Both the position numbers and the translations under genes were made by a program. From Streptomyces agglomeratus (lineage in GTDB: Bacteria > Actinomycetota > Actinomycetes > Streptomycetales > Streptomycetaceae): a stretch of 64,000 nt of DNA. The notes beneath the pieces are model-generated. The model worked only from the letters and a program-made list of their open reading frames with translations. It had not been told where the DNA came from and searched no databases. Positions 1-64,000 of the stretch are shown here, in pieces. Within the stretch, counting starts at the first letter, position 1, and each line of letters opens with the position of its first letter. The stretch is from assembly GCF_001746415.1 (NCBI RefSeq), contig NZ_MEHJ01000001.1:7074501-7138500 (forward strand), written 5' to 3'.

Positions 1-1380
1 GTCGTCGGGGACGTCCTCCTCGACGAGGACATCGAAGGCGTCGCCACCCGGCTCTCCCCGGACGCCCCGGCCCCCGTCGTCGACGTCACCGGCGACCAGA
101 GCCACCCCGGCGGCGCGGGACTCGCCGCCGCGCTGGCCGCCCGGGGCGGCCGCGAGGTGATCCTGGTGACCGCGCTCGGCGACGACCCGGCCAGCGGAGC
201 GGTGCGCCGCGCCCTGCGCGGCCGGGTGCGGCTGGTGGAGATTCCGCTCGACGGGACGCTGCCGGTGAAGACCCGGGTACTGGCGGGCGGCCGCCCGCTG
301 GTGCGGATCGACCGCGGCGGCGGAACGCCCGGCGAACCGGACGACGCGGTCCGTGTGGCGCTGGCGCAGGCCCACGCCGTACTCGTCGCCGACTACGGGC
401 GCGGCACGGCGAGCGCCGTACGCCCGCACCTGGAGGCCGTGGCCCGCCGCACACCGCTGGTCTGGGACCCGCACCTCAGGGGTGACGACCCGGTGCCGGG
501 CGCGCGGATCGTCACCCCGAACGGCGCCGAGGCCTGCGCGCTGAGCACCGCCGACGGCCAGTCCCTGCGGGCCTACGCCCTGCGCGGCGGCGACCTGGCG
601 GAGCGCTGGCGGGCGGCGGCCGTCGCGGTGACCCTGGGCGAGCGCGGCGTCCTGCTGACCCGCCCCGGCGCCGGTACTCCGATGCTCGTCCCGGCGCCGT
701 ACCGCGCCCAGGGCGACCCGTGCGGCGCCGGTGACTGCTTCGCCGCCGCTACGGCGGCGGCGCTGGCCGACGGGCTGCTCCCGGAGGAGGCCGTGCAGCG
801 GGCCGTCGCCGAAGCCGCCGCGTTCGTGGCGGCGGGCGGCGCGGGCAACCCCGCGCTGTGGCGGACCGAGCCCGCGCCCGGCCCGGAGGAAGAGGGCCCC
901 GAGACGGACCCGTTCGCGCTCGCGGAGCGGGTCAGGGCGCGCGGCGGCACGGTGGTCGCGACCGGTGGCTGCTTCGACCTGCTGCACGCCGGTCATGTCG
1001 GGCTGCTGGAAAGCGCGCGGCGGATCGGCGACTGCCTCATCGTGTGCGTCAACTCCGACGCCTCCCTCGCCCGCCGCAAGGGCCCCGGCCGCCCGCTCAA
1101 CCCGGTGGCGGACCGGCTGCGGGTCCTCGCGGCGCTCGGCAGCGTCGACGCCGTCGCGGTGTTCGAGGAGGACACACCGGCCGCGCTGCTCAGCAGGCTG
1201 CGGCCCGACGTCTGGGTGAAGGGCGGCGACTACTCCGTCGAGGACCTGCCCGAGGCGGAGGTGCTGCGCGCCTGGGGCGGGCAGGCGGTCGTACTCCCGT
1301 ACCTCGTCGGCCGCTCCACGACGCTGCTGGCGCACCGGGCGGCGCAGGCCGCCGTACGGGTGCGGCCGTCCACGCCCTGA
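1..1380 (+). CDS. hldE: HldE/RfaE-like bifunctional sugar kinase / nucleotidyltransferase (5' end outside window)
   Basis: The frame is open from base 1, so the gene starts just upstream. The first visible residues (VVGDVLLDEDIEG) are the start of a PfkB/ribokinase fold, so only about 15-20 residues are missing. The kinase half ends around the PfkB signature GDPCGAGDCFAA, with the GAGD catalytic Asp. After a Pro/Glu-rich linker, the C-terminal half is a cytidylyltransferase-type domain with GGCFDLLHAGH (HxGH) and GRSTT near the end. In Gram-negatives this fusion makes ADP-heptose by phosphorylating heptose-7-P and adenylylating heptose-1-P. In actinomycetes the acceptor glycan is uncertain. 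It heads an operon with two glycosyltransferases, which supports a role in activated-sugar supply for a surface glycan or glycosylated metabolite. Confidence 0.88.
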   Translation, partial: VVGDVLLDEDIEGVATRLSPDAPAPVVDVTGDQSHPGGAGLAAALAARGGREVILVTALGDDPASGAVRRALRGRVRLVEIPLDGTLPVKTRVLAGGRPLVRIDRGGGTPGEPDDAVRVALAQAHAVLVADYGRGTASAVRPHLEAVARRTPLVWDPHLRGDDPVPGARIVTPNGAEACALSTADGQSLRAYALRGGDLAERWRAAAVAVTLGERGVLLTRPGAGTPMLVPAPYRAQGDPCGAGDCFAAATAAALADGLLPEEAVQRAVAEAAAFVAAGGAGNPALWRTEPAPGPEEEGPETDPFALAERVRARGGTVVATGGCFDLLHAGHVGLLESARRIGDCLIVCVNSDASLARRKGPGRPLNPVADRLRVLAALGSVDAVAVFEEDTPAALLSRLRPDVWVKGGDYSVEDLPEAEVLRAWGGQAVVLPYLVGRSTTLLAHRAAQAAVRVRPSTP

Positions 1381-1425
1381 CCCGGGACCGGCCTTCGTAC
1401 CGACGCGACTGAGGAGAGGCACCCA

Positions 1426-2451
1426 GTGGACGAGACGACACGGCCGTGCGTGCTGGTGCTGCGGGCGCTCGGGCTGGGCGATCTGCTGACCGCCGTGCCC
1501 GCCCTGCGCGCGCTGCGGCGCGCCCTGCCCGGACACGAGGTGGTGCTGGCGGCGCCCGGACGGCTGGCCGACGCGGCGGCGGCGACCGGTCTGGCCGACC
1601 GGCTGCTGCCCGCCTCGGCCCCCGGGCGCGGGGTACCCGCCGAGCTGGCCTGGGACGGTCCCGCGCCCGCCGTCGCCGTGGACCTGCACGGCAACGGCCC
1701 GCCGAGCCACCTGCTGCTCCAGCGGCTGCGTCCGGGACGGCTCTTCGCGTACGCGCACCCCGCGACACCCGCCGTCGCCGGGCCCCCGTGGCGGCCCGAC
1801 GAACACGAACGGGAGCGCTGGTGCCGGCTGCTCGACTGGTACGGCATCCCGGCGGACCCCCAGGACCTGTTCATCCCGCCGCCCACGGAGGTCTCCCCGG
1901 CACCGGGCGCGGTCGTGGTGCATCCGGGCGCCGACGCGGCGGCCCGCCGCTGGCCCCCGGAGCGCTTCGCGGCCGTGGCCGGGGCGCTGCACCGCTCGGG
2001 CCACGAGGTCGTGGTGACCGCCGGCGCGGGCGAAGGGCCCCTGGCCCGGCACGTGGCGGCGGAGGCGGGGCTGGCGCCGGAGGCCGTACAGGGCGGCGCC
2101 GGTGATGTGCCGTTCGGCCGGCTCGCCGCACTCGTGGCCGGGGCCCGCTGCGTGGTCGTCGGCGACACCGGGCTCGCCCACCTCGCCACCGCGCTCGGCA
2201 CCCCGTCGGTCGTCCTGTTCGGCCCCGTCGCCCCGCGTCTGTGGGGGCCGCCCGCGCGCCCGCGCCACCGCGTGCTGTGGCATCCCGGCGGCGACGCCTC
2301 GCCGCGCCCCGGGGACGCCCACGGTCCGCTGCCGGACGAACGGCTGCTCCGGATCACCGTCGAGGAGGTCGTCGAAGCGGTACGCACCCTGCCGGAGCCG
2401 GGCCTCGGTACGCGGGCCGGCCGTCCGCTGGTCCCGGAGGGGTCGTGGTGA
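1426..2451 (+). CDS. Glycosyltransferase family 9 (heptosyltransferase-like)
   Basis: The 341-aa protein starts at GTG 1426, preceded by a strong GAGGAGAGG ribosome site at 1411-1419. The N-terminus VLVLRALGLGDLLTAVPAL is the GT9/ADP-heptose:LPS heptosyltransferase opening. The C-terminal half has the nucleotide-binding VVHPGADAAARRWPPERF region and the VVGDTGLAHLATALGTPSV block typical of WaaF/WaaC-like enzymes. It lies 45 bp after the HldE-like gene, the expected partner making its donor. The next gene begins inside its stop codon (GTGA overlap at 2448-2451), so translation of the two is probably coupled. The acceptor cannot be told from sequence, since the host has no LPS. Confidence 0.88.
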   Translation: MDETTRPCVLVLRALGLGDLLTAVPALRALRRALPGHEVVLAAPGRLADAAAATGLADRLLPASAPGRGVPAELAWDGPAPAVAVDLHGNGPPSHLLLQRLRPGRLFAYAHPATPAVAGPPWRPDEHERERWCRLLDWYGIPADPQDLFIPPPTEVSPAPGAVVVHPGADAAARRWPPERFAAVAGALHRSGHEVVVTAGAGEGPLARHVAAEAGLAPEAVQGGAGDVPFGRLAALVAGARCVVVGDTGLAHLATALGTPSVVLFGPVAPRLWGPPARPRHRVLWHPGGDASPRPGDAHGPLPDERLLRITVEEVVEAVRTLPEPGLGTRAGRPLVPEGSW

Positions 2452-3368
2452 GCGGCGGGGCCGTGGACCGGTCACGGACCGGTGCCGTGGTGAGCGAGCA
2501 GCCCCCGGACCGGCCCAGGACCGGCATCGTGGTGATCACCATGAACCGGCGTACGAGCCTCTTGCGCACCCTGGACCGCCTGGCCGCGCTGCCGGAAAGG
2601 CCACCGGTCGCGGTCGTCGACAACGGTTCCACGGACGGCACGGCGCAGGCGGTGCGCGCACGGCACCCCGCCGTACTCCTGGTCACGCCCGGCCGGAACC
2701 TGGCGGCGGCCGGCCGTACGTACGGAGCCGCCGCACTGGGCACGCCGTACATCGCCTTCAGCGACGACGACTCGTGGTGGGAGCCCGGAGCCCTCGACCG
2801 GGCCGCCGACCTGCTGGACAGCCACCCCCGGCTCGGGTTGGTGGCCGCCGCCACGCTCGTGGGTCGGCAAGCGAGCCCCGATCCGCTCAACGAGGCGCTG
2901 CGCAACTCACCACTGGGCCAGGAACCGGACCTGCCCGGCCGCTCCGTCCTCGGCTTCCTCGCCTGCGCGGCCGTGGTGCGGCGGTCGGCGTTCCTGGAGG
3001 TGGGCGGGTTCCATCCGCTGCTGGGGGTCGGCGGGGAGGAGCAACTGCTCGCCATCGACCTCGACGCGCACGGCTGGGGAGTGGCGCACTGCCCCGCCGT
3101 GGTGGCCCGCCACGATCCCGACGAGGAGGAGCGCCCCGGCCGGGCGGCCCGGACGCGGTGCAACGAGCTGCTCACCGCGTGGCTGCGCCGGCCGCTGCGG
3201 CAGGCCCTGGCCCGGTCGGTGCGGCTGGCCCTGGACAGCCGCGGCGACCCGCAGGCGAGGCTCGCGCTGGCCTACACGGCCCGGCGGCTGCCTGCCGCGC
3301 TGGCCCGGCGGCGCCGGGTGCCGTCACGGGTGGAGCGTCGTATCCGGCTCCTGGAGAGGTCGTCGTGA
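2448..3368 (+). CDS. Glycosyltransferase family 2
   Basis: I place the start at GTG 2448, overlapping the upstream stop (GTGA) and preceded by CGGAGG, giving 306 aa. A longer reading from 2241 would lie almost wholly inside the upstream gene. The GT-A fold is clear: IVVITMNRR at the N-terminus, VVDNGSTDGTAQ, then the metal-binding region FSDDDSWWEPGAL (DDD in place of DxD). GGFHPLLGVGGEEQLLAIDL corresponds to the acceptor/catalytic ED region. The C-terminal tail is basic and Arg-rich. It is third in the HldE-GT9-GT2 operon and probably adds a sugar to the same glycan. A strong bidirectional hairpin follows the stop. Confidence 0.88.
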   Translation: MSGGAVDRSRTGAVVSEQPPDRPRTGIVVITMNRRTSLLRTLDRLAALPERPPVAVVDNGSTDGTAQAVRARHPAVLLVTPGRNLAAAGRTYGAAALGTPYIAFSDDDSWWEPGALDRAADLLDSHPRLGLVAAATLVGRQASPDPLNEALRNSPLGQEPDLPGRSVLGFLACAAVVRRSAFLEVGGFHPLLGVGGEEQLLAIDLDAHGWGVAHCPAVVARHDPDEEERPGRAARTRCNELLTAWLRRPLRQALARSVRLALDSRGDPQARLALAYTARRLPAALARRRRVPSRVERRIRLLERSS

Positions 3369-3374
3369 ACCGCT

Positions 3375-3427
3375 GCCGGCCGACCCGCCGCCACCCGGCG
3401 GATGCGGGCAGCGGCGGGTCGGCCGGC
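3375..3427. terminator. Bidirectional hairpin terminator
   Basis: A perfect 16-bp inverted repeat (3375-3390 with 3412-3427; arm GCCGGCCGACCCGCCG) encloses a 21-nt loop. It lies between the stop of the GT2 gene (+) and the stop of the MFS gene (-), so it can end transcription from both sides. Confidence 0.8.
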
Positions 3428-3493
3428 CGTAGGTGTGCGTTCGAACCGGTGCGCCCCGGAAGATGCGCGCCGGGGTGTTCCCCGGGGCGCGCG

Positions 3494-4939
3494 TCAGGCC
3501 GCCGTGCCCAGGGCAGGCTGCCCGGCCGGGACCGGATGCCGCTCCGTGCGCAGGACCACGGTCGCCGTCGTCCGGCGGCGGCGGAACACGAAGCCCGCAC
3601 CGACCGCACCGGCGATGATCAGTCCACCGGAGACGAGCGCGCCACGCGCCCCCGCCAGCTCCATCAGCAGCCCGAGCGCCGGCGGTCCGGCCAGACCCCA
3701 CGACGTCTTGACGGTGCCCCACACACCGAGGACACGGCCCCGCATGTGGGCGGGCGGGTCGGTCTGGAGAACGGTCGTGCCGGCGGTGTCGGAGACCGAC
3801 TCGACCACGGCCATGGGCAGCACGAGCACCAGCAGCACGGCGAGCGACGGCGAGAATCCCGCCACGGCCTGGAGCAGGGCGCCGACCGCCGCCAGAGTGC
3901 CCACCAGCCGTACGGAGGGCTTGCGCAGCCGGGCACCGAGGACCGCGCCGATGATGCCGCCGACGGCGAGCACGGTGGAGACGGTGCCGAACGCCCCGGC
4001 GCCGCCCGCGAGGGGCCCCGTGACGAGTACGGCCAGGGTGAGCCCGTAGTTGCGCCCGAAGACCGCGCTGAGCCCGGTGATGCCCGCCAGGGCCACCAGG
4101 CGGGGGCGGCGCATGAAGTAGACGACGCCCTGCCGCACGGTCATGTCGTCGTCCGCGCTGTCCGCGCCGTCCGCGTCCTGCGCGCCCTTCGCGCCGGCCG
4201 GCACGGCGGCAGGCGTCTTCGGGGTGGCCCCGGCCCTGCGGACGGCCTGGTGCACCGGGCGGAGGAAGGGGATGACGGCGGCCACGAAGAGGAAGGACAG
4301 GCCGTTGGCGGCGTACGCGGCCGCCGTACCGAGGAAGCCCACCGTGATACCGGCCAGAGCGGCGCCCGCGAGCCGGCCCGCGTTGTGGACGAGCGAGCCC
4401 ACACCGATGGCGGAGGGGACGTCCTCCGTACGGACGAGATCGTTGCCCAGCAGCGAACACGCCGGTCCGTCGACCGTGGCGATGAGACCCGTGACCGCGG
4501 CAAGCGTCATCAGCACCGCGAGGTTGAGCTGGTCCGTCGCGACCAGGACGGCCGTCAGGAACGCGACCGCGCCGAGCAGCCCCTGGCTTACGGCGGCGGT
4601 CAGTTTGCGGGGCCACCGGTCGACGGCGGCCCCGCCGGCGACGCTCATGAGCAGACCCGGCGCCGCCTGCACGGACATGGACAGTCCGGTCGCCGCCGCC
4701 GACCCGGTGATCTGGAGCACCAGCAGGTTCTGGACCGTCAGCTGCATCCAGGTACCGGCGTTGGAGACGAAGTTCGCCACCGACCACCAGCGCATGCTGC
4801 GGTACTTCAGGGAACGCCACGGCGAATGGTCGTCCGCACGGTTCTTCACGGGGAGGCCGAAGCGCGTCCTGCGGACGGGCGCGGCGGCATCGGGGGCGGG
4901 GGCAGGGGCGGGCGCGGGACACGCGGGCATGGAAGACAC
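3494..4939 (-). CDS. MFS transporter (EntS/transmembrane-secretion-effector type)
   Basis: This 481-aa protein begins at GTG 4939 with a Pro/Ala-rich cytoplasmic leader. About 12 membrane segments follow, in two blocks split by a charged central loop. The opening SLKYRSMRWWSVANFVSNAGTW resembles the EntS-like MFS_3 family, with DRWPRKL (the D-R-x-x-R/K loop 2-3 motif) after helix 2. Members usually export siderophores, drugs or other small molecules by proton antiport. No siderophore genes or adjacent regulator are visible, so the substrate is unknown. Confidence 0.85.
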   Translation of the reverse strand: MSSMPACPAPAPAPAPDAAAPVRRTRFGLPVKNRADDHSPWRSLKYRSMRWWSVANFVSNAGTWMQLTVQNLLVLQITGSAAATGLSMSVQAAPGLLMSVAGGAAVDRWPRKLTAAVSQGLLGAVAFLTAVLVATDQLNLAVLMTLAAVTGLIATVDGPACSLLGNDLVRTEDVPSAIGVGSLVHNAGRLAGAALAGITVGFLGTAAAYAANGLSFLFVAAVIPFLRPVHQAVRRAGATPKTPAAVPAGAKGAQDADGADSADDDMTVRQGVVYFMRRPRLVALAGITGLSAVFGRNYGLTLAVLVTGPLAGGAGAFGTVSTVLAVGGIIGAVLGARLRKPSVRLVGTLAAVGALLQAVAGFSPSLAVLLVLVLPMAVVESVSDTAGTTVLQTDPPAHMRGRVLGVWGTVKTSWGLAGPPALGLLMELAGARGALVSGGLIIAGAVGAGFVFRRRRTTATVVLRTERHPVPAGQPALGTAA

Positions 4940-5422
4940 AGTGAGTCACTCGGAGACGAGCCGTGGCTCAGGTGGAGGAACGCGGAACGGTGAAGTTCAG
5001 GGAACCGGCGTCTCTGCGCGGCCGCTCCACCGGGTCTGGCTGGGCTGTGCCGCTCGTCGGCGTACTCATGACGCCTGTTGAGGCGCGGAGTCCGTCCGGG
5101 GCACGGCCTGGACCATCGTGGCAGAAGGGCCCGGCCGGTGCGGGCGGGAACGCATTCCACGACGGTCACCGGAGGGCGGGACCCCTTGGCCCGTAAGGGA
5201 TCCGGTACTTCTGGTGGGCTTGCTCACAAGCACCGGACCACGGCCCCGCCACCCCCACCAGCGGGCCCCCGGGCGTGAGGGCGACCACAGCGTCGGGCAC
5301 CCGCGCGGCGGCGTAGTCCGGCGTGCCGGACCACTGAGCGGGGCTCACAGTGAGAAACGGAGCGGTTGCCCGGCGCGCACCTCTCCCGTCCAGAACGGCG
5401 GCAGGCAACGGAAGGCAGCGGT
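4940..5422. other. Intergenic region between divergent genes, no gene recognised
   Basis: This 483-bp stretch separates the divergent MFS (-) and SDR (+) genes and should hold both promoters. Short open frames on both strands do not match any family I know and lack convincing ribosome sites. I see no tRNA or riboswitch fold. Confidence 0.5.
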
Positions 5423-6172
5423 ATGGACAGCGGAGTGCGGGTCGACCTTCACGGCAGGCAGGCACTGGTGACCGGCGGGGCGCGGGGACTGGGGGCCTCG
5501 ATCGTGCGGGCGCTGGCCGGGGCGGGGGCGTCCGTACTGGTGGCGGACCTGCGCAAGGACCTGGCCCGGGACCTCTGCAACGAACTGGCGGCGGCGGGGC
5601 GCGGCGACGCGCGCTTCGTGGAGCTGGACGTCCGCGACGCCGGGGCCGTCGCGGAGGTGTTCAAGGACCTGGAAGCCGAAGGCCAGGCGGTGGACATCCT
5701 GGTCAACAACGCGGCCGTGGACGTCTCCAAGCCCATCGAGCACCTGACGTCCGACGAGGTGACGCGGGTCGTCGCGACCAACCTGCTGGGGCCGATGTAC
5801 CTGTGCCTCGAGACGTACCGCCGCATGGTCGCCCGGGGCGGCGGTCACATCGTCAACATCCTCTCCACGGCGGCGAACCGCACCTGGACCGAGGCCGGCC
5901 CCTACGCGGCGGGCAAGTCGGGGCTGCGCGCGTTCACGCACACCCTCTTCAAGGAGGCCCAGCGGGACTGCCCGGGGATCGGAGTCACCGGGATCATCGC
6001 GGGCGGCATGGAGACGCCGTTCATCATGGAGCGCTTCCCCGACGCCGATGTCTCCATGCTCCAGAGTCCGGACATCGTGGCCGACACGGTGCTGTACGCG
6101 CTGTCCGTCCCGTCCGGCAGCGCCGTGTCGGAACTCGTCGTCGTACCGCGCAAGGAACCGTCCTGGCCCTGA
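5423..6172 (+). CDS. SDR-family oxidoreductase
   Basis: The start is ATG 5423, with GGAAGG at 5410-5415, giving 249 aa. Upstream in-frame codons are rejected because they lack a ribosome site and family similarity. It is a classical short-chain dehydrogenase: TGGARGLGAS binds the dinucleotide, NNAAVD is the structural Asn motif, and the catalytic set is Ser in NILSTAAN, Tyr in PYAAGK and Lys four residues later. D-L-R after the second beta strand suggests possible NAD preference. The substrate cannot be read from sequence. A second SDR begins 37 bp downstream on the same strand, so the two probably form one transcript. Confidence 0.87.
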   Translation: MDSGVRVDLHGRQALVTGGARGLGASIVRALAGAGASVLVADLRKDLARDLCNELAAAGRGDARFVELDVRDAGAVAEVFKDLEAEGQAVDILVNNAAVDVSKPIEHLTSDEVTRVVATNLLGPMYLCLETYRRMVARGGGHIVNILSTAANRTWTEAGPYAAGKSGLRAFTHTLFKEAQRDCPGIGVTGIIAGGMETPFIMERFPDADVSMLQSPDIVADTVLYALSVPSGSAVSELVVVPRKEPSWP

Positions 6173-6209
6173 TCCCGCCGTCGCCGCACTCTCACGAAAG
6201 GGCCGTCCC

Positions 6210-7076
6210 ATGTCCGGCATCCCCGGGAACGCAGGACCTGCGAGCAGCGCAGGCGGTGCGCCCAGCGCACACGTCGCAGGACACGCGGCAACGCCCGTCG
6301 CCGTCATCACCGGCGCGGACTCGGGTATCGGGCGCGCCACGGCCGTCCGGCTCGCCGTCCAGGGCATGGATGTCGGCATCACGTTTCACACCGACCGCAG
6401 GGGCGCCGAGGAGACGGCGCAGGAGGTGCGCGGTTACGGACGCCGGGCGTCGGTGGCGGCCATGGACCTCACGCGGCTGCCCGAAGCGGCCGATGTGGTC
6501 GACCGGCTGGCAGAGGAGCTGGGCAGGATCGATGTCCTGATCAACAACGCGGGTACGGGAACCGCCACCCCCTTCCTGGAACTGGGTCTCGCCGAGATCC
6601 GGGAGGTCGTGGACGTGGACATGATCGGGCCGTTCCTGTGCGGTCAGCGCGCGGCGCACCGGATGATCCGGCAGGGGGACGGCGGGCGGATCGTCAACGT
6701 CACCTCGGTCCACGAGAGCGCGCCGCGCGTCGGCGCCGCGCCCTACTGCGCGGCGAAAGGCGGCCTCGGTCTGCTCACGCAGGTGATGGCGCTGGAGCTG
6801 GCCGAGTACGGCATCACGGTCAACGCTGTCGCCCCCGGCGAGATCGCCACGCCGATGACCGGCCAGGAGGACACGGACGTACGTACCGAGGTACGCCCCG
6901 GCATTCCCCTGGGGCGTCCCGGCGACGCCCGGGAAGTCGCCGCCGTCATCGCCTTCCTCGCAGGCCCGGACGCCTCGTACGTCACGGGGGCCTCGTGGCA
7001 GGTGGACGGCGGCATGCTGCGCATGGGGCCCATGGCGGGCTCCCACCTGGACGGCGACTCCTGGCGCCGTCCCTGA
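6210..7076 (+). CDS. SDR-family oxidoreductase (glucose-1-dehydrogenase-like)
   Basis: The protein starts at ATG 6210 after CGAAAGGG and has 288 aa. A Gly/Ala-rich leader of about 30 residues precedes the Rossmann motif TGADSGIGRATA. NNAGTGTA, Ser in NVTSVHES and Tyr-Lys in YCAAKGG complete the active site. The C-terminal SYVTGASWQVDGGM is the usual SDR ending. The closest well-known relatives are glucose-1-dehydrogenase/3-oxoacyl reductase-like SDRs, but the true substrate is open. It is probably co-transcribed with the SDR at 5423. Confidence 0.87.
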   Translation: MSGIPGNAGPASSAGGAPSAHVAGHAATPVAVITGADSGIGRATAVRLAVQGMDVGITFHTDRRGAEETAQEVRGYGRRASVAAMDLTRLPEAADVVDRLAEELGRIDVLINNAGTGTATPFLELGLAEIREVVDVDMIGPFLCGQRAAHRMIRQGDGGRIVNVTSVHESAPRVGAAPYCAAKGGLGLLTQVMALELAEYGITVNAVAPGEIATPMTGQEDTDVRTEVRPGIPLGRPGDAREVAAVIAFLAGPDASYVTGASWQVDGGMLRMGPMAGSHLDGDSWRRP

Positions 7077-7135
7077 GGCTCCGCGAGGACGTCCCGCAGG
7101 TGGGTCCCGTACGGAAGTCCCGCATGCCGCAGCGG

Positions 7136-7363
7136 TCAGATGAGCACCGTGTACACCAGGAAGAAGGCCGCGATCAGCACCACGAGCACGCCGATGGCGA
7201 TCAGCGGACCCTTGGCCCAGCCGCGCGGCGGTTCGACGCGGGGGCCGGTGCCCGAACTGGTGCTGGCCTCGCCGGGCGGCGTCTCACCGGGAGGCACCGA
7301 ACCGCCAGGTTCGAGACCCGTGGTCCGGTCCGGCTCGGGATCCGGGTTGTGTGATGTGTTCAT
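7136..7363 (-). CDS. Small membrane-anchored protein (DUF6480-like)
   Basis: This 75-aa protein has a Pro/Glu/Thr-rich, disordered-looking N-terminal two thirds (PGGSVPPGETPPGEAS). It ends in one hydrophobic helix (PLIAIGVLVVLIAAFFLVYTVLI) that runs to the last residue, so it looks tail-anchored. It resembles short Streptomyces proteins grouped as DUF6480, recognised from memory. It starts just before the ChaB gene on the same strand order. Function unknown. Confidence 0.6.
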   Translation of the reverse strand: MNTSHNPDPEPDRTTGLEPGGSVPPGETPPGEASTSSGTGPRVEPPRGWAKGPLIAIGVLVVLIAAFFLVYTVLI

Positions 7364-7403
7364 ACCGGGCGAGTGCCCGAATTGAACCGAGTAATCCGTT
7401 ACG

Positions 7404-7814
7404 TCACATCCGGGCCCTGCGGGTCTCCGAGCGGTTCGCCTTGCGAATGGCCTCCAGCAGCTCCGGCTTGCTCATCCGAGAGCGCCCCTGGATGCCCAGC
7501 CGCCCGGCCACGTCGTACAGGTGCTGCTTCGACGCCTGCTCGTCGACGCCCTCGCCGCTGCGCCCGCCCCCCTGCCGGGGCCGGGCCGCTCTGGGGTCGG
7601 ACGGGCCCTTGCGGCCCTTCTCCTTGCGTTCCCAGTGGTACCCGACCTTCTCGTACTTGTGCTTCAGCGCGCTGAAGGCCACGCGATGGGCGCGCTCTCC
7701 TTCTCCGTACTCCTCCACGGCGGAGTCGTGCGCCTTGATCCAGGTCCGCTGCGCTTCCTCGGCGGACCGCTCCAGGGTCGACGGAAGTTCCTCTTGTCCG
7801 GGCACGGCGTTCAC
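7404..7814 (-). CDS. ChaB-family protein with C-terminal Rho-N/SAP-like domain
   Basis: This 136-aa protein starts at GTG 7814. Residues 1-65 match ChaB (LPSTLERSAEEAQRTWIKAH, then AFSALKHKYEKVGYHW). A basic linker (KEKGRKGPSDPRAARPRQ) leads to a small helical domain, KQHLYDVAGRLGIQGRSRMS, which is the Rho N-terminal/SAP-like fold often used to bind nucleic acid. ChaB was first linked to cation transport in E. coli, but the actinomycete form is commonly annotated among stress proteins. Its biochemical role is not known. Confidence 0.8.
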   Translation of the reverse strand: MNAVPGQEELPSTLERSAEEAQRTWIKAHDSAVEEYGEGERAHRVAFSALKHKYEKVGYHWERKEKGRKGPSDPRAARPRQGGGRSGEGVDEQASKQHLYDVAGRLGIQGRSRMSKPELLEAIRKANRSETRRARM

Positions 7815-7881
7815 CCCGTCTCACGTGTCGAACCATCGAGAGACATACGGGTGCCCGGCGCCGGGCGGGAGAATCACGGGC

Positions 7882-7906
7882 GCTTGGGCGGGGCGCGCAG
7901 GGGTAC
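7882..7906 (+). promoter_or_regulatory. SigB-type promoter candidate for CBS gene
   Basis: GCTT (7882-7885), a 15-nt spacer and GGGTAC (7901-7906) fit the Streptomyces sigma-B consensus GNNT-N14-16-GGGTAC/T. The site is about 54 bp upstream of the CBS-gene start. A SigB/F-type sigma gene lies at 16199-17254 in this window. Confidence 0.45.
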
Positions 7907-7959
7907 CCGGACGGTCAGTGGGGGCTGCGGCGACAGCCGCCCGTCCGATGGAGGACCCG

Positions 7960-8379
7960 ATGGGTCAGAAGGTTCGCGAGATCATGACGAGCACCCCCGC
8001 CACCGTGGGCGTGCTCACGGCGGTGAGCGAGGTCGCGCACCGGATGCGCGAGGAGAACATCGGCGCGGTCCTGGTCGCGGACGGCGACGAACTGCGCGGG
8101 CTGGTCACCGACCGGGACCTGGTCGTACGCGTACTCGCGGAGGGCAAGGACCCCGGCGACACGACGGTGCGGGACGTCTGCAGTCCCGACCTGGTCACCG
8201 TGACACCCGACGACGAGGTCGACCGGGCGATCCGGCTGATGCGCGAACACTCGTTGCGCCGGCTGCCCGTGGTCGAGGGCGCCACCGCGGTGGGCATCGT
8301 GTCCCTGGGCGACCTGGCGATCGAGCGCGACCCCGGTTCCGCGCTGGGCGACGTGAGCGCAGCGCCGCCCAACACGTAG
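7960..8379 (+). CDS. CBS-domain pair protein
   Basis: I choose ATG 7960, preceded by GGAGGAC; an upstream ATG at 7948 is possible. The 139-aa product is two tandem CBS motifs and nothing else. The first begins at VREIMTSTPATVG and ends with VADGDELRGLVTDRDLVVRV. The second begins at VRDVCSPDLVTVTPDD and ends VVEGATAVGIVSLGDLAIE. Such stand-alone pairs bind adenosine nucleotides and resemble mycobacterial hypoxic response protein 1. The upstream SigB-like promoter fits a general-stress role. Confidence 0.85.
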   Translation: MGQKVREIMTSTPATVGVLTAVSEVAHRMREENIGAVLVADGDELRGLVTDRDLVVRVLAEGKDPGDTTVRDVCSPDLVTVTPDDEVDRAIRLMREHSLRRLPVVEGATAVGIVSLGDLAIERDPGSALGDVSAAPPNT

Positions 8380-8407
8380 CCAGTACGTCAGTGATCCGGC
8401 CGGCCGC

Positions 8408-8650
8408 TCAGGTGACGGGCGCCGGCGGCGGGACCGGCCCCGGCAGCGGTCCGGGCTTCGGCTTCGGTTCCGGCGGCGGGACCGGCGCGGGCGGGACCGG
8501 CTCGGGCTGGGGCGGGGCCGGAGGTACCGGATCGGGCCCCGGCGCGGGCACCGGACCGGGCGTCGGCCCCGGCTGCGGGCCGGGCCCCGGCGCGGGGGTC
8601 GGCGTGGGCGGGACGGGATCGTTCGGCGGTGTACCCATGAGAAACCCCAT
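8408..8650 (-). CDS. Proline-rich low-complexity small protein, doubtful
   Basis: This 80-aa frame is almost entirely Pro, Gly, Ala and Val in PxP steps (TPAPGPGPQPGPTPGPVPAP). No ribosome site precedes ATG 8650; the internal ATG at 8638 is weakly better. High G+C can create such frames by chance, but the gap fits a gene between flanking ones and similar short Pro-rich proteins are annotated in Streptomyces. Confidence 0.35.
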   Translation of the reverse strand: MGFLMGTPPNDPVPPTPTPAPGPGPQPGPTPGPVPAPGPDPVPPAPPQPEPVPPAPVPPPEPKPKPGPLPGPVPPPAPVT

Positions 8651-8786
8651 TACGTCCGGCGGGCTGACGGAGCCAATCCTTCCGGCGAGTGCCCCGGACG
8701 GCGGGTGACAAACGAACCGCCGACCGCCACCCGCACGCGTTCACCCGCACGCGCCCACCCACCCGCACGCCGCCCACTCGCACAGT

Positions 8787-8829
8787 GGGCCGCCCGGAGC
8801 GGAGCCGTGGCCCTCACCCCGGGCGGCCC
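8787..8829 (-). terminator. Hairpin terminator after the 58-aa membrane gene
   Basis: The 11-bp arms GGGCCGCCCGG (8787-8797) and CCGGGCGGCCC (8819-8829) are perfectly complementary with a 21-nt loop. The site is 8 bp past the stop of the minus-strand gene at 8837-9013. Degenerate ACCCGCACGC repeats fill 8725-8785. Confidence 0.65.
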
Positions 8830-8836
8830 GGCCGGC

Positions 8837-9013
8837 TCAGCGTCGACGGCCCCGGGCCGCCCACCCGGAACCCACACCCGCCACGTGCAGGGCGAGTAGG
8901 GCGAGGCCGACGAGCGTGAGGCTCGTCGGACCGAAGATCGCTTCCGTCGACGTCTCGGTCGCGTGGATGATGAAGGCGATGACGAACACCACCGCCGCCG
9001 CGATTGCCAGCAT
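8837..9013 (-). CDS. Small two-helix membrane protein (58 aa)
   Basis: This gene is shorter than most ORF cut-offs. ATG 9013 is preceded by GGAGAG on the minus strand. The product opens with a hydrophobic helix (MLAIAAAVVFVIAFIIHA), then a short polar turn (TETSTEAIFGPTS), then a second helix (LTLVGLALLALHVAGVG) and a basic tail (RGRRR). Very similar layouts are common among 55-60-aa hypothetical membrane proteins in Streptomyces. Function is unknown. Confidence 0.75.
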   Translation of the reverse strand: MLAIAAAVVFVIAFIIHATETSTEAIFGPTSLTLVGLALLALHVAGVGSGWAARGRRR

Positions 9014-9160
9014 GTGTCTCTCCTGCCAGTTGACGGCGCACCACGCGTGGTCCGGGTGGCCGTGCCGCTGACAGCCTTGTGCCCCGCCGCCTACCGGTCA
9101 TGCCCATGCCCTTCCGGCGGGCGGAAGGAGGCCGCTCCGCGCGCGGCGGCAACCTCTGCG

Positions 9161-11266
9161 TCACCCCGCCGGACGCAGGTGCGGCAGCAGCTTGTCCGGC
9201 GTCAGTGGCAGGTCCCGCAGCCGCACTCCCGTCGCGTGGTGGACCGCGTTGGCGACGGCCGCCGCCGTGCCGACGGTGCCGATCTCACCGATGCCCTTGC
9301 TGCCCATCGGGTTGAGGTGCGGATCGTCCTCGTCGACCCAGTACGCCTCGATCGCCGGCACGTCCGCGCACGCGGGCACGTGATACGACGCCAGGTCGTG
9401 CTCCGCGAAGTCCCCGAAGGCCGCGTCCATGGTGCTGTGCTCCGTCAGCGCCATGCCGAGGCCCATGGTCATCGCGCCGATGAACTGCGAGCGGGCGGTA
9501 CGGGGGTTGAGGATGTGCCCGGCGGCGTAGACGCCCAGGAGGCGGCCCACCCGGATCTCACCCGTCACCGTGTCGACCCGTACCTCCGCGAAGTGGGCGC
9601 CGAACGCGTGCCGCGCGTACGGGGACTCCTCGGCCACCTCCCGCTCGGTGTCCGCCGCGACGGTGATCCCCTCGGCCGGCGGCCCGCCCGCGCGGTCCTT
9701 CAGCCGCCCGGCCAGCAGGGCACACGCCTTGTGCACCGACCAGCCCCACGACGCGGTGCCCGACGAGCCGCCCGCGAGCGGCGCGGCCGGCAGGTCGCTG
9801 CTGCCGATCTCGACGCGCACCGATTCCAGTGGCGCGCCCAGCACGCCGGCGGCGATCTGCGCGAGCACCGTGCGGGCGCCGGTGCCGATGTCGGTGGCGT
9901 TGACCCGGATCAGGTACGTGCCGTCGCCGGCGGCGTGCGCGGTGGCGGCGGACGGACTGACGAGTACGGGATAGGTCGCGGAGGCCACCCCGGTGCCGAT
10001 CAGCAGGTCACCCTCGCGGCGCACGCCCGGACGCGGGTCGCGCCCCTCCCAGCCGAAGCGCCGCGCCCCTTCCCGCAGGCATTCGGCCAGGCGCCGGCTG
10101 CTGAACGGGTTGCCGCTGTCGGGTTCGGTCTCCGGCTCGTTGCGCAGCCGCAGCTCCACCGGGTCGAGTCCGGCGGCTACGGCGAGTTCGTCCATGGCCG
10201 ACTCCAGGGCGTACATCCCGGACGCCTCGCCCGGAGCCCGCATCCAGGACGGCGACGGGACGTCCAGCGCGGCGACCTGGTGGCTGGTGCGGCTGTTCGG
10301 CGAGGTGTACATGACGCGGGCCGGAACGGCTGCCTGCTCCACGAACTCCTTGACCGTCGACGTCTGTGTGACGACCTCGTGGGCGAGCGCCGTGATGACA
10401 CCGTCGGCGCCGGCCCCGATCCGGACCCGCTGCACGGTCGGCGCGCGGTGGCCGACGACCGCCGCGAGGTGGCGGCGGGGGAGTGCCAGCTTGACGGGGC
10501 GCCCGGTGTGCCGCGCGGCCATGGCGGCCAGCACCACCTGGGGACGGGGCGTGCCCTTCGAGCCGAACCCGCCGCCGACGTGCTCGGAGACTACGGTGAT
10601 CTGCCGCTGCTCCAGCCCGAAGACCTGGGCGAGGGCGTCGCGCACCTTGGTGGAGCCCTGACTGGAGTCGTGCACCGTGAGGTGCCCGTCGTCCCACCGG
10701 GCCGTCGAAGCGTGCGGTTCCATGGGGTGGTTGTGCAGCGCGCTCATCGTGTACGTCGCGTCGACCCGCACGGCGGCCGCCGGATAGGCCGCGTCGAAGT
10801 CGCCGCGCTCCCGGACGGCGGGCACCCCGCTGTTCGCCTCATCGGGCGTGTAGAGGCCCGGATGGGTTGGCGTCAGCCGTACGTCGTGCTCCTCGGCCGC
10901 GTACTCGATCCGCAGCGCCTCGGCCGCCTCGGCGGCCGCCTCCGGGGTGTCGGCGACCACCAGCGCGACGTACCAGCCGCGGTGCGGCACCCGGGCGTTC
11001 TGGAGGACCGCGAGGATCGGGTCGTCCGGCTCCTTGAGACGCGGCGCGTTCTCGTGGCTGAGTACGGCGAGTACGCCCGGCCGGGCCAGCACCTCGTCGG
11101 CGTGCACGGCGGTGACCCGGCCGCGCGCCACGGTGGCGGGCACCGGCGAGGCGTAGGCGCAGCCGGGCGGGGAGTGCTCGGCCGCGTAGCGCGCGGCGCC
11201 GGTGACCTTGTCGCGGGCCTCGCTGCGGACGGCCGGCGTTCCCAGGGGGGTGGATGCGTGCGTCAT
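9161..11266 (-). CDS. Molybdenum hydroxylase large subunit (PaoC/YagR-like)
   Basis: This 701-aa molybdopterin-binding subunit belongs to the xanthine oxidase family and is last in a three-gene set read from the minus strand. The N-terminal domain has DKVTGAARYAAEH and HNHPMEPHAST, and the Moco domain has VGGGFGSKGTPRPQ. The C-terminus contains GSKGIGEIGT, which holds the catalytic Glu of the family. Its length is close to E. coli PaoC (about 730 aa). Such enzymes hydroxylate aldehydes or heterocycles with water as oxygen source; PaoABC is a broad aldehyde oxidase. No XdhC-type maturase gene is nearby in this window. The gap to the FAD subunit gene is 17 bp, so one operon is likely. Confidence 0.9.
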   Translation of the reverse strand: MTHASTPLGTPAVRSEARDKVTGAARYAAEHSPPGCAYASPVPATVARGRVTAVHADEVLARPGVLAVLSHENAPRLKEPDDPILAVLQNARVPHRGWYVALVVADTPEAAAEAAEALRIEYAAEEHDVRLTPTHPGLYTPDEANSGVPAVRERGDFDAAYPAAAVRVDATYTMSALHNHPMEPHASTARWDDGHLTVHDSSQGSTKVRDALAQVFGLEQRQITVVSEHVGGGFGSKGTPRPQVVLAAMAARHTGRPVKLALPRRHLAAVVGHRAPTVQRVRIGAGADGVITALAHEVVTQTSTVKEFVEQAAVPARVMYTSPNSRTSHQVAALDVPSPSWMRAPGEASGMYALESAMDELAVAAGLDPVELRLRNEPETEPDSGNPFSSRRLAECLREGARRFGWEGRDPRPGVRREGDLLIGTGVASATYPVLVSPSAATAHAAGDGTYLIRVNATDIGTGARTVLAQIAAGVLGAPLESVRVEIGSSDLPAAPLAGGSSGTASWGWSVHKACALLAGRLKDRAGGPPAEGITVAADTEREVAEESPYARHAFGAHFAEVRVDTVTGEIRVGRLLGVYAAGHILNPRTARSQFIGAMTMGLGMALTEHSTMDAAFGDFAEHDLASYHVPACADVPAIEAYWVDEDDPHLNPMGSKGIGEIGTVGTAAAVANAVHHATGVRLRDLPLTPDKLLPHLRPAG

Positions 11267-11283
11267 GACGGGTTGTCACGTCC

Positions 11284-12270
11284 TCAGGTACGGGAAGCGA
11301 GATCGGCCAGCACGCTGACGGCGAGGTTGCGGGCGAGCGGCACCTTGAAGGCGTTGTCGCGCAGCGGCTCGGCCGCGGCGAGTTCCGCGTCGGCCGCCCG
11401 CGCGTACGTCTCCTCGGTGGCGGGCGCCCCGCGCAGCACCTGTTCGGCCGCGCGGGCACGCCAGGGCCGGTGCGCGAGCCCGCCGAAGGAGAGGGCGGCG
11501 TCCCGGACGACGCCGCCCTCGACCCGCACGACGGCGGCCACCGAGGCGAGGGCGAAGGCGTACGAGGCGCGGTCGCGGGCCTTGCGATAGCCGCAGTGGG
11601 TGCCGGGGAGCACGGGCGGCAGACTCACGCCGGTGATCAGCTCGCCCGAACGGATGACGGTGTCCTGGTCGGGACGGTCGCCCGGCAGCCGGTGGAAGTC
11701 CGTGACCGCGACGGTGCGCGCGCCCTGCGGGCCGTGCAGGTGGACCGCCGCGTCCAGGGCGGCCAGCGCCACGGCCATGTCGGAGGGGTGGGTGGCGACG
11801 CAGTCCGCGGAGTGGCCGAGCACCGCCAGATCGCGGTGGACACCTTCGCGGGCGGGGCACCCGGTGCCGGGGGCGCGCTTGTTGCACGGCTTCGAAATGT
11901 CCTGGAAGTACGTGCAGCGGGTGCGCTGGAGCAGGTTCCCGCCGGTCGTCGCCGTGTTGCGCAGCTGCCCCGAGGCGCCGGAGAGCAGCGCCTGCGACAG
12001 GGCGGCGTAGCGCGTACGAACGGCCGGATGGGCGGCCAGGTCGCTGTTGCGCACGGTCGCGCCGATGTGCAGCCCGCCGTCGGGCATCTCGTCGATCCCG
12101 TTCAGCGGCAGGCGGCTGACGTCGATGAGCAGGTCCGGAGCGGTGACCCCGAGTTTCATCAGGTCGACGAGGTTGGTGCCCCCGCCGAGGTACTGGGCGC
12201 CCGGATGGCCGGCGAAGGCCCCGACCGCTTCTTCGGCGCTCTCGGCGCGGAAGTACGCGAACGGCTTCAC
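11284..12270 (-). CDS. Molybdenum hydroxylase FAD subunit (PaoB/YagS-like)
   Basis: The start is GTG 12270, overlapping the stop of the upstream 2Fe-2S gene (GTGA). The longer frame to 12483 is antisense noise. The 328-aa protein starts [19 protein letters not shown] and has the FAD-binding motif [32 protein letters not shown] introduces a Cys-rich insert (three Cys over about 20 residues, ending GTGCPA). In E. coli PaoB a comparable insert carries a 4Fe-4S cluster absent from ordinary xanthine dehydrogenases, so this is a PaoB-type medium subunit. Confidence 0.9.
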
Positions 12271-12809
12271 GGCGCCACCTCCTCGATCGCGTCCACGATG
12301 TTCGGATAGGCGCCGCAGCGGCAGATGTTGCCGCTCATGCGCTCCCGGATCTCGTCCGGGGTCAGGTCGGCGGGGCCGCCCGGAGAGTGCTGCGGGGAAG
12401 TGACGTACGACGGATGGCCTTCGGCGGCCTCGGCCAGTACACCGACGGCCGAACAGATCTGGCCCGGTGTGCAGTAGCCGCACTGGAGGGCGTCCCGCGC
12501 GACGAACGCCTCCTGCACCGGGTGGAGCCGCTCACCGTCCGCGAGACCCTCCACGGTGGTGATCCGCGCGTCGTTGTGCGCGGCGGCCAGCAGTAGACAG
12601 CTGTTCGCCCGCCGGCCGTCGACGATCACGGTGCACGCGCCGCACTGGCCGTGGTCGCACCCCTTCTTCGCACCGGTCAGGCCCACGTGCTCGCGCAGCA
12701 CGTCCAGGACGGTGGTGCGGTGGTCGAGCGTCAGGGTGTGCGCGGTGCCGTTGATGTGAAGGGTGAGGACCGAGCTGTGCGCGGTCTCCTGCTGGCTGGT
12801 CGGCTCCAC
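12267..12809 (-). CDS. Molybdenum hydroxylase 2Fe-2S subunit (PaoA/YagT-like)
   Basis: This 180-aa protein carries two 2Fe-2S centres. The ferredoxin-like N-terminal cluster uses [15 protein letters not shown] and a later Cys in ANSC. The C-terminal helical cluster uses QCGYCTPGQ and [11 protein letters not shown]. It relays electrons between molybdopterin and FAD. There is no obvious twin-arginine signal, unlike periplasmic E. coli PaoA, so the complex is probably cytoplasmic. It is the first gene of the operon; its promoter should lie in the 141-bp gap shared with the divergent VOC gene. Confidence 0.92.
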
Positions 12810-12890
12810 TCCGTCGTGCCTCTCGGGTCCGAAGGTGTCACTCCGTGGTCCTGCCCCCTTCCTACCAAAGTCTCCGGCTTCGCGCGGTTC

Positions 12891-12915
12891 GGTTCAGCCC
12901 GCCCAGGACGGGTAC
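12891..12915 (+). promoter_or_regulatory. SigB-type promoter candidate for VOC gene
   Basis: GGTT (12891-12894), a 15-nt spacer and GGGTAC (12910-12915) match the Streptomyces sigma-B consensus GNNT-N14-16-GGGTAC/T. The hexamer ends 35 bp before the VOC start codon. The genes downstream (VOC, acidic small protein, CsbD) are of general-stress type. Confidence 0.5.
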
Positions 12916-12950
12916 TGGGGTGGGACGCACGCCAGAGCAAGGAGGTCGGC

Positions 12951-13322
12951 ATGGCCGTCGCGAAGTACTGCCTCGTGGCAGTGGACTGTCCGGACCCCCG
13001 GGCACTCGCCGGGTTCTACGCCGCGGTACTGGGCGGCGACGTGAAGAACGACGACGAGGACTGGTACGACCTGTACGTGCCCGGCGGCCCCCGGATCGCC
13101 TTCCAGCGTGCCCCGGGCCACCGGCCGCCCCAGTGGCCGCGGGCCGACCAGAACTCGCAGCAGATGCATCTGGACTTCGACGTACCGGACATCGAGACGG
13201 CGCACGCGCAGGTGCTCGCACTCGGCGCCACCCCTCTCGATGTGGACGACAACGACGGGCAGCGGGGCTTTCGTGTGTACGCCGATCCGGCGGGTCACCC
13301 GTTCTGCCTCTGCCGCGCCTAG
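12951..13322 (+). CDS. VOC-family (glyoxalase-like) protein
   Basis: ATG 12951 follows AAGGAGGTCGGC, a near-perfect ribosome site, and gives 123 aa. Two betaalphabetabetabeta units are visible: LVAVDCPDPRALAGFYAAVLG at the start, and MHLDFDVPDIETAHAQVLAL then FRVYADPAGHPFCLC in the second half. Metal-ligand positions are partly kept (H in QMHLDF, late D/H). The family includes glyoxalase, dioxygenase and antibiotic-binding proteins. This small single-domain type is usually of unknown substrate. A SigB-like promoter lies just upstream. Confidence 0.85.
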   Translation: MAVAKYCLVAVDCPDPRALAGFYAAVLGGDVKNDDEDWYDLYVPGGPRIAFQRAPGHRPPQWPRADQNSQQMHLDFDVPDIETAHAQVLALGATPLDVDDNDGQRGFRVYADPAGHPFCLCRA

Positions 13323-13338
13323 GAAGGACCCCGTACTC

Positions 13339-13518
13339 ATGAGCGACCCGAGGACGCAAGAGCCCGAGGACAACGGCACGCCCGTGCCGAGGGACCTGCC
13401 CGACCAGCAGGCACCGGCCGGAGAGGACCCGGCGGACGAGGTCCGCGAAGGCCCCCGGAAGGACGAGCGGGTGCCCGGAGCCGGCGGCGAAACGACCCCG
13501 GACGAGCCGTCCGGCTGA
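13339..13518 (+). CDS. Small acidic disordered protein (59 aa)
   Basis: ATG 13339 follows AGGAAGG about 11 bp upstream. The product is rich in Asp, Glu, Pro and Gly (MSDPRTQEPEDNGTPVPRDL) with no hydrophobic core, so it should be disordered. It sits 16 bp after the VOC gene, probably in the same transcript, and before CsbD. Similar short acidic proteins occur in Streptomyces stress clusters. No function is known. Confidence 0.55.
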   Translation: MSDPRTQEPEDNGTPVPRDLPDQQAPAGEDPADEVREGPRKDERVPGAGGETTPDEPSG

Positions 13519-13625
13519 TCGGGACGGCCGATGACGGAACGTCCCGGATTGCAGGCACGGAGTGAGCGGCGCAAGGTGGTCGAGCCAGATCCGATCACCT
13601 CCGAACTCTGTGAAAGGAACACCTC

Positions 13626-13802
13626 GTGAGCAAGGCAAAGGCGAAGGCGAAGCAGGTCAAGGGCAAGATGAAGGAAGCCGCGGGCAAGGCCGCCAACGAC
13701 AACGGGATGCGGGCGGAAGGCCGTGGCGAGCAGCTGCGGGGCAACGCCCAGGAGACCGTCGCGAGGACGGGCGAGCGGGTGAAGAAGTCGCCCGCCAAGT
13801 AA
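13626..13802 (+). CDS. CsbD-family stress protein (58 aa)
   Basis: This gene is too short for common cut-offs. GTG 13626 follows GAAAGGA. The product is a very basic, helical CsbD protein: AKQVKGKMKEAAGKAANDNG, then AEGRGEQLRGNAQE, then a Lys-rich tail. CsbD is a sigma-B-controlled general stress protein in Bacillus. Its molecular role is unclear. A hairpin terminator follows the stop. Confidence 0.88.
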   Translation: MSKAKAKAKQVKGKMKEAAGKAANDNGMRAEGRGEQLRGNAQETVARTGERVKKSPAK

Positions 13803-13830
13803 CCCGGGTACCCGGAACAGGTACGGAGAC

Positions 13831-13858
13831 GGGCCGCGCCGCCACGGCTGCGCGGCCC
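13831..13858 (+). terminator. Hairpin terminator after csbD
   Basis: The arms GGGCCGCG (13831-13838) and CGCGGCCC (13851-13858) pair perfectly around a 12-nt loop, 28 bp past the CsbD stop. Confidence 0.65.
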
Positions 13859-13921
13859 GCCGGTCCGTCCGGTCCCGGTCGTGAGGACCGGTCCCGGTCG
13901 GTGAGGAAGGGAAACGGCACC

Positions 13922-14632
13922 ATGGACCGCGCAGTCGTCTTCGATGTCGACGGGACTCTCGTCGACACCAACCATCTGCACGTGACGGCCTGGTGGGAGG
14001 CGTTCCGCCAGGCGGGGCACGACGTGATGATGCACGACATCCACCGGGCTGTCGGCCTCCCGGGCCACGACCTCATCGCCCGGCTGCTCCCGGACGGCCG
14101 GGACACCGGCCAGGACGACGGCATCAGCGCCGCCCACAAGACCCTGTACGCGACGTACGCGGACCGGCTGCCCGCCCTCCCCGACGCCGGCCGGCTGCTG
14201 CGCACCCTCGCGGAGCGGGGCTGGACCGTCGTCCTCGCCACGTCGGCGAGCGGCGGGGAGCTCGCCGCCCTGCGCCGCGCCATCGACGCCGACGACGCCA
14301 TCACCGCCACCGCCGGCGCCGACGACGTCAGCGAGGGCAAACCCGCCCCCGAGCCGGTCGAGCGTGCCCTGGAGCTGGCCGGGGTGCCCGCGGACCGGGC
14401 GGTGTTCGTGGGGGACACGGTGTGGGACATGAAGGCCGCCACCCGGGCCGGGGTGCTCGCCGTGGCGCTGCGGTGCGGCGGCATCCCGCAGGACGACCTG
14501 GAGGAAGCCGGGGCCGCCGCCGTCTACCAGGACCCCGCCGACCTGCTCGCGCGCCTCGACGGCAGTCCGGTCGCAGGGCTGGAACAACGATTGGAAGGCG
14601 CCCCCATGGGCACGCGTGGCCCGTCGTATTGA
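13922..14632 (+). CDS. HAD-superfamily phosphatase (phosphoglycolate-phosphatase-like)
   Basis: ATG 13922 follows GGAAGGG, giving 236 aa. The longer frame from 13562 runs across the CsbD gene out of frame and is rejected. All four HAD motifs are present: FDVDGTLVDTN (nucleophile and acid Asp), LATSAS, the Lys in SEGKPAPEPVE, and FVGDTVWDM. The helical cap between motifs I and II is of subclass I, as in Gph/beta-phosphoglucomutase. The physiological substrate is unknown. It is followed 21 bp later by the FUSC gene. Confidence 0.87.
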   Translation: MDRAVVFDVDGTLVDTNHLHVTAWWEAFRQAGHDVMMHDIHRAVGLPGHDLIARLLPDGRDTGQDDGISAAHKTLYATYADRLPALPDAGRLLRTLAERGWTVVLATSASGGELAALRRAIDADDAITATAGADDVSEGKPAPEPVERALELAGVPADRAVFVGDTVWDMKAATRAGVLAVALRCGGIPQDDLEEAGAAAVYQDPADLLARLDGSPVAGLEQRLEGAPMGTRGPSY

Positions 14633-14653
14633 GGCCAGGCTCCGGAGGCGGCA

Positions 14654-15844
14654 GTGGCAGGCAGTGAGGGCGAGCACCCGACGTGCACAGAGGGTGCCGC
14701 ACCCCGTCGTACGTGGCGGTGGCTGTCCTGGGAGGCGTCGGCGATCGGGCGCTCCGCGCGCCGTGCGGCGGCGGGCCCCGGCCCCGAGCGTGACGTGGTC
14801 ACCCAGTCCCTCAAGGCCGCCGGCGCCGCGGCCGCCGCCTGGGCGCTGACGGGCTGGTGGTGGAACGCGCCGATGGCCCTGATGGCCCCCTGGACGGCGG
14901 TCGTCCTCGTACAGAGCACCGTCTACCGTTCACTGCGCTCCGGGGTGCAGCAGCTCGTCGTGATCGCCATCGGCACCGTACTGGCGGCGGGAGCGGCCAA
15001 TCTGACAGGCAACACCATGACCGCGATGGTCCTGGTGCTGCCGGTCGCCGTCCTGCTCGGCAACTACGCGCGCTTCGGCGAGCACGGTCTGTACGCGCCG
15101 ACCACCGCTCTGTTCGTGCTGGCCTACGGGTCGTACTCGGGCCTCGACGTCCTGCACCGGCTCTTCGAGTCGGCCGTCGGCGCGGTCATCGGCATCGCGG
15201 TCAACGCGCTGATCCTGCCGCCGGTCCATCTGCGCAGCGTCCGTGACTTCCTGCGCAGGCTGCCTGCCGAGAGCGCGGAAGTGCTGCACGTCGTCGCCGA
15301 CGGGCTGCGGGAGGACCATGGGCGGGAACAGGCCGAGGCGTGGCACGACCGGGCCCGGCGGCTCGCGGCCGTCCTGTCCGACCTGCGCGACGCGCGGCTG
15401 TGGACCCGGGAGAGCTACCGGCTCAATCCGGGCCACCGGCTGCGCCGTACCGGCCCGGCGCTCCCGTCGTCCGAATGGGACCGCGCCTGGGAACGGATCG
15501 TCGATCCGCTGGTGACCCTCACGCGCACCCTGGCCAGTACGGTCGGCGACGAGCCCGGACTGCGGCCGGTTCCCGGTGCCGCACTGGGGCAGCTGTCGGA
15601 CCTCCTCCGGGCCGCCGGCGACGTGTGCGCGGCGGACCGGGCAATCCTCGAAGGGCAGGGGCGCCGGGCGAAGCGGGAGCGCGCGCTCGCCCTGGAGTCG
15701 GCGTGGGCGGCGCACGGCCGGCTGAAGACGAAAATGCTGGAGCAGGACAGCGAGACGGCCACGTCGCTGGGGGGCCTCGTCGCGGAGTCCCAGCAACTCC
15801 TCCACGCCCTCGCGCCGGTGGACGACGGCGTCCGGCGCACCTGA
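14654..15844 (+). CDS. FUSC-family membrane protein
   Basis: GTG 14654 follows CCGGAGGCGGCA, giving 396 aa. After a cytoplasmic leader come about six membrane segments (residues roughly 55-185), including WALTGWWWNAPMALMAPWTA and VLVLPVAVLLGN, the pattern of the FUSC/aromatic-acid exporter (ArAE) family. The C-terminal half is soluble and helical with many Arg and Glu (RRAKRERALALESAWAAHG). The family exports aromatic acids or fusaric acid in some bacteria. The substrate here is unknown. Confidence 0.82.
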   Translation: MAGSEGEHPTCTEGAAPRRTWRWLSWEASAIGRSARRAAAGPGPERDVVTQSLKAAGAAAAAWALTGWWWNAPMALMAPWTAVVLVQSTVYRSLRSGVQQLVVIAIGTVLAAGAANLTGNTMTAMVLVLPVAVLLGNYARFGEHGLYAPTTALFVLAYGSYSGLDVLHRLFESAVGAVIGIAVNALILPPVHLRSVRDFLRRLPAESAEVLHVVADGLREDHGREQAEAWHDRARRLAAVLSDLRDARLWTRESYRLNPGHRLRRTGPALPSSEWDRAWERIVDPLVTLTRTLASTVGDEPGLRPVPGAALGQLSDLLRAAGDVCAADRAILEGQGRRAKRERALALESAWAAHGRLKTKMLEQDSETATSLGGLVAESQQLLHALAPVDDGVRRT

Positions 15845-15930
15845 CGGCCGCAGCGGTGGGTAAAACGGCCTTTTTGGGGCACCCGGTGGCCAAGGCATCA
15901 AAGCCGAACGCTTCAACGAGGGGGTGCGTC

Positions 15931-16380
15931 GTGGTCCTGGGTGACGTCCTCCAGTCACGAGGGCAGACCCGCCGGCTGACGCTGTGCGGCACGGAGGGTG
16001 TCGTGAGCCGCTGCCGCGACTTCAGCCGGGAGGCGCTGGCCGACTGGCAGTGGATTCCCGCCGGCGACGAGGACGAGCAGGCGGTCGTCGACGATGTGCT
16101 GCTCCTGGTGTCCGAGGTGGTCACCAATGCCTGTCTGCACGCCGGTGGCCCCCGGGAGTTCGTACTGCACTGCACGGCCGACCGGCTGCGCATCGAGGTC
16201 ACGGACGGCAGCCCCGTGCATCCGCGGCCCCGGCCGTCGGACGTGGCGGCGCCCGGCGGGCACGGGCTGACCGTGCTGCGGCGTCTCGCCCGGAGCTGGG
16301 GCTCTCTGCCCCGCGGAGGCGGTAAGACGGTGTGGGTGGAGGTGTCGGCGCCGGGCGGCTCCCGGCGGTGGCCGGTGTAG
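15931..16380 (+). CDS. ATP-binding anti-sigma-like regulator (RsbW/HATPase_c)
   Basis: GTG 15931 follows an AACGAGGGGG site and gives 149 aa. It is a minimal GHKL ATPase: N box LLLVSEVVTNACLHAG, G1-like EVTDGSP, and G2-like GGHGLTVLRRLA. Such single-domain kinases in Streptomyces bind and inhibit SigB/SigF-type sigma factors, phosphorylating STAS anti-anti-sigma proteins. It converges on, and overlaps by 182 bp, a SigB/F-type sigma gene on the other strand, which is the natural candidate partner. Convergent arrangement is unusual, since sigma and anti-sigma are generally co-directional. Confidence 0.82.
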   Translation: MVLGDVLQSRGQTRRLTLCGTEGVVSRCRDFSREALADWQWIPAGDEDEQAVVDDVLLLVSEVVTNACLHAGGPREFVLHCTADRLRIEVTDGSPVHPRPRPSDVAAPGGHGLTVLRRLARSWGSLPRGGGKTVWVEVSAPGGSRRWPV

Positions 16381-17254
16381 CGGGCAGGCCGTCGTCCGCG
16401 AGGAGCGCGTCGCGCAGCGTGGTCAGGATGCGCGTCAGCAGGCGGGACACCTGCATCTGCGAGATGCCCATCCGCTCACCGATCTCCCGTTGCGTCAGCT
16501 CCTCCACGAACCGCATGGTGAGGATCATCCGGTCCCGCTCGGCCAGGGCGGTCACCAGCGGTTTCAGCGCGACCACGCATTCGACGGTGTCGTACGCGCG
16601 GACCTCCTCCCCGAGGCAGCACTGGGCGAAGCCGGCGGGCGCGTCGTCGAACACCACGTCGAGGGAGCGGGCGTTGTAGCCGTTCGCCGCCCGCCGCCCC
16701 TCACGGACCTCGCCCTCGTCCACGCCCAGGTGGGTGGCCAGCTCGGCGGCGGTGGGCTCGCGGCCCAGCCCCTGCTCCAGCGTGTCGGACGCGCGGGCGA
16801 TGTCGATCCGCAGCTCCTGGAGGCGGCGCGGTACGCGCACGTCCCAGCTGTTGTCGCGGAAGAAGCGCTTGATCTCGCCCTCGATCGTGGGGAGCGCGAA
16901 GGAGGGGAACTCGACCTCGCGCCCCAGGTCGAAGCGGTCGATGGCCTTGATCAGACCGATGGTGCCCACCTGGACGATGTCCTCCATGGGCTGGTTGCGG
17001 TTGCGATACCGGCCGGCGGCGTACTTCACCAGGCTGAGGTTGATCTCGACCAGGGTGTTGCGGACGTACGCGTAGTCGGGTGTGCCCTCCCTGAGCGACG
17101 CCAGGCGCTCGAAGAGGGAGTCGGAGAGGGTGCGGGCGTCCAGCGTGCAGAGAGTGGAGGGATCCGGGATCTCGGGAAAATCGGCCGGCTCCACGGGCGA
17201 GCCGGGTGCGGTCGGTTCGGCTGCGGGTTCACGGGTACGCAGGCGGCTGGACAT
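16199..17254 (-). CDS. SigB/SigF/SigG-family RNA polymerase sigma factor
   Basis: This 351-aa protein has region 2 (EINLSLVKYAAGRYRNR, DIVQVGTIGLIKAIDRFD, FPSFALPTIEGEIKRFFRD), region 3 (RVPRRLQELRIDIARAS) and region 4 (ELTQREIGERMGISQMQVS). It is the group 3 stress/sporulation type. Region 4 ends near LLTRILTTLRDALL; the last 60 or so residues are Pro/Ala/Arg-rich and encoded antisense to the 3' end of the anti-sigma-like gene. Relatives normally stop soon after region 4, so the tail is probably a stop-codon loss with run-on. The N-terminal 45 residues are also non-conserved. Confidence 0.9.
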   Translation of the reverse strand: MSSRLRTREPAAEPTAPGSPVEPADFPEIPDPSTLCTLDARTLSDSLFERLASLREGTPDYAYVRNTLVEINLSLVKYAAGRYRNRNQPMEDIVQVGTIGLIKAIDRFDLGREVEFPSFALPTIEGEIKRFFRDNSWDVRVPRRLQELRIDIARASDTLEQGLGREPTAAELATHLGVDEGEVREGRRAANGYNARSLDVVFDDAPAGFAQCCLGEEVRAYDTVECVVALKPLVTALAERDRMILTMRFVEELTQREIGERMGISQMQVSRLLTRILTTLRDALLADDGLPATPATAGSRPAPTPPPTPSYRLRGAESPSSGRDAAARSARARRAPPRPTAGAADARGCRP

Positions 17255-17383
17255 GAGGCTCCTTCGACGCGCTGGGGGAACCGTCGTACGAGCGTCCTGC
17301 CGATATCTTACCCAAATGGGCGTTTTGCCGCCTTATTGTGCGCCTGGGCCGGTCACGGCCCGCCCTGTTCCGCCCGCGCCCGG

Positions 17384-18421
17384 CTAGCTCGCCCTGCGGC
17401 CCGCGAGCGGCGCCGTCTGCTCGCCGCTTCCCTTGCGTACGCCCTCCAGGAACTCCTGGATCGCGTCGGTGGACGTACGCAGCGGCTGCCAGCCGAGCTC
17501 CCGGCGGGCGCGCGACGCGTCCAGCACCGGCAGCCGCAGCACCGCGTCGAACAGGTGCGGAGAAGCGGGGGCGAGACGCGCGCTCCAGGCCGCGGCCAGC
17601 GCGGCGCGGACCACACCCGTGGGCACCCGTACGACCTTCGCCTCCAGCAGTTCGCCCAGCACACGCGCGTCGACGACGGGATCGGCGGCCAGGTTGAACG
17701 CGCCGCTCACGTCGCGCAGGACGGCCTGCCGGTAGGCGTCCGCGGCGTCGTCGGTGTGCAGGGCCTGAAGGACCAGACCCTTCATGTCGGGCACCCACGG
17801 CAGCAGATCCGGCCGGACCAGCGGGCCGGGGAGGAAGCGTCCCGCGAAGATGCGCCGCTGCTCGCTCGCCGACGTCTCCTTGAACAGGAACGCCGGACGC
17901 ATGCGTACGACGCGGACATGCGGGTGCTCGTACTCGAAGGTGTCCAGCACCCGTTCGAGGTACGACTTCTCACGGCAGTACGCCGCGTCGGGCCAGCCGT
18001 GGGTGGGCCAGGACTCGTCGACACCCGGCGCCTCCTTCGGCCCCGGGGAGTATGCGCCGACCGACGAGGCGTGCACCAGTGCGGGCACGCCGGCGGCCAC
18101 CACCGCCCGGAAGACCCTGAGGGACCCGAGGACGTTGGTCTGCCAGGTGAGCGCCGGGTCGTGGGTCGGCTGGAAGCGCCAGGCGAGGTGGACCACGGCG
18201 TCCGCGCCGGCGAACCAGCCGGCGAGCCCGTCACCGTCCGCCTCCTCGCCCAGGTCCACGGCCGCCCATTCCGTCCGTGGGAAGGCCAGGTCGGGAACCC
18301 GGCGCGCGAGGCCCAGGACGGAACCGACCCGGGGATCCTCGGCCAGTGTGCGCACCACACTGGTGCCGACATTTCCGGTGGCGCCCGTGACGACCACCCG
18401 CAGCCCTGTTGTCTCGTTCAT
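17384..18421 (-). CDS. NAD-dependent epimerase/dehydratase (extended SDR)
   Basis: This 345-aa protein opens with VVVTGATGNVGTSVVRTLAE, the extended-SDR dinucleotide motif. The catalytic region has Ser in VHASSVGAYSPG, and the Tyr-x-x-x-Lys pair in DAAYCREKSYLER. DVSGAFNLAADPVVDARVL marks the C-terminal substrate domain. Members act on nucleotide sugars or related metabolites. No sugar-nucleotide genes adjoin it. It is followed upstream by the small helical protein and ctaD on the same strand but with gaps, so its transcript limits are unclear. Confidence 0.85.
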   Translation of the reverse strand: MNETTGLRVVVTGATGNVGTSVVRTLAEDPRVGSVLGLARRVPDLAFPRTEWAAVDLGEEADGDGLAGWFAGADAVVHLAWRFQPTHDPALTWQTNVLGSLRVFRAVVAAGVPALVHASSVGAYSPGPKEAPGVDESWPTHGWPDAAYCREKSYLERVLDTFEYEHPHVRVVRMRPAFLFKETSASEQRRIFAGRFLPGPLVRPDLLPWVPDMKGLVLQALHTDDAADAYRQAVLRDVSGAFNLAADPVVDARVLGELLEAKVVRVPTGVVRAALAAAWSARLAPASPHLFDAVLRLPVLDASRARRELGWQPLRTSTDAIQEFLEGVRKGSGEQTAPLAGRRAS

Positions 18422-18518
18422 GAGGCACTCCGTGACCTTGAGCCTGCTCGCCGTTACCGTGCTTCCGAACCAGGCGGACGTTGTGCGGGTCCCCAGAACA
18501 GGACGGGCGAAACGGGCG

Positions 18519-18905
18519 CTACCGGACGAGGAAGGTGAGCGCCGCGCCCGCCCCGCTCACCGCGCCGGCCCACAGGACGGTCACCGCCACGCAACGCCTC
18601 CTGAGCTGCTCGTACCGCGCGGAGTACTCGGCGCGCAGAGAGGTGGCGCGAGCGGAGACGCGCACCAGCATGGCGCGCGATGCGGCCAGCCGTTCGGCCG
18701 TGTAGACGCGTTCCACGTCCTCGCGCTGCGCCGTGGTGAGCCAGGGCAACTGCTCGCTGAACCGCCCGGCGTGGAGGCGCGCCTCCGCCACCTCGGCGCT
18801 CCACAGGAGGTAACCCTCCAGCTGCGCCAGACCGCGGTCGCTCTCCGCCTCGGGCTCCACGCTCACGTTCTCGGGCTCCACGCTCACGCCTCCTTCCGCA
18901 CTCAC
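18519..18905 (-). CDS. Small coiled-coil protein with C-terminal membrane helix, downstream of ctaD
   Basis: This 128-aa protein has an acidic N-terminus and a long amphipathic helical middle (AEVAEARLHAGRFSEQLPWL, VERVYTAERLAASRAMLV). One C-terminal membrane segment follows (AVTVLWAGAVSGAGAALTFL) with the chain ending in VR. It starts 9 bp after ctaD on the same strand, so it is probably co-transcribed. Comparable genes follow ctaD paralogues in Streptomyces, suggesting an accessory role in the oxidase, but I know no assigned function. Confidence 0.65.
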   Translation of the reverse strand: MSAEGGVSVEPENVSVEPEAESDRGLAQLEGYLLWSAEVAEARLHAGRFSEQLPWLTTAQREDVERVYTAERLAASRAMLVRVSARATSLRAEYSARYEQLRRRCVAVTVLWAGAVSGAGAALTFLVR

Positions 18906-18914
18906 GCGGCGTAC

Positions 18915-20647
18915 TCAGCTCTGCTTGTCTCCCGGCGCCACGGTCACGGAGGCGTCGGGCCGGTTGTGCGCCTGGTCGATGGCGGCGATCAGGGGGTGGT
19001 GCAGGTCGAACGCCGGAGATTCGGAACGGATGCGGGGGAGCGTCACGAAGTTGTGGCGGGGCGGCGGGCAGGACGTCGCCCACTCCAGCGACCGGCCGAA
19101 TCCCCACGGGTCGTCGACCAGCACCGGCACGCCGTACTTGGAGGTCTTCCAGACGTTGTAGAAGAACGGCAGGAGCGACATGCCCAGCAGGAACGAGCTG
19201 ATCGACGACACCGTGTTCAGCACGGTGAAGCCGTCGGCCGCCAGGTAGTCGGCGTACCGGCGCGGCATGCCCTCGGCGCCCAGCCAGTGCTGCACCAGGA
19301 ACGTGCCGTGGAAGCCCACGAACAGCGTCCAGAAGGTGATCTTGCCGAGGCGCTCGTCCAGCATCTTGCCGGTGAACTTCGGCCACCAGAAGTGGAATCC
19401 GGCGAACATCGCGAAGACCACGGTGCCGAACACGACGTAGTGGAAGTGCGCGACGACGAAGTACGAGTCGGTCACGTGGAAGTCCAGTGGCGGCGACGCC
19501 AGGATGATGCCGGTCAGACCGCCGAAGAGGAACGTGACGAGGAAGCCGGTGGCCCAGAGCATGGGCGTCTCGAAGCTGAGCGAGCCCTTCCACATGGTGC
19601 CGATCCAGTTGAAGAACTTCACGCCGGTCGGCACGGCGATCAGGAACGTCATGAACGAGAAGAACGGCAGCAGCACCGCGCCCGTCGGGAACATGTGGTG
19701 CGCCCACACGGTCGCCGAGAGGCCCGCGATCGCGATGGTCGCGCCCACCAGGCCGATGTAACCGAAGATCGGCTTGCGGCTGAAGACCGGGATGATCTCG
19801 GTGACGATTCCGAAGAACGGCAGCGCGATGATGTACACCTCTGGGTGTCCGAAGAACCAGAAGAGGTGCTGCCACAGGATCGATCCGCCGATGGCCGGGT
19901 CGAAGATGTGCGCGCCGAACTTGCGGTCCGCCTCCAGCGCGAGGAGCGCGGCGGCCAGTACCGGGAAGGCGAGGAGCACCAGTACACCGGTCAGCAGGAT
20001 GTTCCAGGTGAAGATCGGCATCCGGAACATCGTCATGCCGGGCGCGCGCATGCAGATGATCGTGGTGATGAAGTTGACCGAGCCGAGGATCGTGCCGAAG
20101 CCGGAGAAGGCCAGGCCCATGATCCACATGTCGGCGCCGATGCCCGGCGAATGCACCGCATCGTTCAGTGGGGAGTAGGCGAACCAGCCGAAGTCCGGCG
20201 TACCGTCCGGGGTCAGGAGCCCGCCCACCGCGATGGTCGAGCCGAAGAGGTAGAGCCAGTACGCGAACATGTTCAGCCGGGGAACGCCACGTCGGGCGCG
20301 CCGATCTGAAGGGGCATAATCCAGTTCGCGAAACCGGCGAACAGCGGCGTCGCGAACATCAGCAGCATGATCGTGCCGTGCATCGTGAACGCCTGGTTGA
20401 ACTGCTCGTTCGACACGATCTGGATGCCGGGCCGGGCGAGTTCCGCGCGCATCAGCAGCGCCATGATCCCGCCGATGACGAAGAACACGAACGACGTGGT
20501 CAGATACAGCGTGCCGATCGTCTTGTGGTCGGTGGTGGTCAGCCATTTGATGACGACGCTGCCCCGCCGGTGCGGGTGGACCGGAAGCTCGTCCTCGTAG
20601 CTCTCCGGCTCCGGGCCGGCCGGTCCTGCGGTGTGCATCGTCGTCAT
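18915..20647 (-). pseudogene. ctaD: Cytochrome c oxidase subunit I, frameshifted
   Basis: The real start is ATG 20647 with GGAGGAACG before it. The N-terminal part ([53 protein letters not shown]) then hits a stop. The protein continues in the next frame from [13 protein letters not shown] to the end, with heme-copper motifs ([31 protein letters not shown]). The join lies in a run of four G at 20279-20282; five would restore [11 protein letters not shown]. With one base added the gene encodes about 577 aa, normal for Streptomyces CtaD. No ctaC/ctaE genes adjoin, so this looks like a secondary copy. It may be true decay or a homopolymer error. Confidence 0.88.
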
Positions 20648-20759
20648 CCCGACGTTCCTCCGGTTGGCAGTGTCGTGCGGTGGCCCGCCGGCCACTTGCC
20701 CGGCAGCAAACCAGCCGCGCGACACGGATGCGCGCCCGGAGGCTGGTACGGCGTCAAGT

Positions 20760-22004
20760 TCACCCGGTCGGCCCCTCGGTGACCGGAGTGTCGGGGGCCG
20801 GCGGAAGCGGCGTCTGCGGGGACGCCGGCGCGGGGGGCTCGGGAGCCGGTGAATCCGGGGCCGGTGAGTCCGGGGCCGGTGAGTCCGGGGCCGGTGACTG
20901 CGGCTCCTGCTCCGCGGGCGGCGGCTCCGACGCGGGGGACTCGGTCGACGGCGATTCGGGGAACGTGGCCGGCGACGAGTTGTCCGGGGACGGCGAGGGC
21001 GACTTCGTCTCCTTGGCGGGTGGCGCGGTCTGCTCGTCGTCGGTGCCCGTGTCACCGGTGTCGCGGGCGAACCACTCGCCGCTCTCCGGGTCGTACATCA
21101 CGAATTCCTTCACCGGCTCGGGCGCCGGCGCCACCGTCACGACGTTCGCGGCCCGGTACCCGGGCCACGGGCTGCCCTTGCGCTTCGGCGTACCCCGCAG
21201 GGCGACCGGCGGACGCAGCGGATTCCCGCACGCGCACCGCACCCGCGGCACGCCCCGGTCGTCGACCAGGACGGCCGTTCCCGCCTGGAGCACCGACTGG
21301 TAGGGGGTGGCGGCGCCGTTGCGGTAGCCGTGGTTGGTGACGCGGGTGTCCAGCCGCAGCTGCACGGGGGTTAGTGACCGCAGATACGCGGGTACGCCGG
21401 TGGGCGCGATGTCCAGGACGGAGGCGAACGCCTTGTTCTTGTCCTGCTGGGCGGTGAGCGCGGAGATCTGCTTCTCCACGTTGCAGCTGGCCACCTTCCG
21501 GGTCCCGCCGTACAGACCCGGTTCGGCCCCGTCCATCGCCCGGGTGACGTTGGTCCGGGTGGGTGACACGCTCGGCTGCACGCTCTGCGGCGTCGTCGGC
21601 GACGCCGTCGCGGCCGGGGAGGTCTCACGGGCCGTCGACTCGGTGTACGGATCGGGACCGGACGAGCCCGCGGTCTCCAGAAACACCTCGCCGCCCGCGA
21701 CCGATCCGCCGTCCGGCCGGGTGAGGACGACCGTCACCACCACGGCGGCCACGACGAGGGTGGCGATGGCCGCGACCCGGGGGACGGACCGCCACCAGGG
21801 ACGGCCGGGGCCTTCGGGGCCGCCCGCGCCACGGGGACCGCCCGGCCCGCCGCCCGGAGGGCCGCCCGGAGGACCGCCCGGAGGACCGGACGGGGTGTCG
21901 GGCGGCGGCGTCGGACCGCGCTGCCCCGGTTGTGAAGGGCCCGAGAGCGGGCCGGAAGGAGGTCCTGTGGGGCGGCCGGAGGACGGCGGTTGCTGAGTAC
22001 TCAC
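20760..22004 (-). CDS. Proline-rich membrane-anchored protein with conserved central domain (DUF6777-like)
   Basis: This 414-aa protein has a cytoplasmic Pro/Gly-rich head ([14 protein letters not shown]), one membrane helix ([19 protein letters not shown]), and an outside domain at about 115-300. That domain contains [53 protein letters not shown] and [10 protein letters not shown]. The tail is Pro/Ser/Glu-rich with PAPDS repeats. Three Cys in the outer domain could form disulfides. I recognise the core as DUF6777-like from memory. Such proteins often sit near Ser/Thr kinases; one lies 1.5 kb away. Function unknown. Confidence 0.7.
20851..20895. repeat. Three 15-bp tandem repeats encoding PAPDS
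   Basis: The unit GAGTCCGGGGCCGGT occurs three times in tandem (20851, 20866, 20881; the first copy has GAA for GAG). The period is a multiple of three, so copy number can change without breaking the reading frame of the tail at 20760-22004. Confidence 0.9.
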
Positions 22005-22146
22005 GGGCGGTTCTCCCCAACGTAGGGATCGGTCGCACTGCGTACAATTCTTCCTACCTTGCGTGCATATTGTGTGCCTCGCACCCGTACGGCCCGCAAG
22101 CTGACGCGGTCGGCCCTCTCCGGCGGCGGACCGCCGCTCCCGTGCT

Positions 22147-22161
22147 TAGCGTGGCAGCGTG
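22147..22161 (+). promoter_or_regulatory. Leaderless promoter -10 (TAGCGT) at streptophobe gene
   Basis: TAGCGT at 22147-22152 is followed by 6 nt and then the GTG start at 22159. This is the usual geometry of leaderless Streptomyces genes, and there is no ribosome site. Confidence 0.55.
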
Positions 22162-23454
22162 AGCCAGCAGCAGTTCAGCGACCGCAGCCGCGCCGCCCGC
22201 GCCGCACACCTCTGGCGTGACGCCCTCGTGGCGGTCGTCGCTGGCCTGGCGGCCATGGCCGTCACAGCCACCCTCGGCCTGTGGGCCGCGGGCGCGGCCG
22301 ACCTGCCGGGAGGAGCGTTCCCGCACGTCGTCGCGGCCGTCGTCGTGATGGCGGCCGGCGGCTCCGTCGATGTGGCGGGCGCCGCCGGGGCGCTCGCGGA
22401 GACCAAGGCCGACCTCTCGGTACTGCCTCTCTCCGTGACCCTCGCCGGGGCCCTGGTGATCGCCACGCTCTTCCTGCGGCCGCTGCGGCACCGGGCCGTC
22501 GCCGGTACCCGTGAACTGGCCGGTCGCGCAGCCCGGTTGGCCGTCCTGTGGATCGTGGCCCTCATCCTGCTCGCGCTCCTCGCGCGGCACACCTTCCGCA
22601 TCCCCCTGGGCGACCCGACAGGCGGCCTCCTCGACGACCTGCTCGACGACGCCTCCCCCGAGGTGGGTTTCCGGGCCGACATCCCCGTCACGCTGCTGTT
22701 CGGACTGCTGTGGCTGGCTGGCCTCCTGATCCTCGCCCTCCTCGTGTCGCGCAGAGCCCCGCTCCCCGCCCGCCTGCTGCGCTATCAGGAGCCCGTCCGG
22801 CCCGCCGCCTTCGCCATGGTCGTGCTGCTGCTCGCGTACGTCGCACTGGGGCTGGTCCTCGGGCTCGTCGTCCTGGTGACGCACGGACACCGCGCCGAGA
22901 CACTCGCCGTGATCCTCCTCGGACTGCCGAACCTCACCTGGCTCGCCCTGACCCTGGGGCTCGGCGCGTCCTGGGAGGGCAAGGTGGACGGCCCCTTCGG
23001 ACTGCCGATGCCCAAGGTGCTGGACGAGGTGCTCCGTACGGGGGACATCTCCACCGTCAACCTCGGGACGCTCACCGAGCAGGACGGACGGGCGTGGTGG
23101 CTGCTGGTCGCCGCGGCCGTCCTGGTGCCGGCGGCGGCGTTCCTCATGGCGGTCCGCTCGCCCGCGCGGACGCGGCTCTGGCAGCACGCGGTCCACATGA
23201 CCGTCGCCCTCGCCCTCACGGTGCTGATGATCTGTCTGCTCGCCCGCCTCTCCGCGCGCCTGGGGCTTTCGCTGCTCGGCCTCGATGACCTCTTCGACGC
23301 CGGCGGCGGCCTCGGGGGAGAGGTGTCACTGCGGCCGCGGCTGTGGACGGCGCTCGGCTTCGCGGTGCTGTGGGGGCTGGTCGCCGGCTTCCTCGGCAGT
23401 CTGGCGGCCGCCCGGGTCCACCGGCGGGGCGAGGTCGGGACGAAGGAACGCTGA
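22159..23454 (+). CDS. Streptophobe-family multi-span membrane protein
   Basis: This 431-aa integral membrane protein has about ten hydrophobic segments (for example VAVVAGLAAMAVTATLGLWA, LVIATLFLRPL, IPVTLLFGLLWLAGLLILAL) and loops with few conserved polar residues. GAAGALAETKADLSVLPLS and the large loop GASWEGKVDGPFGLPMP are typical of the Streptomyces-restricted streptophobe family, recognised from memory. No biochemical function is known. The start at GTG 22159 appears leaderless. It is divergent from the DUF6777-like gene. Confidence 0.78.
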   Translation: MSQQQFSDRSRAARAAHLWRDALVAVVAGLAAMAVTATLGLWAAGAADLPGGAFPHVVAAVVVMAAGGSVDVAGAAGALAETKADLSVLPLSVTLAGALVIATLFLRPLRHRAVAGTRELAGRAARLAVLWIVALILLALLARHTFRIPLGDPTGGLLDDLLDDASPEVGFRADIPVTLLFGLLWLAGLLILALLVSRRAPLPARLLRYQEPVRPAAFAMVVLLLAYVALGLVLGLVVLVTHGHRAETLAVILLGLPNLTWLALTLGLGASWEGKVDGPFGLPMPKVLDEVLRTGDISTVNLGTLTEQDGRAWWLLVAAAVLVPAAAFLMAVRSPARTRLWQHAVHMTVALALTVLMICLLARLSARLGLSLLGLDDLFDAGGGLGGEVSLRPRLWTALGFAVLWGLVAGFLGSLAAARVHRRGEVGTKER

Positions 23455-23472
23455 CCGCCGCCCCGCGCACGC

Positions 23473-24480
23473 CTATCCGGCGTGACCGGGGAAGACGGGC
23501 AGCGCCCAGCGCGGCGGGGCGGGCGGCGCCCCGGCGTCGGACGACCCCGTACCGGAGCCGGGGTCGACCGGCGGCGGCGGACGGTCCCGGGGGCCGACAC
23601 CGGCCGCCGCGGCGCGCAGGGCGGCGACGAACTGAAGGCAGGAGCCGTACCGGTCGTCCGGACTCTTGGCGAGCGCCTTCGCCAGTACGGCGTCGACGGC
23701 CTCCGGCAGATCGGGCCGCGACTCGGTCAGGGGCGGCGGCGGGTCGAACTGGTGCGCCCACAACAGGGCCATGTCGTCGTCACGCTGGAAGGGCGGCGCG
23801 CCGGCCATTGTCTCGTGGACGACGCAGGCGAGGCTGTAGACATCGCATCTGCCGTCCACCGGGCGTCCCGAGATCTGTTCCGGCGCCACGTAGTCGAGCG
23901 TGCCGACGAACTGGCCGACGGTGGTGAAACCGGTCAGTGAAAGCGACTTCTTCGTCAGGCCGAAGTCCGTCAGGTACACGTGCTCCGGGTGCTCGCTGTC
24001 CGTTCCCTCGGCGACCAGGATGTTGCCGGGTTTGACGTCCCGGTGCACGAGGTCGTGGCCGTGGGCCGCGTCGAGCGCGGACGCGACCTGTGCGGCGATC
24101 CGCGACGCGGTCCCCACCGGCAACGGGCCCTGGCGGTCGAGCAGGTGGCGCAGGTCCTGACCGGCGACGAAGCGCATGGCGATGTAGAGCACGCCCTCGG
24201 TCTCGCCGGCCTCGAAGACCGGCACGATGTGCGGGTGGTCGATGGCGGCGGCCACCCGGGACTCGTGGGTGAAGCGCCGTCGGAAGGTGTCGTTGCGCGC
24301 GAGTTCGGGGGCGAGCAGCTTGAGGGCGACCGTACGGTCCAGGCGCAGGTCCCTGGCGCGGTAGACCACGGCCATGCCGCCGCGGCCGATCTCGCTCTCC
24401 ACGAGGTACCCGGCGATCCGGGTTCCCAGCAGCTCGGACGGTCTTCCGGCCATGCCGCTCTCGCGAGGCGTGCGCGCCAT
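23473..24480 (-). CDS. Ser/Thr protein kinase (PknB-type, cytoplasmic)
   Basis: This about 335-aa kinase starts at ATG 24480, where it overlaps the stop of the upstream gene (TGATG); GTG 24483 is possible. Kinase motifs are complete: glycine loop EIGRGGMAVVYRAR, Lys in VALKLL, catalytic loop VHRDVKPGNILV, DFG in LTDFGLTKKS, activation-segment threonines in TGFTTVGQFVGTLDYVAPEQ. A Pro/Gly-rich tail of about 50 residues follows. There is no membrane helix or PASTA domain. It is translationally coupled to the Thr-repeat protein and lies in an operon with a double-FHA ABC exporter, its likely targets. Confidence 0.92.
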   Translation of the reverse strand: MARTPRESGMAGRPSELLGTRIAGYLVESEIGRGGMAVVYRARDLRLDRTVALKLLAPELARNDTFRRRFTHESRVAAAIDHPHIVPVFEAGETEGVLYIAMRFVAGQDLRHLLDRQGPLPVGTASRIAAQVASALDAAHGHDLVHRDVKPGNILVAEGTDSEHPEHVYLTDFGLTKKSLSLTGFTTVGQFVGTLDYVAPEQISGRPVDGRCDVYSLACVVHETMAGAPPFQRDDDMALLWAHQFDPPPPLTESRPDLPEAVDAVLAKALAKSPDDRYGSCLQFVAALRAAAAGVGPRDRPPPPVDPGSGTGSSDAGAPPAPPRWALPVFPGHAG

Positions 24481-25565
24481 CACCCGTCACCGGGCCGGGC
24501 CGTGGGACGCCGGGAGGCGCCGTCGCCGGGTCCGACGAGCCGGGTGGCCGTACGGTCGTCGCTGCCGCTGCCGCTGCCGCTGCCGTCGTCGCCGTCGTCC
24601 CCGGCGGGACGCCCCTGCCCGGAATCGACGACGCGGGTGGGCTCGGGCGTGGCCGCGCGGTCGCCGCCGGGCGGCCCGGTAGGGGGGTGGGCCGGTGGCT
24701 CGACGACGCGGGTGGGCTCGGGTGGCGCCGGGCGGGTGTCGTCCGGGGTGGTGGGGGCCGCGACTTGGGTCGGGTCGGCGGCTCCCGCCTGCGGGTCGAC
24801 GACACGGGTGGGCTCCGGTGGCGCCGCGCGGTCGTGCCCGGCGGGCCCGGTGTCGGTGACGGCCGGTGGGCCGACGACCCTCGTCGGTTCCGGTGGTGCC
24901 GGGTGGCCGTCGTCCGGGGGGCCGGTGGGGGCGCCGGCCGGTGGGGCGACGACTTGGGTGGGTTCCGGCGGGGGCGGTCCGGCGCCGCCGTCGCGGGAGA
25001 CCGCCCCGCCCGGGTCCGCAGCCGGCTCCGGGGGCCGCGCCGCCACCTGGGTGGGTTCGCGGGGCGGTGGCTGGGCGTCGGTTGGGGAAGCCGAGGCGGC
25101 GTACGTGGTGAGGCGGGTGCCGTCGCAGTACACCCAGCGCTCGTGCTCCGCGTCGTACAGCCACACCGACTCGCCGTCGACCACCGTCCCGACCCGCAGC
25201 CCGCGCGTGCGGCGGCGGAAGCCCTCGCCGTCCGTGCGCCCCGCCGTCAGGTCCTCCGCGGCTCGCCGGTACTGGCTCAGGGACTCCTCGACGCGGGCCA
25301 GCAGGGGGCGCGGGTCCGCCGTCCGGGCCATCGGCTGCCCGGCCACCGGTGGCTCGCGCGGTACGGACACGAGCAGACGGCCGTCCACCCAGGCCGACCA
25401 GCCGTTGGCACAGAGGATCTGTCCCCAGTCCCCCCGCCGCCCGATCAGCTGCACGGGCAGCAGCGGGTCGAGCGGCTCCGTCGGCCGGGACACGTCCGGC
25501 TCCTCCCAGGCGGGCAGCCCGTCCTGGGGGACGACATGCGTGGGGCGGAAGTCGGGTGTCGTCAT
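24480..25565 (-). CDS. Thr-motif repeat protein between kinase and FHA exporter (candidate phosphothreonine scaffold)
   Basis: I know no named family for the whole 361-aa protein. Residues 30-155 look folded and beta-rich (LLPVQLIGRRGDWGQILCAN, VDGESVWLYDAEHERWVYCD). Residues 165-361 are Pro-rich and repeat P-(E/D)-P-T-(R/Q)-V-(V/A), with threonines at about 172, 203, 228, 253, 266, 285 and 310, a variant ATRLV at 341, and a lone PTHVV at residue 9. FHA domains bind pThr peptides, often reading the +3 residue. The gene is 12 bp after the FHA-ABC gene and overlaps the kinase gene. I infer a kinase-written docking array. The acidic DDGDDGSGSGSGSDD spacer is near the end. Confidence 0.75.
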   Translation of the reverse strand: MTTPDFRPTHVVPQDGLPAWEEPDVSRPTEPLDPLLPVQLIGRRGDWGQILCANGWSAWVDGRLLVSVPREPPVAGQPMARTADPRPLLARVEESLSQYRRAAEDLTAGRTDGEGFRRRTRGLRVGTVVDGESVWLYDAEHERWVYCDGTRLTTYAASASPTDAQPPPREPTQVAARPPEPAADPGGAVSRDGGAGPPPPEPTQVVAPPAGAPTGPPDDGHPAPPEPTRVVGPPAVTDTGPAGHDRAAPPEPTRVVDPQAGAADPTQVAAPTTPDDTRPAPPEPTRVVEPPAHPPTGPPGGDRAATPEPTRVVDSGQGRPAGDDGDDGSGSGSGSDDRTATRLVGPGDGASRRPTARPGDG

Positions 25566-25577
25566 GGCGCCCCGTTC

Positions 25578-27926
25578 CTACTTCCGCATGATGGCGGGTT
25601 CGTGCCGCCGCAGCAGTCTGGCGACGAGGAATCCGAAGACGACGGAGAGCACGACCAGCATCCCGAGGTTGAGCAGCCACACCCCCGCGGAGTGCTCGAA
25701 GAGCGGATCCGCCGTCAGGTCGCCGGGGACGATCCTGCCCAGCTCGATGGTCCCGGCCATCGCGCCCAGCGCCCACCGCGACGGCACCAGCCACGCCAGC
25801 TGCTCGACCCCCGCGACGCCGTGCAGTTTCAGCAGCGCGCCGCAGAAGACGACTTGGACGATGGCGAGGAGGACCAGCAGCGGCATGGTGACCTCCTCCT
25901 TGCGCACCAGCGCGGACACCAGCAGCCCCAGCATCATCGCCGTGAACGACAGCATGGCGACGGCAATGGTGATCTCGACCAGCGGTGGCAGCAGCACCCC
26001 TTCGCCGCCCGGCGCGTTGAGATCGACGCCGATCAGGGCGACCAGGGTCAGCACGACGGCCTGGAGCACGGTGACCGTACCCAGCACGATGACCTTGGAC
26101 ATCAGGTACGCCGATCTGGAGAGCCCGACGGCGCGCTCGCGCTGGTAGATCACCCGTTCCTTCACCAGCTCGCGCACCGCGTTGGCGGCGCCGGTCAGCA
26201 CACCGCCCACGCACAGGATCAGCAGGGCGTTCATGGCTGTGTCCGGCGTCAGTTTCGAGCCGGCGAGGGCCCGCGCCATCGCGCCCATGACGAACGGCAG
26301 CGCGATCATGATGGCCAGGAAGGTCCGGTCGGCGCTCAGCGCGGCCGTGTAGCGCCGCACCAGTGTCCGCAGTTGCGCCCCCCGGCTGCGAGTCCGCGGC
26401 GGCGGCGCGACGGCGGCCGGGGGCCCGGCCTGCGGCAGGTGCGGCTGCGCCGAGGCGTTCGTGATGTACTGCCGGTGGAACGGGGACTCGGCGTACTGGC
26501 CGGCCCAGTCGCGCTCGCGGTCGTTCTCGAACGCCTCGAACGCCTCCGGCCACTGCTCGAACCCGAAGAAGGCGAGCGCGTCCTCCGGCGGCCCGTAGTA
26601 GGCCACCTTCCCGCCGGGTGCGAGCATCAGCAGCCGGTCGCACACGTCGAGGCTGAGCACGCTGTGCGTGACGACGATGACCGTACGGCCGTCGTCGGCG
26701 AGCCCGCGAAGCATGTGCATGACCGAGCGGTCCATGCCGGGGTCGAGCCCGGAGGTCGGCTCGTCGAGGAAAAGCAGCGACGGCTTCGTCAGCAGCTCCA
26801 GGGCCACGCTGACGCGCTTGCGCTGGCCGCCGGACAGGCTGTGGATCGGCTGGGAGGCCCGCTGTTCCAGCCCCAGTTCGCGGATGACCTCGGCCACCCG
26901 CTCCTGCCGTTCCTTCTTCGCGGTGTCCTCGGGGAAGCGCAGTTCGGCGGCGTACCCGAGGGCGCGCCGCACGGTCAGCTGGGAGTGCAGGATGTCGTCC
27001 TGCGGTACCAGACCGATCCGCTGACGCAGTTCGGCGTAGTCCCGGTACAGGTCGCGGCCGTCGTACAGGACCGTGCCCCCGTCGGCCGGGCGCAGCCCCG
27101 TCAGCGCGTTGAGCAGCGTGGACTTGCCGGCGCCGCTCGGACCCACGACGGCGAGCAGACACTTCTCGCCGACGGGGAAGGTGACGTGGTCGAGGAGTGT
27201 CTTGCGGCCCTTGTCGACCGCGACCGCCAGGTTCTGTACGTCGAGCGAGACCTCGCCGGTGTCGACGAACTCCTGGAGGGTGTCCCCGACCAGGCAGAAG
27301 GCGGAGTGCCCGATGCCGACGATGTCACCGGCGGAGAGCTGGGCGACGGAGACCGGCTGGCCGTTGAGATAGGTGCCGTTGTGACTGCCGAGGTCGGCGA
27401 TCTCGTACACACCGTCGGGCCGGGCCCGCAGTTCGGCGTGCCTGCGCGAGACGGTCAGGTCGTCGACGACCAGGTCGTTGTCGGTCGCGCGGCCGATGCG
27501 CACGGTACGGGCCGGCAACGGCCGTACGGTGGTCGGGCGGCGGAACGTGCCGGTGGCGGAAGGCATGGAGACCGCGGACGGGCGTTCCGGCGAAGGGGGT
27601 GGGCGCTCGTGTCCCACGAGTACCGCCCGGGGCCCGTCGGCGGGGCTTCCGAAGCGGATGACGCTGCCGGGGCCGACGTCCCACTCGTGGATCCGTCTGC
27701 CTTCGGCGTACGTGCCGTTGGTGCTGTGCTCGTCCTCGAGGGTCCAGTGGTCCGCCTCGGGCCGGAGCACCGCGTGATGCCATGACACGCGCGCGTCGTC
27801 GATGACGATGTCGCTCAGTGGGTCGCGCCCGACGTGGTAGTCCCGGCTGGGACTGATCAGCGTCGAGCCCGCCTCAGTCTCGAGTACGAGCTCGGGTGCG
27901 GTCGGCGCGACAGGCCGCTTTCCCAT
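25578..27926 (-). CDS. Double-FHA ABC exporter (ATPase + permease fusion, Rv1747-like)
   Basis: This 782-aa protein has two FHA domains. FHA1 spans about 15-105, with GR at 33-34, SWHH at 49-52 and N70. FHA2 spans about 140-225, with GR at 145-146, SRRH at 160-163 and N183. The linker 108-140 has four Thr (T125, T127, T132, T133). The ATPase has Walker A GPSGAGKST (262-270), LSGGQRKRVS, and LLFLDEPTSGLD. The C-terminus is an ABC2/White-type permease of six segments. The domain order equals mycobacterial Rv1747, which is phosphorylated in its linker by the adjacent kinase PknF. The substrate here is unknown. Confidence 0.93.
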   Translation of the reverse strand: MGKRPVAPTAPELVLETEAGSTLISPSRDYHVGRDPLSDIVIDDARVSWHHAVLRPEADHWTLEDEHSTNGTYAEGRRIHEWDVGPGSVIRFGSPADGPRAVLVGHERPPPSPERPSAVSMPSATGTFRRPTTVRPLPARTVRIGRATDNDLVVDDLTVSRRHAELRARPDGVYEIADLGSHNGTYLNGQPVSVAQLSAGDIVGIGHSAFCLVGDTLQEFVDTGEVSLDVQNLAVAVDKGRKTLLDHVTFPVGEKCLLAVVGPSGAGKSTLLNALTGLRPADGGTVLYDGRDLYRDYAELRQRIGLVPQDDILHSQLTVRRALGYAAELRFPEDTAKKERQERVAEVIRELGLEQRASQPIHSLSGGQRKRVSVALELLTKPSLLFLDEPTSGLDPGMDRSVMHMLRGLADDGRTVIVVTHSVLSLDVCDRLLMLAPGGKVAYYGPPEDALAFFGFEQWPEAFEAFENDRERDWAGQYAESPFHRQYITNASAQPHLPQAGPPAAVAPPPRTRSRGAQLRTLVRRYTAALSADRTFLAIMIALPFVMGAMARALAGSKLTPDTAMNALLILCVGGVLTGAANAVRELVKERVIYQRERAVGLSRSAYLMSKVIVLGTVTVLQAVVLTLVALIGVDLNAPGGEGVLLPPLVEITIAVAMLSFTAMMLGLLVSALVRKEEVTMPLLVLLAIVQVVFCGALLKLHGVAGVEQLAWLVPSRWALGAMAGTIELGRIVPGDLTADPLFEHSAGVWLLNLGMLVVLSVVFGFLVARLLRRHEPAIMRK

Positions 27927-28002
27927 GTTCGAATTCTATCTTTCGGTCCCGGTTCTCGCCTGGTCGGACGAGCGGTCGGCGCCGGGGCCGGGCAGGCGCG
28001 GC

Positions 28003-28034
28003 CGGGCCCCGGCCGTGCCGACGGCCGGGGCCCG
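28003..28034 (-). terminator. Hairpin terminator after SPW gene
   Basis: A perfect 14-bp inverted repeat (CGGGCCCCGGCCGT at 28003-28016, ACGGCCGGGGCCCG at 28021-28034) with a GCCG loop lies 40 bp past the SPW-gene stop on the minus strand. The rest of 27927-28073 should carry the FHA-ABC promoter. Confidence 0.7.
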
Positions 28035-28073
28035 GGTAGGAGTGCGGGTTCGTGCTCGTGGGCGGGCGCGGTC

Positions 28074-28544
28074 TCAGCCCCTGGGGCCGACGTCGGCGTT
28101 CCGGCGGCCGCGGGAGCGGGCCCGGCCGGACCCGGCGCCGTGCATGGCCGCCATGGCCAGGCCCAGCAGCAGGGCCAGGCAGCCGACGATCACGTTGCTG
28201 ACGATGCTGCGCGTGGTGTCGACGTTGCCCGACACGACCCACGGCGCGACGATCGTCCATGCGCCGATGGCGGTGGCGGCCCAGGCCATGCTGTGGGTCC
28301 GCTCGTACGCCGAACCGAATCCGCCCATGCACAGGGCGTAGGCAACACCGGTGATCAGGTTGCACACGGCCAGGGTGGTGAAGCCGTTGAAACCGACGAT
28401 CCACGGCGACGCCGCGAGGTACACACCTGTGAGCAGCGCCAGGGTCTCCACCGCCTGGGCGCGGGGAGTCGTGGTGGCCCGCTCGAACCGGGAGCGCATC
28501 TCGGCGACATCGGGGTGCTGCTCAATGCTGGGGTGAGTGGTCAT
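28074..28544 (-). CDS. SPW-repeat membrane protein
   Basis: This 156-aa protein has four membrane helices in two pairs. Each pair starts with an SPW-type motif: AASPWIVGFNGFTTLAVCN and IVAPWVVSGNVDT. The N-terminal 45 residues are soluble and acidic (HPDVAEMRSRFERATTTP). The tail is Arg/Gly-rich. SPW proteins are of unknown function; in actinomycetes they are often near stress or cell-envelope genes. The divergent methyltransferase starts 143 bp away. Confidence 0.85.
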   Translation of the reverse strand: MTTHPSIEQHPDVAEMRSRFERATTTPRAQAVETLALLTGVYLAASPWIVGFNGFTTLAVCNLITGVAYALCMGGFGSAYERTHSMAWAATAIGAWTIVAPWVVSGNVDTTRSIVSNVIVGCLALLLGLAMAAMHGAGSGRARSRGRRNADVGPRG

Positions 28545-28675
28545 GACAGGCTGCCTCCACTAAGAGAGCCTTTATCTGCCCTTTACGTGACAATTAACGC
28601 GCAATCGCCCATTCAGGTCAACGGTTCGCTCGGGCGGGTTTACCCGGGTGCCCCAAGGCGGAACGGGGCGCTGGC

Positions 28676-28690
28676 TACGCTGGGCCCGTG
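28676..28690 (+). promoter_or_regulatory. Leaderless promoter -10 (TACGCT) at methyltransferase gene
   Basis: TACGCT at 28676-28681, a 6-nt gap and GTG at 28688, with no ribosome site. The geometry is the same as at 22147. Confidence 0.5.
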
Positions 28691-29416
28691 TTCACCTCCC
28701 AGGGCCCCACCCTCCGCGAGCTGGCCGTACAGGCTCTGTCCTCCATCGAGCGGGGCTACGACCTGCTGGCCCCCAAGTTCGACCACACCCCCTTTCGCAC
28801 ACCCGACCGCTTCCTCGACGCGGTCGCCGGAGCCCTGGAGCCCCTCGGCCCGTTCGGCGCGGGGCTGGACGTCTGCTGCGGCACCGGCGCGGGCGCGCGG
28901 GTCCTGCGCCCGCTGTGCCGGGAGCGGGTCACGGGGGTCGACTTCAGCGCGGGCATGCTGGCCGCCGCCCGCGAGGCGTCGGGCGACGACGGGAGGGGGC
29001 CCGCGACGGAGTGGGTGCGGGCGGACGCCCGGGCCCTGCCGTTCAGCAAGGAGTTCGATCTGGCGGTCAGTTTCGGGGCGTTCGGGCACTTCCTGCCCGC
29101 CGAACGGCCCGTGCTGTTCGGCGGGGTCCACCGGGCGCTGCGGCCCGGCGGACTCTTCGTCTTTCCCGTCGGAGCGCCCCCGCCCATCGGTTCACCGCTG
29201 TACTGGACGCTGCTCGGCTTCGACGCCGCCATGCGCGTGCGCAACGCGCTGTGGCGGCCGCCGTTCGTCATGTACTACCGGACGTTTCCGCTGGGCGGGG
29301 TGCGCGACGATCTGGTCAGGGCCGGGTTCACGGTGCGGCTCCAGCCCCTGGAGGAGTTCGGCCGGCGCGGCGACGGCAGCCCCAACTGGCGGCTGGTGGT
29401 GGCCCGCAGGGCGTGA
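28688..29416 (+). CDS. Class I SAM-dependent methyltransferase
   Basis: This 242-aa protein has motif I GLDVCCGTGAGARVLRPL, the acidic end of strand 2 (VTGVDFSAGMLAAA), DARALPFSKEFDLAVSFGAF (motif II/III), and ALRPGGLFVFPVG (post III). The fold is the ubiquinone/menaquinone-type class I methyltransferase. The C-terminal cap (MYYRTFPLGGVRDDL) determines substrate, which I cannot infer. No biosynthetic partner is adjacent. The start codon seems to be leaderless. Confidence 0.87.
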   Translation: MFTSQGPTLRELAVQALSSIERGYDLLAPKFDHTPFRTPDRFLDAVAGALEPLGPFGAGLDVCCGTGAGARVLRPLCRERVTGVDFSAGMLAAAREASGDDGRGPATEWVRADARALPFSKEFDLAVSFGAFGHFLPAERPVLFGGVHRALRPGGLFVFPVGAPPPIGSPLYWTLLGFDAAMRVRNALWRPPFVMYYRTFPLGGVRDDLVRAGFTVRLQPLEEFGRRGDGSPNWRLVVARRA

Positions 29417-29469
29417 GCGGCCCGGTCCGGCGTCCCGGCCGGGGCCCGGCGCCGGGCTCCGGCCCGGGC

Positions 29470-29910
29470 TCAGTAACCCTTGGGCGGCCGGTCGGGGTCG
29501 GCCTGCTGGACCCGTTCGGCGAAGTTGGAACCGGACTGGTTGACGTCGTACCTCGCACGTACGTAGTTGATGGTGGCGCACATGCAGGCGACGACGTCGT
29601 ACGGGGTGGTGGCGGTGCCCTCCTGGTGGTACGCGGCGAAGGTCGGGGGGATGCACTGTGTGGCGCCGCGCGAGCAGTTCTGCGGGTGCCCGTCGGCCAT
29701 GACCGGGCCGTGCGTGTTGGAGTCGTTGGTGTTCACCCGCCACTGCGGGTGGTTGGACGCGGACTCGCGCAGCGCGATCGTGACGAGCGCGGGTACGCCG
29801 TACTCCGGGTCCATGCCGGTCAGTTCGCAGGCCCGTCGGGCATATGTGCGCATGGCCGACTCGCCGGATTCGTCGTCGGGATCCTCGTAGGTGACCTCAC
29901 TCAGCTCCAT
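29470..29910 (-). CDS. Transglycosylase SLT-like protein without signal peptide
   Basis: ATG 29910 follows AGGAGGGGAC, giving 146 aa. The frame extends to 30078 but without a ribosome site. The lysozyme-like core has ALVTIALRESASNHPQW (candidate catalytic Glu), CSRGATQCIPPTFAAYHQ (GxxQ-x-IPxTF SLT motif) and CATINYVRARY. There is no Sec or Tat signal, so export must be by another route, or the protein is a fragment of a phage tape-measure-type enzyme. Three Cys are present. It is divergent from the double-glycine peptide locus with a shared 496-bp promoter region. Confidence 0.75.
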   Translation of the reverse strand: MELSEVTYEDPDDESGESAMRTYARRACELTGMDPEYGVPALVTIALRESASNHPQWRVNTNDSNTHGPVMADGHPQNCSRGATQCIPPTFAAYHQEGTATTPYDVVACMCATINYVRARYDVNQSGSNFAERVQQADPDRPPKGY

Positions 29911-30406
29911 GGGTGTCCCCTCCTGCTGCCGTCCGCGGCGGACGTTCGCTCTGACCGGTATTCCTACCCATGTCGCCGATGACCTAGGCGGGCCCGTTCC
30001 GGCAGGAAGTCGCGCGGTTTCTCCCGCGGTTGTGAAGTGGATTTCCGTAAGGGCGGTGCAACATCGGCGAATCTGCACATCGAATACGCAGGCGGCACAC
30101 CGTCTCCTAATAGTTGTCGCCGCGCTGACCTGCGGCTATGCGTGTCTGTGCGGGAATGTCCGCATCGGTCTCTCGTTGCCTGAAGGCCGCACCGGATTCA
30201 GCTCGGACGATCTCGTGAAGAACCTGTCACCAAGCCATGAACGCATGTGCACTTCGCGGCAATTCCAAGCAGAGATGTGCCCGGACCGGCAATGGCCCGA
30301 CTGGCTGCCCAACGCGCTTACGTGCTTTGATCCTTCGCACTGGGGCCAATCCGTCAGGCGCGGTCCCGGTAATTTCGAATATTCACCGCGAAGGGAAACT
30401 CGCATC
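29911..30406. other. Long divergent intergenic region upstream of GG-leader peptide, relatively A+T-rich
   Basis: This 496-bp stretch contains no gene I can support. A frame continuous with the peptide gene reaches back to 29891, but it lacks starts with ribosome sites and family features. Composition is visibly less G+C-rich than flanking genes, especially 30020-30400. Promoters for the SLT-like gene (-) and the peptide gene (+) must lie here. No second GG-leader peptide was found. Confidence 0.6.
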
Positions 30407-30631
30407 ATGAACTCCTCCCAGGTTGCGACCCAGGAAATCTCCGACAACGACCTGGACAACGTGTCCGGCGGCCTCCTCGGCGGCGTGGTCGGCAACGCCA
30501 CCGGCGTCCTCAACTCCGTCGTCCCCGTCTCGGGCACCGTGGGCTCCGCCCTCGGCACCGTCGAGGGCGTCACCGGCCTCAACACGGGCGCGGTCACGGG
30601 CATCGCCACCGCCACGGTCGCCGGCGTCTGA
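30407..30631 (+). CDS. Double-glycine-leader precursor peptide with glycine-zipper core
   Basis: ATG 30407 follows GAAGGGAAACT, giving 74 aa. Residues 10-22 (EISDNDLDNVSGG) form a typical GG leader, so a C39 peptidase should cut after Gly22. The 52-residue core contains only Gly, Val, Thr, Ala, Ser, Leu, Asn, Ile, Pro and one Glu: no Cys, Lys, Arg, His or aromatic residue. Two glycine zippers lie in series, G46-x3-G50-x3-G54 and G57-x3-G61-x3-G65. With no Cys it cannot be a lanthipeptide as such. The next three genes are its probable export machinery. A membrane-inserting bacteriocin or a self-assembling surface peptide both fit. Confidence 0.85.
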   Translation: MNSSQVATQEISDNDLDNVSGGLLGGVVGNATGVLNSVVPVSGTVGSALGTVEGVTGLNTGAVTGIATATVAGV

Positions 30632-30635
30632 TTCT

Positions 30636-30658
30636 CCGGTGCCGCCGAGCGGCACCGG
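30636..30658 (+). terminator. Hairpin directly after the peptide gene
   Basis: CCGGTGCCG (30636-30644) pairs with CGGCACCGG (30650-30658) around a 5-nt loop, starting 4 bp past the stop. It is probably a partial terminator or mRNA stabiliser. Confidence 0.65.
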
Positions 30659-30711
30659 TCACCAGCGGTGACTACGGCCCGTCGGCGCCCCCTCCTTGCC
30701 GACCGGCCGGA

Positions 30712-30750
30712 CCGTACGCCCCGGACCTCTCCACGGCCCGGGGCGTACGG
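30712..30750 (+). terminator. Second hairpin between peptide gene and exporter genes
   Basis: The 13-bp arms CCGTACGCCCCGG (30712-30724) and CCGGGGCGTACGG (30738-30750) are perfectly complementary around a 13-nt loop. It probably lowers read-through into the exporter genes. Confidence 0.65.
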
Positions 30751-30825
30751 ACGCCCCCGGATTTCTGACAGACCGACGCAGTCGGACCATCGCAGTGGGA
30801 TCATTGCGGTCGAGGGAAGAGTGTC

Positions 30826-31632
30826 GTGCAGTTTCGCCAACAGGCGCTTTCCAAGCTGCAATCGCCCGAAGAAATTGATCTGCCGGTGCGATTCGCCCGG
30901 CCCCAGGGCCGGCTTGTTCTGACCGTCACGGTCATCGTCATGATCGCCTCGGCCGTCTGGGCCGTGAACGGCACGGTGTCCACCACGGTCGCCGCCCCGG
31001 GAGTCCTCACCCACGCCCAGGGCAGTTACGTCCTCCAGAGCCCCGTGGCCGGCCAGGTCACCGCCGTACTGGCCGAGGAGGGCGAGCGCGTCTCGGCCGA
31101 CGCACCCCTGCTGAAGGTCCGCACCGCGCGGGGGGACGCCGTCGTACGCACCATCGCCGCGGGACGGCTGACGACACTCGTCGCCGCCATCGGTTCCGTG
31201 GTGACCACCGGAGCGGATGTGGCCGCCGTCGAACGGGTGAAGAACGCGGACGACCCCCTGATGGCGGTGCTGTACGTACCGGCCGAGCGCGGCGCCGGGG
31301 TTCCCGTCGGCGCGGCCGTCGACCTGAGCGTCCAGTCGGTCGCGACGCAGCAGTACGGCGTGCTGCGCGGCAAGGTCGCGTCCGTCGGCAGGACCGCCCA
31401 GACCCGCCAGCGCATCACCGGCTTCCTCGGCAGCGGCCAGCTCGGCGAGGAGTTCTCCGAGCAGGGCCAGCCCGTGGCCGTACTCGTACGCCTGGACCGC
31501 TCGGCCGAGGCCGAGTCGGGCTACTCCTGGTCGACTTCGCAAGGACCGCCGTACGCCGTCGAGTCCATGACGCTCGCCACCGGTTCCATCCGCCTCGCCG
31601 AGCAGCATCCGATCGATTGGCTGCTTCCGTGA
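30826..31632 (+). CDS. HlyD-like secretion adaptor (NHLM bacteriocin system type)
   Basis: GTG 30826 follows GAGGGAAGA, giving 268 aa. It has a cytoplasmic N-terminus, one membrane helix (RLVLTVTVIVMIASAVWAV), then a biotinyl-lipoyl-like barrel (GVLTHAQGSYVLQSPVAGQV, VLAEEGERVSADAPLLKV) with no long coiled coil. That is the short adaptor found in NHLM-type bacteriocin export clusters. It bridges the membrane exporter and the outside. Its stop overlaps the next start (GTGA). Confidence 0.87.
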   Translation: MQFRQQALSKLQSPEEIDLPVRFARPQGRLVLTVTVIVMIASAVWAVNGTVSTTVAAPGVLTHAQGSYVLQSPVAGQVTAVLAEEGERVSADAPLLKVRTARGDAVVRTIAAGRLTTLVAAIGSVVTTGADVAAVERVKNADDPLMAVLYVPAERGAGVPVGAAVDLSVQSVATQQYGVLRGKVASVGRTAQTRQRITGFLGSGQLGEEFSEQGQPVAVLVRLDRSAEAESGYSWSTSQGPPYAVESMTLATGSIRLAEQHPIDWLLP

Positions 31633-33905
31633 CCGCCCCGAACGAATCCGCGGCCCCGCCGCAGCCGCAGCTGCCGCCGCCGGGCCGCCGCAGACACCGC
31701 CCCGAGCCCGCGACGGGCGGGCGCCGCCGCGCCCGGCCCGTCCAGGTCAAGAAGCGCAGGGCCGTACGAACGCCCACGGTCCTCCAGATGGAGGCCGTGG
31801 AGTGCGGAGCCGCCGCGCTCGCCATGGTGCTCGCCCACTACGGGCGCCACGTGCCGCTCGAAGAACTCCGCATCGCCTGCGGCGTCTCCCGCGACGGCTC
31901 ACGGGCCAGCAACCTGCTCAAGGCGGCACGCGGTTACGGCCTCCAGGCCAAGGGCATGCAGATGGAGGCGACAGCGCTCGCCGAGGTCCAGGCGCCCGCC
32001 GTCCTCTTCTGGGAGTTCAACCACTACGTCGTCTACGACGGCATGGGGCGCCGCTTCGGCCGCCGGGGCGTGCACATCAACGACCCGGACAAGGGCCGCC
32101 GTTTCGTCGCCGCCGAGGAATTCGACACCAGCTTCACGGGCGTCGTCCTCGTCTTCGAACCCTCGGAGTCCTTCCGCCGCGGCGGACGCAGGCCGGGCGT
32201 CATGAGCGCCGTTCCCGCACGCATGCGCGGGACGACGGGCACCCTGCTGGCCGCGCTGCTCGCCAGCCTGCTGCTGGTCGCCGTCGGGGCGGCGGTGCCG
32301 GCGCTGAGCCGTACGTACATCGACATGTTCCTGATCGGCAACCGGACGTCGGTGCTCGGGCCGCTCTTCGCGTCCATGGCCGCCATGGTCACACTCACCG
32401 CCGTACTGACCGGACTGCAACAGGCGAACCTCCTGCGCGGGCGCATCATCTCGTCCACGCTGAGCAGCGCCCGGTTCCTGCGCCACCTGCTGCGGCTGCC
32501 CGTCACCTTCTTCGCGCAGCGCAGCCCGGCCGATCTCGTCCAGCGACTCCAGTCCAACGACGCGGTCGCCGAGACGCTGGCGCGCGACCTCGCCGCCGCG
32601 GGCGTGGACGGGGTGGTGGTGATCCTCTACGCCCTCCTGATGTGGACGTACGATCCCCAGCTGACGTACGTCGGAGTGATCGTCGCGCTGCTCAACGTGG
32701 TCGCGATGCGCATCGTGATCCGGCTGCGCGCCACGCACACGCAGAAGCTGCGCGCCGACAGCGCCCGGCTCACCAACACGTCGTACACCGGCCTTCAGCT
32801 CATCGAGACGATGAAGGCCACCGGCGGCGAGAACGGGTTCTTCCGCCGCTGGGCGGGACAGCACGCGACCACCCTGGACGTGCAGCAGCGGCTGGGCGTG
32901 CCCAGCGCGTTCCTGGCCGTCGTCGCGCCCACCCTCGCGACCCTCAACAGTGCGCTCATCCTGTGGATCGGCGGCCTGCGGGCCGTGGAGGGGCACATCT
33001 CCATCGGTCTGCTCGTCGCCTTCCAGGCGCTGGTGGCCCGCTTCACCGCGCCCATCAGCAGGCTCAACGGAGTGGCGGGCCGCATCCAGGACTTCGCCGC
33101 CGACGTGGCCCGGCTGAAGGACGTCGAGAACTTCCCGGTCGACGTCCTGTACTCGCGCCGCGAGCCGGACGAGAGCACCCGCAGGCTCAAGGGCCACGTG
33201 ACGCTCGAAGACATCACCTTCGGCTACAGCCCCCTGGACAAGCCGCTGCTCACCGGCTTCTCGCTGGCGGTCGGCCCCGGGCAGCAGGTCGCCCTCGTCG
33301 GCGGTTCCGGCAGCGGCAAATCGACGGTGTCGCGGCTCATCTCTGGGCTCTACACGCCCTGGGAGGGGACGATCCGGATCGACGGACAGCGCCTGGAGGA
33401 CATCTCCCGCAGCGCGCTGGCCGCCTCCGTATCCTTCGTCGACCAGGACGTCTTCCTCTTCGAGGGCACGGTCCGCGACAACGTGGCCCTGTGGGACCCC
33501 TCGATCCCGGACGACTCCGTCGTCGCCGCCCTCCAGGACGCCGCGCTGTACGACGTGGTCGCCCGGCGCCCGGACGGTATCCACAGCCGCGTCGAGCAGG
33601 ACGGCCGCAACTTCTCCGGCGGGCAGCGGCAGCGGCTGGAGATCGCCCGCGCCCTGGTCAGACGGCCGAGCATCCTCGTACTCGACGAGGTGACGAGCGC
33701 GCTCGACGCCGAGACGGAGCGGATCATCATCGACAACCTGAGGCGCCGGGGTTGCGCCTGCGTCGTCATCGCGCACCGGCTGAGCACGGTGCGCGACAGC
33801 GACGAGATCGTCGTACTCGACCACGGTTCGGTCGTCGAACGCGGCCGGCACGAAGACCTGGTCGCCGCCGGCGGAGCGTACGCCGAGCTGGTCAAGGAGC
33901 ACTGA
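31629..33905 (+). CDS. ABC exporter with C39 peptidase domain (NHLP/bacteriocin type)
   Basis: The start is GTG 31629, overlapping the upstream stop, giving 758 aa. After a Pro/Arg-rich leader, the C39 peptidase domain (about 47-180) shows Gln53, Cys59 (MEAVECGAAALAMVLAHYG), His132 (EFNHYVVYDG) and Asp152 (HINDPD), so it should be active against GG leaders. A six-helix exporter domain follows. The ATPase domain has GGSGSGKST, SGGQRQRLEIARAL and ILVLDEVTSALD. It should cut the leader of the 74-aa peptide and export the core. Confidence 0.94.
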   Translation: MTAPNESAAPPQPQLPPPGRRRHRPEPATGGRRRARPVQVKKRRAVRTPTVLQMEAVECGAAALAMVLAHYGRHVPLEELRIACGVSRDGSRASNLLKAARGYGLQAKGMQMEATALAEVQAPAVLFWEFNHYVVYDGMGRRFGRRGVHINDPDKGRRFVAAEEFDTSFTGVVLVFEPSESFRRGGRRPGVMSAVPARMRGTTGTLLAALLASLLLVAVGAAVPALSRTYIDMFLIGNRTSVLGPLFASMAAMVTLTAVLTGLQQANLLRGRIISSTLSSARFLRHLLRLPVTFFAQRSPADLVQRLQSNDAVAETLARDLAAAGVDGVVVILYALLMWTYDPQLTYVGVIVALLNVVAMRIVIRLRATHTQKLRADSARLTNTSYTGLQLIETMKATGGENGFFRRWAGQHATTLDVQQRLGVPSAFLAVVAPTLATLNSALILWIGGLRAVEGHISIGLLVAFQALVARFTAPISRLNGVAGRIQDFAADVARLKDVENFPVDVLYSRREPDESTRRLKGHVTLEDITFGYSPLDKPLLTGFSLAVGPGQQVALVGGSGSGKSTVSRLISGLYTPWEGTIRIDGQRLEDISRSALAASVSFVDQDVFLFEGTVRDNVALWDPSIPDDSVVAALQDAALYDVVARRPDGIHSRVEQDGRNFSGGQRQRLEIARALVRRPSILVLDEVTSALDAETERIIIDNLRRRGCACVVIAHRLSTVRDSDEIVVLDHGSVVERGRHEDLVAAGGAYAELVKEH

Positions 33906-33906
33906 C

Positions 33907-36756
33907 ATGTCGTCCGTACATCCGGCCGCCGTCGACGGCGGTGGCGCCGCCGTGCCCGACACGGTGACCTACGCCCTGGGCGGCCTCGGGGCTCCCGTCG
34001 ACTGCGCCGGTCTGCGCAGCCTTCCGCTGGAAGGGCCCCAGGTGCTGTGGCTCGTCGTGGGAGGCGCCCTGGACCTCTTCGCCGTGGACGCCGCACAGCA
34101 GGGGCACTGGCACTTCCTCGGCAGGCTGGAAGCGGGCGCGCTGCTGCTCGGCCCGGTCGAAGGCCCGCAGCACACCCTGCTCGGCAGGCCGTCGCAGGAC
34201 TGCCTGCTGCGGCGGATCCCGCTGCGGGAGCTGTACCGGCCTGCCGGGTACGCCGATCCGTACGCCGCCACCGACGCGGGGTACGAGAGCCCGCTCGACC
34301 ACGCCTTCGCGCTCGGCATCGGGCGCGGCCTGGGGGTGCTCTTCCAGGCCCCGCTGGACGGCCGTCCGGACCTGGAGGGGCCCGTGGGCGACGACGACGT
34401 GCTGTGGATGCCGGTGTCGCCCGGCAGCGTGCAGTACGGCGCCTCCTACAGCGCCGACGCCGCCTCCGACCTGCTGGTCGAGACGGCCATGTGGCAGCAG
34501 CTGGTGAACCAGCAGTACCGGCTGCTGTCCGCCGTCGACCACTGGATCGAGGAGCTGGAGCGCGCCCACGAGGACCGTACGGCCGCCGGCATCAAGGCGG
34601 GCGCGGCCGTCCGCGCGCGGGCCGACCAGGCCCTGGTCGCCTCCATCGGTCGCCCCGATCGGTCCGGGCGCGCCGCGGCCGGACCCGATCGCGCCACCGA
34701 CGACGCCACCTTCGCCGTCTGCCGCCGGGTGGCGGAGGCGGCCGGCATCACCCTCACCGAGCCCCCGAAGGGCGGCGCGGCTAACGACCGCGTCACCCCC
34801 GTCGAACGCATCGCGCTGGGGTCCCGCGTCCGTACCCGGGACGTCCGGCTCACCGGGCGCTGGTGGCGGACCGACTCCGGACCGCTGGTCGGCCACCGGG
34901 CCAAGTCCGGAGCCCCGGTCGCGCTGCTGTGGCGCCGCGGCGGCTACGAGTCGGTCAACCCGGCCTCCGGAATGCGGATGCGGATCGGCAGGGACAACGC
35001 GGACGACTTCGAGCCGCGCGCGGTCATGTTCTACCGCCCGCTGCCCGAACGCCCCATGACGCCGTGGCGCCTGCTGCGCTTCAGCCTCCGTGACACCCGC
35101 CCCGACCTGCGGAACCTGCTCCTCAGCGGCCTGGTGACGGTCGGTCTCGGCGGACTGGTGCCGATCGCCACCGGCCAGGTGCTCGGCGTGTACGTACCGA
35201 ACGCGGAGACCGGCCTCATCGTCCAGGTCTCGCTGGCCGTCATGATCACCAGCATCGTCACGGCGTCCTTCATGCTGCTCCAGAACCTCACCATCCTGCG
35301 CATGGAGGGCCGCATCGAGGCCACCCTCCAGCCGGCCGTCTGGGACCGGCTGCTGCGGCTGCCGACGAAGTTCTTCGCCGCCCGGTCCACCGGAGAACTC
35401 GCCAGCGCCGCCATGGGCATCAGCGCCATCCGCAGGGTGCTGTCCGGGCTCGGACCGGTGGCCGTGCAGGCGAGCACGGTCGGCGCGATGAACATCGTCC
35501 TGCTGTTCTGGTTCAGCGTGCCGCTGGCGCTCGCGGCGATCGCCATGCTCGTCGTCATCGGCGTGGTGTTCCTCGGGATGGGCCTGTGGCAGGTGCGCTG
35601 GCAAAGGCGCCTGGTCGAACTCGGCAACAAGCTCAACAACCAGGCGTTCCAGACCCTGCGGGGGCTGCCCAAACTGCGCGTCGCCGCCGCCGAGAGCTTC
35701 GCGTACGCCGCCTGGGCCCGCGAGTTCGCCCGCTCGCGCGAACTCCAGCAGCGCGCGGGCCGCATCAGGAACCTCACCACGGTCCTCGACGCCGTCTACC
35801 TGCCGCTCTGTTCGCTCATCATGTTCATGCTGCTGGCGGGCCCGGCGCGGGGCAGCATGTCGGCCGGCGCGTTCCTGACGTTCAGTACGGCCGTCACCAT
35901 GCTGCTGACATCGGTCACGCAGCTCACCGGCGCGCTCATCTCGGTCGCCGCCGTGCTTCCCATGTTCGAACAGATCAAGCCGGTCCTCGACGAGGCTCCG
36001 GAGGTACGCGGCGCCAGCGCCCAGCCCGGCACCCTGTCCGGCGGCATCGAGGCGCGCAAGCTCACGTTCCGGTACACCGACGACGGGCCGCTGGTCCTCG
36101 ACGACGTGTCGCTCGAAGTGAAGCCGGGGGAGTTCGTGGCGGTCGTCGGCCCCAGCGGCTGCGGCAAGTCGACCCTGCTGCGGCTGCTCATCGGCTTCGA
36201 CAAGCCGCTGTCGGGCAGCGTGCTGTACGACGGCCAGGACCTGGCGGCGCTCGACCAGGCGGCCGTACGCCGTCAGTGCGGTGTCGTACTCCAGAACGCG
36301 CAGCCCCTCACCGGATCGATCCTCGACTGCATCAGCGGCGCGGAGGTGTTCTCCCAGGAGGAGGTGTGGGAGGCCGCCGAGATGGCCGGTCTCGCCGAGG
36401 ACATCCGGCGCATGCCGATGGGCCTGCACACGATGATCTCCGGCGGCGGAGCCGTCTCCGGCGGCCAGCGGCAGCGGCTGATGATCGCCCAGGCGCTGGT
36501 ACGCCGACCTCGGATCCTCTTCTTCGACGAGGCCACCAGCGCGCTGGACAACGAGACGCAGCGCATCGTCATGGAGAGCACGCGCAGGCTGAGCGCCGGA
36601 CGCCTGGTGATCGCCCACCGGCTGTCGACGGTGATGGACGCCGACCGGGTGATCGTCATGGCGGACGGCAAGGTCGTCGAACAGGGACCGCCCGCGCGGC
36701 TGCTCGCCGACCCGGGCGGCCGGCTGCGCGAACTGGTGCGCCGCCAGCTGGCGTGA
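33907..36756 (+). CDS. Second ABC transporter ATPase/permease of NHLP system
   Basis: This 949-aa protein starts 2 nt after the previous stop. The N-terminal 350 residues have no C39 catalytic triad and include a charged domain (GRWWRTDSGPLVGHRAKSG, ALLWRRGGYESVNPASG) typical of the NHLP permease/ATPase partner. Six membrane helices span about 395-690. The ATPase has GPSGCGKST, SGGQRQRLMIAQALVRR and ILFFDEATSALD, with the switch His in IAHRLS. With the C39 protein it should form a heterodimeric exporter. Confidence 0.93.
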   Translation: MSSVHPAAVDGGGAAVPDTVTYALGGLGAPVDCAGLRSLPLEGPQVLWLVVGGALDLFAVDAAQQGHWHFLGRLEAGALLLGPVEGPQHTLLGRPSQDCLLRRIPLRELYRPAGYADPYAATDAGYESPLDHAFALGIGRGLGVLFQAPLDGRPDLEGPVGDDDVLWMPVSPGSVQYGASYSADAASDLLVETAMWQQLVNQQYRLLSAVDHWIEELERAHEDRTAAGIKAGAAVRARADQALVASIGRPDRSGRAAAGPDRATDDATFAVCRRVAEAAGITLTEPPKGGAANDRVTPVERIALGSRVRTRDVRLTGRWWRTDSGPLVGHRAKSGAPVALLWRRGGYESVNPASGMRMRIGRDNADDFEPRAVMFYRPLPERPMTPWRLLRFSLRDTRPDLRNLLLSGLVTVGLGGLVPIATGQVLGVYVPNAETGLIVQVSLAVMITSIVTASFMLLQNLTILRMEGRIEATLQPAVWDRLLRLPTKFFAARSTGELASAAMGISAIRRVLSGLGPVAVQASTVGAMNIVLLFWFSVPLALAAIAMLVVIGVVFLGMGLWQVRWQRRLVELGNKLNNQAFQTLRGLPKLRVAAAESFAYAAWAREFARSRELQQRAGRIRNLTTVLDAVYLPLCSLIMFMLLAGPARGSMSAGAFLTFSTAVTMLLTSVTQLTGALISVAAVLPMFEQIKPVLDEAPEVRGASAQPGTLSGGIEARKLTFRYTDDGPLVLDDVSLEVKPGEFVAVVGPSGCGKSTLLRLLIGFDKPLSGSVLYDGQDLAALDQAAVRRQCGVVLQNAQPLTGSILDCISGAEVFSQEEVWEAAEMAGLAEDIRRMPMGLHTMISGGGAVSGGQRQRLMIAQALVRRPRILFFDEATSALDNETQRIVMESTRRLSAGRLVIAHRLSTVMDADRVIVMADGKVVEQGPPARLLADPGGRLRELVRRQLA

Positions 36757-36760
36757 GCGG

Positions 36761-37459
36761 CTACCCGCGCAGCGCCGCGAGCATCTTCTCGGCCAGCGGG
36801 CCGGACGAGGCGGGGTTCTGGCCGGTGTACAGATTGCGGTCGACGACCGTGTACGGCGCCCAGGGCTCGCCCTCGCTGAAGTCGGCGCCGAGTTCGGTGA
36901 GCCGGTCCTGGAGCAGCCACTTGGCCCTGTCCGCGAGGCCCGCCTGGGCCTCCTCGGCGTTGGTGAAGCCGGTCAGCCGGTAGCCCGCGAACGGCGAGCC
37001 GCCGTCGGCGTCCTCCGCGGCCAGCAGCGCGGCGGGCGCGTGGCACACGACGCCCAGCGGCTTGCCCGAGCCGAGCGCGTCGGCCAGCAGCCTGCCGGAT
37101 ACGGCATCGACCGCCAGGTCCTCCATCGGACCGTGGCCGCCGGGGTAGAAGACGGCGTCGTAATCGGCCAGGTCGACGTCCTCCAGCCTCAGCGGCTGCT
37201 GAAGCCGGGTGAAGGACGCGAGGGCCCGTACGATCCGGTCCGCGCCCTCGGGGCCGCCGGTGACCTCGGGGGCGAGGCTGGCCTTGTCCACGGTCGGCAC
37301 GACGCCGCCCGGGGTGGCCACCACGACCTCGTGGCCCGCGCCGGTGAACACCTCGTAGGGGGCGACGACCTCCTCGGCCCAGAAACCGGTGGGGTGGCGG
37401 GTGCCGTCGGCCAGCGTCCAGTGGTCGGCGCCGGTCACTACGAAGAGGATGTTCGACAT
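36761..37459 (-). CDS. DJ-1/PfpI-family glutamine amidotransferase-like protein
   Basis: This 232-aa protein has the class I amidotransferase-like fold: ILFVVTGADHWTLADG, the nucleophile elbow GVVCHAPAALL with Cys, and YDAVFYPGGHGPMEDLA with a Glu/Asp and His nearby. It resembles the Hsp31/YhbO-type glyoxalase III and chaperone group. It is tail-to-tail with the exporter operon, 4 bp from its stop. The next gene upstream (ABM monooxygenase-like) is 45 bp away on the same strand, so both are probably one stress transcript. Confidence 0.87.
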   Translation of the reverse strand: MSNILFVVTGADHWTLADGTRHPTGFWAEEVVAPYEVFTGAGHEVVVATPGGVVPTVDKASLAPEVTGGPEGADRIVRALASFTRLQQPLRLEDVDLADYDAVFYPGGHGPMEDLAVDAVSGRLLADALGSGKPLGVVCHAPAALLAAEDADGGSPFAGYRLTGFTNAEEAQAGLADRAKWLLQDRLTELGADFSEGEPWAPYTVVDRNLYTGQNPASSGPLAEKMLAALRG

Positions 37460-37504
37460 GGAGCACTCCCTGACTGGTCGGTGATCGTTCCGGCGGTGTG
37501 AAAT

Positions 37505-37828
37505 TCAGTCGATGTCGAGTTCGCCCATCGCGCTCCACCCGTCGGCGCCCTCGATGCTCGTGCTGACGATGTCGGGCGTACGGCGCACCAACGGGCGCAT
37601 CGTGTCCAGGGCGGCCTTGAAGTGGGCGGAGTTGACGTGTGCCGCTGCCGCGTCGTCCTGGAACGCCTCGACCAGGACATAGGTGTCCGGGTCCTCGACG
37701 CTGCGCGACCACTCGAACCACAGGTTGCCCGGCTCGGCCCGCGTGGCCTCGGTGAAGGCCGCGACGTGCTGGGGCCACGCGTCGGCGTACTCGAACTTCA
37801 CGGGAAACTTGACAACAATGAAGATCAT
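37505..37828 (-). CDS. ABM-domain putative quinol monooxygenase (YgiN-like)
   Basis: This 107-aa protein is one dimeric alpha/beta-barrel ABM domain: IVVKFPVKFEYADAWPQHV, EPGNLWFEWSRSVEDPDTYV, then AHVNSAHFKAAL with the conserved His. YgiN-type proteins act on quinols without cofactor, and the close partner is a DJ-1/PfpI protein. The start is ATG 37828, and the 291 bp up to the conservon should carry both divergent promoters. Confidence 0.86.
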   Translation of the reverse strand: MIFIVVKFPVKFEYADAWPQHVAAFTEATRAEPGNLWFEWSRSVEDPDTYVLVEAFQDDAAAAHVNSAHFKAALDTMRPLVRRTPDIVSTSIEGADGWSAMGELDID

Positions 37829-38119
37829 TCGGTCATTCTATGCCGCACCCGATCAAGCTGCGCCAGTTGTCGGCATCGACGGCCGGATCTCTGATGCGGA
37901 AGCCGGTTGATCACTTCCATGCCGTACCCGCTAAGCTCCCTTGCAGCGCTGCCAGTTGACGTGACCCTGACCCTGTCCTGTCCTGCCCTGCTGTGCAGCC
38001 GCGCCCGTCGCGAGGCGGATCATCCCGGTGATCCGGCGAGTGCCGCCACACCAGGCACATGCCGTGCGACGAGGGCGCCTCCTACTTCCCTGTTCGATCG
38101 CGTTGGTTTGAGGATGCAG

Positions 38120-39715
38120 ATGGAACTTGCCACTACGCCGCAGGCGGCCCGGGCCCCGGCCGCCCGGCACATCTGGTGGCTGCTGCCACTCGGATTAGGC
38201 GTCGCCTCCGTCGTCGCCCTGGCCGCGGGCCCCGACGGCACCCGAATACCCGTCGGCGCGGCGGGACTGGCCGCGACCGCGGCGACCGCCGTATGCGTCC
38301 GGCTCCTGCTCCGGTCCCAGCTGCGACTGCGCGACAGCGCCGCCGACTTCATGGCGAGGCAGGCGCAGCACTCCCAGGAGTGGCAGCAGCACATGATCAC
38401 CCTGGAGGGGCAGCGGAACGCCGAGCGCTCGGCCCAGGAAGCCCGGCTCGCCGAAGAGGCCAGGGCCTGGCAGGGCCGGCTGGAGTACCAGCGGGCGCTC
38501 GTCGCCCGGCTCGGGGAGGAGTTCCTCCCCGACGCGCTGAAGCGGCTGCGCGACGGCGAATCGATCGACGACGTACTCTCTCCCCTCGCCCAGGACTCGG
38601 GCGTGTCACCGGAGTTCAGGCGTGAACTGCGCAAGGTCCTGCGGACCGCGCTGATCGCCGTCGAGGAGGAGTTCAACCGCAGCACTTCCGCGGAACAGGC
38701 CGTCATCAGCATCGGCAGCCGTATCCACGTCCTCACCAGCAAGCTGCGCGGCCGGCTGCACGAGATGCAGGGCGAGCACGGCCGCCTCCCGGCCGTCGCC
38801 CAGGGCCTCATGGACCTGGACCAGGAGATCGGCCCCGCCGACTGTCTGGCCGCGAGCATCGGCGTACTCGGCGGCTCCGACCGTCCCGGGCGCCAGTGGC
38901 AGGAACCGCAGCGCCTGCTCAGCGTGGTCCGAGGCGGCGTCGGGCGGATCAAGGACTTCGACCGCGTACAGGTGCGCCACCTCCCCGAACTCGGCGTGGA
39001 CGGCGGTCTCGTCGACCACCTCACGCTCGTCTTCGCCCACCTCCTGGACAACGCCACCCGGTATTCGCCGCCCACCGAACCGGTGGTCGTCTCCGGCAAG
39101 GAGGTGCCCAACGGCGTCGGGATCGAGATCCAGGACGCCGGAAAGGGCCTGACCGAGGAGAAGAAGCGCCAGGCCCTGGAATCGCTGGAGGGAGTGGCGG
39201 CGGGCCCCGGCCTGGGCGGTCTGTCCGAGGACGCGAACCTGGGCCTGCGCGTCGTGGGGAAGCTCACCCGCAAGTACGGGATCAGAGTGACCTTCGCCGA
39301 CTCGCCCTGGCTCGGCACCTCCGTGGTCGTGGTCGTTCCGCACAAGTACTTCAGCCCCCTGCCGGCAGCCCTGGTGGCCGACAGCCCGACCGGGTCGGTC
39401 GCGCTTCCGGCGCCGCTCGGTGAGCGGTCCCTCGCCCCGGCGGCCCCGTCCGGCGGCCCGCACTCCGGGGCGGCCCCCGGTGACGCGGGCACCGACACGA
39501 CGCCGGGCGGCCTGCCCCGGCGCAGGAGCCGGCGCGGCGAACCGGCGACGGCGGCGCTGTCCACCACCGCGTCCGCGGCCGTGTCCGCCACCGCGTCCGC
39601 CGCGGCCGACGCCGCCGCCGTGCCGCCGGACTCGTCCTTCTCCGGCCTGGCCGCGTTCGCCACCACCGCCGGACGTGACACCGGCGGGAAGCCCCGTACC
39701 GAAGAGAGCGACTAG
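38120..39715 (+). CDS. cvnA: Conservon sensor-like histidine kinase homologue CvnA
   Basis: I choose ATG 38120, with GAGG at 38110-38113; ATG 38114 is also possible. The protein has about 531 aa. Two membrane segments lie near the N-terminus (HIWWLLPLGLGVASVVALAA and a second). An Arg/Glu-rich coiled coil follows, then a GHKL ATPase domain with N box VFAHLLDNATRYSPPTE and DAGKGLTEE. There is no clear phospho-acceptor His box, as usual in CvnA. The tail is low-complexity Ala/Ser/Pro. It opens a five-gene operon with cvnBCD and a P450; conservons act as a membrane heterocomplex controlling development and antibiotic production. Confidence 0.9.
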   Translation: MELATTPQAARAPAARHIWWLLPLGLGVASVVALAAGPDGTRIPVGAAGLAATAATAVCVRLLLRSQLRLRDSAADFMARQAQHSQEWQQHMITLEGQRNAERSAQEARLAEEARAWQGRLEYQRALVARLGEEFLPDALKRLRDGESIDDVLSPLAQDSGVSPEFRRELRKVLRTALIAVEEEFNRSTSAEQAVISIGSRIHVLTSKLRGRLHEMQGEHGRLPAVAQGLMDLDQEIGPADCLAASIGVLGGSDRPGRQWQEPQRLLSVVRGGVGRIKDFDRVQVRHLPELGVDGGLVDHLTLVFAHLLDNATRYSPPTEPVVVSGKEVPNGVGIEIQDAGKGLTEEKKRQALESLEGVAAGPGLGGLSEDANLGLRVVGKLTRKYGIRVTFADSPWLGTSVVVVVPHKYFSPLPAALVADSPTGSVALPAPLGERSLAPAAPSGGPHSGAAPGDAGTDTTPGGLPRRRSRRGEPATAALSTTASAAVSATASAAADAAAVPPDSSFSGLAAFATTAGRDTGGKPRTEESD

Positions 39716-39719
39716 CCCC

Positions 39720-40130
39720 ATGACGCAGCAGCACACCGACGTGAGCTGGGCGCTCCGCGACCTGACGGAGAGCATCCAGGAGATCCGCTTCGCCCTCGTG
39801 GCGTCCAGCGACGGCAAGGCCATCACCTCGTACGGCGCCGAGGACCCCGACGACGTCGACCGCTTCGCCGCCGTCGTCGCGGGCCTCCAGGCGCTCGCGC
39901 AGCCCGTCGCCGCGCAGTTCCCCAAGTACAGCGGGCAGTTGCGCCTGGCGATGATCGAAGTGGACGGCGGGCACCTCTTCGTGGTGCGGGCCGGAGTGGA
40001 GACGTACCTCGGCGTCCTCGCCAAGGAGGGCCTCGACCAGGGCCTGCTCGGCCACCAGATGAGGGACCTCGCCCGCAGGATGGGCGAACTCCTCGGAACC
40101 ACCCCGCGGCTGGAGGAGCACTCTGAATGA
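39720..40130 (+). CDS. cvnB: Conservon roadblock/LC7 protein CvnB
   Basis: ATG 39720 is 4 bp past the CvnA stop; 136 aa. The roadblock/LC7 fold is recognisable: IQEIRFALVASSDGKAITSYG, VVAGLQALAQPVAAQF, LRLAMIEVDGGHLFVVRAG. It resembles MglB, the GTPase-activating partner of MglA-like GTPases, and would act on CvnD. Its last codons overlap the start of cvnC (ATGA). Confidence 0.93.
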   Translation: MTQQHTDVSWALRDLTESIQEIRFALVASSDGKAITSYGAEDPDDVDRFAAVVAGLQALAQPVAAQFPKYSGQLRLAMIEVDGGHLFVVRAGVETYLGVLAKEGLDQGLLGHQMRDLARRMGELLGTTPRLEEHSE

Positions 40131-40495
40131 GTGATCCCCACGGGCCCACGGACCCGTCCGGTCTCGAGCGCTACTACGTCCTCACCGGCGGCCGCAGCGG
40201 ACCGGGCGGGGCCGCGCTGGGCCTCGACGTGGCGACCCTCATCGTGTCCCGCTCCGCGCCCGTCGCGGGTATGCAGCACGAGCACGAGCGGATCGTCCGG
40301 TGGTGCCGCGATCCGCTCTCGGTCGCCGAGCTCGGCGCCCATCTCGGACTGCCCTTCAACATTCTCGCGGTGCTGGTGGCCGACCTGCTGGAAGCAGGCC
40401 GGGTGGAAGCCCGTGACCCTATCCCGGCTTCCGCCGGCCATGGGCCGGACTTCGCGCTCCTCGAGGAGGTACTCAGTGGATTACAACGGCTTTGA
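40127..40495 (+). CDS. cvnC: Conservon DUF742 protein CvnC
   Basis: The 122-aa DUF742 protein starts in the ATGA overlap with cvnB. It has RYYVLTGGR and a winged-helix-like region (EHERIVRWCRDPLSVAELGA, LGLPFNILAVLVADLLEAG) ending FALLEEVLSGLQRL. CvnC is a small adaptor within the conservon complex. The cvnD start (GTG 40476) lies 20 bp inside its 3' end. Confidence 0.93.
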   Translation: MSDPHGPTDPSGLERYYVLTGGRSGPGGAALGLDVATLIVSRSAPVAGMQHEHERIVRWCRDPLSVAELGAHLGLPFNILAVLVADLLEAGRVEARDPIPASAGHGPDFALLEEVLSGLQRL

Positions 40496-41096
40496 CCGCC
40501 CGGACTGGCCCAAGTCGTCCGGCTCACTGCCCGCCGAAAGCCGTTCGGTCAAAGTGATGATCGCCGGCGGCTTCGGCACCGGTAAGACCACCATGGTCCG
40601 CTCCGTGAGCGACATCAAACCGCTCACCACCGAGGAGACCCTGACCCAGGCCACCGTCGGCGTCGACGACCTGGTCGGCGTGGCGGACAAGGAGAAGACC
40701 ACGGTCAGCCTGGACTTCGGCCGGATCGGACTCAGCGATCAGCTCGTGCTCTACCTCTTCGGTACGCCCGGCCAGGAACGCTTCTGGTTCCTGTGGAACG
40801 GCCTGTTCAAGGGGGCACTCGGCGCGGTCGTCCTGGTGGACACCCGCCGTCTGGAGTCGAGCTTCCGGGCCATCGAGGAGATGGAGCGCCTCGACGTCCC
40901 CTTCGTCATCGCCCTCAACGTCTTCCCGGACTCCAAGGACCACCCCATCGACGAGATCAGGGACGCCCTGGACATCACCGACCGCACACCGGTCGTCGCG
41001 TGCGACGCGCGCGACCGGGGATCGAGCCGTGACGTCCTCATCGCGCTGATACGTCATCTCAAGGAACGCTCTGCCGCAGCCCTGGAGCCCCGATGA
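40476..41096 (+). CDS. cvnD: Conservon GTPase CvnD
   Basis: GTG 40476 follows GAGGAGGT within the cvnC coding sequence; 206 aa. Ras-like motifs: P-loop AGGFGTGKTTMV, switch II region LFGTPGQERFWFLW, and LNVFPDSKDH at the guanine-specificity loop, where NKxD has become NVFP, the usual conservon variant. It is the output GTPase thought to be regulated by CvnB. ATGA links it to the P450 gene. Confidence 0.93.
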   Translation: MDYNGFDRPDWPKSSGSLPAESRSVKVMIAGGFGTGKTTMVRSVSDIKPLTTEETLTQATVGVDDLVGVADKEKTTVSLDFGRIGLSDQLVLYLFGTPGQERFWFLWNGLFKGALGAVVLVDTRRLESSFRAIEEMERLDVPFVIALNVFPDSKDHPIDEIRDALDITDRTPVVACDARDRGSSRDVLIALIRHLKERSAAALEPR

Positions 41097-42382
41097 ACTC
41101 CCCGTCCTCACCCGGTCCGTACGACGGGACCGCCCAGGAGGGCCCGCCGGCAGGCTGCCCCCTCAGCTCCGGCGCGCCGGGCGGGACCACGCGGCTCTAC
41201 GGCCCCGAGGCGTCGGCCGACCCGTACGGCATCTACGCCGGACTGCGCAAGCGGTACGGCGCGGTGGCGCCCGTACTGCTCGAAGGCGACGTACCCGCCT
41301 GGCTGGTGCTCGGTTACCGGGAGAACCGGCGCGTCCTGGACAACCCGCGCCAGTTCACCCGCGATTCGCGGATCTGGCGCGACTGGGAGGAGGGCCGGAT
41401 CGAGCCCACCTCGCCCCTCGTCCAGATGGTGGGCTGGCGGCCCGACTGCGTCTCCCAGGACGGCGAGCCGCACCGACGGCTGCGCGGGGCGGTCACCGAC
41501 AACCTCCAGGCCCTGGCCGGGCGCGGCATCCGGCGTCATGTCACGCACTTCGCGAACAAGCAGATCGACGCGTTCGCCGGTACGGGGCGGGCCGACCTGG
41601 TGGCCCAGTACGCCGAGTACCTGCCGATGCTCGTACTGACGCGGCTCTTCGGGCTCGCGGAGGGGGAGGGGCGGCGGCTGGCCACCTCGTGCGCCGAGGT
41701 CATCAAGGGCGGGGAGGACGCCCTCCACCACAACGACGTCATCATGCGGGTCCTCGCCGAACTCGCCGAGCGCAAGCGCGACGAGCCGGGCTCCGACTTC
41801 ACCACCGGCCTCATCGAGCACCCGGCGGGCCTGGACGAGGACGAGATCCTCAGCCATCTGCGCCTGGTACTGATCACGGCCCACACCACGACCAGCAACC
41901 TCCTGGCGCGGGTCCTGCAACTCCTCCTCACCCACCGCTCCCACCTGTCCGGCCTGATCAGCGGGCAGCTGAACATCTCGGCGGTGGTGGAGGAGGTCAT
42001 GTGGAACACTCCGCCGCTGGCGGTGTGCCCGGGGCGGTTCGCAACGGCCGACCTGGAGCTTGGCGGCCAGCACATCAAGACGGGCGACCTGCTGGTACTC
42101 GGCCTGACGGCCGGGAACCTGGACCCGGAGATCCGGCCCGACGCCGGCGTCTCCGTGCAGGGGAACCAGGCGCATCTGGCGTTCAGCGGCGGTCCGCACG
42201 AGTGCCCCGGCCAGAACGTCGGCCAGGCCATCATCGAGACCGCCGTCGACGTCCTGCTGCACCGGCTGCCGGGCCTGCGCCTGGCCACTCCGGCCGGTGA
42301 GCTGACGTCCACCGCCTCGACGTGGGAGTCACGGCTGGACCGCATCCCGGTCGAGTTCGTGCCGCAGGGCGCCGGGGTCTGA
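41093..42382 (+). CDS. cvnE: Cytochrome P450 CvnE, CYP157-like, without ExxR
   Basis: This 429-aa P450 starts in the ATGA overlap with cvnD. The heme-Cys loop is LAFSGGPHECPGQNVG. The I-helix LVLITAHTTTSNLL lacks the usual acid/alcohol pair. The K-helix reads VVEEVMWNTPP: the Arg of ExxR is Trp. Absence of ExxR is the known hallmark of the CYP157 family, whose members sit in Streptomyces conservons. The usual CYP154 partner gene is missing here; instead a terpene synthase converges from the other side, separated by a strong terminator. Confidence 0.9.
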   Translation: MNSPSSPGPYDGTAQEGPPAGCPLSSGAPGGTTRLYGPEASADPYGIYAGLRKRYGAVAPVLLEGDVPAWLVLGYRENRRVLDNPRQFTRDSRIWRDWEEGRIEPTSPLVQMVGWRPDCVSQDGEPHRRLRGAVTDNLQALAGRGIRRHVTHFANKQIDAFAGTGRADLVAQYAEYLPMLVLTRLFGLAEGEGRRLATSCAEVIKGGEDALHHNDVIMRVLAELAERKRDEPGSDFTTGLIEHPAGLDEDEILSHLRLVLITAHTTTSNLLARVLQLLLTHRSHLSGLISGQLNISAVVEEVMWNTPPLAVCPGRFATADLELGGQHIKTGDLLVLGLTAGNLDPEIRPDAGVSVQGNQAHLAFSGGPHECPGQNVGQAIIETAVDVLLHRLPGLRLATPAGELTSTASTWESRLDRIPVEFVPQGAGV

Positions 42383-42395
42383 GACCGGCCGGTCC

Positions 42396-42433
42396 GCCGG
42401 CCGGCTTCCCGTACGCGAGGGAAGCCGGCCGGC
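42396..42433. terminator. Bidirectional terminator between conservon and terpene synthase
   Basis: A perfect 15-bp inverted repeat (GCCGGCCGGCTTCCC at 42396-42410, GGGAAGCCGGCCGGC at 42419-42433) with an 8-nt loop lies between the convergent stops. Confidence 0.85.
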
Positions 42434-42447
42434 GGCGGCCCGTCAGG

Positions 42448-42485
42448 GCGTCAGACGGTGAGCAGGGCGTCAGACCGTGAGCAGG
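42448..42485. repeat. 19-bp tandem duplication spanning terpene synthase stop
   Basis: GCGTCAGACGGTGAGCAGG (42448-42466) is repeated immediately (42467-42485) with one mismatch. The copy nearer the gene encodes the true end LLTV-stop; the outer copy repeats that text beyond the stop. Confidence 0.9.
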
Positions 42486-43495
42486 TCGTCGAGGGAGCCG
42501 CGGCCCTCCAGTTCGGCAGCGGCCGCGGGGCCCTCCTTCGCGGCGGCGTACCGGCCGGTGGTCAGGGCCCATTCGTAGTTGCCGCCGATCCAGTGCCGTA
42601 TGGCCTCCACGCCCATCCACACCCGGCGGCGTTCGTCGTCCGTCAGCCGGAGCTCGTCGCACATCGCGGGTACCCGCGCCTCCAGCCTCACGTACGCGTC
42701 GAGACGCTCGCTGGTCATCCGGAACGCCTCGGCGGCGGCCTTCTCCCACGACAGGCCGCGCTCGCGGTGGAGGACGGCGATCAGGTTGTGGCCGTCGCCC
42801 CGGCGCTTCTCCCGCTCGAAGGAGTGGATGTCGTTCATGAAGCCGATGGTGTCCGCGGCGGCGTCGCGCAGTCCCTCCATGACCGGGTGCGCCTGCGCCT
42901 GCGCGGGGACCTCGAAGCGGCGGCTGCGCTCGCCCGCGTCGATGCTGTGGTGGATGCCCACCGTGCGTCTGCGGAACGCCGTGTACGGCCTGACGCCGAG
43001 CAGGGTGCCGCGGGCCGCCAGGTCGACCTCCTCGGCGTGCGCGGCCAGGAACCGCCCCCAGGAAGCGGCGAAGCGGGTGCACCACGTCAGCGACATGCCG
43101 TCGGAGAGCTGTTCCCATACCTCGGCCCAGGCGAGCGTGATGGGGCAGACGACGCGCGGCAGGGTTCCGGCGGGGCGCAGCGGGGTCACGATGAGTTCCC
43201 TGGCGACCTCGGTTATCCGGTCGGCGCGGTCGGGACTCGCGGCGTCGAACTGGTCGTCGAAGAGGAAGGCCAGCGAGAACCAGTTCATCAGGACGACCAT
43301 GTCGTCGGGCGAGGCGTGCGGGTAGGTGCGTATCGCGGCCTGCGGCAGGTCCCAGGACTGATATTCCTCGAAACCGGCCTGGCTGCGGACGAGTCCCATG
43401 TCCCGGACCCATCGCAGATGTTGTTCCCTCGCGTACTCCAGGTGCGTGCTGACCGGGGTGGTGAAGGGGAGATCGAACCGTACGTCCTGCGGCAC
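42470..43495 (-). CDS. Class I terpene synthase (sesquiterpene-cyclase-like)
   Basis: I choose GTG 43495: AAGGAG lies 7 nt upstream, and the chain then begins VPQDVRFDLPFTTPVSTHLE, as in actinobacterial cyclases; the longer start at 43540 lacks a ribosome site. The product has 341 aa. Metal motifs: DDQFD at 80-84, and NDIHSFERE at 221-229 (NSE triad). The pyrophosphate sensor Arg is near RRRTVG (about 175-180), and the terminal RY pair is in TTGRY. It should ionise a C10-C15 prenyl diphosphate, probably farnesyl diphosphate. The product cannot be predicted by eye. The adjacent P450 belongs to the conservon and is not necessarily a tailoring enzyme. Confidence 0.9.
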   Translation of the reverse strand: MPQDVRFDLPFTTPVSTHLEYAREQHLRWVRDMGLVRSQAGFEEYQSWDLPQAAIRTYPHASPDDMVVLMNWFSLAFLFDDQFDAASPDRADRITEVARELIVTPLRPAGTLPRVVCPITLAWAEVWEQLSDGMSLTWCTRFAASWGRFLAAHAEEVDLAARGTLLGVRPYTAFRRRTVGIHHSIDAGERSRRFEVPAQAQAHPVMEGLRDAAADTIGFMNDIHSFEREKRRGDGHNLIAVLHRERGLSWEKAAAEAFRMTSERLDAYVRLEARVPAMCDELRLTDDERRRVWMGVEAIRHWIGGNYEWALTTGRYAAAKEGPAAAAELEGRGSLDDLLTV

Positions 43496-43725
43496 TCGGG
43501 TGCTCCTTGTCGCGGGCGCGCGGGTCCCCCCGGCCTGCACGCCAGTGGCTTGTCATGCTCATTGGTCAATGGCGGTACCAGCATGCCCCGCGCGTAAACG
43601 ATCTATGCCGACAAGATCAATTCGGTCGGATCCCGTGAACACGCACCCGGTATGCGGACGTGGCCCCGCCCTTGGCGTGCGTCAGCGGGGGGGTGCCTCT
43701 ATGTCCTTCGTCAAGCTCAGGCTGG

Positions 43726-44930
43726 TCATGCGTGGGCTATTTCGGGGCCGCGTGCCTCGTAGAAGGTTCCGTCGCGGAGCATGGCGAACAGGACGCTGAT
43801 GCGTTGGCGGGCGAGGCGGAGAAGGGCTTGTGTGGGTCTTTCCGCGGTTCCGGCAGCGGTCGTAGTAGCCGCGGGAGGCGGGGTCGTGCAGAGCGGCGAA
43901 CGCAGACAGGAACATCGCGCGTTTGAGCTGCCGGTTGCCGCCTCTGGGTGCGTGTTCGCCGTGGATCGCGGTGCCCGACTGTTTCGTGGCCGGTGCGAGG
44001 CCGGCGTAGGAGGCGAGGTGGGCGGCGGTGGGGAAGCTGGTGCCGTCGCCGACGGTGACCAGCAGGACGGCGGCGGTCCTGACGCCGACGCCGGGCAGCG
44101 ACGTCAGGACCTGGGAAAGAGGGTGGGCCTCCAGCAGTTCGCTGATCTGGGTTTCCAGGGCCCGGCGTTGTTCGTGGACGGCCGTGAGCGAGCGGGCCAG
44201 GGACGGGATGACCACGTCGAGGGTGCCGGTGCCCGGAACGACGACGGTCTGTTCGTCGAGCGCGTCGAAGATGTCGTCGATGAGCCGGGTGGCCATGCGC
44301 GGGGCCTTGGGGCGGATGAGTTCGACGAGTCTGCGGCGGCCGGCTTTCCGCAGGGCGGCCGGGGAGCCGTAGCGTTCGAGCAGCCAGGTGACGGCCTGGT
44401 GGTCCAAGCGGGGGCCGAGGACGCGCTCCAGGCTGGGGTGGAACTGGGTGAGCAGGCCCCGTATCCGGTTGGAGGTGCGGGTGGCCTCGGCTGCGAGGTC
44501 CTGGTCGAAGCCCACAAGGACGGTGAGCTCGGCGGTGATCTCGTCGGTCAGCTCCAGGGAGCGCAGGGTGTGCGGCATCGTGCGGGCGGCGTCCGAGATC
44601 ACGGCCGCGTCCTTCGCGTCGGTCTTCGCCTCGCCGGGGTAGAGGTCGGCGATCCGCCGCATCGCGAGTCCGGGCAGGTAGGCGACCTGGCAGCCCGCGT
44701 CGCGGGCGACGGTCAGCGGCAGGGCGCCGATGGAGGCGGGCTGGTCCACGACGACGAGGACGGTGCCGAACTTCGCGGCCAGTTTCTCGAAGACGGCCCG
44801 CAGCTTCGGCTCGCTGTTGGGAGGGGCTTGTCGAAGACCTTCTTCCGGCCGGGGTCACCCCGTGGCCGTGGTGTGTGCTCTTGCCGACGTCCAGGCCGAG
44901 GAAGACGCCCACGCCTTCGGTGTCGATCAC
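43726..44930 (-). pseudogene. IS110-family transposase, frame-disrupted
   Basis: The start is GTG 44930 (IDTEGVGVFLGLDVGKSTHHG, RuvC-like Asp). The frame is lost near GVTPAG, continues in a second frame (KKVFDKPLP), then a third from VVVDQPASIGALPLTVARDA to about YYDRCRNRGKTH, and finally another (RLARQRISVLFAMLRDGTFY) to TGA at 43726. Two one-base losses near the N-terminus and one gain near 43835 explain this. The middle has the catalytic-domain blocks LYPGEAKTDAKDAAVI and LTSLPGVGVRTAAVLLV. The element is probably dead. Insertion sites of IS110 lack long terminal repeats, so the exact ends are unclear. Confidence 0.85.
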
Positions 44931-45313
44931 CGTGCCCCCACTCAGTCGTTGCCGTGCCGGCCTGGGTGTCGGGGCCGTTCTCGCGCATCCACGTTATGCA
45001 GACCTGCCGCCCGCAAACGGCCGGGCATTGCGCCCGGCCAGGCGGTGGTCGGACCTCTCATCAGCGTCTCCGACGGCACCCCTCGGGCCCGGTGACACCC
45101 CCCAGGTCATCCGATCGACAGGGGGCAACAGTCATGCCGGGCTCGGAGGCCAGCGGCCCTCTTGCAGGACCGCGAAAAACATAACGGGGCTCCTCGGAGT
45201 GGCTGCGCGATAAGCAGGCAAACCGGGATGAATGGGCGAAAGAGTGAAATGGGTGTGCGCATTGGCGTCTTATTTGAGACACTAACGTCTCAAGCGAGAC
45301 CGGGAGGTGTCAT
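44931..45313. other. Non-coding region upstream of IS110, with a structured hairpin and the exporter promoter
   Basis: No gene is supported in these 383 bp. The part next to the transposase start corresponds to the IS110 left-end non-coding segment, which in this family specifies a bridge RNA on the transposase strand. An 8-bp hairpin (GGCCGGGC 45019-45026 with GCCCGGCC 45032-45039) is extended by partial pairing of 45001-45011 with 45041-45050. The right part carries an operator and promoter for the DHA2 exporter. Confidence 0.45.
45274..45293 (+). promoter_or_regulatory. TetR-type operator upstream of DHA2 exporter
   Basis: A perfect inverted repeat TTGAGAC-ACTAAC-GTCTCAA (45274-45280, 45287-45293) lies 20 bp before the exporter start and overlaps its likely core promoter (TTGGCG at 45262). 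The length and symmetry fit TetR-family binding. No tetR gene is adjacent. Confidence 0.75.
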
Positions 45314-46897
45314 TTGGCTCCCTCCGGCACGACCCGAAACAGGAAACCCATGCACCCCGCCCCCGCCCGGCAAGACACCCGGGCTCAGCTCGATCCCCGG
45401 CGCTGGGCCGTCCTCACGATCCTCTCCGGCAGCCTGCTGCTGATCGCGATGGACACCACGATCCTCAACGTGGCCTTCCCGTCCCTCGTCGAGGACTTGC
45501 AGCCCAGCTCCGTGCAGCAGCTGTGGATCATCGACGTGTACGCGCTCGCGCTGTCCGGTGTACTGGTCACCGCCGGTGCGCTCGGCGACCGTTGGGGACG
45601 CAAGCGCATGCTGCTCATCGGATTCGGCGTCTTCGCGCTCGCCTCGCTGATCGCCGTGTTCGCCACCGCGCCGTGGCAGGTCATCGCCGCCCGCGCACTG
45701 CTCGGCGTCGGCGGCGCGGCCATCATGCCGTCGACGCTGTCGATCCTGCGGCACGTCTTCAGCGACGCGCGTGAACGCGCCTTCGCGTACGCCGTGTGGG
45801 CCGCGGTCTTCGGCGGCGGCATGGCGCTCGGCCCGGTCGTGGGCGGCCTGCTCGTCGAGAAGAACGGCTGGCAGTCCGCGTTCCTGCTCAACGTGCCGGT
45901 CGCCCTCGCCGTCATCGCGTTCGGACTGTGGCTGCTCCCCGAATCGCGTCAGCCGCGTGAGGGCCGCTGGGACTGGTGGGGCGTCGGGCAGTCGGTCGTC
46001 GGCATGCTCGCCCTCGCGGGCGGCATCAAGCAGCTCGGAAAGGGCGGCCCCGCCGACCCGGTCGCCTGGGCGCTGCTGGCCGTGGCAGCGGTCGCGCTGA
46101 CCGTGTTCGTACGCCGCCAGCTGAGGCTTCCGCAGCCGTTGCTCCGGGTACGGCTCTTCGCCGGCCGGTCGTTCAGCATCGCCGCCGCCGCGATCTTCCT
46201 CGGCATGATCGCGCTCGGCTCCGCCCTGTTCCTGATCACCCAGTGGTTCCAGTACGGCGAGGGCTACACACCGCTGGAGGCAGGCATCCGACTGCTCCCC
46301 GCACCCCTCGGACTGGTCGTCACCTCTCTGGTGACGCCCGCCCTGATGCACCGCCTCCAGATCCGCCACGTACTCGGCGGCGGCCTGCTGATGATGACCG
46401 CGGGCCTCGCGCTGCCGTGGGTCTTCCAGCGGACCGGCACCCTCGGCTACCCGTCGATCGCCTTCGCGCTGGCCGTACTCGGCTGCGGCGTGGGCATCGC
46501 CACCACGGTCGCCTCGGTGACCCTGATGGCCTCGGCCCCGGCGCGCGACGTCAGCGGCGCCGCCGCCATCGAGGAGACCTGCTACGAACTCGGTGCGGCG
46601 ATGGGCGTCGCCATCCTGGGCAGTGTCGCGTCCGCCCTGTACCGGGCGCACCTGCCCGGACTCGGCCTGGACGGTGCGACCACCGCGGCCGTCCGCGACT
46701 CCGTGGGCGAGGCCGCACACGTGGCCGGCCACATCGGCGGGCCGGCCGGGGCCGCACTGCTGGACAAGGTCTCCACGGCCTTCACCGCGGGCATGACGCC
46801 GACCTTCCTGCTCGCCGCCGCACTTCCGCTCGCGGCGGCGGTGCTCACCTGGGCGAAGATCCCCAAGGACCTCCGCCCGACGGAGAACGCGCACTGA
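45314..46897 (+). CDS. MFS DHA2 (14-TM) drug-efflux transporter
   Basis: TTG 45314 has the better ribosome site (GGAGGTG, 45303-45309); ATG 45350 is an alternative. The protein has 527 aa and about 14 membrane helices. DHA2 motifs are clear: motif D LLIAMDTTILNVAFPSL, motif A GALGDRWGRKRMLLIG, motif C in AVFGGGMALGPVVGGLL. It is of the SmvA/QacA drug/proton antiporter type. The TetR-like operator in front suggests induction by substrate, but the regulator gene is absent from the immediate surroundings, where a dead IS110 is found. Confidence 0.9.
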   Translation: MAPSGTTRNRKPMHPAPARQDTRAQLDPRRWAVLTILSGSLLLIAMDTTILNVAFPSLVEDLQPSSVQQLWIIDVYALALSGVLVTAGALGDRWGRKRMLLIGFGVFALASLIAVFATAPWQVIAARALLGVGGAAIMPSTLSILRHVFSDARERAFAYAVWAAVFGGGMALGPVVGGLLVEKNGWQSAFLLNVPVALAVIAFGLWLLPESRQPREGRWDWWGVGQSVVGMLALAGGIKQLGKGGPADPVAWALLAVAAVALTVFVRRQLRLPQPLLRVRLFAGRSFSIAAAAIFLGMIALGSALFLITQWFQYGEGYTPLEAGIRLLPAPLGLVVTSLVTPALMHRLQIRHVLGGGLLMMTAGLALPWVFQRTGTLGYPSIAFALAVLGCGVGIATTVASVTLMASAPARDVSGAAAIEETCYELGAAMGVAILGSVASALYRAHLPGLGLDGATTAAVRDSVGEAAHVAGHIGGPAGAALLDKVSTAFTAGMTPTFLLAAALPLAAAVLTWAKIPKDLRPTENAH

Positions 46898-47036
46898 CGG
46901 GCCCGGGACCCCTACCCGTAGTACTTCAGAGCTACGCGGAAGGTGCCCTCCCCGGTTGGACGCCGACCACGAGGTGTGATCCATAACTTCCTTACCGGAA
47001 GCACGTAAGAGATCCGGTACGGAAGGACCACCTGCC

Positions 47037-48005
47037 ATGGCGTCCCGCCCCCGCAGCAGCCGCTGCCGCCGCACCCTGCTCGCCGCGCTCGTGATCGCCT
47101 CGGTGGCCGTGCCGGTGTCGGGCGCGGCCCGCCCGTCGGCTGTCCCGGCGCCCGCCCCCGCGGCCCTGGCCCCGCTCGGGGCCGCGACCCCCGCCGTCCT
47201 TGCCGGGCGGTACGCCGCAGGCCGGGACGGCATCCGGGCCGCCCTACGGGCGGCCGAGCGGCACGGCGACCACCGGCGGGCCGCCGCGCTGCGCGCCATG
47301 GCCGTCCCCGCCCGCCACTTCCTCTCCTTCGACGGCCGCGACGGCGGCCGCGCCGCCGAAGTCTTCGGCGACCTGTCACGGGCCGGGCGGATCGCCGTCC
47401 TCGTCCCCGGGTCGGACACCAGCCTCGACCGGTACGCACGGCTCAGAGCCGGCGCCACCGCGCTCCAGCGGGAGCTGGGCGAGGGATCGGCCGTCGTCGC
47501 CTGGCTCGGGTACAGGACCCCCGGCACGGTGAGCCCCGAGGTGCTGACCCCCGGCCGCGCCGACGACGCCGCCCCCGCCCTGCGCCGGTTCGTCGCGGAG
47601 CTGGCCGCGGCCAGGCCCACCGCCCGTACGTCCCTCCTCTGCCACTCCTACGGCTCCGTGGTCTGCGGCCGGGCCGCCGCCGGGCTGGACGTCACGGACA
47701 TCGTTCTGTACGGCAGCCCCGGCACGGGCGGCGACAACGCCGCCGCGCTGCGCACCCGCGCGACCGTGTGGGCCGGCCGGGGCACCGGCGACTGGGTCGC
47801 CCGCGTACCGCACACGCGGTTGCGACTCCCCTTCTGCACCGTCGGACTGGGCGCCGACCCGGTGTCGCGCGAGTTCGGGGCACGGGGCTTCGCGGCGGGC
47901 GGGGCCGGTCACAGCGACTACCTGAAGCCCGGTTCCCTCTCCCTGGCGAACATCGCCCGGATCGTCTCGGGCCTGGCCCCCGCCGAGGAGGGCCGTCATG
48001 CGTGA
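47037..48005 (+). CDS. Secreted alpha/beta hydrolase (DUF1023-type)
   Basis: ATG 47037 follows GGAAGG, giving 322 aa. A signal peptide (RRTLLAALVIASVAVPVSGA with an AxA-type cut) leads to an alpha/beta-hydrolase: FDGRDGGRAAEVFGDLSRAG, RIAVLVPGSDTSLDRYARL, nucleophile elbow LLCHSYGSVVCG (HSYGS), VLYGSPGTGGDN, and a late His in GAGHSDYLKPGS. This is the actinobacterial DUF1023 pattern. Substrate unknown. Its end overlaps the acyltransferase start by 8 bp, so the two are coupled. Confidence 0.85.
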   Translation: MASRPRSSRCRRTLLAALVIASVAVPVSGAARPSAVPAPAPAALAPLGAATPAVLAGRYAAGRDGIRAALRAAERHGDHRRAAALRAMAVPARHFLSFDGRDGGRAAEVFGDLSRAGRIAVLVPGSDTSLDRYARLRAGATALQRELGEGSAVVAWLGYRTPGTVSPEVLTPGRADDAAPALRRFVAELAAARPTARTSLLCHSYGSVVCGRAAAGLDVTDIVLYGSPGTGGDNAAALRTRATVWAGRGTGDWVARVPHTRLRLPFCTVGLGADPVSREFGARGFAAGGAGHSDYLKPGSLSLANIARIVSGLAPAEEGRHA

Positions 48006-49170
48006 CCTGGTCCGCCGGATCGACTCCGCGACACCGCCCGGCCGGGACCGCGCCGTCGACGCGCTGCGCGCGCTGGCCATCCTCGGCGTGGTGCTCGGCC
48101 ACTGGCTGGTGACCGCCCTCGTCGAGGACAGCGGCACGGTACGCGCCGCCAGCCCGCTCCACTACATGCCCCAACTCGCCCCGGTGTCCTGGATGTTCCA
48201 GACCCTGGCGGTCTTCTTCCTGGTGGGCGGGCTGGTGGGGGCGAAGAGTTACACCGCCGGGCGCGCCCGCGGCGGGACCTACGGGCAGTGGCTCCGGGCC
48301 CGTACGGCCCGGCTGGGCCGGCCGGTCGCCGCCGTACTGGTGGTGTGGGCGGTGGCGGCCGGCGTGATGCTGATGTCCGGTGCGGGCCCGGAGACCGTAC
48401 GCGCGCTGCTGAAGCTGGCGCTGTCCCCGCTCTGGTTCCTGCTGGTCTTCGCGGCCCTCACGGCGGCCACCCCGCTGATGGCGAAGCTCCACCCGCTCTG
48501 GCCGCTCGCCTTCGTCCTGCACGTCGACCTGGTCCGGTTCGGTCTCGACGGACCCGCGTGGCCCGGCTGGCTCAACGTCGCGGCCGGCTGGCTCGTCCCG
48601 TACTGCCTGGGCGCGGCCTGGGCGCGGGGCAGCCTGCGCGGCCGTACGGCGGGCTGGGGCCTGCTGGCCGGCGGCGCGCTCGCCACCGCGCTCCTGGTCC
48701 TGTTCGCCGGCTACCCGGCGTCCATGGTCGGTGTGCCCGGCGCAGCCGTCTCCAACCTCAACCCTCCCACCCTCGCCGCCGTCACCTTCGGACTCGCGCA
48801 GTGCGGCGCGGCGCTGCTGCTGCTCGGCCCGCTGCGGCGCGTGCTCGCGCGGCCGGCCGTCTGGGCGGCGGTGGCACTGGTCAACCTCTCCGCGATGACC
48901 GTCTTCCTCTGGCACCAGACCGCGCTGATGGCGGTCACGGCCGTCGGGCTGCTCGCGGGCGGGCCCCTGCCCGGCCTGCACACCGTTCCCGACGGCTGGG
49001 GCTGGGTGTCGGCCCGGTCCGCCTGGCTGCCGGTGTTCGCCGGGGCGCTGTGGGTGTGCCGGGCGGCGTTCCGTACGTACGAACAGGGGCGGCCGCGCGA
49101 GGCGTTGAAGGCCGGCCGGGTGGTGTGCGAAGGGCATCCCGCCCAGGAGGCGCGGGTGCGGCGTGCTTAG
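47998..49170 (+). CDS. Acyltransferase-3-family membrane protein
   Basis: This 390-aa protein overlaps the hydrolase gene. It has about ten membrane helices, starting with RDRAVDALRALAILGVVLGHW, the acyltransferase-3 opening with the conserved Arg/His. FFLVGGLVGAKSY and SAMTVFLWHQTALMAVTAVG are further family features. It should O-acylate an envelope glycan or secreted molecule, perhaps with the secreted hydrolase before it. A histidine kinase begins at its 3' end. Confidence 0.85.
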   Translation: MRDLVRRIDSATPPGRDRAVDALRALAILGVVLGHWLVTALVEDSGTVRAASPLHYMPQLAPVSWMFQTLAVFFLVGGLVGAKSYTAGRARGGTYGQWLRARTARLGRPVAAVLVVWAVAAGVMLMSGAGPETVRALLKLALSPLWFLLVFAALTAATPLMAKLHPLWPLAFVLHVDLVRFGLDGPAWPGWLNVAAGWLVPYCLGAAWARGSLRGRTAGWGLLAGGALATALLVLFAGYPASMVGVPGAAVSNLNPPTLAAVTFGLAQCGAALLLLGPLRRVLARPAVWAAVALVNLSAMTVFLWHQTALMAVTAVGLLAGGPLPGLHTVPDGWGWVSARSAWLPVFAGALWVCRAAFRTYEQGRPREALKAGRVVCEGHPAQEARVRRA

Positions 49171-50464
49171 GGTGGACCCGGTGAAGAAGACCGACGGGCG
49201 CCGGCTCGTGGCCGCGCTGAGGGCGCTGCCCCGCACCTTGCGCGAGGACCTGTGGACGGCGCCCGCCGATCCGCTGCCCCCCATGGGGTCGCCGGGCTGG
49301 CCGGTCTGGCGGCCGGTGTTCGGGGTACTGCTCGTACTGCTGGCGACGGCGATCGCCGTGGTGCACGTGAGTGATCTGGTCTCGCCGGGCGCCGGCATTC
49401 CCGATCACGTGGTGCTGCTGGCCCTGCTTCAGTCGGGGGTGCTCGTCGCGGGCATGTCCCGGCCGCTGGGCGCCTGGTGGGCCTCGACGATCCTGATGGT
49501 CGTCACGGTGCGGATCTCCGAGCCCGTGATGAACCCGGACACGCTGTACCCCTGGTCGATCCCCGGACTCCTCCTCCAGAGCGGGGCGCTGTTCCTGCTG
49601 GCCCTGCGGGTCAGACCCCGCCGCGCGGCCGGGGCGCTGGCGATCAGCCTGCTGGCCGGAGTGGCCTGCACCGCCTTCACCACCCAGCCCCACAACCTCG
49701 ACGTGGACCGGGCGGCCCCGGTACTCGTCGCGGCAGTGGTGGTCGGTGCGTCGCTGCGGGGACTGCGGATCGCGCGTACCGCGCTGGTTGCGCAGGAGGA
49801 ACTCACCAGCGAGGAACGGTCCCGGCGCACCCTCCTGGAGGAGCGCAACCGGATCGCGCGCGAGCTGCACGACGTCGTCGCCCACCACATGTCGGTCATC
49901 TCCATCCAGGCGCAGGTCGCCCCGCACCTCGTCGAGAACCCGTCCGACGAGCTGAAGGAGAACCTCGCGGGGATACGTGAGAACGCCGTCGGCGCGCTCA
50001 CCGAACTGCGCCGCGTCCTTGGCGTACTGCGCTCCGAGGACACCCTGTCGCAAACCCTGCGGCACGCCCCCCAGCCCACCCTCGACCGGCTCGACGAGCT
50101 GGTCGCCAACGTGCGCGGCGCCGGGCTTACCGTCACGACCCGGATCACGGGAGAGCCCTGCCCGCTGCCGCCCGGCGTCGAACTCTCGGCATTCCGTATC
50201 GTGCAGGAGGCGCTCAGCAACGTGATGCGGCACGCACCCGGAGCGCGGGCGCGGGTGGAGACCGCGTACCACACGGCCGGTCTCACCGTCCGGATCACCA
50301 ACACCGCCCCCGACGAACCGGCCGAACCCTCGCGGGGCCCCGGCCACGGTCTGCTGGGCATGCGGGAACGTACCGTCATGCTGGGCGGTGAGTTCGCCAA
50401 CGGGCCGCTTCCCGGAGGCGGTTACGAAGTACTGGCGACACTTCCCCTGGAGGGCAGTCCATGA
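49163..50464 (+). CDS. NarL-type sensor histidine kinase (HisKA_3)
   Basis: This 433-aa protein starts at GTG 49163, inside the upstream 3' end. GTG 49181 is a good alternative because TAGGGT (49168-49173) sits 7 nt before it, a leaderless geometry. Five or so membrane helices precede the HisKA_3 box ERNRIARELHDVVAHHMSV with phospho-acceptor His, and the ATPase domain has N box QEALSNVMRHAPG and GHGLLGMRERT. The response regulator follows with an ATGA overlap. The stimulus is unknown. Confidence 0.9.
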   Translation: MLRVDPVKKTDGRRLVAALRALPRTLREDLWTAPADPLPPMGSPGWPVWRPVFGVLLVLLATAIAVVHVSDLVSPGAGIPDHVVLLALLQSGVLVAGMSRPLGAWWASTILMVVTVRISEPVMNPDTLYPWSIPGLLLQSGALFLLALRVRPRRAAGALAISLLAGVACTAFTTQPHNLDVDRAAPVLVAAVVVGASLRGLRIARTALVAQEELTSEERSRRTLLEERNRIARELHDVVAHHMSVISIQAQVAPHLVENPSDELKENLAGIRENAVGALTELRRVLGVLRSEDTLSQTLRHAPQPTLDRLDELVANVRGAGLTVTTRITGEPCPLPPGVELSAFRIVQEALSNVMRHAPGARARVETAYHTAGLTVRITNTAPDEPAEPSRGPGHGLLGMRERTVMLGGEFANGPLPGGGYEVLATLPLEGSP

Positions 50465-51129
50465 CCATCCGCGTACTGATCGCCGACGACCAGATGATGG
50501 TCCGTCAGGGGTTCACGGTGCTGCTCAACGCCGAACCCGGCATCGAGGTCGTCGGCCAGGCGGTCGACGGCCTCGACGCGGTGGCCAAGGTGGCGGAACT
50601 CGGCCCGGACGTCGTCCTGATGGACATCCGGATGCCCGTGCTCGGTGGCATCGACGCGACCCGCCGCATCACCGAGCCGGCCGGCGCCACCGTCAAGGTC
50701 CTCGTCCTGACCACCTTCGACCTCGACGAGTACGTGTACGAGGCGCTGCGCGCCGGCGCCTCCGGGTTCCTCCTGAAGGACGCCTCCGCCGCCGAACTCG
50801 CGCAGGCGGTACGGGTGGTGGCCGGCGGTGAGGCCCTGCTCGCCCCGAACATCACCAAGCGGCTGATAGCCGAGTTCTCCCGGCTGACCGACGCGCCCCG
50901 CGCCCCGCTCAAGGACCGCGTCGGCGACCTGACGGAACGCGAGACGGAGGTGCTGTCGCTGATAGCGCAGGGCCTGTCGAACGCGGAGATCGCCGTCCGG
51001 CTGGTGGTGGCGGAGCAGACCGTGAAGACCCACGTGAGCCGCATCCTGGTCAAGCTCGGCCTGCGCGACCGGACCCAGGCCGCGGTCTTCGCGTACGAGA
51101 CGGGACTGGTCCGCCCCGCCGGGTACTGA
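50461..51129 (+). CDS. NarL/LuxR-family response regulator
   Basis: This 222-aa regulator overlaps the kinase gene (ATGA). The receiver domain has the acidic pair in VLIADDQMMV, phospho-Asp in DVVLMDIRMPVLGG, Thr in VLTTFDLDEYV and Lys in FLLKDAS. The LuxR helix-turn-helix is LTERETEVLSLIAQGLSNAE plus TVKTHVSRILVKLGLRDR. Targets are probably the operon itself or nearby envelope genes. Its last codons (VRPAGY) lie in the first unit of a tandem repeat. Confidence 0.93.
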   Translation: MTIRVLIADDQMMVRQGFTVLLNAEPGIEVVGQAVDGLDAVAKVAELGPDVVLMDIRMPVLGGIDATRRITEPAGATVKVLVLTTFDLDEYVYEALRAGASGFLLKDASAAELAQAVRVVAGGEALLAPNITKRLIAEFSRLTDAPRAPLKDRVGDLTERETEVLSLIAQGLSNAEIAVRLVVAEQTVKTHVSRILVKLGLRDRTQAAVFAYETGLVRPAGY

Positions 51130-51248
51130 CCGACCGGCGACCCGCGGATTCGGCCGCCCCGCCGGGTACTGACCGACCGGCGACCGCGGAATCAGCCGCC
51201 CCGCCGGGTACCGACTAGCCGGCGACCCGCGGAATCAGCCGCTCCGCC
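51111..51248. repeat. Three-copy 42/43-bp tandem repeat bridging two convergent gene ends
   Basis: Units begin CCGCCCCGCCGGGTAC at 51111, 51154 and 51196 (43, 42 and 43 bp), followed by a partial unit to 51248. The first unit encodes the end and stop of the response regulator. The third, read on the other strand, encodes the end (LIPRVAG) and stop of the TetR gene. Confidence 0.9.
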
Positions 51249-51823
51249 GCCGACCGCGCCGCCGTCAGTGCCTGGCGGCGGTCGCTGCCGCGCTGGCCCA
51301 GTACGACCCGGGTGCTCAGCCCGTCGAGCAGCGCCAGCAGCTGCGAGGCGTGCGCCGGTATGTCCATGGGGGCGAAGCGTGAGCGCGCCACACCCCTGCT
51401 CAGCAGCGCCTCCAGGTCCTCCTGCCAGCCCCGGTCCAGCTCCTCCTGGGCCTGCCGCAGGTCTTCGTTCGCGGGTGTACGGGCCCAGAGCTCGATCCAC
51501 AGCATCCAGCGCGGGTCGCGCGGTCCGCGCGGCAGGTACAGCTCCAGGAACTGGCCGAGCTTGCGTTCCGCCGTCGTCCGGCGGGCCAGCAGCAGCCGGC
51601 GCTCCGAGGCGAGGTCGCTCTCGCTCCAGCGCAGGGCCTCCAGCAGCAGCCGGTCCTTGCTGCCGAAGTAGTAGAGGATGTGGCCGCCGCTGGTGTCCAG
51701 CCGCTCGGCGAGCGCGGACATGGTGAGCGCGGCGAGGCCCTGCTCGGCGATGACCGCCATGGCCTCTTCGAGCATCCGCTCCTGGGCGATGTGCCCGTCG
51801 CGCCGTCGCGCCGCTCCAGCCAC
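51215..51823 (-). CDS. TetR/AcrR-family regulator
   Basis: This 202-aa regulator has the N-terminal HTH MLEEAMAVIAEQGLAALTMS and ALAERLDTSGGHILYYFGSK (recognition helix, YYFxSK). The C-terminal ligand domain has LFLELYLPRG-like helices and many Arg. It is divergent from an NCS1 permease and amidohydrolase, with a 37-bp palindrome between them, so it probably represses both directions until a nucleobase-like ligand binds. Its stop lies in the tandem repeat at 51111-51248. Confidence 0.9.
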   Translation of the reverse strand: MAGAARRRDGHIAQERMLEEAMAVIAEQGLAALTMSALAERLDTSGGHILYYFGSKDRLLLEALRWSESDLASERRLLLARRTTAERKLGQFLELYLPRGPRDPRWMLWIELWARTPANEDLRQAQEELDRGWQEDLEALLSRGVARSRFAPMDIPAHASQLLALLDGLSTRVVLGQRGSDRRQALTAARSAAERLIPRVAG

Positions 51824-51923
51824 CCGTTTCCCCCTCCACCGCTTCGACCGTTCGTACCCGATGTCATGACCTTAGCCGCGGATTCGCGCCGGGGTCTTGA
51901 CGGGTGGGGGACCGGCACCGCAT

Positions 51924-51960
51924 CTTGAATGCCGTTCTAACTCTTAGAACGGCATTCAAG
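51924..51960. promoter_or_regulatory. 37-bp perfect palindromic operator
   Basis: Arms CTTGAATGCCGTTCTAA (51924-51940) and TTAGAACGGCATTCAAG (51944-51960) are exact reverse complements around CTC. It is 100 bp before the TetR gene and 17 bp before the permease gene. The overlap with the permease promoter region fits repression. Confidence 0.9.
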
Positions 51961-51976
51961 GTCTGGTGGGAGTGGC

Positions 51977-53368
51977 ATGGCAACGCACATGGCGGATCAG
52001 CAGCAGAGCGACGAGGTGTTCCATGTCGAGACCCACGGCATCGACCGCATCCCCGACGGCGAGCGGCACGGCAGCGCCAAGGACCTCTTCTGGCTCTGGT
52101 TCGGCTCGAACCTGACCTTCACCTACGTGATCAACGGGGCGCTCGCCGTCGCCTTCGGCCTGTCCTTCTGGCAGGCGACCGCTGTCGTGGTCGTCGGCGG
52201 TCTGGCGTTCTTCGTCATCAGCGCCGCGGGCCTCAGCGGCATCCGTACCGGAACGGCCACCCTCGTGATCTCCCGCGCCGCCTTCGGCACGCGCGGCAAC
52301 TGGCCCGCCGGAGTGCTCAACTGGATCGTCAGCATCGGCTACACCATCGTCAACACGGTGGTCGGCACCCTCGCGCTGGAAGTCTTCTTCGCCGAGATCG
52401 GCTGGCAGGGCGGCGACACGGCACGGGCCCTCGCCCTGCTGATCACGCTCACCCTGACCTTCGCGGTCGCCATGTGGGGACACGCCACCGTGCAGTTCGC
52501 CGAACGCTGGATGGCGTACGCGCTGGCCGCCGGCTTCGGGGCCCTGCTCGTCTTCGTCCTGCCCGGCGCCGACACCACCGCCCCCGCCACCGGGCCGGGC
52601 GCGGCCGGCTGGAGCCTGGCCTTCGTCGTCATGCTGTCCAGCCCCTTCTCGTACGTGCCGATGCCCGCCGACTACACCCGCTACCTCCCCACCACCACCT
52701 CGCTGCGCTCCCTGACCTGCTGCGGAGCGCTCGGCGGCTTCCTCTCCTCGGTCGCGCTCGGCGTCGCCGGTGTCGCAGCCGCCACGCAGACCGACATGAC
52801 CGACGCCGTGGCGGGCACCGAGAAGCTGCTGCCCGGCTGGTTCCAGCCGGTCTTCCTCGCCCTCGTCCTCCTCGGCTCGGTCACCAACTCGATCATCACG
52901 CTCTACTCCTCCAGCCTGAACCTCCAGGTTCTCGGCATCCCGTGGAGCCGGTCGCGCGCCATCCTCATCAGCGCCGCAGTCACCGCCGCCGGTTCCCTCT
53001 GGGCCCTCTTCTTCGCCGACTTCACCGAGTCGCTGCTGTCCTTCCTCTCGCTCCTGATCATCGTGTTCGCCCCGTGGAGCGGTGTCTTCCTCACCGACAT
53101 GGTGCTGCGCCGCTGCCGTTACGACGCCGACGCGCTGCACGCCGGACCCGGCGGCGCCTACTGGTACCGGAGCGGCTACCACCCGGCGGGCATGGCCGCC
53201 CTCCTCACCGGAATCGCCTTCTCCGCGCTCACCTGCGACTCCGAACTGTGGACCGGCCCCCTCGTCGCCCCCCTCGGCGGCGCCGACCTCACTCTCCTCG
53301 GCTCGGTCGTCTCCGCGCTCGCGTACTGGGCGCTGACCGCGCGCACGCCGGTCCGTTCCGCCCGCTGA
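51977..53368 (+). CDS. NCS1-family cytosine/purine permease (CodB-like)
   Basis: ATG 51977 follows GTGGGAG; 463 aa. About 12 membrane helices with NCS1 features: GIDRIPDGERHGSAKDLFWL, WFGSNLTFTYVINGALAVAF, FSYVPMPADYTRYLP (loop with Asp-Tyr), SSSLNLQVLGIPWSRSRA. Members import cytosine, purines, hydantoins or allantoin with sodium or protons. The downstream YtcJ-like amidohydrolase and the TetR-controlled palindrome suggest an uptake-and-hydrolysis unit for a nitrogen heterocycle or amide. Confidence 0.9.
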   Translation: MATHMADQQQSDEVFHVETHGIDRIPDGERHGSAKDLFWLWFGSNLTFTYVINGALAVAFGLSFWQATAVVVVGGLAFFVISAAGLSGIRTGTATLVISRAAFGTRGNWPAGVLNWIVSIGYTIVNTVVGTLALEVFFAEIGWQGGDTARALALLITLTLTFAVAMWGHATVQFAERWMAYALAAGFGALLVFVLPGADTTAPATGPGAAGWSLAFVVMLSSPFSYVPMPADYTRYLPTTTSLRSLTCCGALGGFLSSVALGVAGVAAATQTDMTDAVAGTEKLLPGWFQPVFLALVLLGSVTNSIITLYSSSLNLQVLGIPWSRSRAILISAAVTAAGSLWALFFADFTESLLSFLSLLIIVFAPWSGVFLTDMVLRRCRYDADALHAGPGGAYWYRSGYHPAGMAALLTGIAFSALTCDSELWTGPLVAPLGGADLTLLGSVVSALAYWALTARTPVRSAR

Positions 53369-53448
53369 GCCACTCGCACCAGCCGTACCGCACGTACCGC
53401 ACACACCACCCGTATCGCACGCACCACTCGTACAGGAGCGCATCCCTC

Positions 53449-55101
53449 ATGACCCGCACCGACCGGGCCGACCTGGTCCTCGTCAACGCCCGCATCCACA
53501 CCGTCGACGCCCGGCTGCCCGAGGCGGGGGCGATGGCCGTGCGCGACGGGCGCATCGCCTGGCTCGGCGCGGACCAGGACGCCGCACAGTGGACCGGACC
53601 GGACACCGAGGTCGTCGACGCGGGCGGCCGGCTCGTGCTGCCCGGCTTCATCGACGCCCACAACCACGTCAGGCTCGGCTCCGACGACGCCTGCGTACAA
53701 CTCGCCGGTGTCCGTACGCTCGACGGCATCCACGCACGCATCCGCGCCTGGCACACGGCCCACCCCGACGCCGAGTGGATCGAGGCGGAGGCGTTCGACT
53801 ACTCGGCGATCCCGGACGGCCGCATGCCGCGCGCGGCGGACCTCGACCCGGTCACCGGCGACACCCCCGCCTTCGTCCTCAGCTACGACGTCCACACCGC
53901 CTGGCTCAACACGGCGGCCCTGCGCCGCCTCGGTATCTCCAAGGGCCGTACGAGCCTGCCCTTCGGCGAGGCCGAGACCGACCCGGCGACCGGCGAACCC
54001 ACCGGCTTCGTCAAGGACTTCGCCGTCAAGGGCCTCTCCCGCGACGGCCACCGCACCCTGCGCGCGCTCGGCGTGCCGTGGGCGTCGCCCGACCGGCAGT
54101 ACGGGCGCCTGGCCCGGAGCCTCGACGACGCGATCACCTACGGCATCACCACCGTCGTCGAGCCGCAGAACTCCCTCGACGACCTCGCCCTGTACGAGCG
54201 GGCCCGCGCCGAGGGCCGGCTCCGCTCCCGGATCGTCGCGGCCCTCTTCCACCCGCGCGGCACCACCGACGCCGACCTCGACGACTTCGCCGAGGCGGCC
54301 CGCCGCTTCGACGACGACCGGCTGAACGTCGGCCCGCTCAAGCTCTACATCGACGACGTCGTCGAGCCGCGCACCGCCGCGCTCCTGGAGCCGTACGCCG
54401 GCTGCGGCCACCACCGGGGCGAGACCTTCTACCCGCCCGAGGAGTTCGACGCCCTGCTGACCCGGCTGGACGCCCGCGGCTTCCAGTGCTTCGTCCACGC
54501 CACCGGCGACCGGGGCATCCGTACCGTCCTCGATTCCGTCGAGCGGGCCCGCGCCGCCAACGGCCCGCGCGACGCCCGCCACCAGGTCGTCCACGTCGAA
54601 TGCCTCGACCCCGAGGACACCCCGCGCTTCCGGGAGCTCGGGGTGGTCGCCTGCATGCAGCCGCGCCACAGCGCACCCGAGATCGCCGGGCCGGGCAAGG
54701 ACTGGGCCGAGAACGTCGGCGAGGGCCGCTGGCACAAGGCGTGGCCGATGCGCAGCCTGCACGAGGCCGGCGCGGTGCTCGCCTTCTCCAGCGACTGGAA
54801 CGTCGCCGAGATGGACCCGATGGTGGGCATCTACACCGCTGTGACCCGCCGCCCCCTCGGCGGCGGCGAACCGTGGATGCCCGGCGAGACGGTCGACGTG
54901 GAAACCGCGGTGCACGGCTACACCATGGGTTCGGCGTACGCCAACTTCCTGGAACACGAGAGGGGTTCACTGACGGTCGGCAAGCTCGCCGATTTCGTCG
55001 TCCTGTCCCGCGACATCTTCCGGGTCGCGCCCGAGGACATCCCCGGCACCGTCGCGCAGACCGTCGTCGTGGGCGGCGCCGTCGTGCTCAAGGGGTCATA
55101 G
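53449..55101 (+). CDS. Amidohydrolase family 3 protein (YtcJ-like)
   Basis: ATG 53449 follows CAGGAGCG, giving 550 aa. The long frame upstream to 51904 only shadows the permease. Metal-ligand motifs: FIDAHNHVRLGS (HxH) at the start, FVHATGDRGIRTVLD, VVHVECLDPEDTPRF, and FSSDWNVAEMDPM with the late Asp. LADFVVLSRDIF closes the composite beta domain. The 80-bp spacer to the permease gene contains degenerate CGTACCGCAC repeats. It should hydrolyse the permease substrate. The stop overlaps the corA stop tail-to-tail (6 bp). Confidence 0.88.
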   Translation: MTRTDRADLVLVNARIHTVDARLPEAGAMAVRDGRIAWLGADQDAAQWTGPDTEVVDAGGRLVLPGFIDAHNHVRLGSDDACVQLAGVRTLDGIHARIRAWHTAHPDAEWIEAEAFDYSAIPDGRMPRAADLDPVTGDTPAFVLSYDVHTAWLNTAALRRLGISKGRTSLPFGEAETDPATGEPTGFVKDFAVKGLSRDGHRTLRALGVPWASPDRQYGRLARSLDDAITYGITTVVEPQNSLDDLALYERARAEGRLRSRIVAALFHPRGTTDADLDDFAEAARRFDDDRLNVGPLKLYIDDVVEPRTAALLEPYAGCGHHRGETFYPPEEFDALLTRLDARGFQCFVHATGDRGIRTVLDSVERARAANGPRDARHQVVHVECLDPEDTPRFRELGVVACMQPRHSAPEIAGPGKDWAENVGEGRWHKAWPMRSLHEAGAVLAFSSDWNVAEMDPMVGIYTAVTRRPLGGGEPWMPGETVDVETAVHGYTMGSAYANFLEHERGSLTVGKLADFVVLSRDIFRVAPEDIPGTVAQTVVVGGAVVLKGS

Positions 55102-56184
55102 CCAGCCGTTGCGGCGGAACGCCCGGTGGATGGCGAAGCAGGCGACGGCCATGACGCCGAGGGCCAGCGGGTAGCCGTACGTCCAGCGCAGTTCCGGCAT
55201 GTGGTCGAAGTTCATGCCGTACACACCGCAGATCATCGTGGGTACGGCGACGATCGCCGCCCAGGAGGTGATCTTCCGCATGTCCTCGTTCTGCGTCATG
55301 GTCACCTGCGCGAGATGGGCCTGAAGGATCGAGTCGAGCAGTCCCTCGAAGGCGGCGATCTGCTCGGCGGTCCTCGCCAGGTGCCCGGCAACGTCGCGGA
55401 AGTACGTACGGATCTCCGGGCCGACGGCCGGCATGGTGTCGGTGGCCAGCAGGTGCAGCGGCCGGGCCAGCGGCGCCACCGCCCGCTTCAGTTCGAGGAG
55501 TTCGCGCTTGAGCTGGTAGATCCGGCCGGCGTCGCCGCGCCCGGCCGGCTCGCTGAACACCGCCGTCTCGACCGCGTCCATGTCGTGCTGCACGGCCTCC
55601 GCCACCACGAGGTAGTCGTCGACCACCTGGTCGGCCACGGCGTGCAGCACGGCGGCGGGGCCCATGGCGAGCCGCTCGGGCGACGCCTCCAGGACCTCGC
55701 GCAGCGGCCCGAGCGAGCCGCGTCCGCCGTGCCGGACGGTGATGACGAAGTCGGGGCCGGTGAAGACCATGAGGTCGCCGGTGTCCACGATCTCGCTGGT
55801 GGCCGTGAGCTCGGCGTGCTCGACGTAGTGGACGGTCTTGAAGACCGCGAACAGTACGTCGTCGTACCGCTCCACCTTCGGCCGCTGATGCGCCTGTACG
55901 GCGTCCTCCACGGCCAGCGGGTGCAGCCCGAACAGGGCGGCCAGACCGGCGAATTCCTCCTGGGACGGCTCGTGCAGGCCGATCCAGACGAAGCCCCGGC
56001 CGGCCTTGCGGACCCGCGCGAGGGCCTCCTCGGCCGGACAGTCGCCCGGCCTCCGGGCCCCGTCGTCGTACACCACGCAGTTGACGACCGCGCTGCCGAG
56101 CGGGGACCGGGTGGGGTGGCTGAGATCCACGTTCGGGCGGTAGGCGCGGCGGACCGCCCGGCTGAGATTGCGGATCAACGGCAT
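55096..56184 (-). CDS. corA: CorA-family Mg2+/Co2+ channel
   Basis: ATG 56184 follows AAGGAG; 362 aa. The large cytoplasmic domain (GFVWIGLHEPSQEEFAGLAA, VEDAVQAHQRPKVERYDDVL, ILQAHLAQVTMTQNEDMRKI) is followed by two C-terminal membrane helices with the selectivity motif GVYGMNFDHMPEL (GMN). It may import magnesium or export other cations. The gene is convergent with the amidohydrolase. Confidence 0.92.
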   Translation of the reverse strand: MPLIRNLSRAVRRAYRPNVDLSHPTRSPLGSAVVNCVVYDDGARRPGDCPAEEALARVRKAGRGFVWIGLHEPSQEEFAGLAALFGLHPLAVEDAVQAHQRPKVERYDDVLFAVFKTVHYVEHAELTATSEIVDTGDLMVFTGPDFVITVRHGGRGSLGPLREVLEASPERLAMGPAAVLHAVADQVVDDYLVVAEAVQHDMDAVETAVFSEPAGRGDAGRIYQLKRELLELKRAVAPLARPLHLLATDTMPAVGPEIRTYFRDVAGHLARTAEQIAAFEGLLDSILQAHLAQVTMTQNEDMRKITSWAAIVAVPTMICGVYGMNFDHMPELRWTYGYPLALGVMAVACFAIHRAFRRNGWL

Positions 56185-56286
56185 GGAGTGCTCCTTCGGC
56201 GAATCGGCGGCCAGTGTGCCACCGGGGCTCCGGCTCTCCCTCACAGGGGTGCTCCGGGCAGCCGCCGGGGCCGTACACTCCAGAGC

Positions 56287-56370
56287 ATGAGTCGCAGCAC
56301 ATCGGGAGCCTGGGAGTGCCTGAGCCGGGCTTCCCACGCCCTGTGCCGGGCCCTGCACGGCCACGGCTAG
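56287..56370 (+). CDS. 27-codon leader ORF, putative attenuator peptide
   Basis: ATG 56287 follows TACACT by 7 nt, a leaderless layout, with no ribosome site. The peptide (MSRSTSGAWECLSRASHALC then RALHGHG) carries two Cys and three His codons near its end. It is too short to be an enzyme. Its stop is 60 bp before an intrinsic terminator and 238 bp before the MurE-like gene, so translation-linked attenuation is the natural idea. Confidence 0.5.
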   Translation: MSRSTSGAWECLSRASHALCRALHGHG

Positions 56371-56429
56371 CGCTTCTTCCCGCTTCTTCTGTTTCTCTTC
56401 TTCCCGGCAAGAGAGCCCGGGTACTGCCT

Positions 56430-56452
56430 GCCGGTTTCCGACCGGCGTTTTT
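56430..56452 (+). terminator. Intrinsic terminator in the leader of the MurE paralogue
   Basis: GCCGGT (56430-56435), loop TTCCG, ACCGGC (56441-56446), then GTTTTT. The U-tract makes it a textbook Rho-independent terminator, rare in this high-G+C setting. Confidence 0.7.
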
Positions 56453-56607
56453 CGTCCGGTACGCGCAGGACGTTCCCCCCTCATCGCCGCATTCCCCCCA
56501 TCTGTGCTTGTTCGTCGGACCTTCCGCGCCCGGGTTCTCCAGCCCTGGACGCCGCCTTGCCGACCCCGGACCACCGGTCGTCGACGTAATCCCCCGAGAG
56601 GACCCCT

Positions 56608-58110
56608 GTGAAGTTGAGCGAGTTGCTGGCCGGCCACGACCACGAGGTCCTCGCGGGGGATCCCGGGACGACGATCACGGCGGGCACCTGCTTCGACGCC
56701 GACCGGGCCGCCCCGGGTTCCCTGTTCATCGCCGTACCCGGCCACGAGGGCGGCGGCCCCGAGGCGGTCGGCCCCGCCGTCGCGCGCGGCGCGGCCGCGG
56801 TGCTCGTCGAGGGCGACGCCGCGGGCGGGATGACGGGCGGGGGGCTGCCGGCGTCGGTGGCCGCTGCCGCCGCGGGCGTCTGCGTCGTACGCGTACCGGA
56901 CATCAGGAAGGCGGCCGCCGCCGTCGCCTCCCGGTACTACCGGGAGCCCGGGCGGGCCATGGACATGGTCGCCGTCACCGGCACCAACGGGAAGACCTCC
57001 GTCTCGTACATGGTCGAGTCCCTGCTGCGGATCGCGGAGGGCGCCGAGGTCGGCGTCATCGGCACCGGAGGCAGCCGGATCGGTGACGAGGTGATCCCCA
57101 TGCCGAGGTCGGTGCTGACCACGCCGGAGTCGCCGGACTTCCAGTACCTGCTGGGACGCATGCGTGACCGCGAGGTGTCCACGGTGGTGCTCGAGGCGAC
57201 CTCGATGGGGCTGCTGACGCACCGGGTGGACGACTCGTTCATCGACGTCGGGATCTTCACCAACCTCAGCCAGGACCACCTGGACGACCACGGCACCATG
57301 GAGAACTACCGGGACGCCAAGCTGCGCCTGTTCCAGGGGCTCTGCCGTCGTGCGGTCGTCAACGTGGACGACCCGGTGGGGGCCTCGATCGTGGCGATGA
57401 TGCCGGGCGCCGTGACGACGTACGCCCTGGACGCGGAGGCGGACTACCGGGCGACGGACCTCAGCATGGACAGCGACGGCACGCGGTTCACCCTGCACCA
57501 CGACGGCCGCAAGTACCCGGCGGCGATCCCGGTGCCCGGCCGCTTCTCCGTCGCCAACGCCCTGGCCACCGTCGCCGCCTGCCATGTGCTGGGTCACGAC
57601 CTGGCGGGGCTGGTCGCCGCGCTGGACCGGATGCCGACGGCCCCCGGGCGCTTCGAGCGCTACCGGACGCGGGCCGGAACGTCGGTGATCGTGGACTACG
57701 CGCACTCCCCGGACTCGCTGGAGAAGGTCCTCACGACCATCCGCGGCTTCGCCACGGGCCGTGTCGTCACCGTCTTCGGCTGCGGCGGGGACCGTGACAC
57801 CACCAAGCGCGCCGAGATGGGGGAGATCGCCGGGACGCACTCCGACCTGTGCGTGCTGACCTCGGACAACCCCAGGAACGAGAACCCCGAGGCGATCCTG
57901 GACCAGATCACCCCGGGGCTGGTGGCGACCGGCACCCCCTTCGAGCGGTACGCCGACCGGCGCGCCGCCATCGCGTACGCGCTGTCCGCCGCCGGACCCG
58001 ACGACATCGTGCTGATCGCCGGCAAGGGCAGCGAGCCGTACCAGATCGTGGGTGAGCGGCTGATCCCGTTCAGCGACATGGCCACCGTGCGCGAGCTCAG
58101 CGGCTTGTAG
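56608..58110 (+). CDS. MurE-like Mur ligase (UDP-MurNAc-tripeptide synthetase paralogue)
   Basis: GTG 56608 follows CGAGAGGACCC; 500 aa. The three Mur-ligase domains are present: N-terminal UDP-sugar domain (DRAAPGSLFIAVPGHEGGG), central ATPase with P-loop VAVTGTNGKTSVSYMVESL, TNLSQDHLDDHGTMENY, and C-terminal domain with TSDNPRNENP, the DNPR motif that reads diaminopimelate. MurE ligates DAP to UDP-MurNAc-Ala-Glu in peptidoglycan assembly. It lies outside any division/cell-wall cluster, with no ftsI, murF or mraY next to it, so it is probably an accessory paralogue. Its stop overlaps the downstream convergent gene by 14 bp. Confidence 0.88.
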   Translation: MKLSELLAGHDHEVLAGDPGTTITAGTCFDADRAAPGSLFIAVPGHEGGGPEAVGPAVARGAAAVLVEGDAAGGMTGGGLPASVAAAAAGVCVVRVPDIRKAAAAVASRYYREPGRAMDMVAVTGTNGKTSVSYMVESLLRIAEGAEVGVIGTGGSRIGDEVIPMPRSVLTTPESPDFQYLLGRMRDREVSTVVLEATSMGLLTHRVDDSFIDVGIFTNLSQDHLDDHGTMENYRDAKLRLFQGLCRRAVVNVDDPVGASIVAMMPGAVTTYALDAEADYRATDLSMDSDGTRFTLHHDGRKYPAAIPVPGRFSVANALATVAACHVLGHDLAGLVAALDRMPTAPGRFERYRTRAGTSVIVDYAHSPDSLEKVLTTIRGFATGRVVTVFGCGGDRDTTKRAEMGEIAGTHSDLCVLTSDNPRNENPEAILDQITPGLVATGTPFERYADRRAAIAYALSAAGPDDIVLIAGKGSEPYQIVGERLIPFSDMATVRELSGL

Positions 58111-58852
58111 CCGGGGATCCGGGCGCCGCGCCGGTCCTCAGGCGTACGACAGGGCCCGGTTCGCCGTACGCGACGGCGCGGATCCGGTACGACGCCTTCT
58201 TCTCGCCGGGGAGGGTGATCAGGCCGAAGGAATTGACGCCGGGGTCGAGGACGGCGGCCGGCCGGAACGAACGGCTGCCCGCCGGCCTGACCTCCAGCAG
58301 CTGGGCCTCCTCGTCGGCGGCGCGGTCGGTCCAGGTGAAGCGGATGCCGTTGGCGTGCTTCACGGCCGCTGTCAGGCCGTCCGGTGCGGATGCCGCGTCC
58401 CGGACCGGGCGCGTGGGCACGGCGCGGCCCGCGACCGTGCGCGGCGGCGCCCAGGTGTGGTCGTCCCGCTGGTCCTTCCCGGACAGTCCGCCGGGTGGCA
58501 GGGCGACTTCGACGGGCCGCGAAGCCCGGCCGTAATAAGGGCGCAGGCGGTAGTGGAACGTGGTGTGCGGCATGAGATCGGGGTGCCGGTACGTCCGCTG
58601 TCCCGGGGGCGCGAACTGGAGGATCGTGTACGGGCCCCGCGCCCGCGTCGCGAATTCGACGACGCGCCCGGCCGCGCCCCTCTCCCCGCCCGTCCACCGC
58701 AGGGTGATGTCGACGGGCGAGTCGAGGACCGCCGTGAGCCGGGCGGCCGTGGGAGCGGCCCCCTCTCCTGCCGGGGAGGGGGAGGTGCAGGCGGCCAGGG
58801 AGAGGGCGAGAATCCCTGCCGCCGCGGCCCGGGCCCTGGCCGTCGTCGTCAC
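58097..58852 (-). CDS. Fibronectin-type-III-like lipoprotein
   Basis: GTG 58852 overlaps the stop of the upstream gene (GTGA); 251 aa. The lipoprotein signal has the lipobox LSLAACTSPSP. The mature part holds two FN3-like beta sandwiches, TAVLDSPVDITLRWTGGERG to HPDLMPHTTFHYRLRPYYG, and then GLTAAVKHANGIRFTWTDRA to YRIRAVAYGEPGPVVRL. FN3 modules in secreted actinomycete proteins usually assist polysaccharide enzymes. The coupled partner is a secreted jelly-roll protein, so a joint role on an extracellular glycan is likely. Confidence 0.8.
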   Translation of the reverse strand: MTTTARARAAAAGILALSLAACTSPSPAGEGAAPTAARLTAVLDSPVDITLRWTGGERGAAGRVVEFATRARGPYTILQFAPPGQRTYRHPDLMPHTTFHYRLRPYYGRASRPVEVALPPGGLSGKDQRDDHTWAPPRTVAGRAVPTRPVRDAASAPDGLTAAVKHANGIRFTWTDRAADEEAQLLEVRPAGSRSFRPAAVLDPGVNSFGLITLPGEKKASYRIRAVAYGEPGPVVRLRTGAAPGSPATSR

Positions 58853-59448
58853 TTGCGCCAGAACCTCACGTCGCTCCACACCACGGTGGCGGGTCCGTTG
58901 CCGCTGCTCGTCCGGTAGGCGCCGAACTTGTCGTAGAAGCTGCCGCCCGGACTGCTGTACGTGTGCTTCAGCGAGCCGTTGACGTACGTACGGTGTTCGC
59001 CGCCCACCTGGTGCACGGTGTTCACGCGGACCGTCGCGCCGACGGTCCCCGCGTTCGAGAGCGTCGTCCCGCCGTGCACGGCGTACAGGCGGCCCCCGCG
59101 CTCGGCCGCCAGCATGAAGTACGGCCCCGGCGCCGAGTCGTTGAAGGTCTGCTTGAGGCTGATCCGGGTGCCGCCCATGCTGCTGATCCGGAAGTAGCCC
59201 TCGAACTGCCGGGTGCCTCCGGTGTACGTGGCGTAGCGGCGCTCGGCGCGCTGGTCGCCGCTCGCGGTGGAACAGGTGAGCGTGAAGGTCAGGCCGTCGA
59301 CCTGGCCGCATCCCCTTTCCTGGACGTTGAACGACGGCGAGACGGAGGTCCAGCCGCCCGGCTCGACCTCCGCGTGGGCGCTGGGCGCCAGAAGCATGCC
59401 GACGACGGCAACAAGGCCGGCCGAGACGGCGAGAAGTGTGCTCCGCAT
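58849..59448 (-). CDS. Secreted jelly-roll protein, PL7/concanavalin-A-like
   Basis: This 199-aa protein has a signal peptide (LLAVSAGLVAVVGMLLAPSA, AHA cut). The mature chain is beta-rich: FEGYFRISSMGGTRISLKQTFN, GPYFMLAAERGGRLYAVHGG, FYDKFGAYRTSSGNGP. The pattern resembles polysaccharide lyase family 7, where YFKAGxY-type motifs line the cleft, but the match is distant and catalytic residues are not certain. Two Cys could form a disulfide. It is co-transcribed with the FN3 lipoprotein. A TCACAT-N6-ATGTGA inverted repeat sits at 59452-59469 just before the start. Confidence 0.65.
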   Translation of the reverse strand: MRSTLLAVSAGLVAVVGMLLAPSAHAEVEPGGWTSVSPSFNVQERGCGQVDGLTFTLTCSTASGDQRAERRYATYTGGTRQFEGYFRISSMGGTRISLKQTFNDSAPGPYFMLAAERGGRLYAVHGGTTLSNAGTVGATVRVNTVHQVGGEHRTYVNGSLKHTYSSPGGSFYDKFGAYRTSSGNGPATVVWSDVRFWRK

Positions 59449-59608
59449 GTCTCACATCCCCATATGTGAACGTTGTTCATGAGTGGGATCGTGTGAGCGT
59501 AGAGCTGCGCAAGTCGGCTGGCAATGGGGCGCGTTGAATTCATGGATGGGACCCGCTGTGCGGCCCCGCGGATTCGGGCGAGCTTCCCCGCCCGCGCTCG
59601 TGAGCCGC

Positions 59609-60553
59609 TCAGCTGCCGGCCGGCCCGCCCTCGTACGCGTAACCGGCGACCCATGTGATGTCGAGCTGCGCCGACGAACCGGGGGCTGCGGGCGGACCGT
59701 ACAGGGCGCTCTCGTTCTGGAGTATCCAGGACAGCGGGCCGGACGGAACGCCGCGCGTGCTCGACCCGACGAGCGCCCCGTCGAGGTAGTAGCGGACCTC
59801 GTCGGGCGTCCACTCGACAGACGTGGTGTGCCAGTCCGTCCAGCGGGCGCCGGTGGCGAACATGTCCTGCTGCCCGCCGTCGCAGGGGTGCGTGAAGGCG
59901 GTGATCGTGTCGGTCCAGTTCTGCTCGGGAAAGTCCATCTCGCAGCCGTCGCCGTACCAGAGGTGCGCCGACTTGTAGCCCGGCGCGGCCTTCACCACCC
60001 GGAAGCGCTCGCTGAACTTCCCGTACGTCCGTTCCATCAGCTTCTTCGGCACCACGGCCGCCGCATGGACCGGCCCGCCGTCTGCCGGCCGCCACATCCG
60101 GATGCTCATCCGCCCGTCGCCGTTCTCGGCGGGACCTACGCTGACGGTGTCCTCCGGACGGTAGGTGCCGCCCACGGACCTGACGGCGTTGCCGTCGGCT
60201 CCGGACGTCGCGGTGTCCTGCCAACTGCTCGGGTACGCCCACCAGTCCTCCCGGTAGGCGCCGCGCAGACCCCCGCAGTACGCGTCCTTCGTGTCGGCGA
60301 AGTGGTCGCAGTCGCTGAACGAGCCGAGCGGCACTGTATCGCCGTTGAAGTCCTCGGCGAAGATCTGGCGGAACGGCCCGCAGTCACCGCGCGGCATGCT
60401 GTCGGCCACCGTGCGGCAGGCGTCCTGCGAGGGCGCGGACGCACCCGACGCGGGCATCAGCCACGCGAACAGGAAGGCCACCGGGGCCAGGGCGAGCGCC
60501 AGTACGGCCGGGATGAGACGGCGCCGCGGGCGCCGGTGCGTGTGTACGGACAT
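59609..60553 (-). CDS. Secreted glycoside hydrolase family 16 protein
   Basis: ATG 60553 follows GGAGGACC; 314 aa. An N-terminal Arg-rich region and hydrophobic helix (LIPAVLALALAPVAFLFAWL) form a signal peptide or anchor. The catalytic GH16 motif ExDxxE is CEMDFPEQNW, preceded by YKSAHLWYGDG. DWHTTSVEWTPDEVRYYLDG is the usual later GH16 strand. The family cleaves beta-1,3/1,4-glucans, agar, or related galactans. The substrate is open. It lies next to other secreted carbohydrate-acting proteins. Confidence 0.88.
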   Translation of the reverse strand: MSVHTHRRPRRRLIPAVLALALAPVAFLFAWLMPASGASAPSQDACRTVADSMPRGDCGPFRQIFAEDFNGDTVPLGSFSDCDHFADTKDAYCGGLRGAYREDWWAYPSSWQDTATSGADGNAVRSVGGTYRPEDTVSVGPAENGDGRMSIRMWRPADGGPVHAAAVVPKKLMERTYGKFSERFRVVKAAPGYKSAHLWYGDGCEMDFPEQNWTDTITAFTHPCDGGQQDMFATGARWTDWHTTSVEWTPDEVRYYLDGALVGSSTRGVPSGPLSWILQNESALYGPPAAPGSSAQLDITWVAGYAYEGGPAGS

Positions 60554-60722
60554 GGCCCGGTCCTCCAGATACCCCTGCCTGTTCCGGACGGTGCGCCCAC
60601 ACCGTACGGGCCCTGGGCCCCGGCCGTACCCGGAACCGGGGGAATGGCCGGGGGAGTGAACCCGGGGCGCGTTTGGCGGGCACCGCCGTGCGGCGAGGGG
60701 GACGGGGGCGGACGCTGAAGTC

Positions 60723-61688
60723 ATGTCTCATCACCTCAGCGGACCGAATCTGCGCTCGCCCATGGACGACGCCCGACTGGATCTGACGGATCTGTTCGTG
60801 TTCACCGTGCCCGGCGACCGGACCGTACTGATCATGAACGTCCACCCGATCGCCCCCGCCACGGGCGCGGCGTTCCATCCGGACGCGGTCTACCGCATCA
60901 ATGTCGACGTCGACGGTGACGAGCGGCCCGACGTGGCGTTCAGCTTCGTCTTCTCCCCGCCCGCCGACGGGCAGCAGACGGCGAGCGTGTACTGGGCCAC
61001 CGGGGCGCAGGCCCTTAGCCCGGAGCCCGGAGGGCAGGAGTTCATCACCGACGCGCCCGTCTCCTTCGGCGCGGAGCCCCAGGTGGTCGAAGCGGGGCCG
61101 TACCTCTTCTCCGCCGGCCTGCGCAGCGACCCGTTCTTCGCCGACCTCGACGGCATCCTCAAGGACTTCCAGTGGACCGGCGTGGACTGGGGAGCCGACA
61201 AGAACGTCCTCGGCATCGCCCTGGAGATCCCGAGCGAGGAGCTCGACGCGGACCCCATCGGGGTGTGGGCGCGGGTGAGCGTACGGCAGGACGGGCGGCT
61301 CACATCGGTCGACCGGGGCGCCCACCCCTCCCTGACGGCGTACTTCAACGCCGACGAGGCGAAGACGGCGTACAACGAGGGGGAGCCCGCGACCGACTGG
61401 GACACGTACCACGAGGCGTGGACCGAGGTGCTGCGGCACACCGGCGGTTACGACGCGCGGACCGCCGAGGAGACGCTGCGCACGGTCCTGCCGGACATCC
61501 TGCTCTACGACCGGGGGCGGACCGCCGCCTACCCCAATGGCCGTACCCTCACCGACGACGTCACCTCGGCCCGGCTGGCCATGATCTCGGGCGGCAAGAT
61601 CGCCGGTGACCACATCGGGCCGCACGCGGACCTGCTCCGCGACTTCCCGTATCTCGGCCCCCCGCACCTGGGCCCGGCGGCCGGCTAG
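60723..61688 (+). CDS. DUF4331 family protein
   Basis: This 321-aa protein begins SHHLSGPNLRSPMDDARLDL then TDLFVFTVPGDRTVLIMNV, the DUF4331 opening (SxH...D..D.Y.F). Further family blocks are AAFHPDAVYRINVDVDGDER, FVFSPP, LRSDPFFADLDGILKDFQWT, GADKNVLGIALEIPSEEL. Function is unknown. No signal peptide is visible here, unlike many members. Its stop overlaps the next gene's stop by 4 bp in the palindrome CTAG. Confidence 0.9.
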   Translation: MSHHLSGPNLRSPMDDARLDLTDLFVFTVPGDRTVLIMNVHPIAPATGAAFHPDAVYRINVDVDGDERPDVAFSFVFSPPADGQQTASVYWATGAQALSPEPGGQEFITDAPVSFGAEPQVVEAGPYLFSAGLRSDPFFADLDGILKDFQWTGVDWGADKNVLGIALEIPSEELDADPIGVWARVSVRQDGRLTSVDRGAHPSLTAYFNADEAKTAYNEGEPATDWDTYHEAWTEVLRHTGGYDARTAEETLRTVLPDILLYDRGRTAAYPNGRTLTDDVTSARLAMISGGKIAGDHIGPHADLLRDFPYLGPPHLGPAAG

Positions 61689-63499
61689 CCACGCACGTCC
61701 GGGGCCGCGGGGGACACCGGTGCGGGGGTGTGCTGGGCGGCGAGCCGTACCGGGGTGTTGGCCGTGCCGAAGCCGCGGTAGCCGCAGATGCGCTGCACGA
61801 TCTCGAAGAAGACCCGGCCGACGGTGACCGTACAGAGGTGCAGGAACTCGCCGTCTTCGTCCCGGTCGTACATCAGCCCCAGCTCGCGCAGTTCCCGGTG
61901 CCGCTCCTCGCCCAGGTCGAAACGGGCCCGCAGGTCGTCGTAGTAGTTGCCGGGAACCGGCAGCAGTACGTTCTCGGGCAGGGCCCGGAGCCGGCGCGCC
62001 GTCGCGACGATGTCGGCGTCGGCGAGCGCGATGTGCTGCTCCGCCGGGTACTGCGGGCCGACGCGCGCGAGGGTGAGCGTGAGGCGGACCGTACCGTCGG
62101 CGTTCGACATGGCGCGGCTGCGCAGCAGACCGTACGGATCGGCCGCTTCGACGCTCTCGTACGGCCGCAGCCCGAGGACCGAACGGTAGAACAGGGCCGC
62201 CTCGTCGAACCGGTCCCAGGGATGGCTGAGCGCCACATGGTCGATGCCGCCGATGTGCCCCTCCGGCGGCGTCACGGCATCGAAGTCCTCGCGCCAGTGC
62301 GGGTGCCCGGAGTCGCAGAAGAACAACTCGGTGCCGTCCGGCGTCGCGACGGCGTCCAGCCGCGCGGAACCGGGGGCGCGGTGGCGGGAGAGCGCGGGCG
62401 ACAGCAGCGCCCTGGCGCGCTCGGCGGAGAGCGCCGGATCGGGGGACTCGACCCCGATGGCCACCAGCGAGGTGTCGGTGGGGCTGTCGGGGTGGACGCG
62501 GCTGAGGAGGATCCTGGCGCGCCCTTGCTCCCAGAGCTCGACCGGCTTGGTCTCGTGCTGTCCCGTACGGGCGAATCCCAGGGCGCCGAGCAACCCGCCC
62601 AGGCGCTTGTGGTCACGGGTGGCCAGCTCGGCGAAGGCGAAGCCGTCGGGCCGCACGGGACGGGGGAGCGGGGAGGCCGTGCCGAGCACCTGCGCGACGG
62701 ACTCCTCCAGCGCGATCAGGGAGCGCATCGCGTCGACGGCGGTCCGCCCGGTGTCCGCCTGCCGGAGACTGTCGTTGAAGACCTCCAGCGACAGCGGTCC
62801 GGCGTAGCCCGTGCGCAGGACAGGCGCCAGCAGCCCGGCAAGGTCGAAGCCGCCCTGGCCTGGGAAGCAGCGGTAGTGGCGGCTCCAGTGGAGTACGTCC
62901 ATGGCGAGCAGCGGGGCGTCGGCGAGCTGGACGAAGAAGATCTTGTCGCCGGGGATGGCTTCGATACCGGCCGGGTCCGAACCGCGCGACAGGATGTGGA
63001 AGCTGTCCAGGCAGATGCCGAGGTTCGGATGACCGGCCATCCGTACGATCCGCCAGGCACGCGCGTACGTGTCGACGTGGCGGCCCCAGGCCAGCGGCTC
63101 GTACGCCAGCCGGATGCCGTGGTCGGCGGCCCGCTCCGCGAGCAGGCGCAACTGCTCGGCGGCGAGGGCGTCGTCGTCGACGGCCAGGGGGGAGACGTTC
63201 GAGCAGACAAGCATCATGCCGGCGCCGAGTCGCTCCATCATCCGGAACTTGTGCTCGGCACGCCGCAGATTGTCCGCCAGCCTGTCCGGGGCGACCGCCT
63301 CGAAGTCCCGGAACGGCTGGTACAGCTCGATGCGCAGGCCCAGGCTGTCGGCCCGCTCGCGGACCCGCTCCGGCGGCAGCGGGCAGCCGAGCAGGTCGTT
63401 CTCGAAGATCTCCACACCGTCGAACCCGGCCCGGGCGACCGCCTCCAGCTTCTCGGTCAGTGAACCGCCGACGCAGACGGTGGCGATGGACTTGCGCAT
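61685..63499 (-). CDS. 3-dehydroshikimate dehydratase / HPPD-like fusion (QuiC-type)
   Basis: ATG 63499 follows CAGGAG; 604 aa. The N-terminal half is a sugar-phosphate-isomerase TIM barrel (TVCVGGSLTEKLEAVARAGF, DGVEIFENDLLG, LAYEPLAWGRHVD, LGICLDSFHILS, LSLEVFNDSL) whose Glu/Asp/His bind the metal of dehydroshikimate dehydratase. The C-terminal half is a VOC module of hydroxyphenylpyruvate-dioxygenase type (GGIDHVALSHPWDRF, ending FFEIVQRICGYRGFG with the late Glu ligand). This fusion makes protocatechuate from dehydroshikimate. A shikimate dehydrogenase gene normally precedes it; only a scrap is seen at 63615. Confidence 0.9.
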   Translation of the reverse strand: MRKSIATVCVGGSLTEKLEAVARAGFDGVEIFENDLLGCPLPPERVRERADSLGLRIELYQPFRDFEAVAPDRLADNLRRAEHKFRMMERLGAGMMLVCSNVSPLAVDDDALAAEQLRLLAERAADHGIRLAYEPLAWGRHVDTYARAWRIVRMAGHPNLGICLDSFHILSRGSDPAGIEAIPGDKIFFVQLADAPLLAMDVLHWSRHYRCFPGQGGFDLAGLLAPVLRTGYAGPLSLEVFNDSLRQADTGRTAVDAMRSLIALEESVAQVLGTASPLPRPVRPDGFAFAELATRDHKRLGGLLGALGFARTGQHETKPVELWEQGRARILLSRVHPDSPTDTSLVAIGVESPDPALSAERARALLSPALSRHRAPGSARLDAVATPDGTELFFCDSGHPHWREDFDAVTPPEGHIGGIDHVALSHPWDRFDEAALFYRSVLGLRPYESVEAADPYGLLRSRAMSNADGTVRLTLTLARVGPQYPAEQHIALADADIVATARRLRALPENVLLPVPGNYYDDLRARFDLGEERHRELRELGLMYDRDEDGEFLHLCTVTVGRVFFEIVQRICGYRGFGTANTPVRLAAQHTPAPVSPAAPDVRG

Positions 63500-63614
63500 G
63501 GGGGACTCCTGTCCTGGGGGCCACGGTCCTCGGGCGGCGACGGGCGGCCGTGGGAGCGGCCGTGCCGCCGCCCTCCAGCGTGCGTCAGCCGGCGCCGCGT
63601 GTCCGGTGCGGCGG

Positions 63615-63674
63615 CGCCGTGTCGAGCGGCCGGTAGACCACATCGGCGACGGGGAGCCCCGGATGCAGCAGCGC
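63615..63674 (-). pseudogene. Shikimate dehydrogenase remnant (20 codons)
   Basis: The minus strand reads ALLHPGLPVADVVYRPLDTA. This matches the late block of shikimate/quinate dehydrogenase, where (V/I)xDVVYxPxxT is the family signature. Beyond it, on either side, the reading frame no longer resembles the family. It lies in the position expected for an intact shikimate dehydrogenase gene upstream of the QuiC-type fusion gene, so it is probably the leftover of a deletion. Confidence 0.55.
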
Positions 63675-63724
63675 GGGCGCAGCGCGACGCTCACCCGGCA
63701 GGCGGTACGCCGTCGCCGTGGGCC

Positions 63725-63800
63725 GTGCCGCACCCGTCGCGGCTCTTCCCGCGCGTCCGGCCGTGCCGTGCCGCACCCGTCGTGGCTCTTCCCGCGCGTC
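63725..63800. repeat. Two-copy 33-bp direct repeat, 43-bp period
   Basis: The unit beginning GTGCCGCACCCGTCG and ending TCTTCCCGCGCGTC occurs at 63725-63757 and 63768-63800 with one mismatch (C/T at position 16). It lies in the gene-free end region just beyond the shikimate dehydrogenase scrap. Confidence 0.85.
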
Positions 63801-64000
63801 GCGCCCGGAACGCGAACGCGCCGCACCGGTCGCCGCTCCGTTCCGACGTGCCGTCAGAGAGCGCACTGGCCACGAGGGTCGCCGCACCGGCCGCCCCGCA
63901 GCCGCGGCAAGGCCGAACGGATGGCCCGCACCGCCGCCCGGCCGTCGGCTGCCCCGCACGGTAACCGCCGCCCCCTAACGTGAACGCGTCCGCACCGCGC

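Follow-up and report, generated by a model that had tools for sequence, protein, structure and literature searches.

The described system closest to the locus reported here is SCO0753-0756 of S. coelicolor, where genes for a peptide, an HlyD protein and two ABC proteins stand in the same order, and which we infer to be its orthologue from gene order, length and description. The locus is already known in print: SCO0753, annotated with 77 aa, was described in 2019 as a hydrophobic peptide without Cys that is probably exported and conserved in many Streptomyces (PMC6629963). According to the same source, SCO0753 is the most over-expressed gene (log2 6.3; qPCR 8.1) in the SCO5282-D125G mutant, which has an activated SCO5282/5283 two-component system and dispersed hyphae, and it is nearly silent in the null mutant. 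In an aor1 mutant, SCO0753 is reported to be up jointly with two SapB-cluster genes. The link between the peptide and dispersal is correlative, because the authors explain the dispersal of the SCO5282 mutant mainly by lowered matB (PMC6629963).

The window, i.e. the whole stretch of 64,000 nucleotides from Streptomyces agglomeratus that was analysed, contains a locus of this kind with different flanking genes (Table 1). Its core comprises 52 aa, compared to 48 in the S. tendae and S. parvulus relatives, with extra Gly residues at 25/26, 46 and 61. The reported length of SCO0753 fits a start within the ribosome-binding site, and the Met used by close relatives would give 71 aa. The new findings are that peptide and exporter are paired across the genus, that cores are exchanged at one exporter, that the promoter is fixed and accompanied by an array of 11-bp repeats, and that an orphan peptide has a similar promoter.

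Table 1. Features of the peptide locus (positions in the window)
Feature	Position	Strand	Description
Methyltransferase gene	28688-29416		upstream of the peptide
Tandem 11-bp repeat array	30215-30252	+	GTGAAG-N5-GTCACC-N5-ATGAAC-N5-TGCAC; contig coordinates 7104715-7104752
-35-like element	30299-30304	+	GACTGG; putative, conserved promoter
Extended -10-like element	30323-30331	+	TGCTTTGAT; putative, conserved promoter
Shine-Dalgarno-like element	30390-30396	+	GAAGGGA; from sequence, kept in upstream alignment
Double-glycine precursor CDS	30407-30631	+	74 aa, MNSSQVATQEISDNDLDNVSGG
Precursor leader	30407-30472	+	22 aa, ends in SGG
Precursor core	30473-30628	+	52 aa (residues 23-74)
Hairpin directly 3′ of the peptide stop	30637-30657	+	folding versus shuffles
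HlyD-type secretion adaptor (NHLM_micro_HlyD)	30826-31632	+	TIGR03794 156.4 bits, cut-off 156.2; HlyD_3 1.1e-8
C39 peptidase/ABC exporter (NHLM_micro_ABC1)	31617-33905	+	TIGR03796 1017.8 bits, cut-off 853.3; Peptidase_C39 3.6e-35
Second NHLP-type ABC permease/ATPase without peptidase (NHLM_micro_ABC2)	33907-36756	+	TIGR03797 885.4 bits, cut-off 709.4

Precursor peptide and export genes

In line with the preliminary description of a GG-leader peptide of 74 aa, the core (A6 E1 G12 I1 L5 N3 P1 S3 T8 V12) is devoid of Cys, Lys, Arg, His, Phe, Trp and Tyr. The two GxxxGxxxG motifs noted before, at 46/50/54 and 57/61/65, are present, and a third one at 25/29/33 was missing from the earlier list. Compared to shuffles of the same core, both GxxxG pairs (6 versus 2.37 expected, p 0.007) and GxxxGxxxG motifs (3 versus 0.43 expected, p 0.015) are enriched. 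In Pfam and NCBIfam, no nitrile-hydratase- or Nif11-like leader family was listed for the peptide up to E 1. The leader matched TIGR01847 bacteriocin_sig weakly (15.5 bits, cut-off 15.7), and the peptide reached 16.6 bits with L_biotic_typeA, below the cut-off of 21.7.

The HlyD adaptor, the C39-ABC protein and the second ABC protein, previously assigned as an NHLP-type exporter following the peptide, each exceed the NCBIfam cut-off, HlyD barely. By sequence, the C39 domain is closest to 6mpz (150 bits; VECGAA, NHYVV and NDPDKG aligned), and the C39-ABC exporter matches 4ry2 across residues 54-760; we take these two structures to be the PCAT-type peptidase-exporters LahT and PCAT1. At the level of sequence, the proposal of a dedicated NHLP-type export and of a GG cleavage site is supported.

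Distribution, helical pattern and upstream region

Of 296 candidates, 274 were homologues of the peptide at E<=0.01. In all 80 named loci the peptide gene is followed by HlyD, and in 78 by both ABC genes, the contigs of the other two ending first. These homologues and this gene order indicate that the locus is more than a chance arrangement. Of the 295 congeneric genomes sampled, 209 have both peptide and exporter, two the peptide alone, ten the exporter alone and 74 neither. Hence, the pairing recurs in the synteny comparison suggested at the outset, and most Streptomyces seem to carry the peptide gene together with a dedicated exporter. Moreover, six of the ten exporter-only genomes harbor another Cys-free, Gly/Val-rich GG peptide at the orthologous exporter. 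Beyond the exporter, even the commonest neighbour is limited to 36 of the 81 loci. The lineage-limited alpha-lytic-type protease (36 loci) and SpoIIE phosphatase (35) were rejected as flank, as were AHSA1 and MFS (18 each), metallophosphatase (14), an ArsR-type regulator (13) and the downstream Ppx-GppA gene (13), which by description resembles SCO0757; none of the genes flanking the locus in the window occurs in more than 11 loci.

The six zipper glycines, expected to be conserved, are not kept as a set: among 120 homologues, G46 is retained in 28, G50 in 115, G54 in 111, G57 in 120, G61 in 8 and G65 in 73. A literal double glycine zipper was therefore rejected as a conserved feature; retained instead is a helical face of Gly and small residues. 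Correspondingly, the hydrophobic periodicity of 55 A cores peaks at 100 degrees (z 33) with a depletion at 160-180 degrees, that of 25 B cores at 110 degrees (z 13), and that of the query core alone at 100 degrees (p 0.0015), with a second, weaker maximum at 130 degrees (p 0.01). Six orphan cores lack the 100-degree peak (z -1.4; 110 degrees, z 3.1; 160 degrees, z 2.7). The AlphaFold model of the peptide is all-helical but poor (mean pLDDT 58.4). The 130-degree peak of the query, the orphan cores, the poor model and the upstream methyltransferase gene were counted against the reading as an unmodified helical peptide of the envelope or surface that is proposed below.

The repeat array is probably the site of an OmpR-family response regulator, the family being suggested by the repeat spacing. 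Allowing up to 3 mismatches, a genome-wide search found no further copy; its sole match is the one at the peptide locus. The array outscores every shuffle in 79/81 A-type upstream regions, TTTGATCC is present in 78/81 (0.5 expected), and wherever the -10 pattern was found (73 regions), it lies 109 or 110 bp from the array. Downstream of the peptide, the 55 nt past the stop fold with z < -2 in 59/81 loci (mononucleotide shuffles; median -4.56), the value in the window itself being only -1.4. The hairpin may possibly serve as a partial terminator or stabiliser between the peptide and the exporter genes.

Proposed role and alternatives

We see roughly even chances that the locus provides a regulated, unmodified helical peptide with its own export system, acting on the envelope or hyphal surface of the producer. 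The analysis established the gene order, the genus-wide pairing, the absence of recurrent modification genes nearby, the helical pattern and the promoter conservation; the strong transcriptional control of SCO0753 in S. coelicolor is in print (PMC6629963). The conserved promoter would be turned on, directly or not, by a response regulator (SCO5283, perhaps, in S. coelicolor). Because most loci have a hairpin behind the stop codon of the precursor, the latter would probably be made in larger amounts than the exporter. It would then be cleaved after SGG by the C39 domain, and a complex of HlyD, ABC1 and ABC2 would export a hydrophobic, slightly anionic peptide of 43-62 aa. As hydrophobic residues and Gly recur at helical spacing, this peptide is expected to bind to or insert into membranes and to self-associate via its Gly face, and might thereby alter hyphal adhesion or buffer envelope stress, not kill rivals.

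It is unlikely, though worth weighing, that the peptide represents an unmodified class II-like bacteriocin whose core forms helical pores in the membranes of competitors via the Gly face, with immunity conferred by the exporter or an unlinked gene. The combination of GG leader and C39-ABC exporter found in class II bacteriocins, the weak match of the leader to bacteriocin_sig, and the exchange of core types at an orthologous exporter are in line with this reading. The core also varies more (pN/pS 0.62) than the leader (0.27) or the second ABC gene (0.29) in 984 pairs, which are not independent and in which pS is lowered by codon bias; this difference, likewise expected of a bacteriocin, counts against a surface peptide. 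However, the core value stays below 1, and diversifying selection is not seen. Moreover, the net charge lies between 0 and -5 in 80/81 A and 25/25 B cores, the one positive A core looking frame-shifted, and no immunity gene recurs in the 81 loci among genes of at least 40 aa (clusters in at least 12 loci; shorter ORFs were not called). With its conserved promoter and its occurrence in about 70% of sampled genomes, the locus is unlike strain-specific bacteriocins; a bacteriocin kept by most of a genus would be unusual. A surface or envelope peptide would fit the distribution, the regulation and the lack of a recurrent immunity gene among these neighbours better.

That the peptide is a signal sensed by its producers, e.g. 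via a membrane kinase such as SCO5282, is improbable. ComA-type C39 exporters do export pheromones, the competence factor transporter ComA is among the matches listed, and the two-component system exerts strong control in S. coelicolor (PMC6629963). On the other hand, the extracellular loop of SCO5282 is given there as 4 residues, the core types differ widely, a pheromone would be expected to be smaller and less hydrophobic than this core, and no receptor gene recurs nearby in the 81 loci.

We hold it to be just as doubtful that a lanthipeptide or other RiPP is made by an enzyme whose gene lies elsewhere in the genome or, in some lineages, close by. 'Type A2 lantipeptide' is the name of most NCBI-named entries among the homologues listed, and a passage of one paper repeats it (PMC13047742). 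Thr and Ser are abundant in the cores, L_biotic_typeA gives its sub-threshold match, and methyltransferase families match 4/85 scanned neighbours, with one such gene upstream in the window. The cluster of the latter, however, is found in only 6/81 loci, and none of the 81 A and 25 B cores contains Cys, so that lanthionine rings are precluded in them; one orphan core (L002) has a Cys. Across the 1207 called genes of the 81 loci, the radical-SAM motif CxxxCxxC is absent and a LanM/LanC motif screen returned one LanC-like pattern, about 8-10 kb away (L060); LanM and LanC are also absent among 25 families listed of the 112 that matched 85/182 neighbour representatives. Hence, with 106 cores lacking Cys and no linked synthetase found, the lanthipeptide label was rejected. 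The preliminary description of a locus without a modification enzyme is borne out, as no such enzyme recurs in the 81 loci; a LanM or radical-SAM enzyme joined to Cys-bearing cores, named beforehand as contrary evidence, was not encountered, and by charge and Cys counts the core indeed matches neither lanthipeptides nor the classic cationic bacteriocins. Finally, a chaplin-like peptide self-assembling as beta amyloid on hyphae, as had also been proposed, has the hydrophobic Gly/Val/Thr-rich composition in its favor but is highly improbable and not upheld in this strict form, as the retained helical face of small residues and the helical instead of beta periodicity argue against it, the low-confidence model is all-helix, the leader is of the GG and not the Sec type, and no chaplin family appears in Pfam matches up to E 1.

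Returning to the envelope or surface peptide, we put forward more tentatively, and with the balance somewhat against it, that the locus belongs to a genus-wide class of secreted morphogens that has had no name so far. Its members would be double-glycine peptides that are alpha-helical and Gly-striped and whose cores can be exchanged for one another (two or more types at the locus, and an orphan type that is unlinked but has a similar promoter). They would share one conserved NHLP exporter and envelope two-component control and exert SapB-like control of hyphal cohesion and surface state without post-translational modification. About seven in ten sampled genomes carry the pair, yet databases label the peptide a lantibiotic, which it cannot be for want of Cys. 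If it acts on hyphal clumping or envelope stress, it would fill a gap among the morphogenetic factors of an industrially used genus and could be targeted to engineer dispersed growth.

Comparison with described systems

All three components of the NHLP/NHLM export system (TIGR03794/03796/03797; PMC2887384) score above their cut-offs; in contrast to the precursors outlined for that system, the peptide has a 22-aa GG leader that is not nitrile-hydratase- or Nif11-like, and no modification enzyme recurs. Relative to the PCAT-type peptidase-exporters, with which it shares the C39 domain, the locus adds a second, peptidase-less ABC subunit and an HlyD protein. Class II bacteriocins likewise combine a GG leader with a C39-ABC exporter, and class IIb bacteriocins have GxxxG motifs, parallel to the peptide studied here; unlike them, this peptide is anionic and genus-wide, no immunity gene of at least 40 aa recurs beside it, and its S. 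coelicolor relative is reported to be under two-component control. SapB/RamS, which we take to be a lanthipeptide surfactant of Streptomyces, is also a small secreted hydrophobic peptide, as the present one is predicted to be, and genes of its cluster are those co-induced in the aor1 mutant. A class III lanthipeptide like SapB would have rings formed from Cys and a synthetase encoded nearby; neither was found, as the peptide lacks Cys and no neighbouring enzyme recurs, and it offers a helical, Gly-striped core instead.

Peptide, exporter and neighbouring genes

The 74-aa peptide (see the table below) comprises the leader MNSSQVATQEISDNDLDNVSGG and a 52-aa core limited to the residues A, E, G, I, L, N, P, S, T and V. 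Downstream, likewise on the forward strand, lie the genes for HlyD, the C39-ABC protein and a second ABC protein, all of which exceed the cut-offs of the three NHLP-export models of NCBIfam, HlyD narrowly. The preliminary description of a GG-leader peptide with an NHLP-type exporter stands. For the peptide itself, no Pfam or NCBIfam family scored above cut-off. The C39 domain scores 150 bits against 6mpz, a protease domain specific for double-glycine sites, and the alignment includes the segments VECGAA, NHYVV and NDPDKG, which hold the catalytic Cys, His and Asp.

Coordinates of the features discussed
Feature	Position	Strand	Basis
Peptide gene, 74-aa product	window 30407-30631	+	window sequence
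Methyltransferase gene	window 28688-29416	+	Methyltransf_25, 5.3e-21
Conservon-like ORFs	window 37907-42382
Orphan GG peptide, 72-73 aa, one Cys in core	L002:1498-1719; own genome C1:5128752	-
Serine protease gene, example	L077:7889-9493	-

Beyond the exporter genes, every neighbour is limited to at most 36 of the 81 A-type loci, i.e., the window and 80 named loci with a similar peptide. This number is reached by an alpha-lytic-type serine protease gene, which is located on the opposite strand and upstream of the peptide. The window also contains a methyltransferase gene 1 kb upstream of the peptide, whose cluster occurs in 6/81 loci, as well as consecutive sensor kinase-, roadblock-, DUF742-, GTPase- and P450-like ORFs, a row resembling a conservon.

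Among the 1207 called genes around the 81 loci, the CxxxCxxC motif was not found, and a LanC-like pattern was present in one gene, 8-10 kb away from its locus. Moreover, in a Pfam scan of 85 of the 182 neighbour representatives, none of the 25 families listed was that of a recurrent RiPP enzyme, and matches to methyltransferase families were confined to at most four of the 85. The preliminary description is supported in that no recurrent modification enzyme was seen among these neighbours. Homologous loci that consistently combine Cys-bearing cores with a LanM or radical-SAM enzyme, which that description had named as evidence against its proposal, were likewise not encountered: Cys is missing from all 81 A-type cores and from all 25 B-type cores (different GG peptides at the orthologous exporter) and CxxxCxxC from the 1207 genes. 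K, R or H occur in 3/81 A-type and 12/25 B-type cores and aromatic residues in 3/81 and 4/25, respectively, and the net charge is zero or negative in 80/81 and 25/25.

Distribution of the exporter and its putative substrates

A protein search with the peptide yielded 274 relatives (E<=0.01); among the 120 listed, all entries with an organism name belong to Streptomyces, mostly annotated as 'type A2 lantipeptide'. Among 295 genomes sampled from the genus, 211 contain the peptide (E<=0.01) and 219 the exporter; 209 have both, 2 the peptide only, 10 the exporter only and 74 neither. An order-level draw, which overlaps this sample, placed the exporter in 212/293 genomes and 4/9 genera. Adjacency was examined in the named loci and in 30 fetched stretches, which cover part of the 209 genomes. 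The named loci are the best 80 of 421 relatives in a scan of genome_contigs and derive from Streptomyces and two Actinacidiphila; the peptides nearest to that of the window, with 99% identity, come from S. chryseus and S. albidochromogenes. In all of these 80 the peptide is followed by HlyD, and in 78 by both ABC genes as well, the other two loci reaching contig ends before them.

The 30 stretches surround the exporters of 28 genomes, namely the 10 with the exporter only and 18 in which the peptide hit was weak; two of the 28 have two exporters each. A GG peptide adjoins the exporter in 24 of them (all 18 weak-hit and 6/10 exporter-only genomes). Because the C39-ABC proteins of these 24 are 76-85% identical to that of the window and their peptides match the window peptide weakly or not at all, the sequences indicate that a single orthologous exporter is accompanied by different Cys-free cores across genomes. 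No GG peptide was seen beside the exporter in L116 and L120, from exporter-only genomes with a distant C39-ABC (51% and 48% identity to that of the window), in L118 (79%) and L121 (57%), which are cut by contig ends, or in L117 and L119 (48%), the second exporters of two genomes. At one B-type locus, L115, a single exporter is preceded by a tandem pair of GG peptides that differ from each other and both lack Cys, possibly a two-peptide arrangement.

The genome of the window contains one exporter above cut-off and a second GG peptide, the orphan L002, which is unlinked to it. Orphan relatives (E<=1.5e-12) occur in 14/295 genomes, a count that includes the genome of the window and also G089, in which the match is to the peptide of the exporter locus; at E<=0.001, 115 genomes match, many at the locus peptide. 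All 14 possess an exporter, with a chance of ~0.02 for the 13 besides the window's, assuming independence. In addition, GCGTGNTNNCAT, which resembles the -10 region of the locus, is found in 13/13 aligned unlinked orphan copies and GTGAAGAAGT in 5/13. We infer that the orphan is exported in trans by the locus exporter, and L002 is possibly a second substrate of the window exporter.

Core periodicity and control region

The core contains six GxxxG pairs versus 2.37 expected by shuffling. Of the glycines in the tandem zippers proposed in the preliminary description, 120 homologues retain G50 in 115, G54 in 111 and G57 in 120, but G46 in 28 and G61 in 8, which weakens that proposal to a helical Gly face. 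In 33 non-redundant cores, Gly-pair spacings of 3, 4, 7, 8 and 11 are enriched and those of 1, 2, 5, 6 and 9 depleted, and hydrophobic residues recur every 100 degrees. When tested separately, A-type cores peak at 100 and B-type cores at 110 degrees, and A-type cores are depleted at 160-180 degrees. The query core alone shows a 100-degree peak (p 0.0015) and a lesser one at 130 degrees (p 0.01); six orphan cores lack the 100-degree peak. As judged from residue periodicity, the core pattern is thus an alpha-helical stripe rather than a beta one. The AlphaFold model, whose mean pLDDT is low (58.4), has three helices, at 13-37, 42-56 and 60-73.

Upstream of the peptide, TTTGATCC is present in 78/81 A-type regions, and a direct repeat of four 11-bp units outscores every shuffle in 79/81. 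The array occurs once in the genome of the window. A -10 pattern was recognised in 73 A-type regions, and in each of them the array precedes it by 109 or 110 bp. In B-type regions the array exceeds every shuffle in 11/23; a -10 pattern is present in 16 of these 23 regions, with the array positioned at 109 bp in 8 and at 87 in 1, the score being too low to place it in 7. A hairpin follows the peptide stop codon in 59/81 loci (z below -2; window z -1.4) and could keep the peptide transcript above that of the exporter.

Reading of the locus and its S. coelicolor counterpart

The most economical reading is a regulated, unmodified envelope or surface peptide, to which we assign roughly an even chance. 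A bacteriocin ranks next and appears rather improbable.

According to PMC6629963, SCO0753 heads the over-expressed genes of SCO5282-D125G, a strain with dispersed growth in which SCO0754-0756 are also up, whereas the null mutant hardly expresses any of SCO0753-0756. The authors of that paper suggested export, noted the absence of Cys and proposed that the hyphal surface might be affected. In PMC5733086, SCO0753 is up in the aor1 mutant alongside two SapB-cluster genes, and SCO0756 appears in expression lists of PMC5882110 and PMC6414726. Among the papers covered by a full-text literature search, SCO0753 was mentioned in PMC6629963 and PMC5733086 only. The peptide family is already known, though uncharacterised in the literature searched. 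The 77 aa reported for SCO0753 fit a start inside the conserved ribosome-binding site GAAGGGAA; close relatives favour a start giving 71 aa. The window locus resembles SCO0753-0756 in gene order and in the length and description of the peptide, and a Ppx neighbour is seen in its relatives, from which we infer that the two loci are orthologous.
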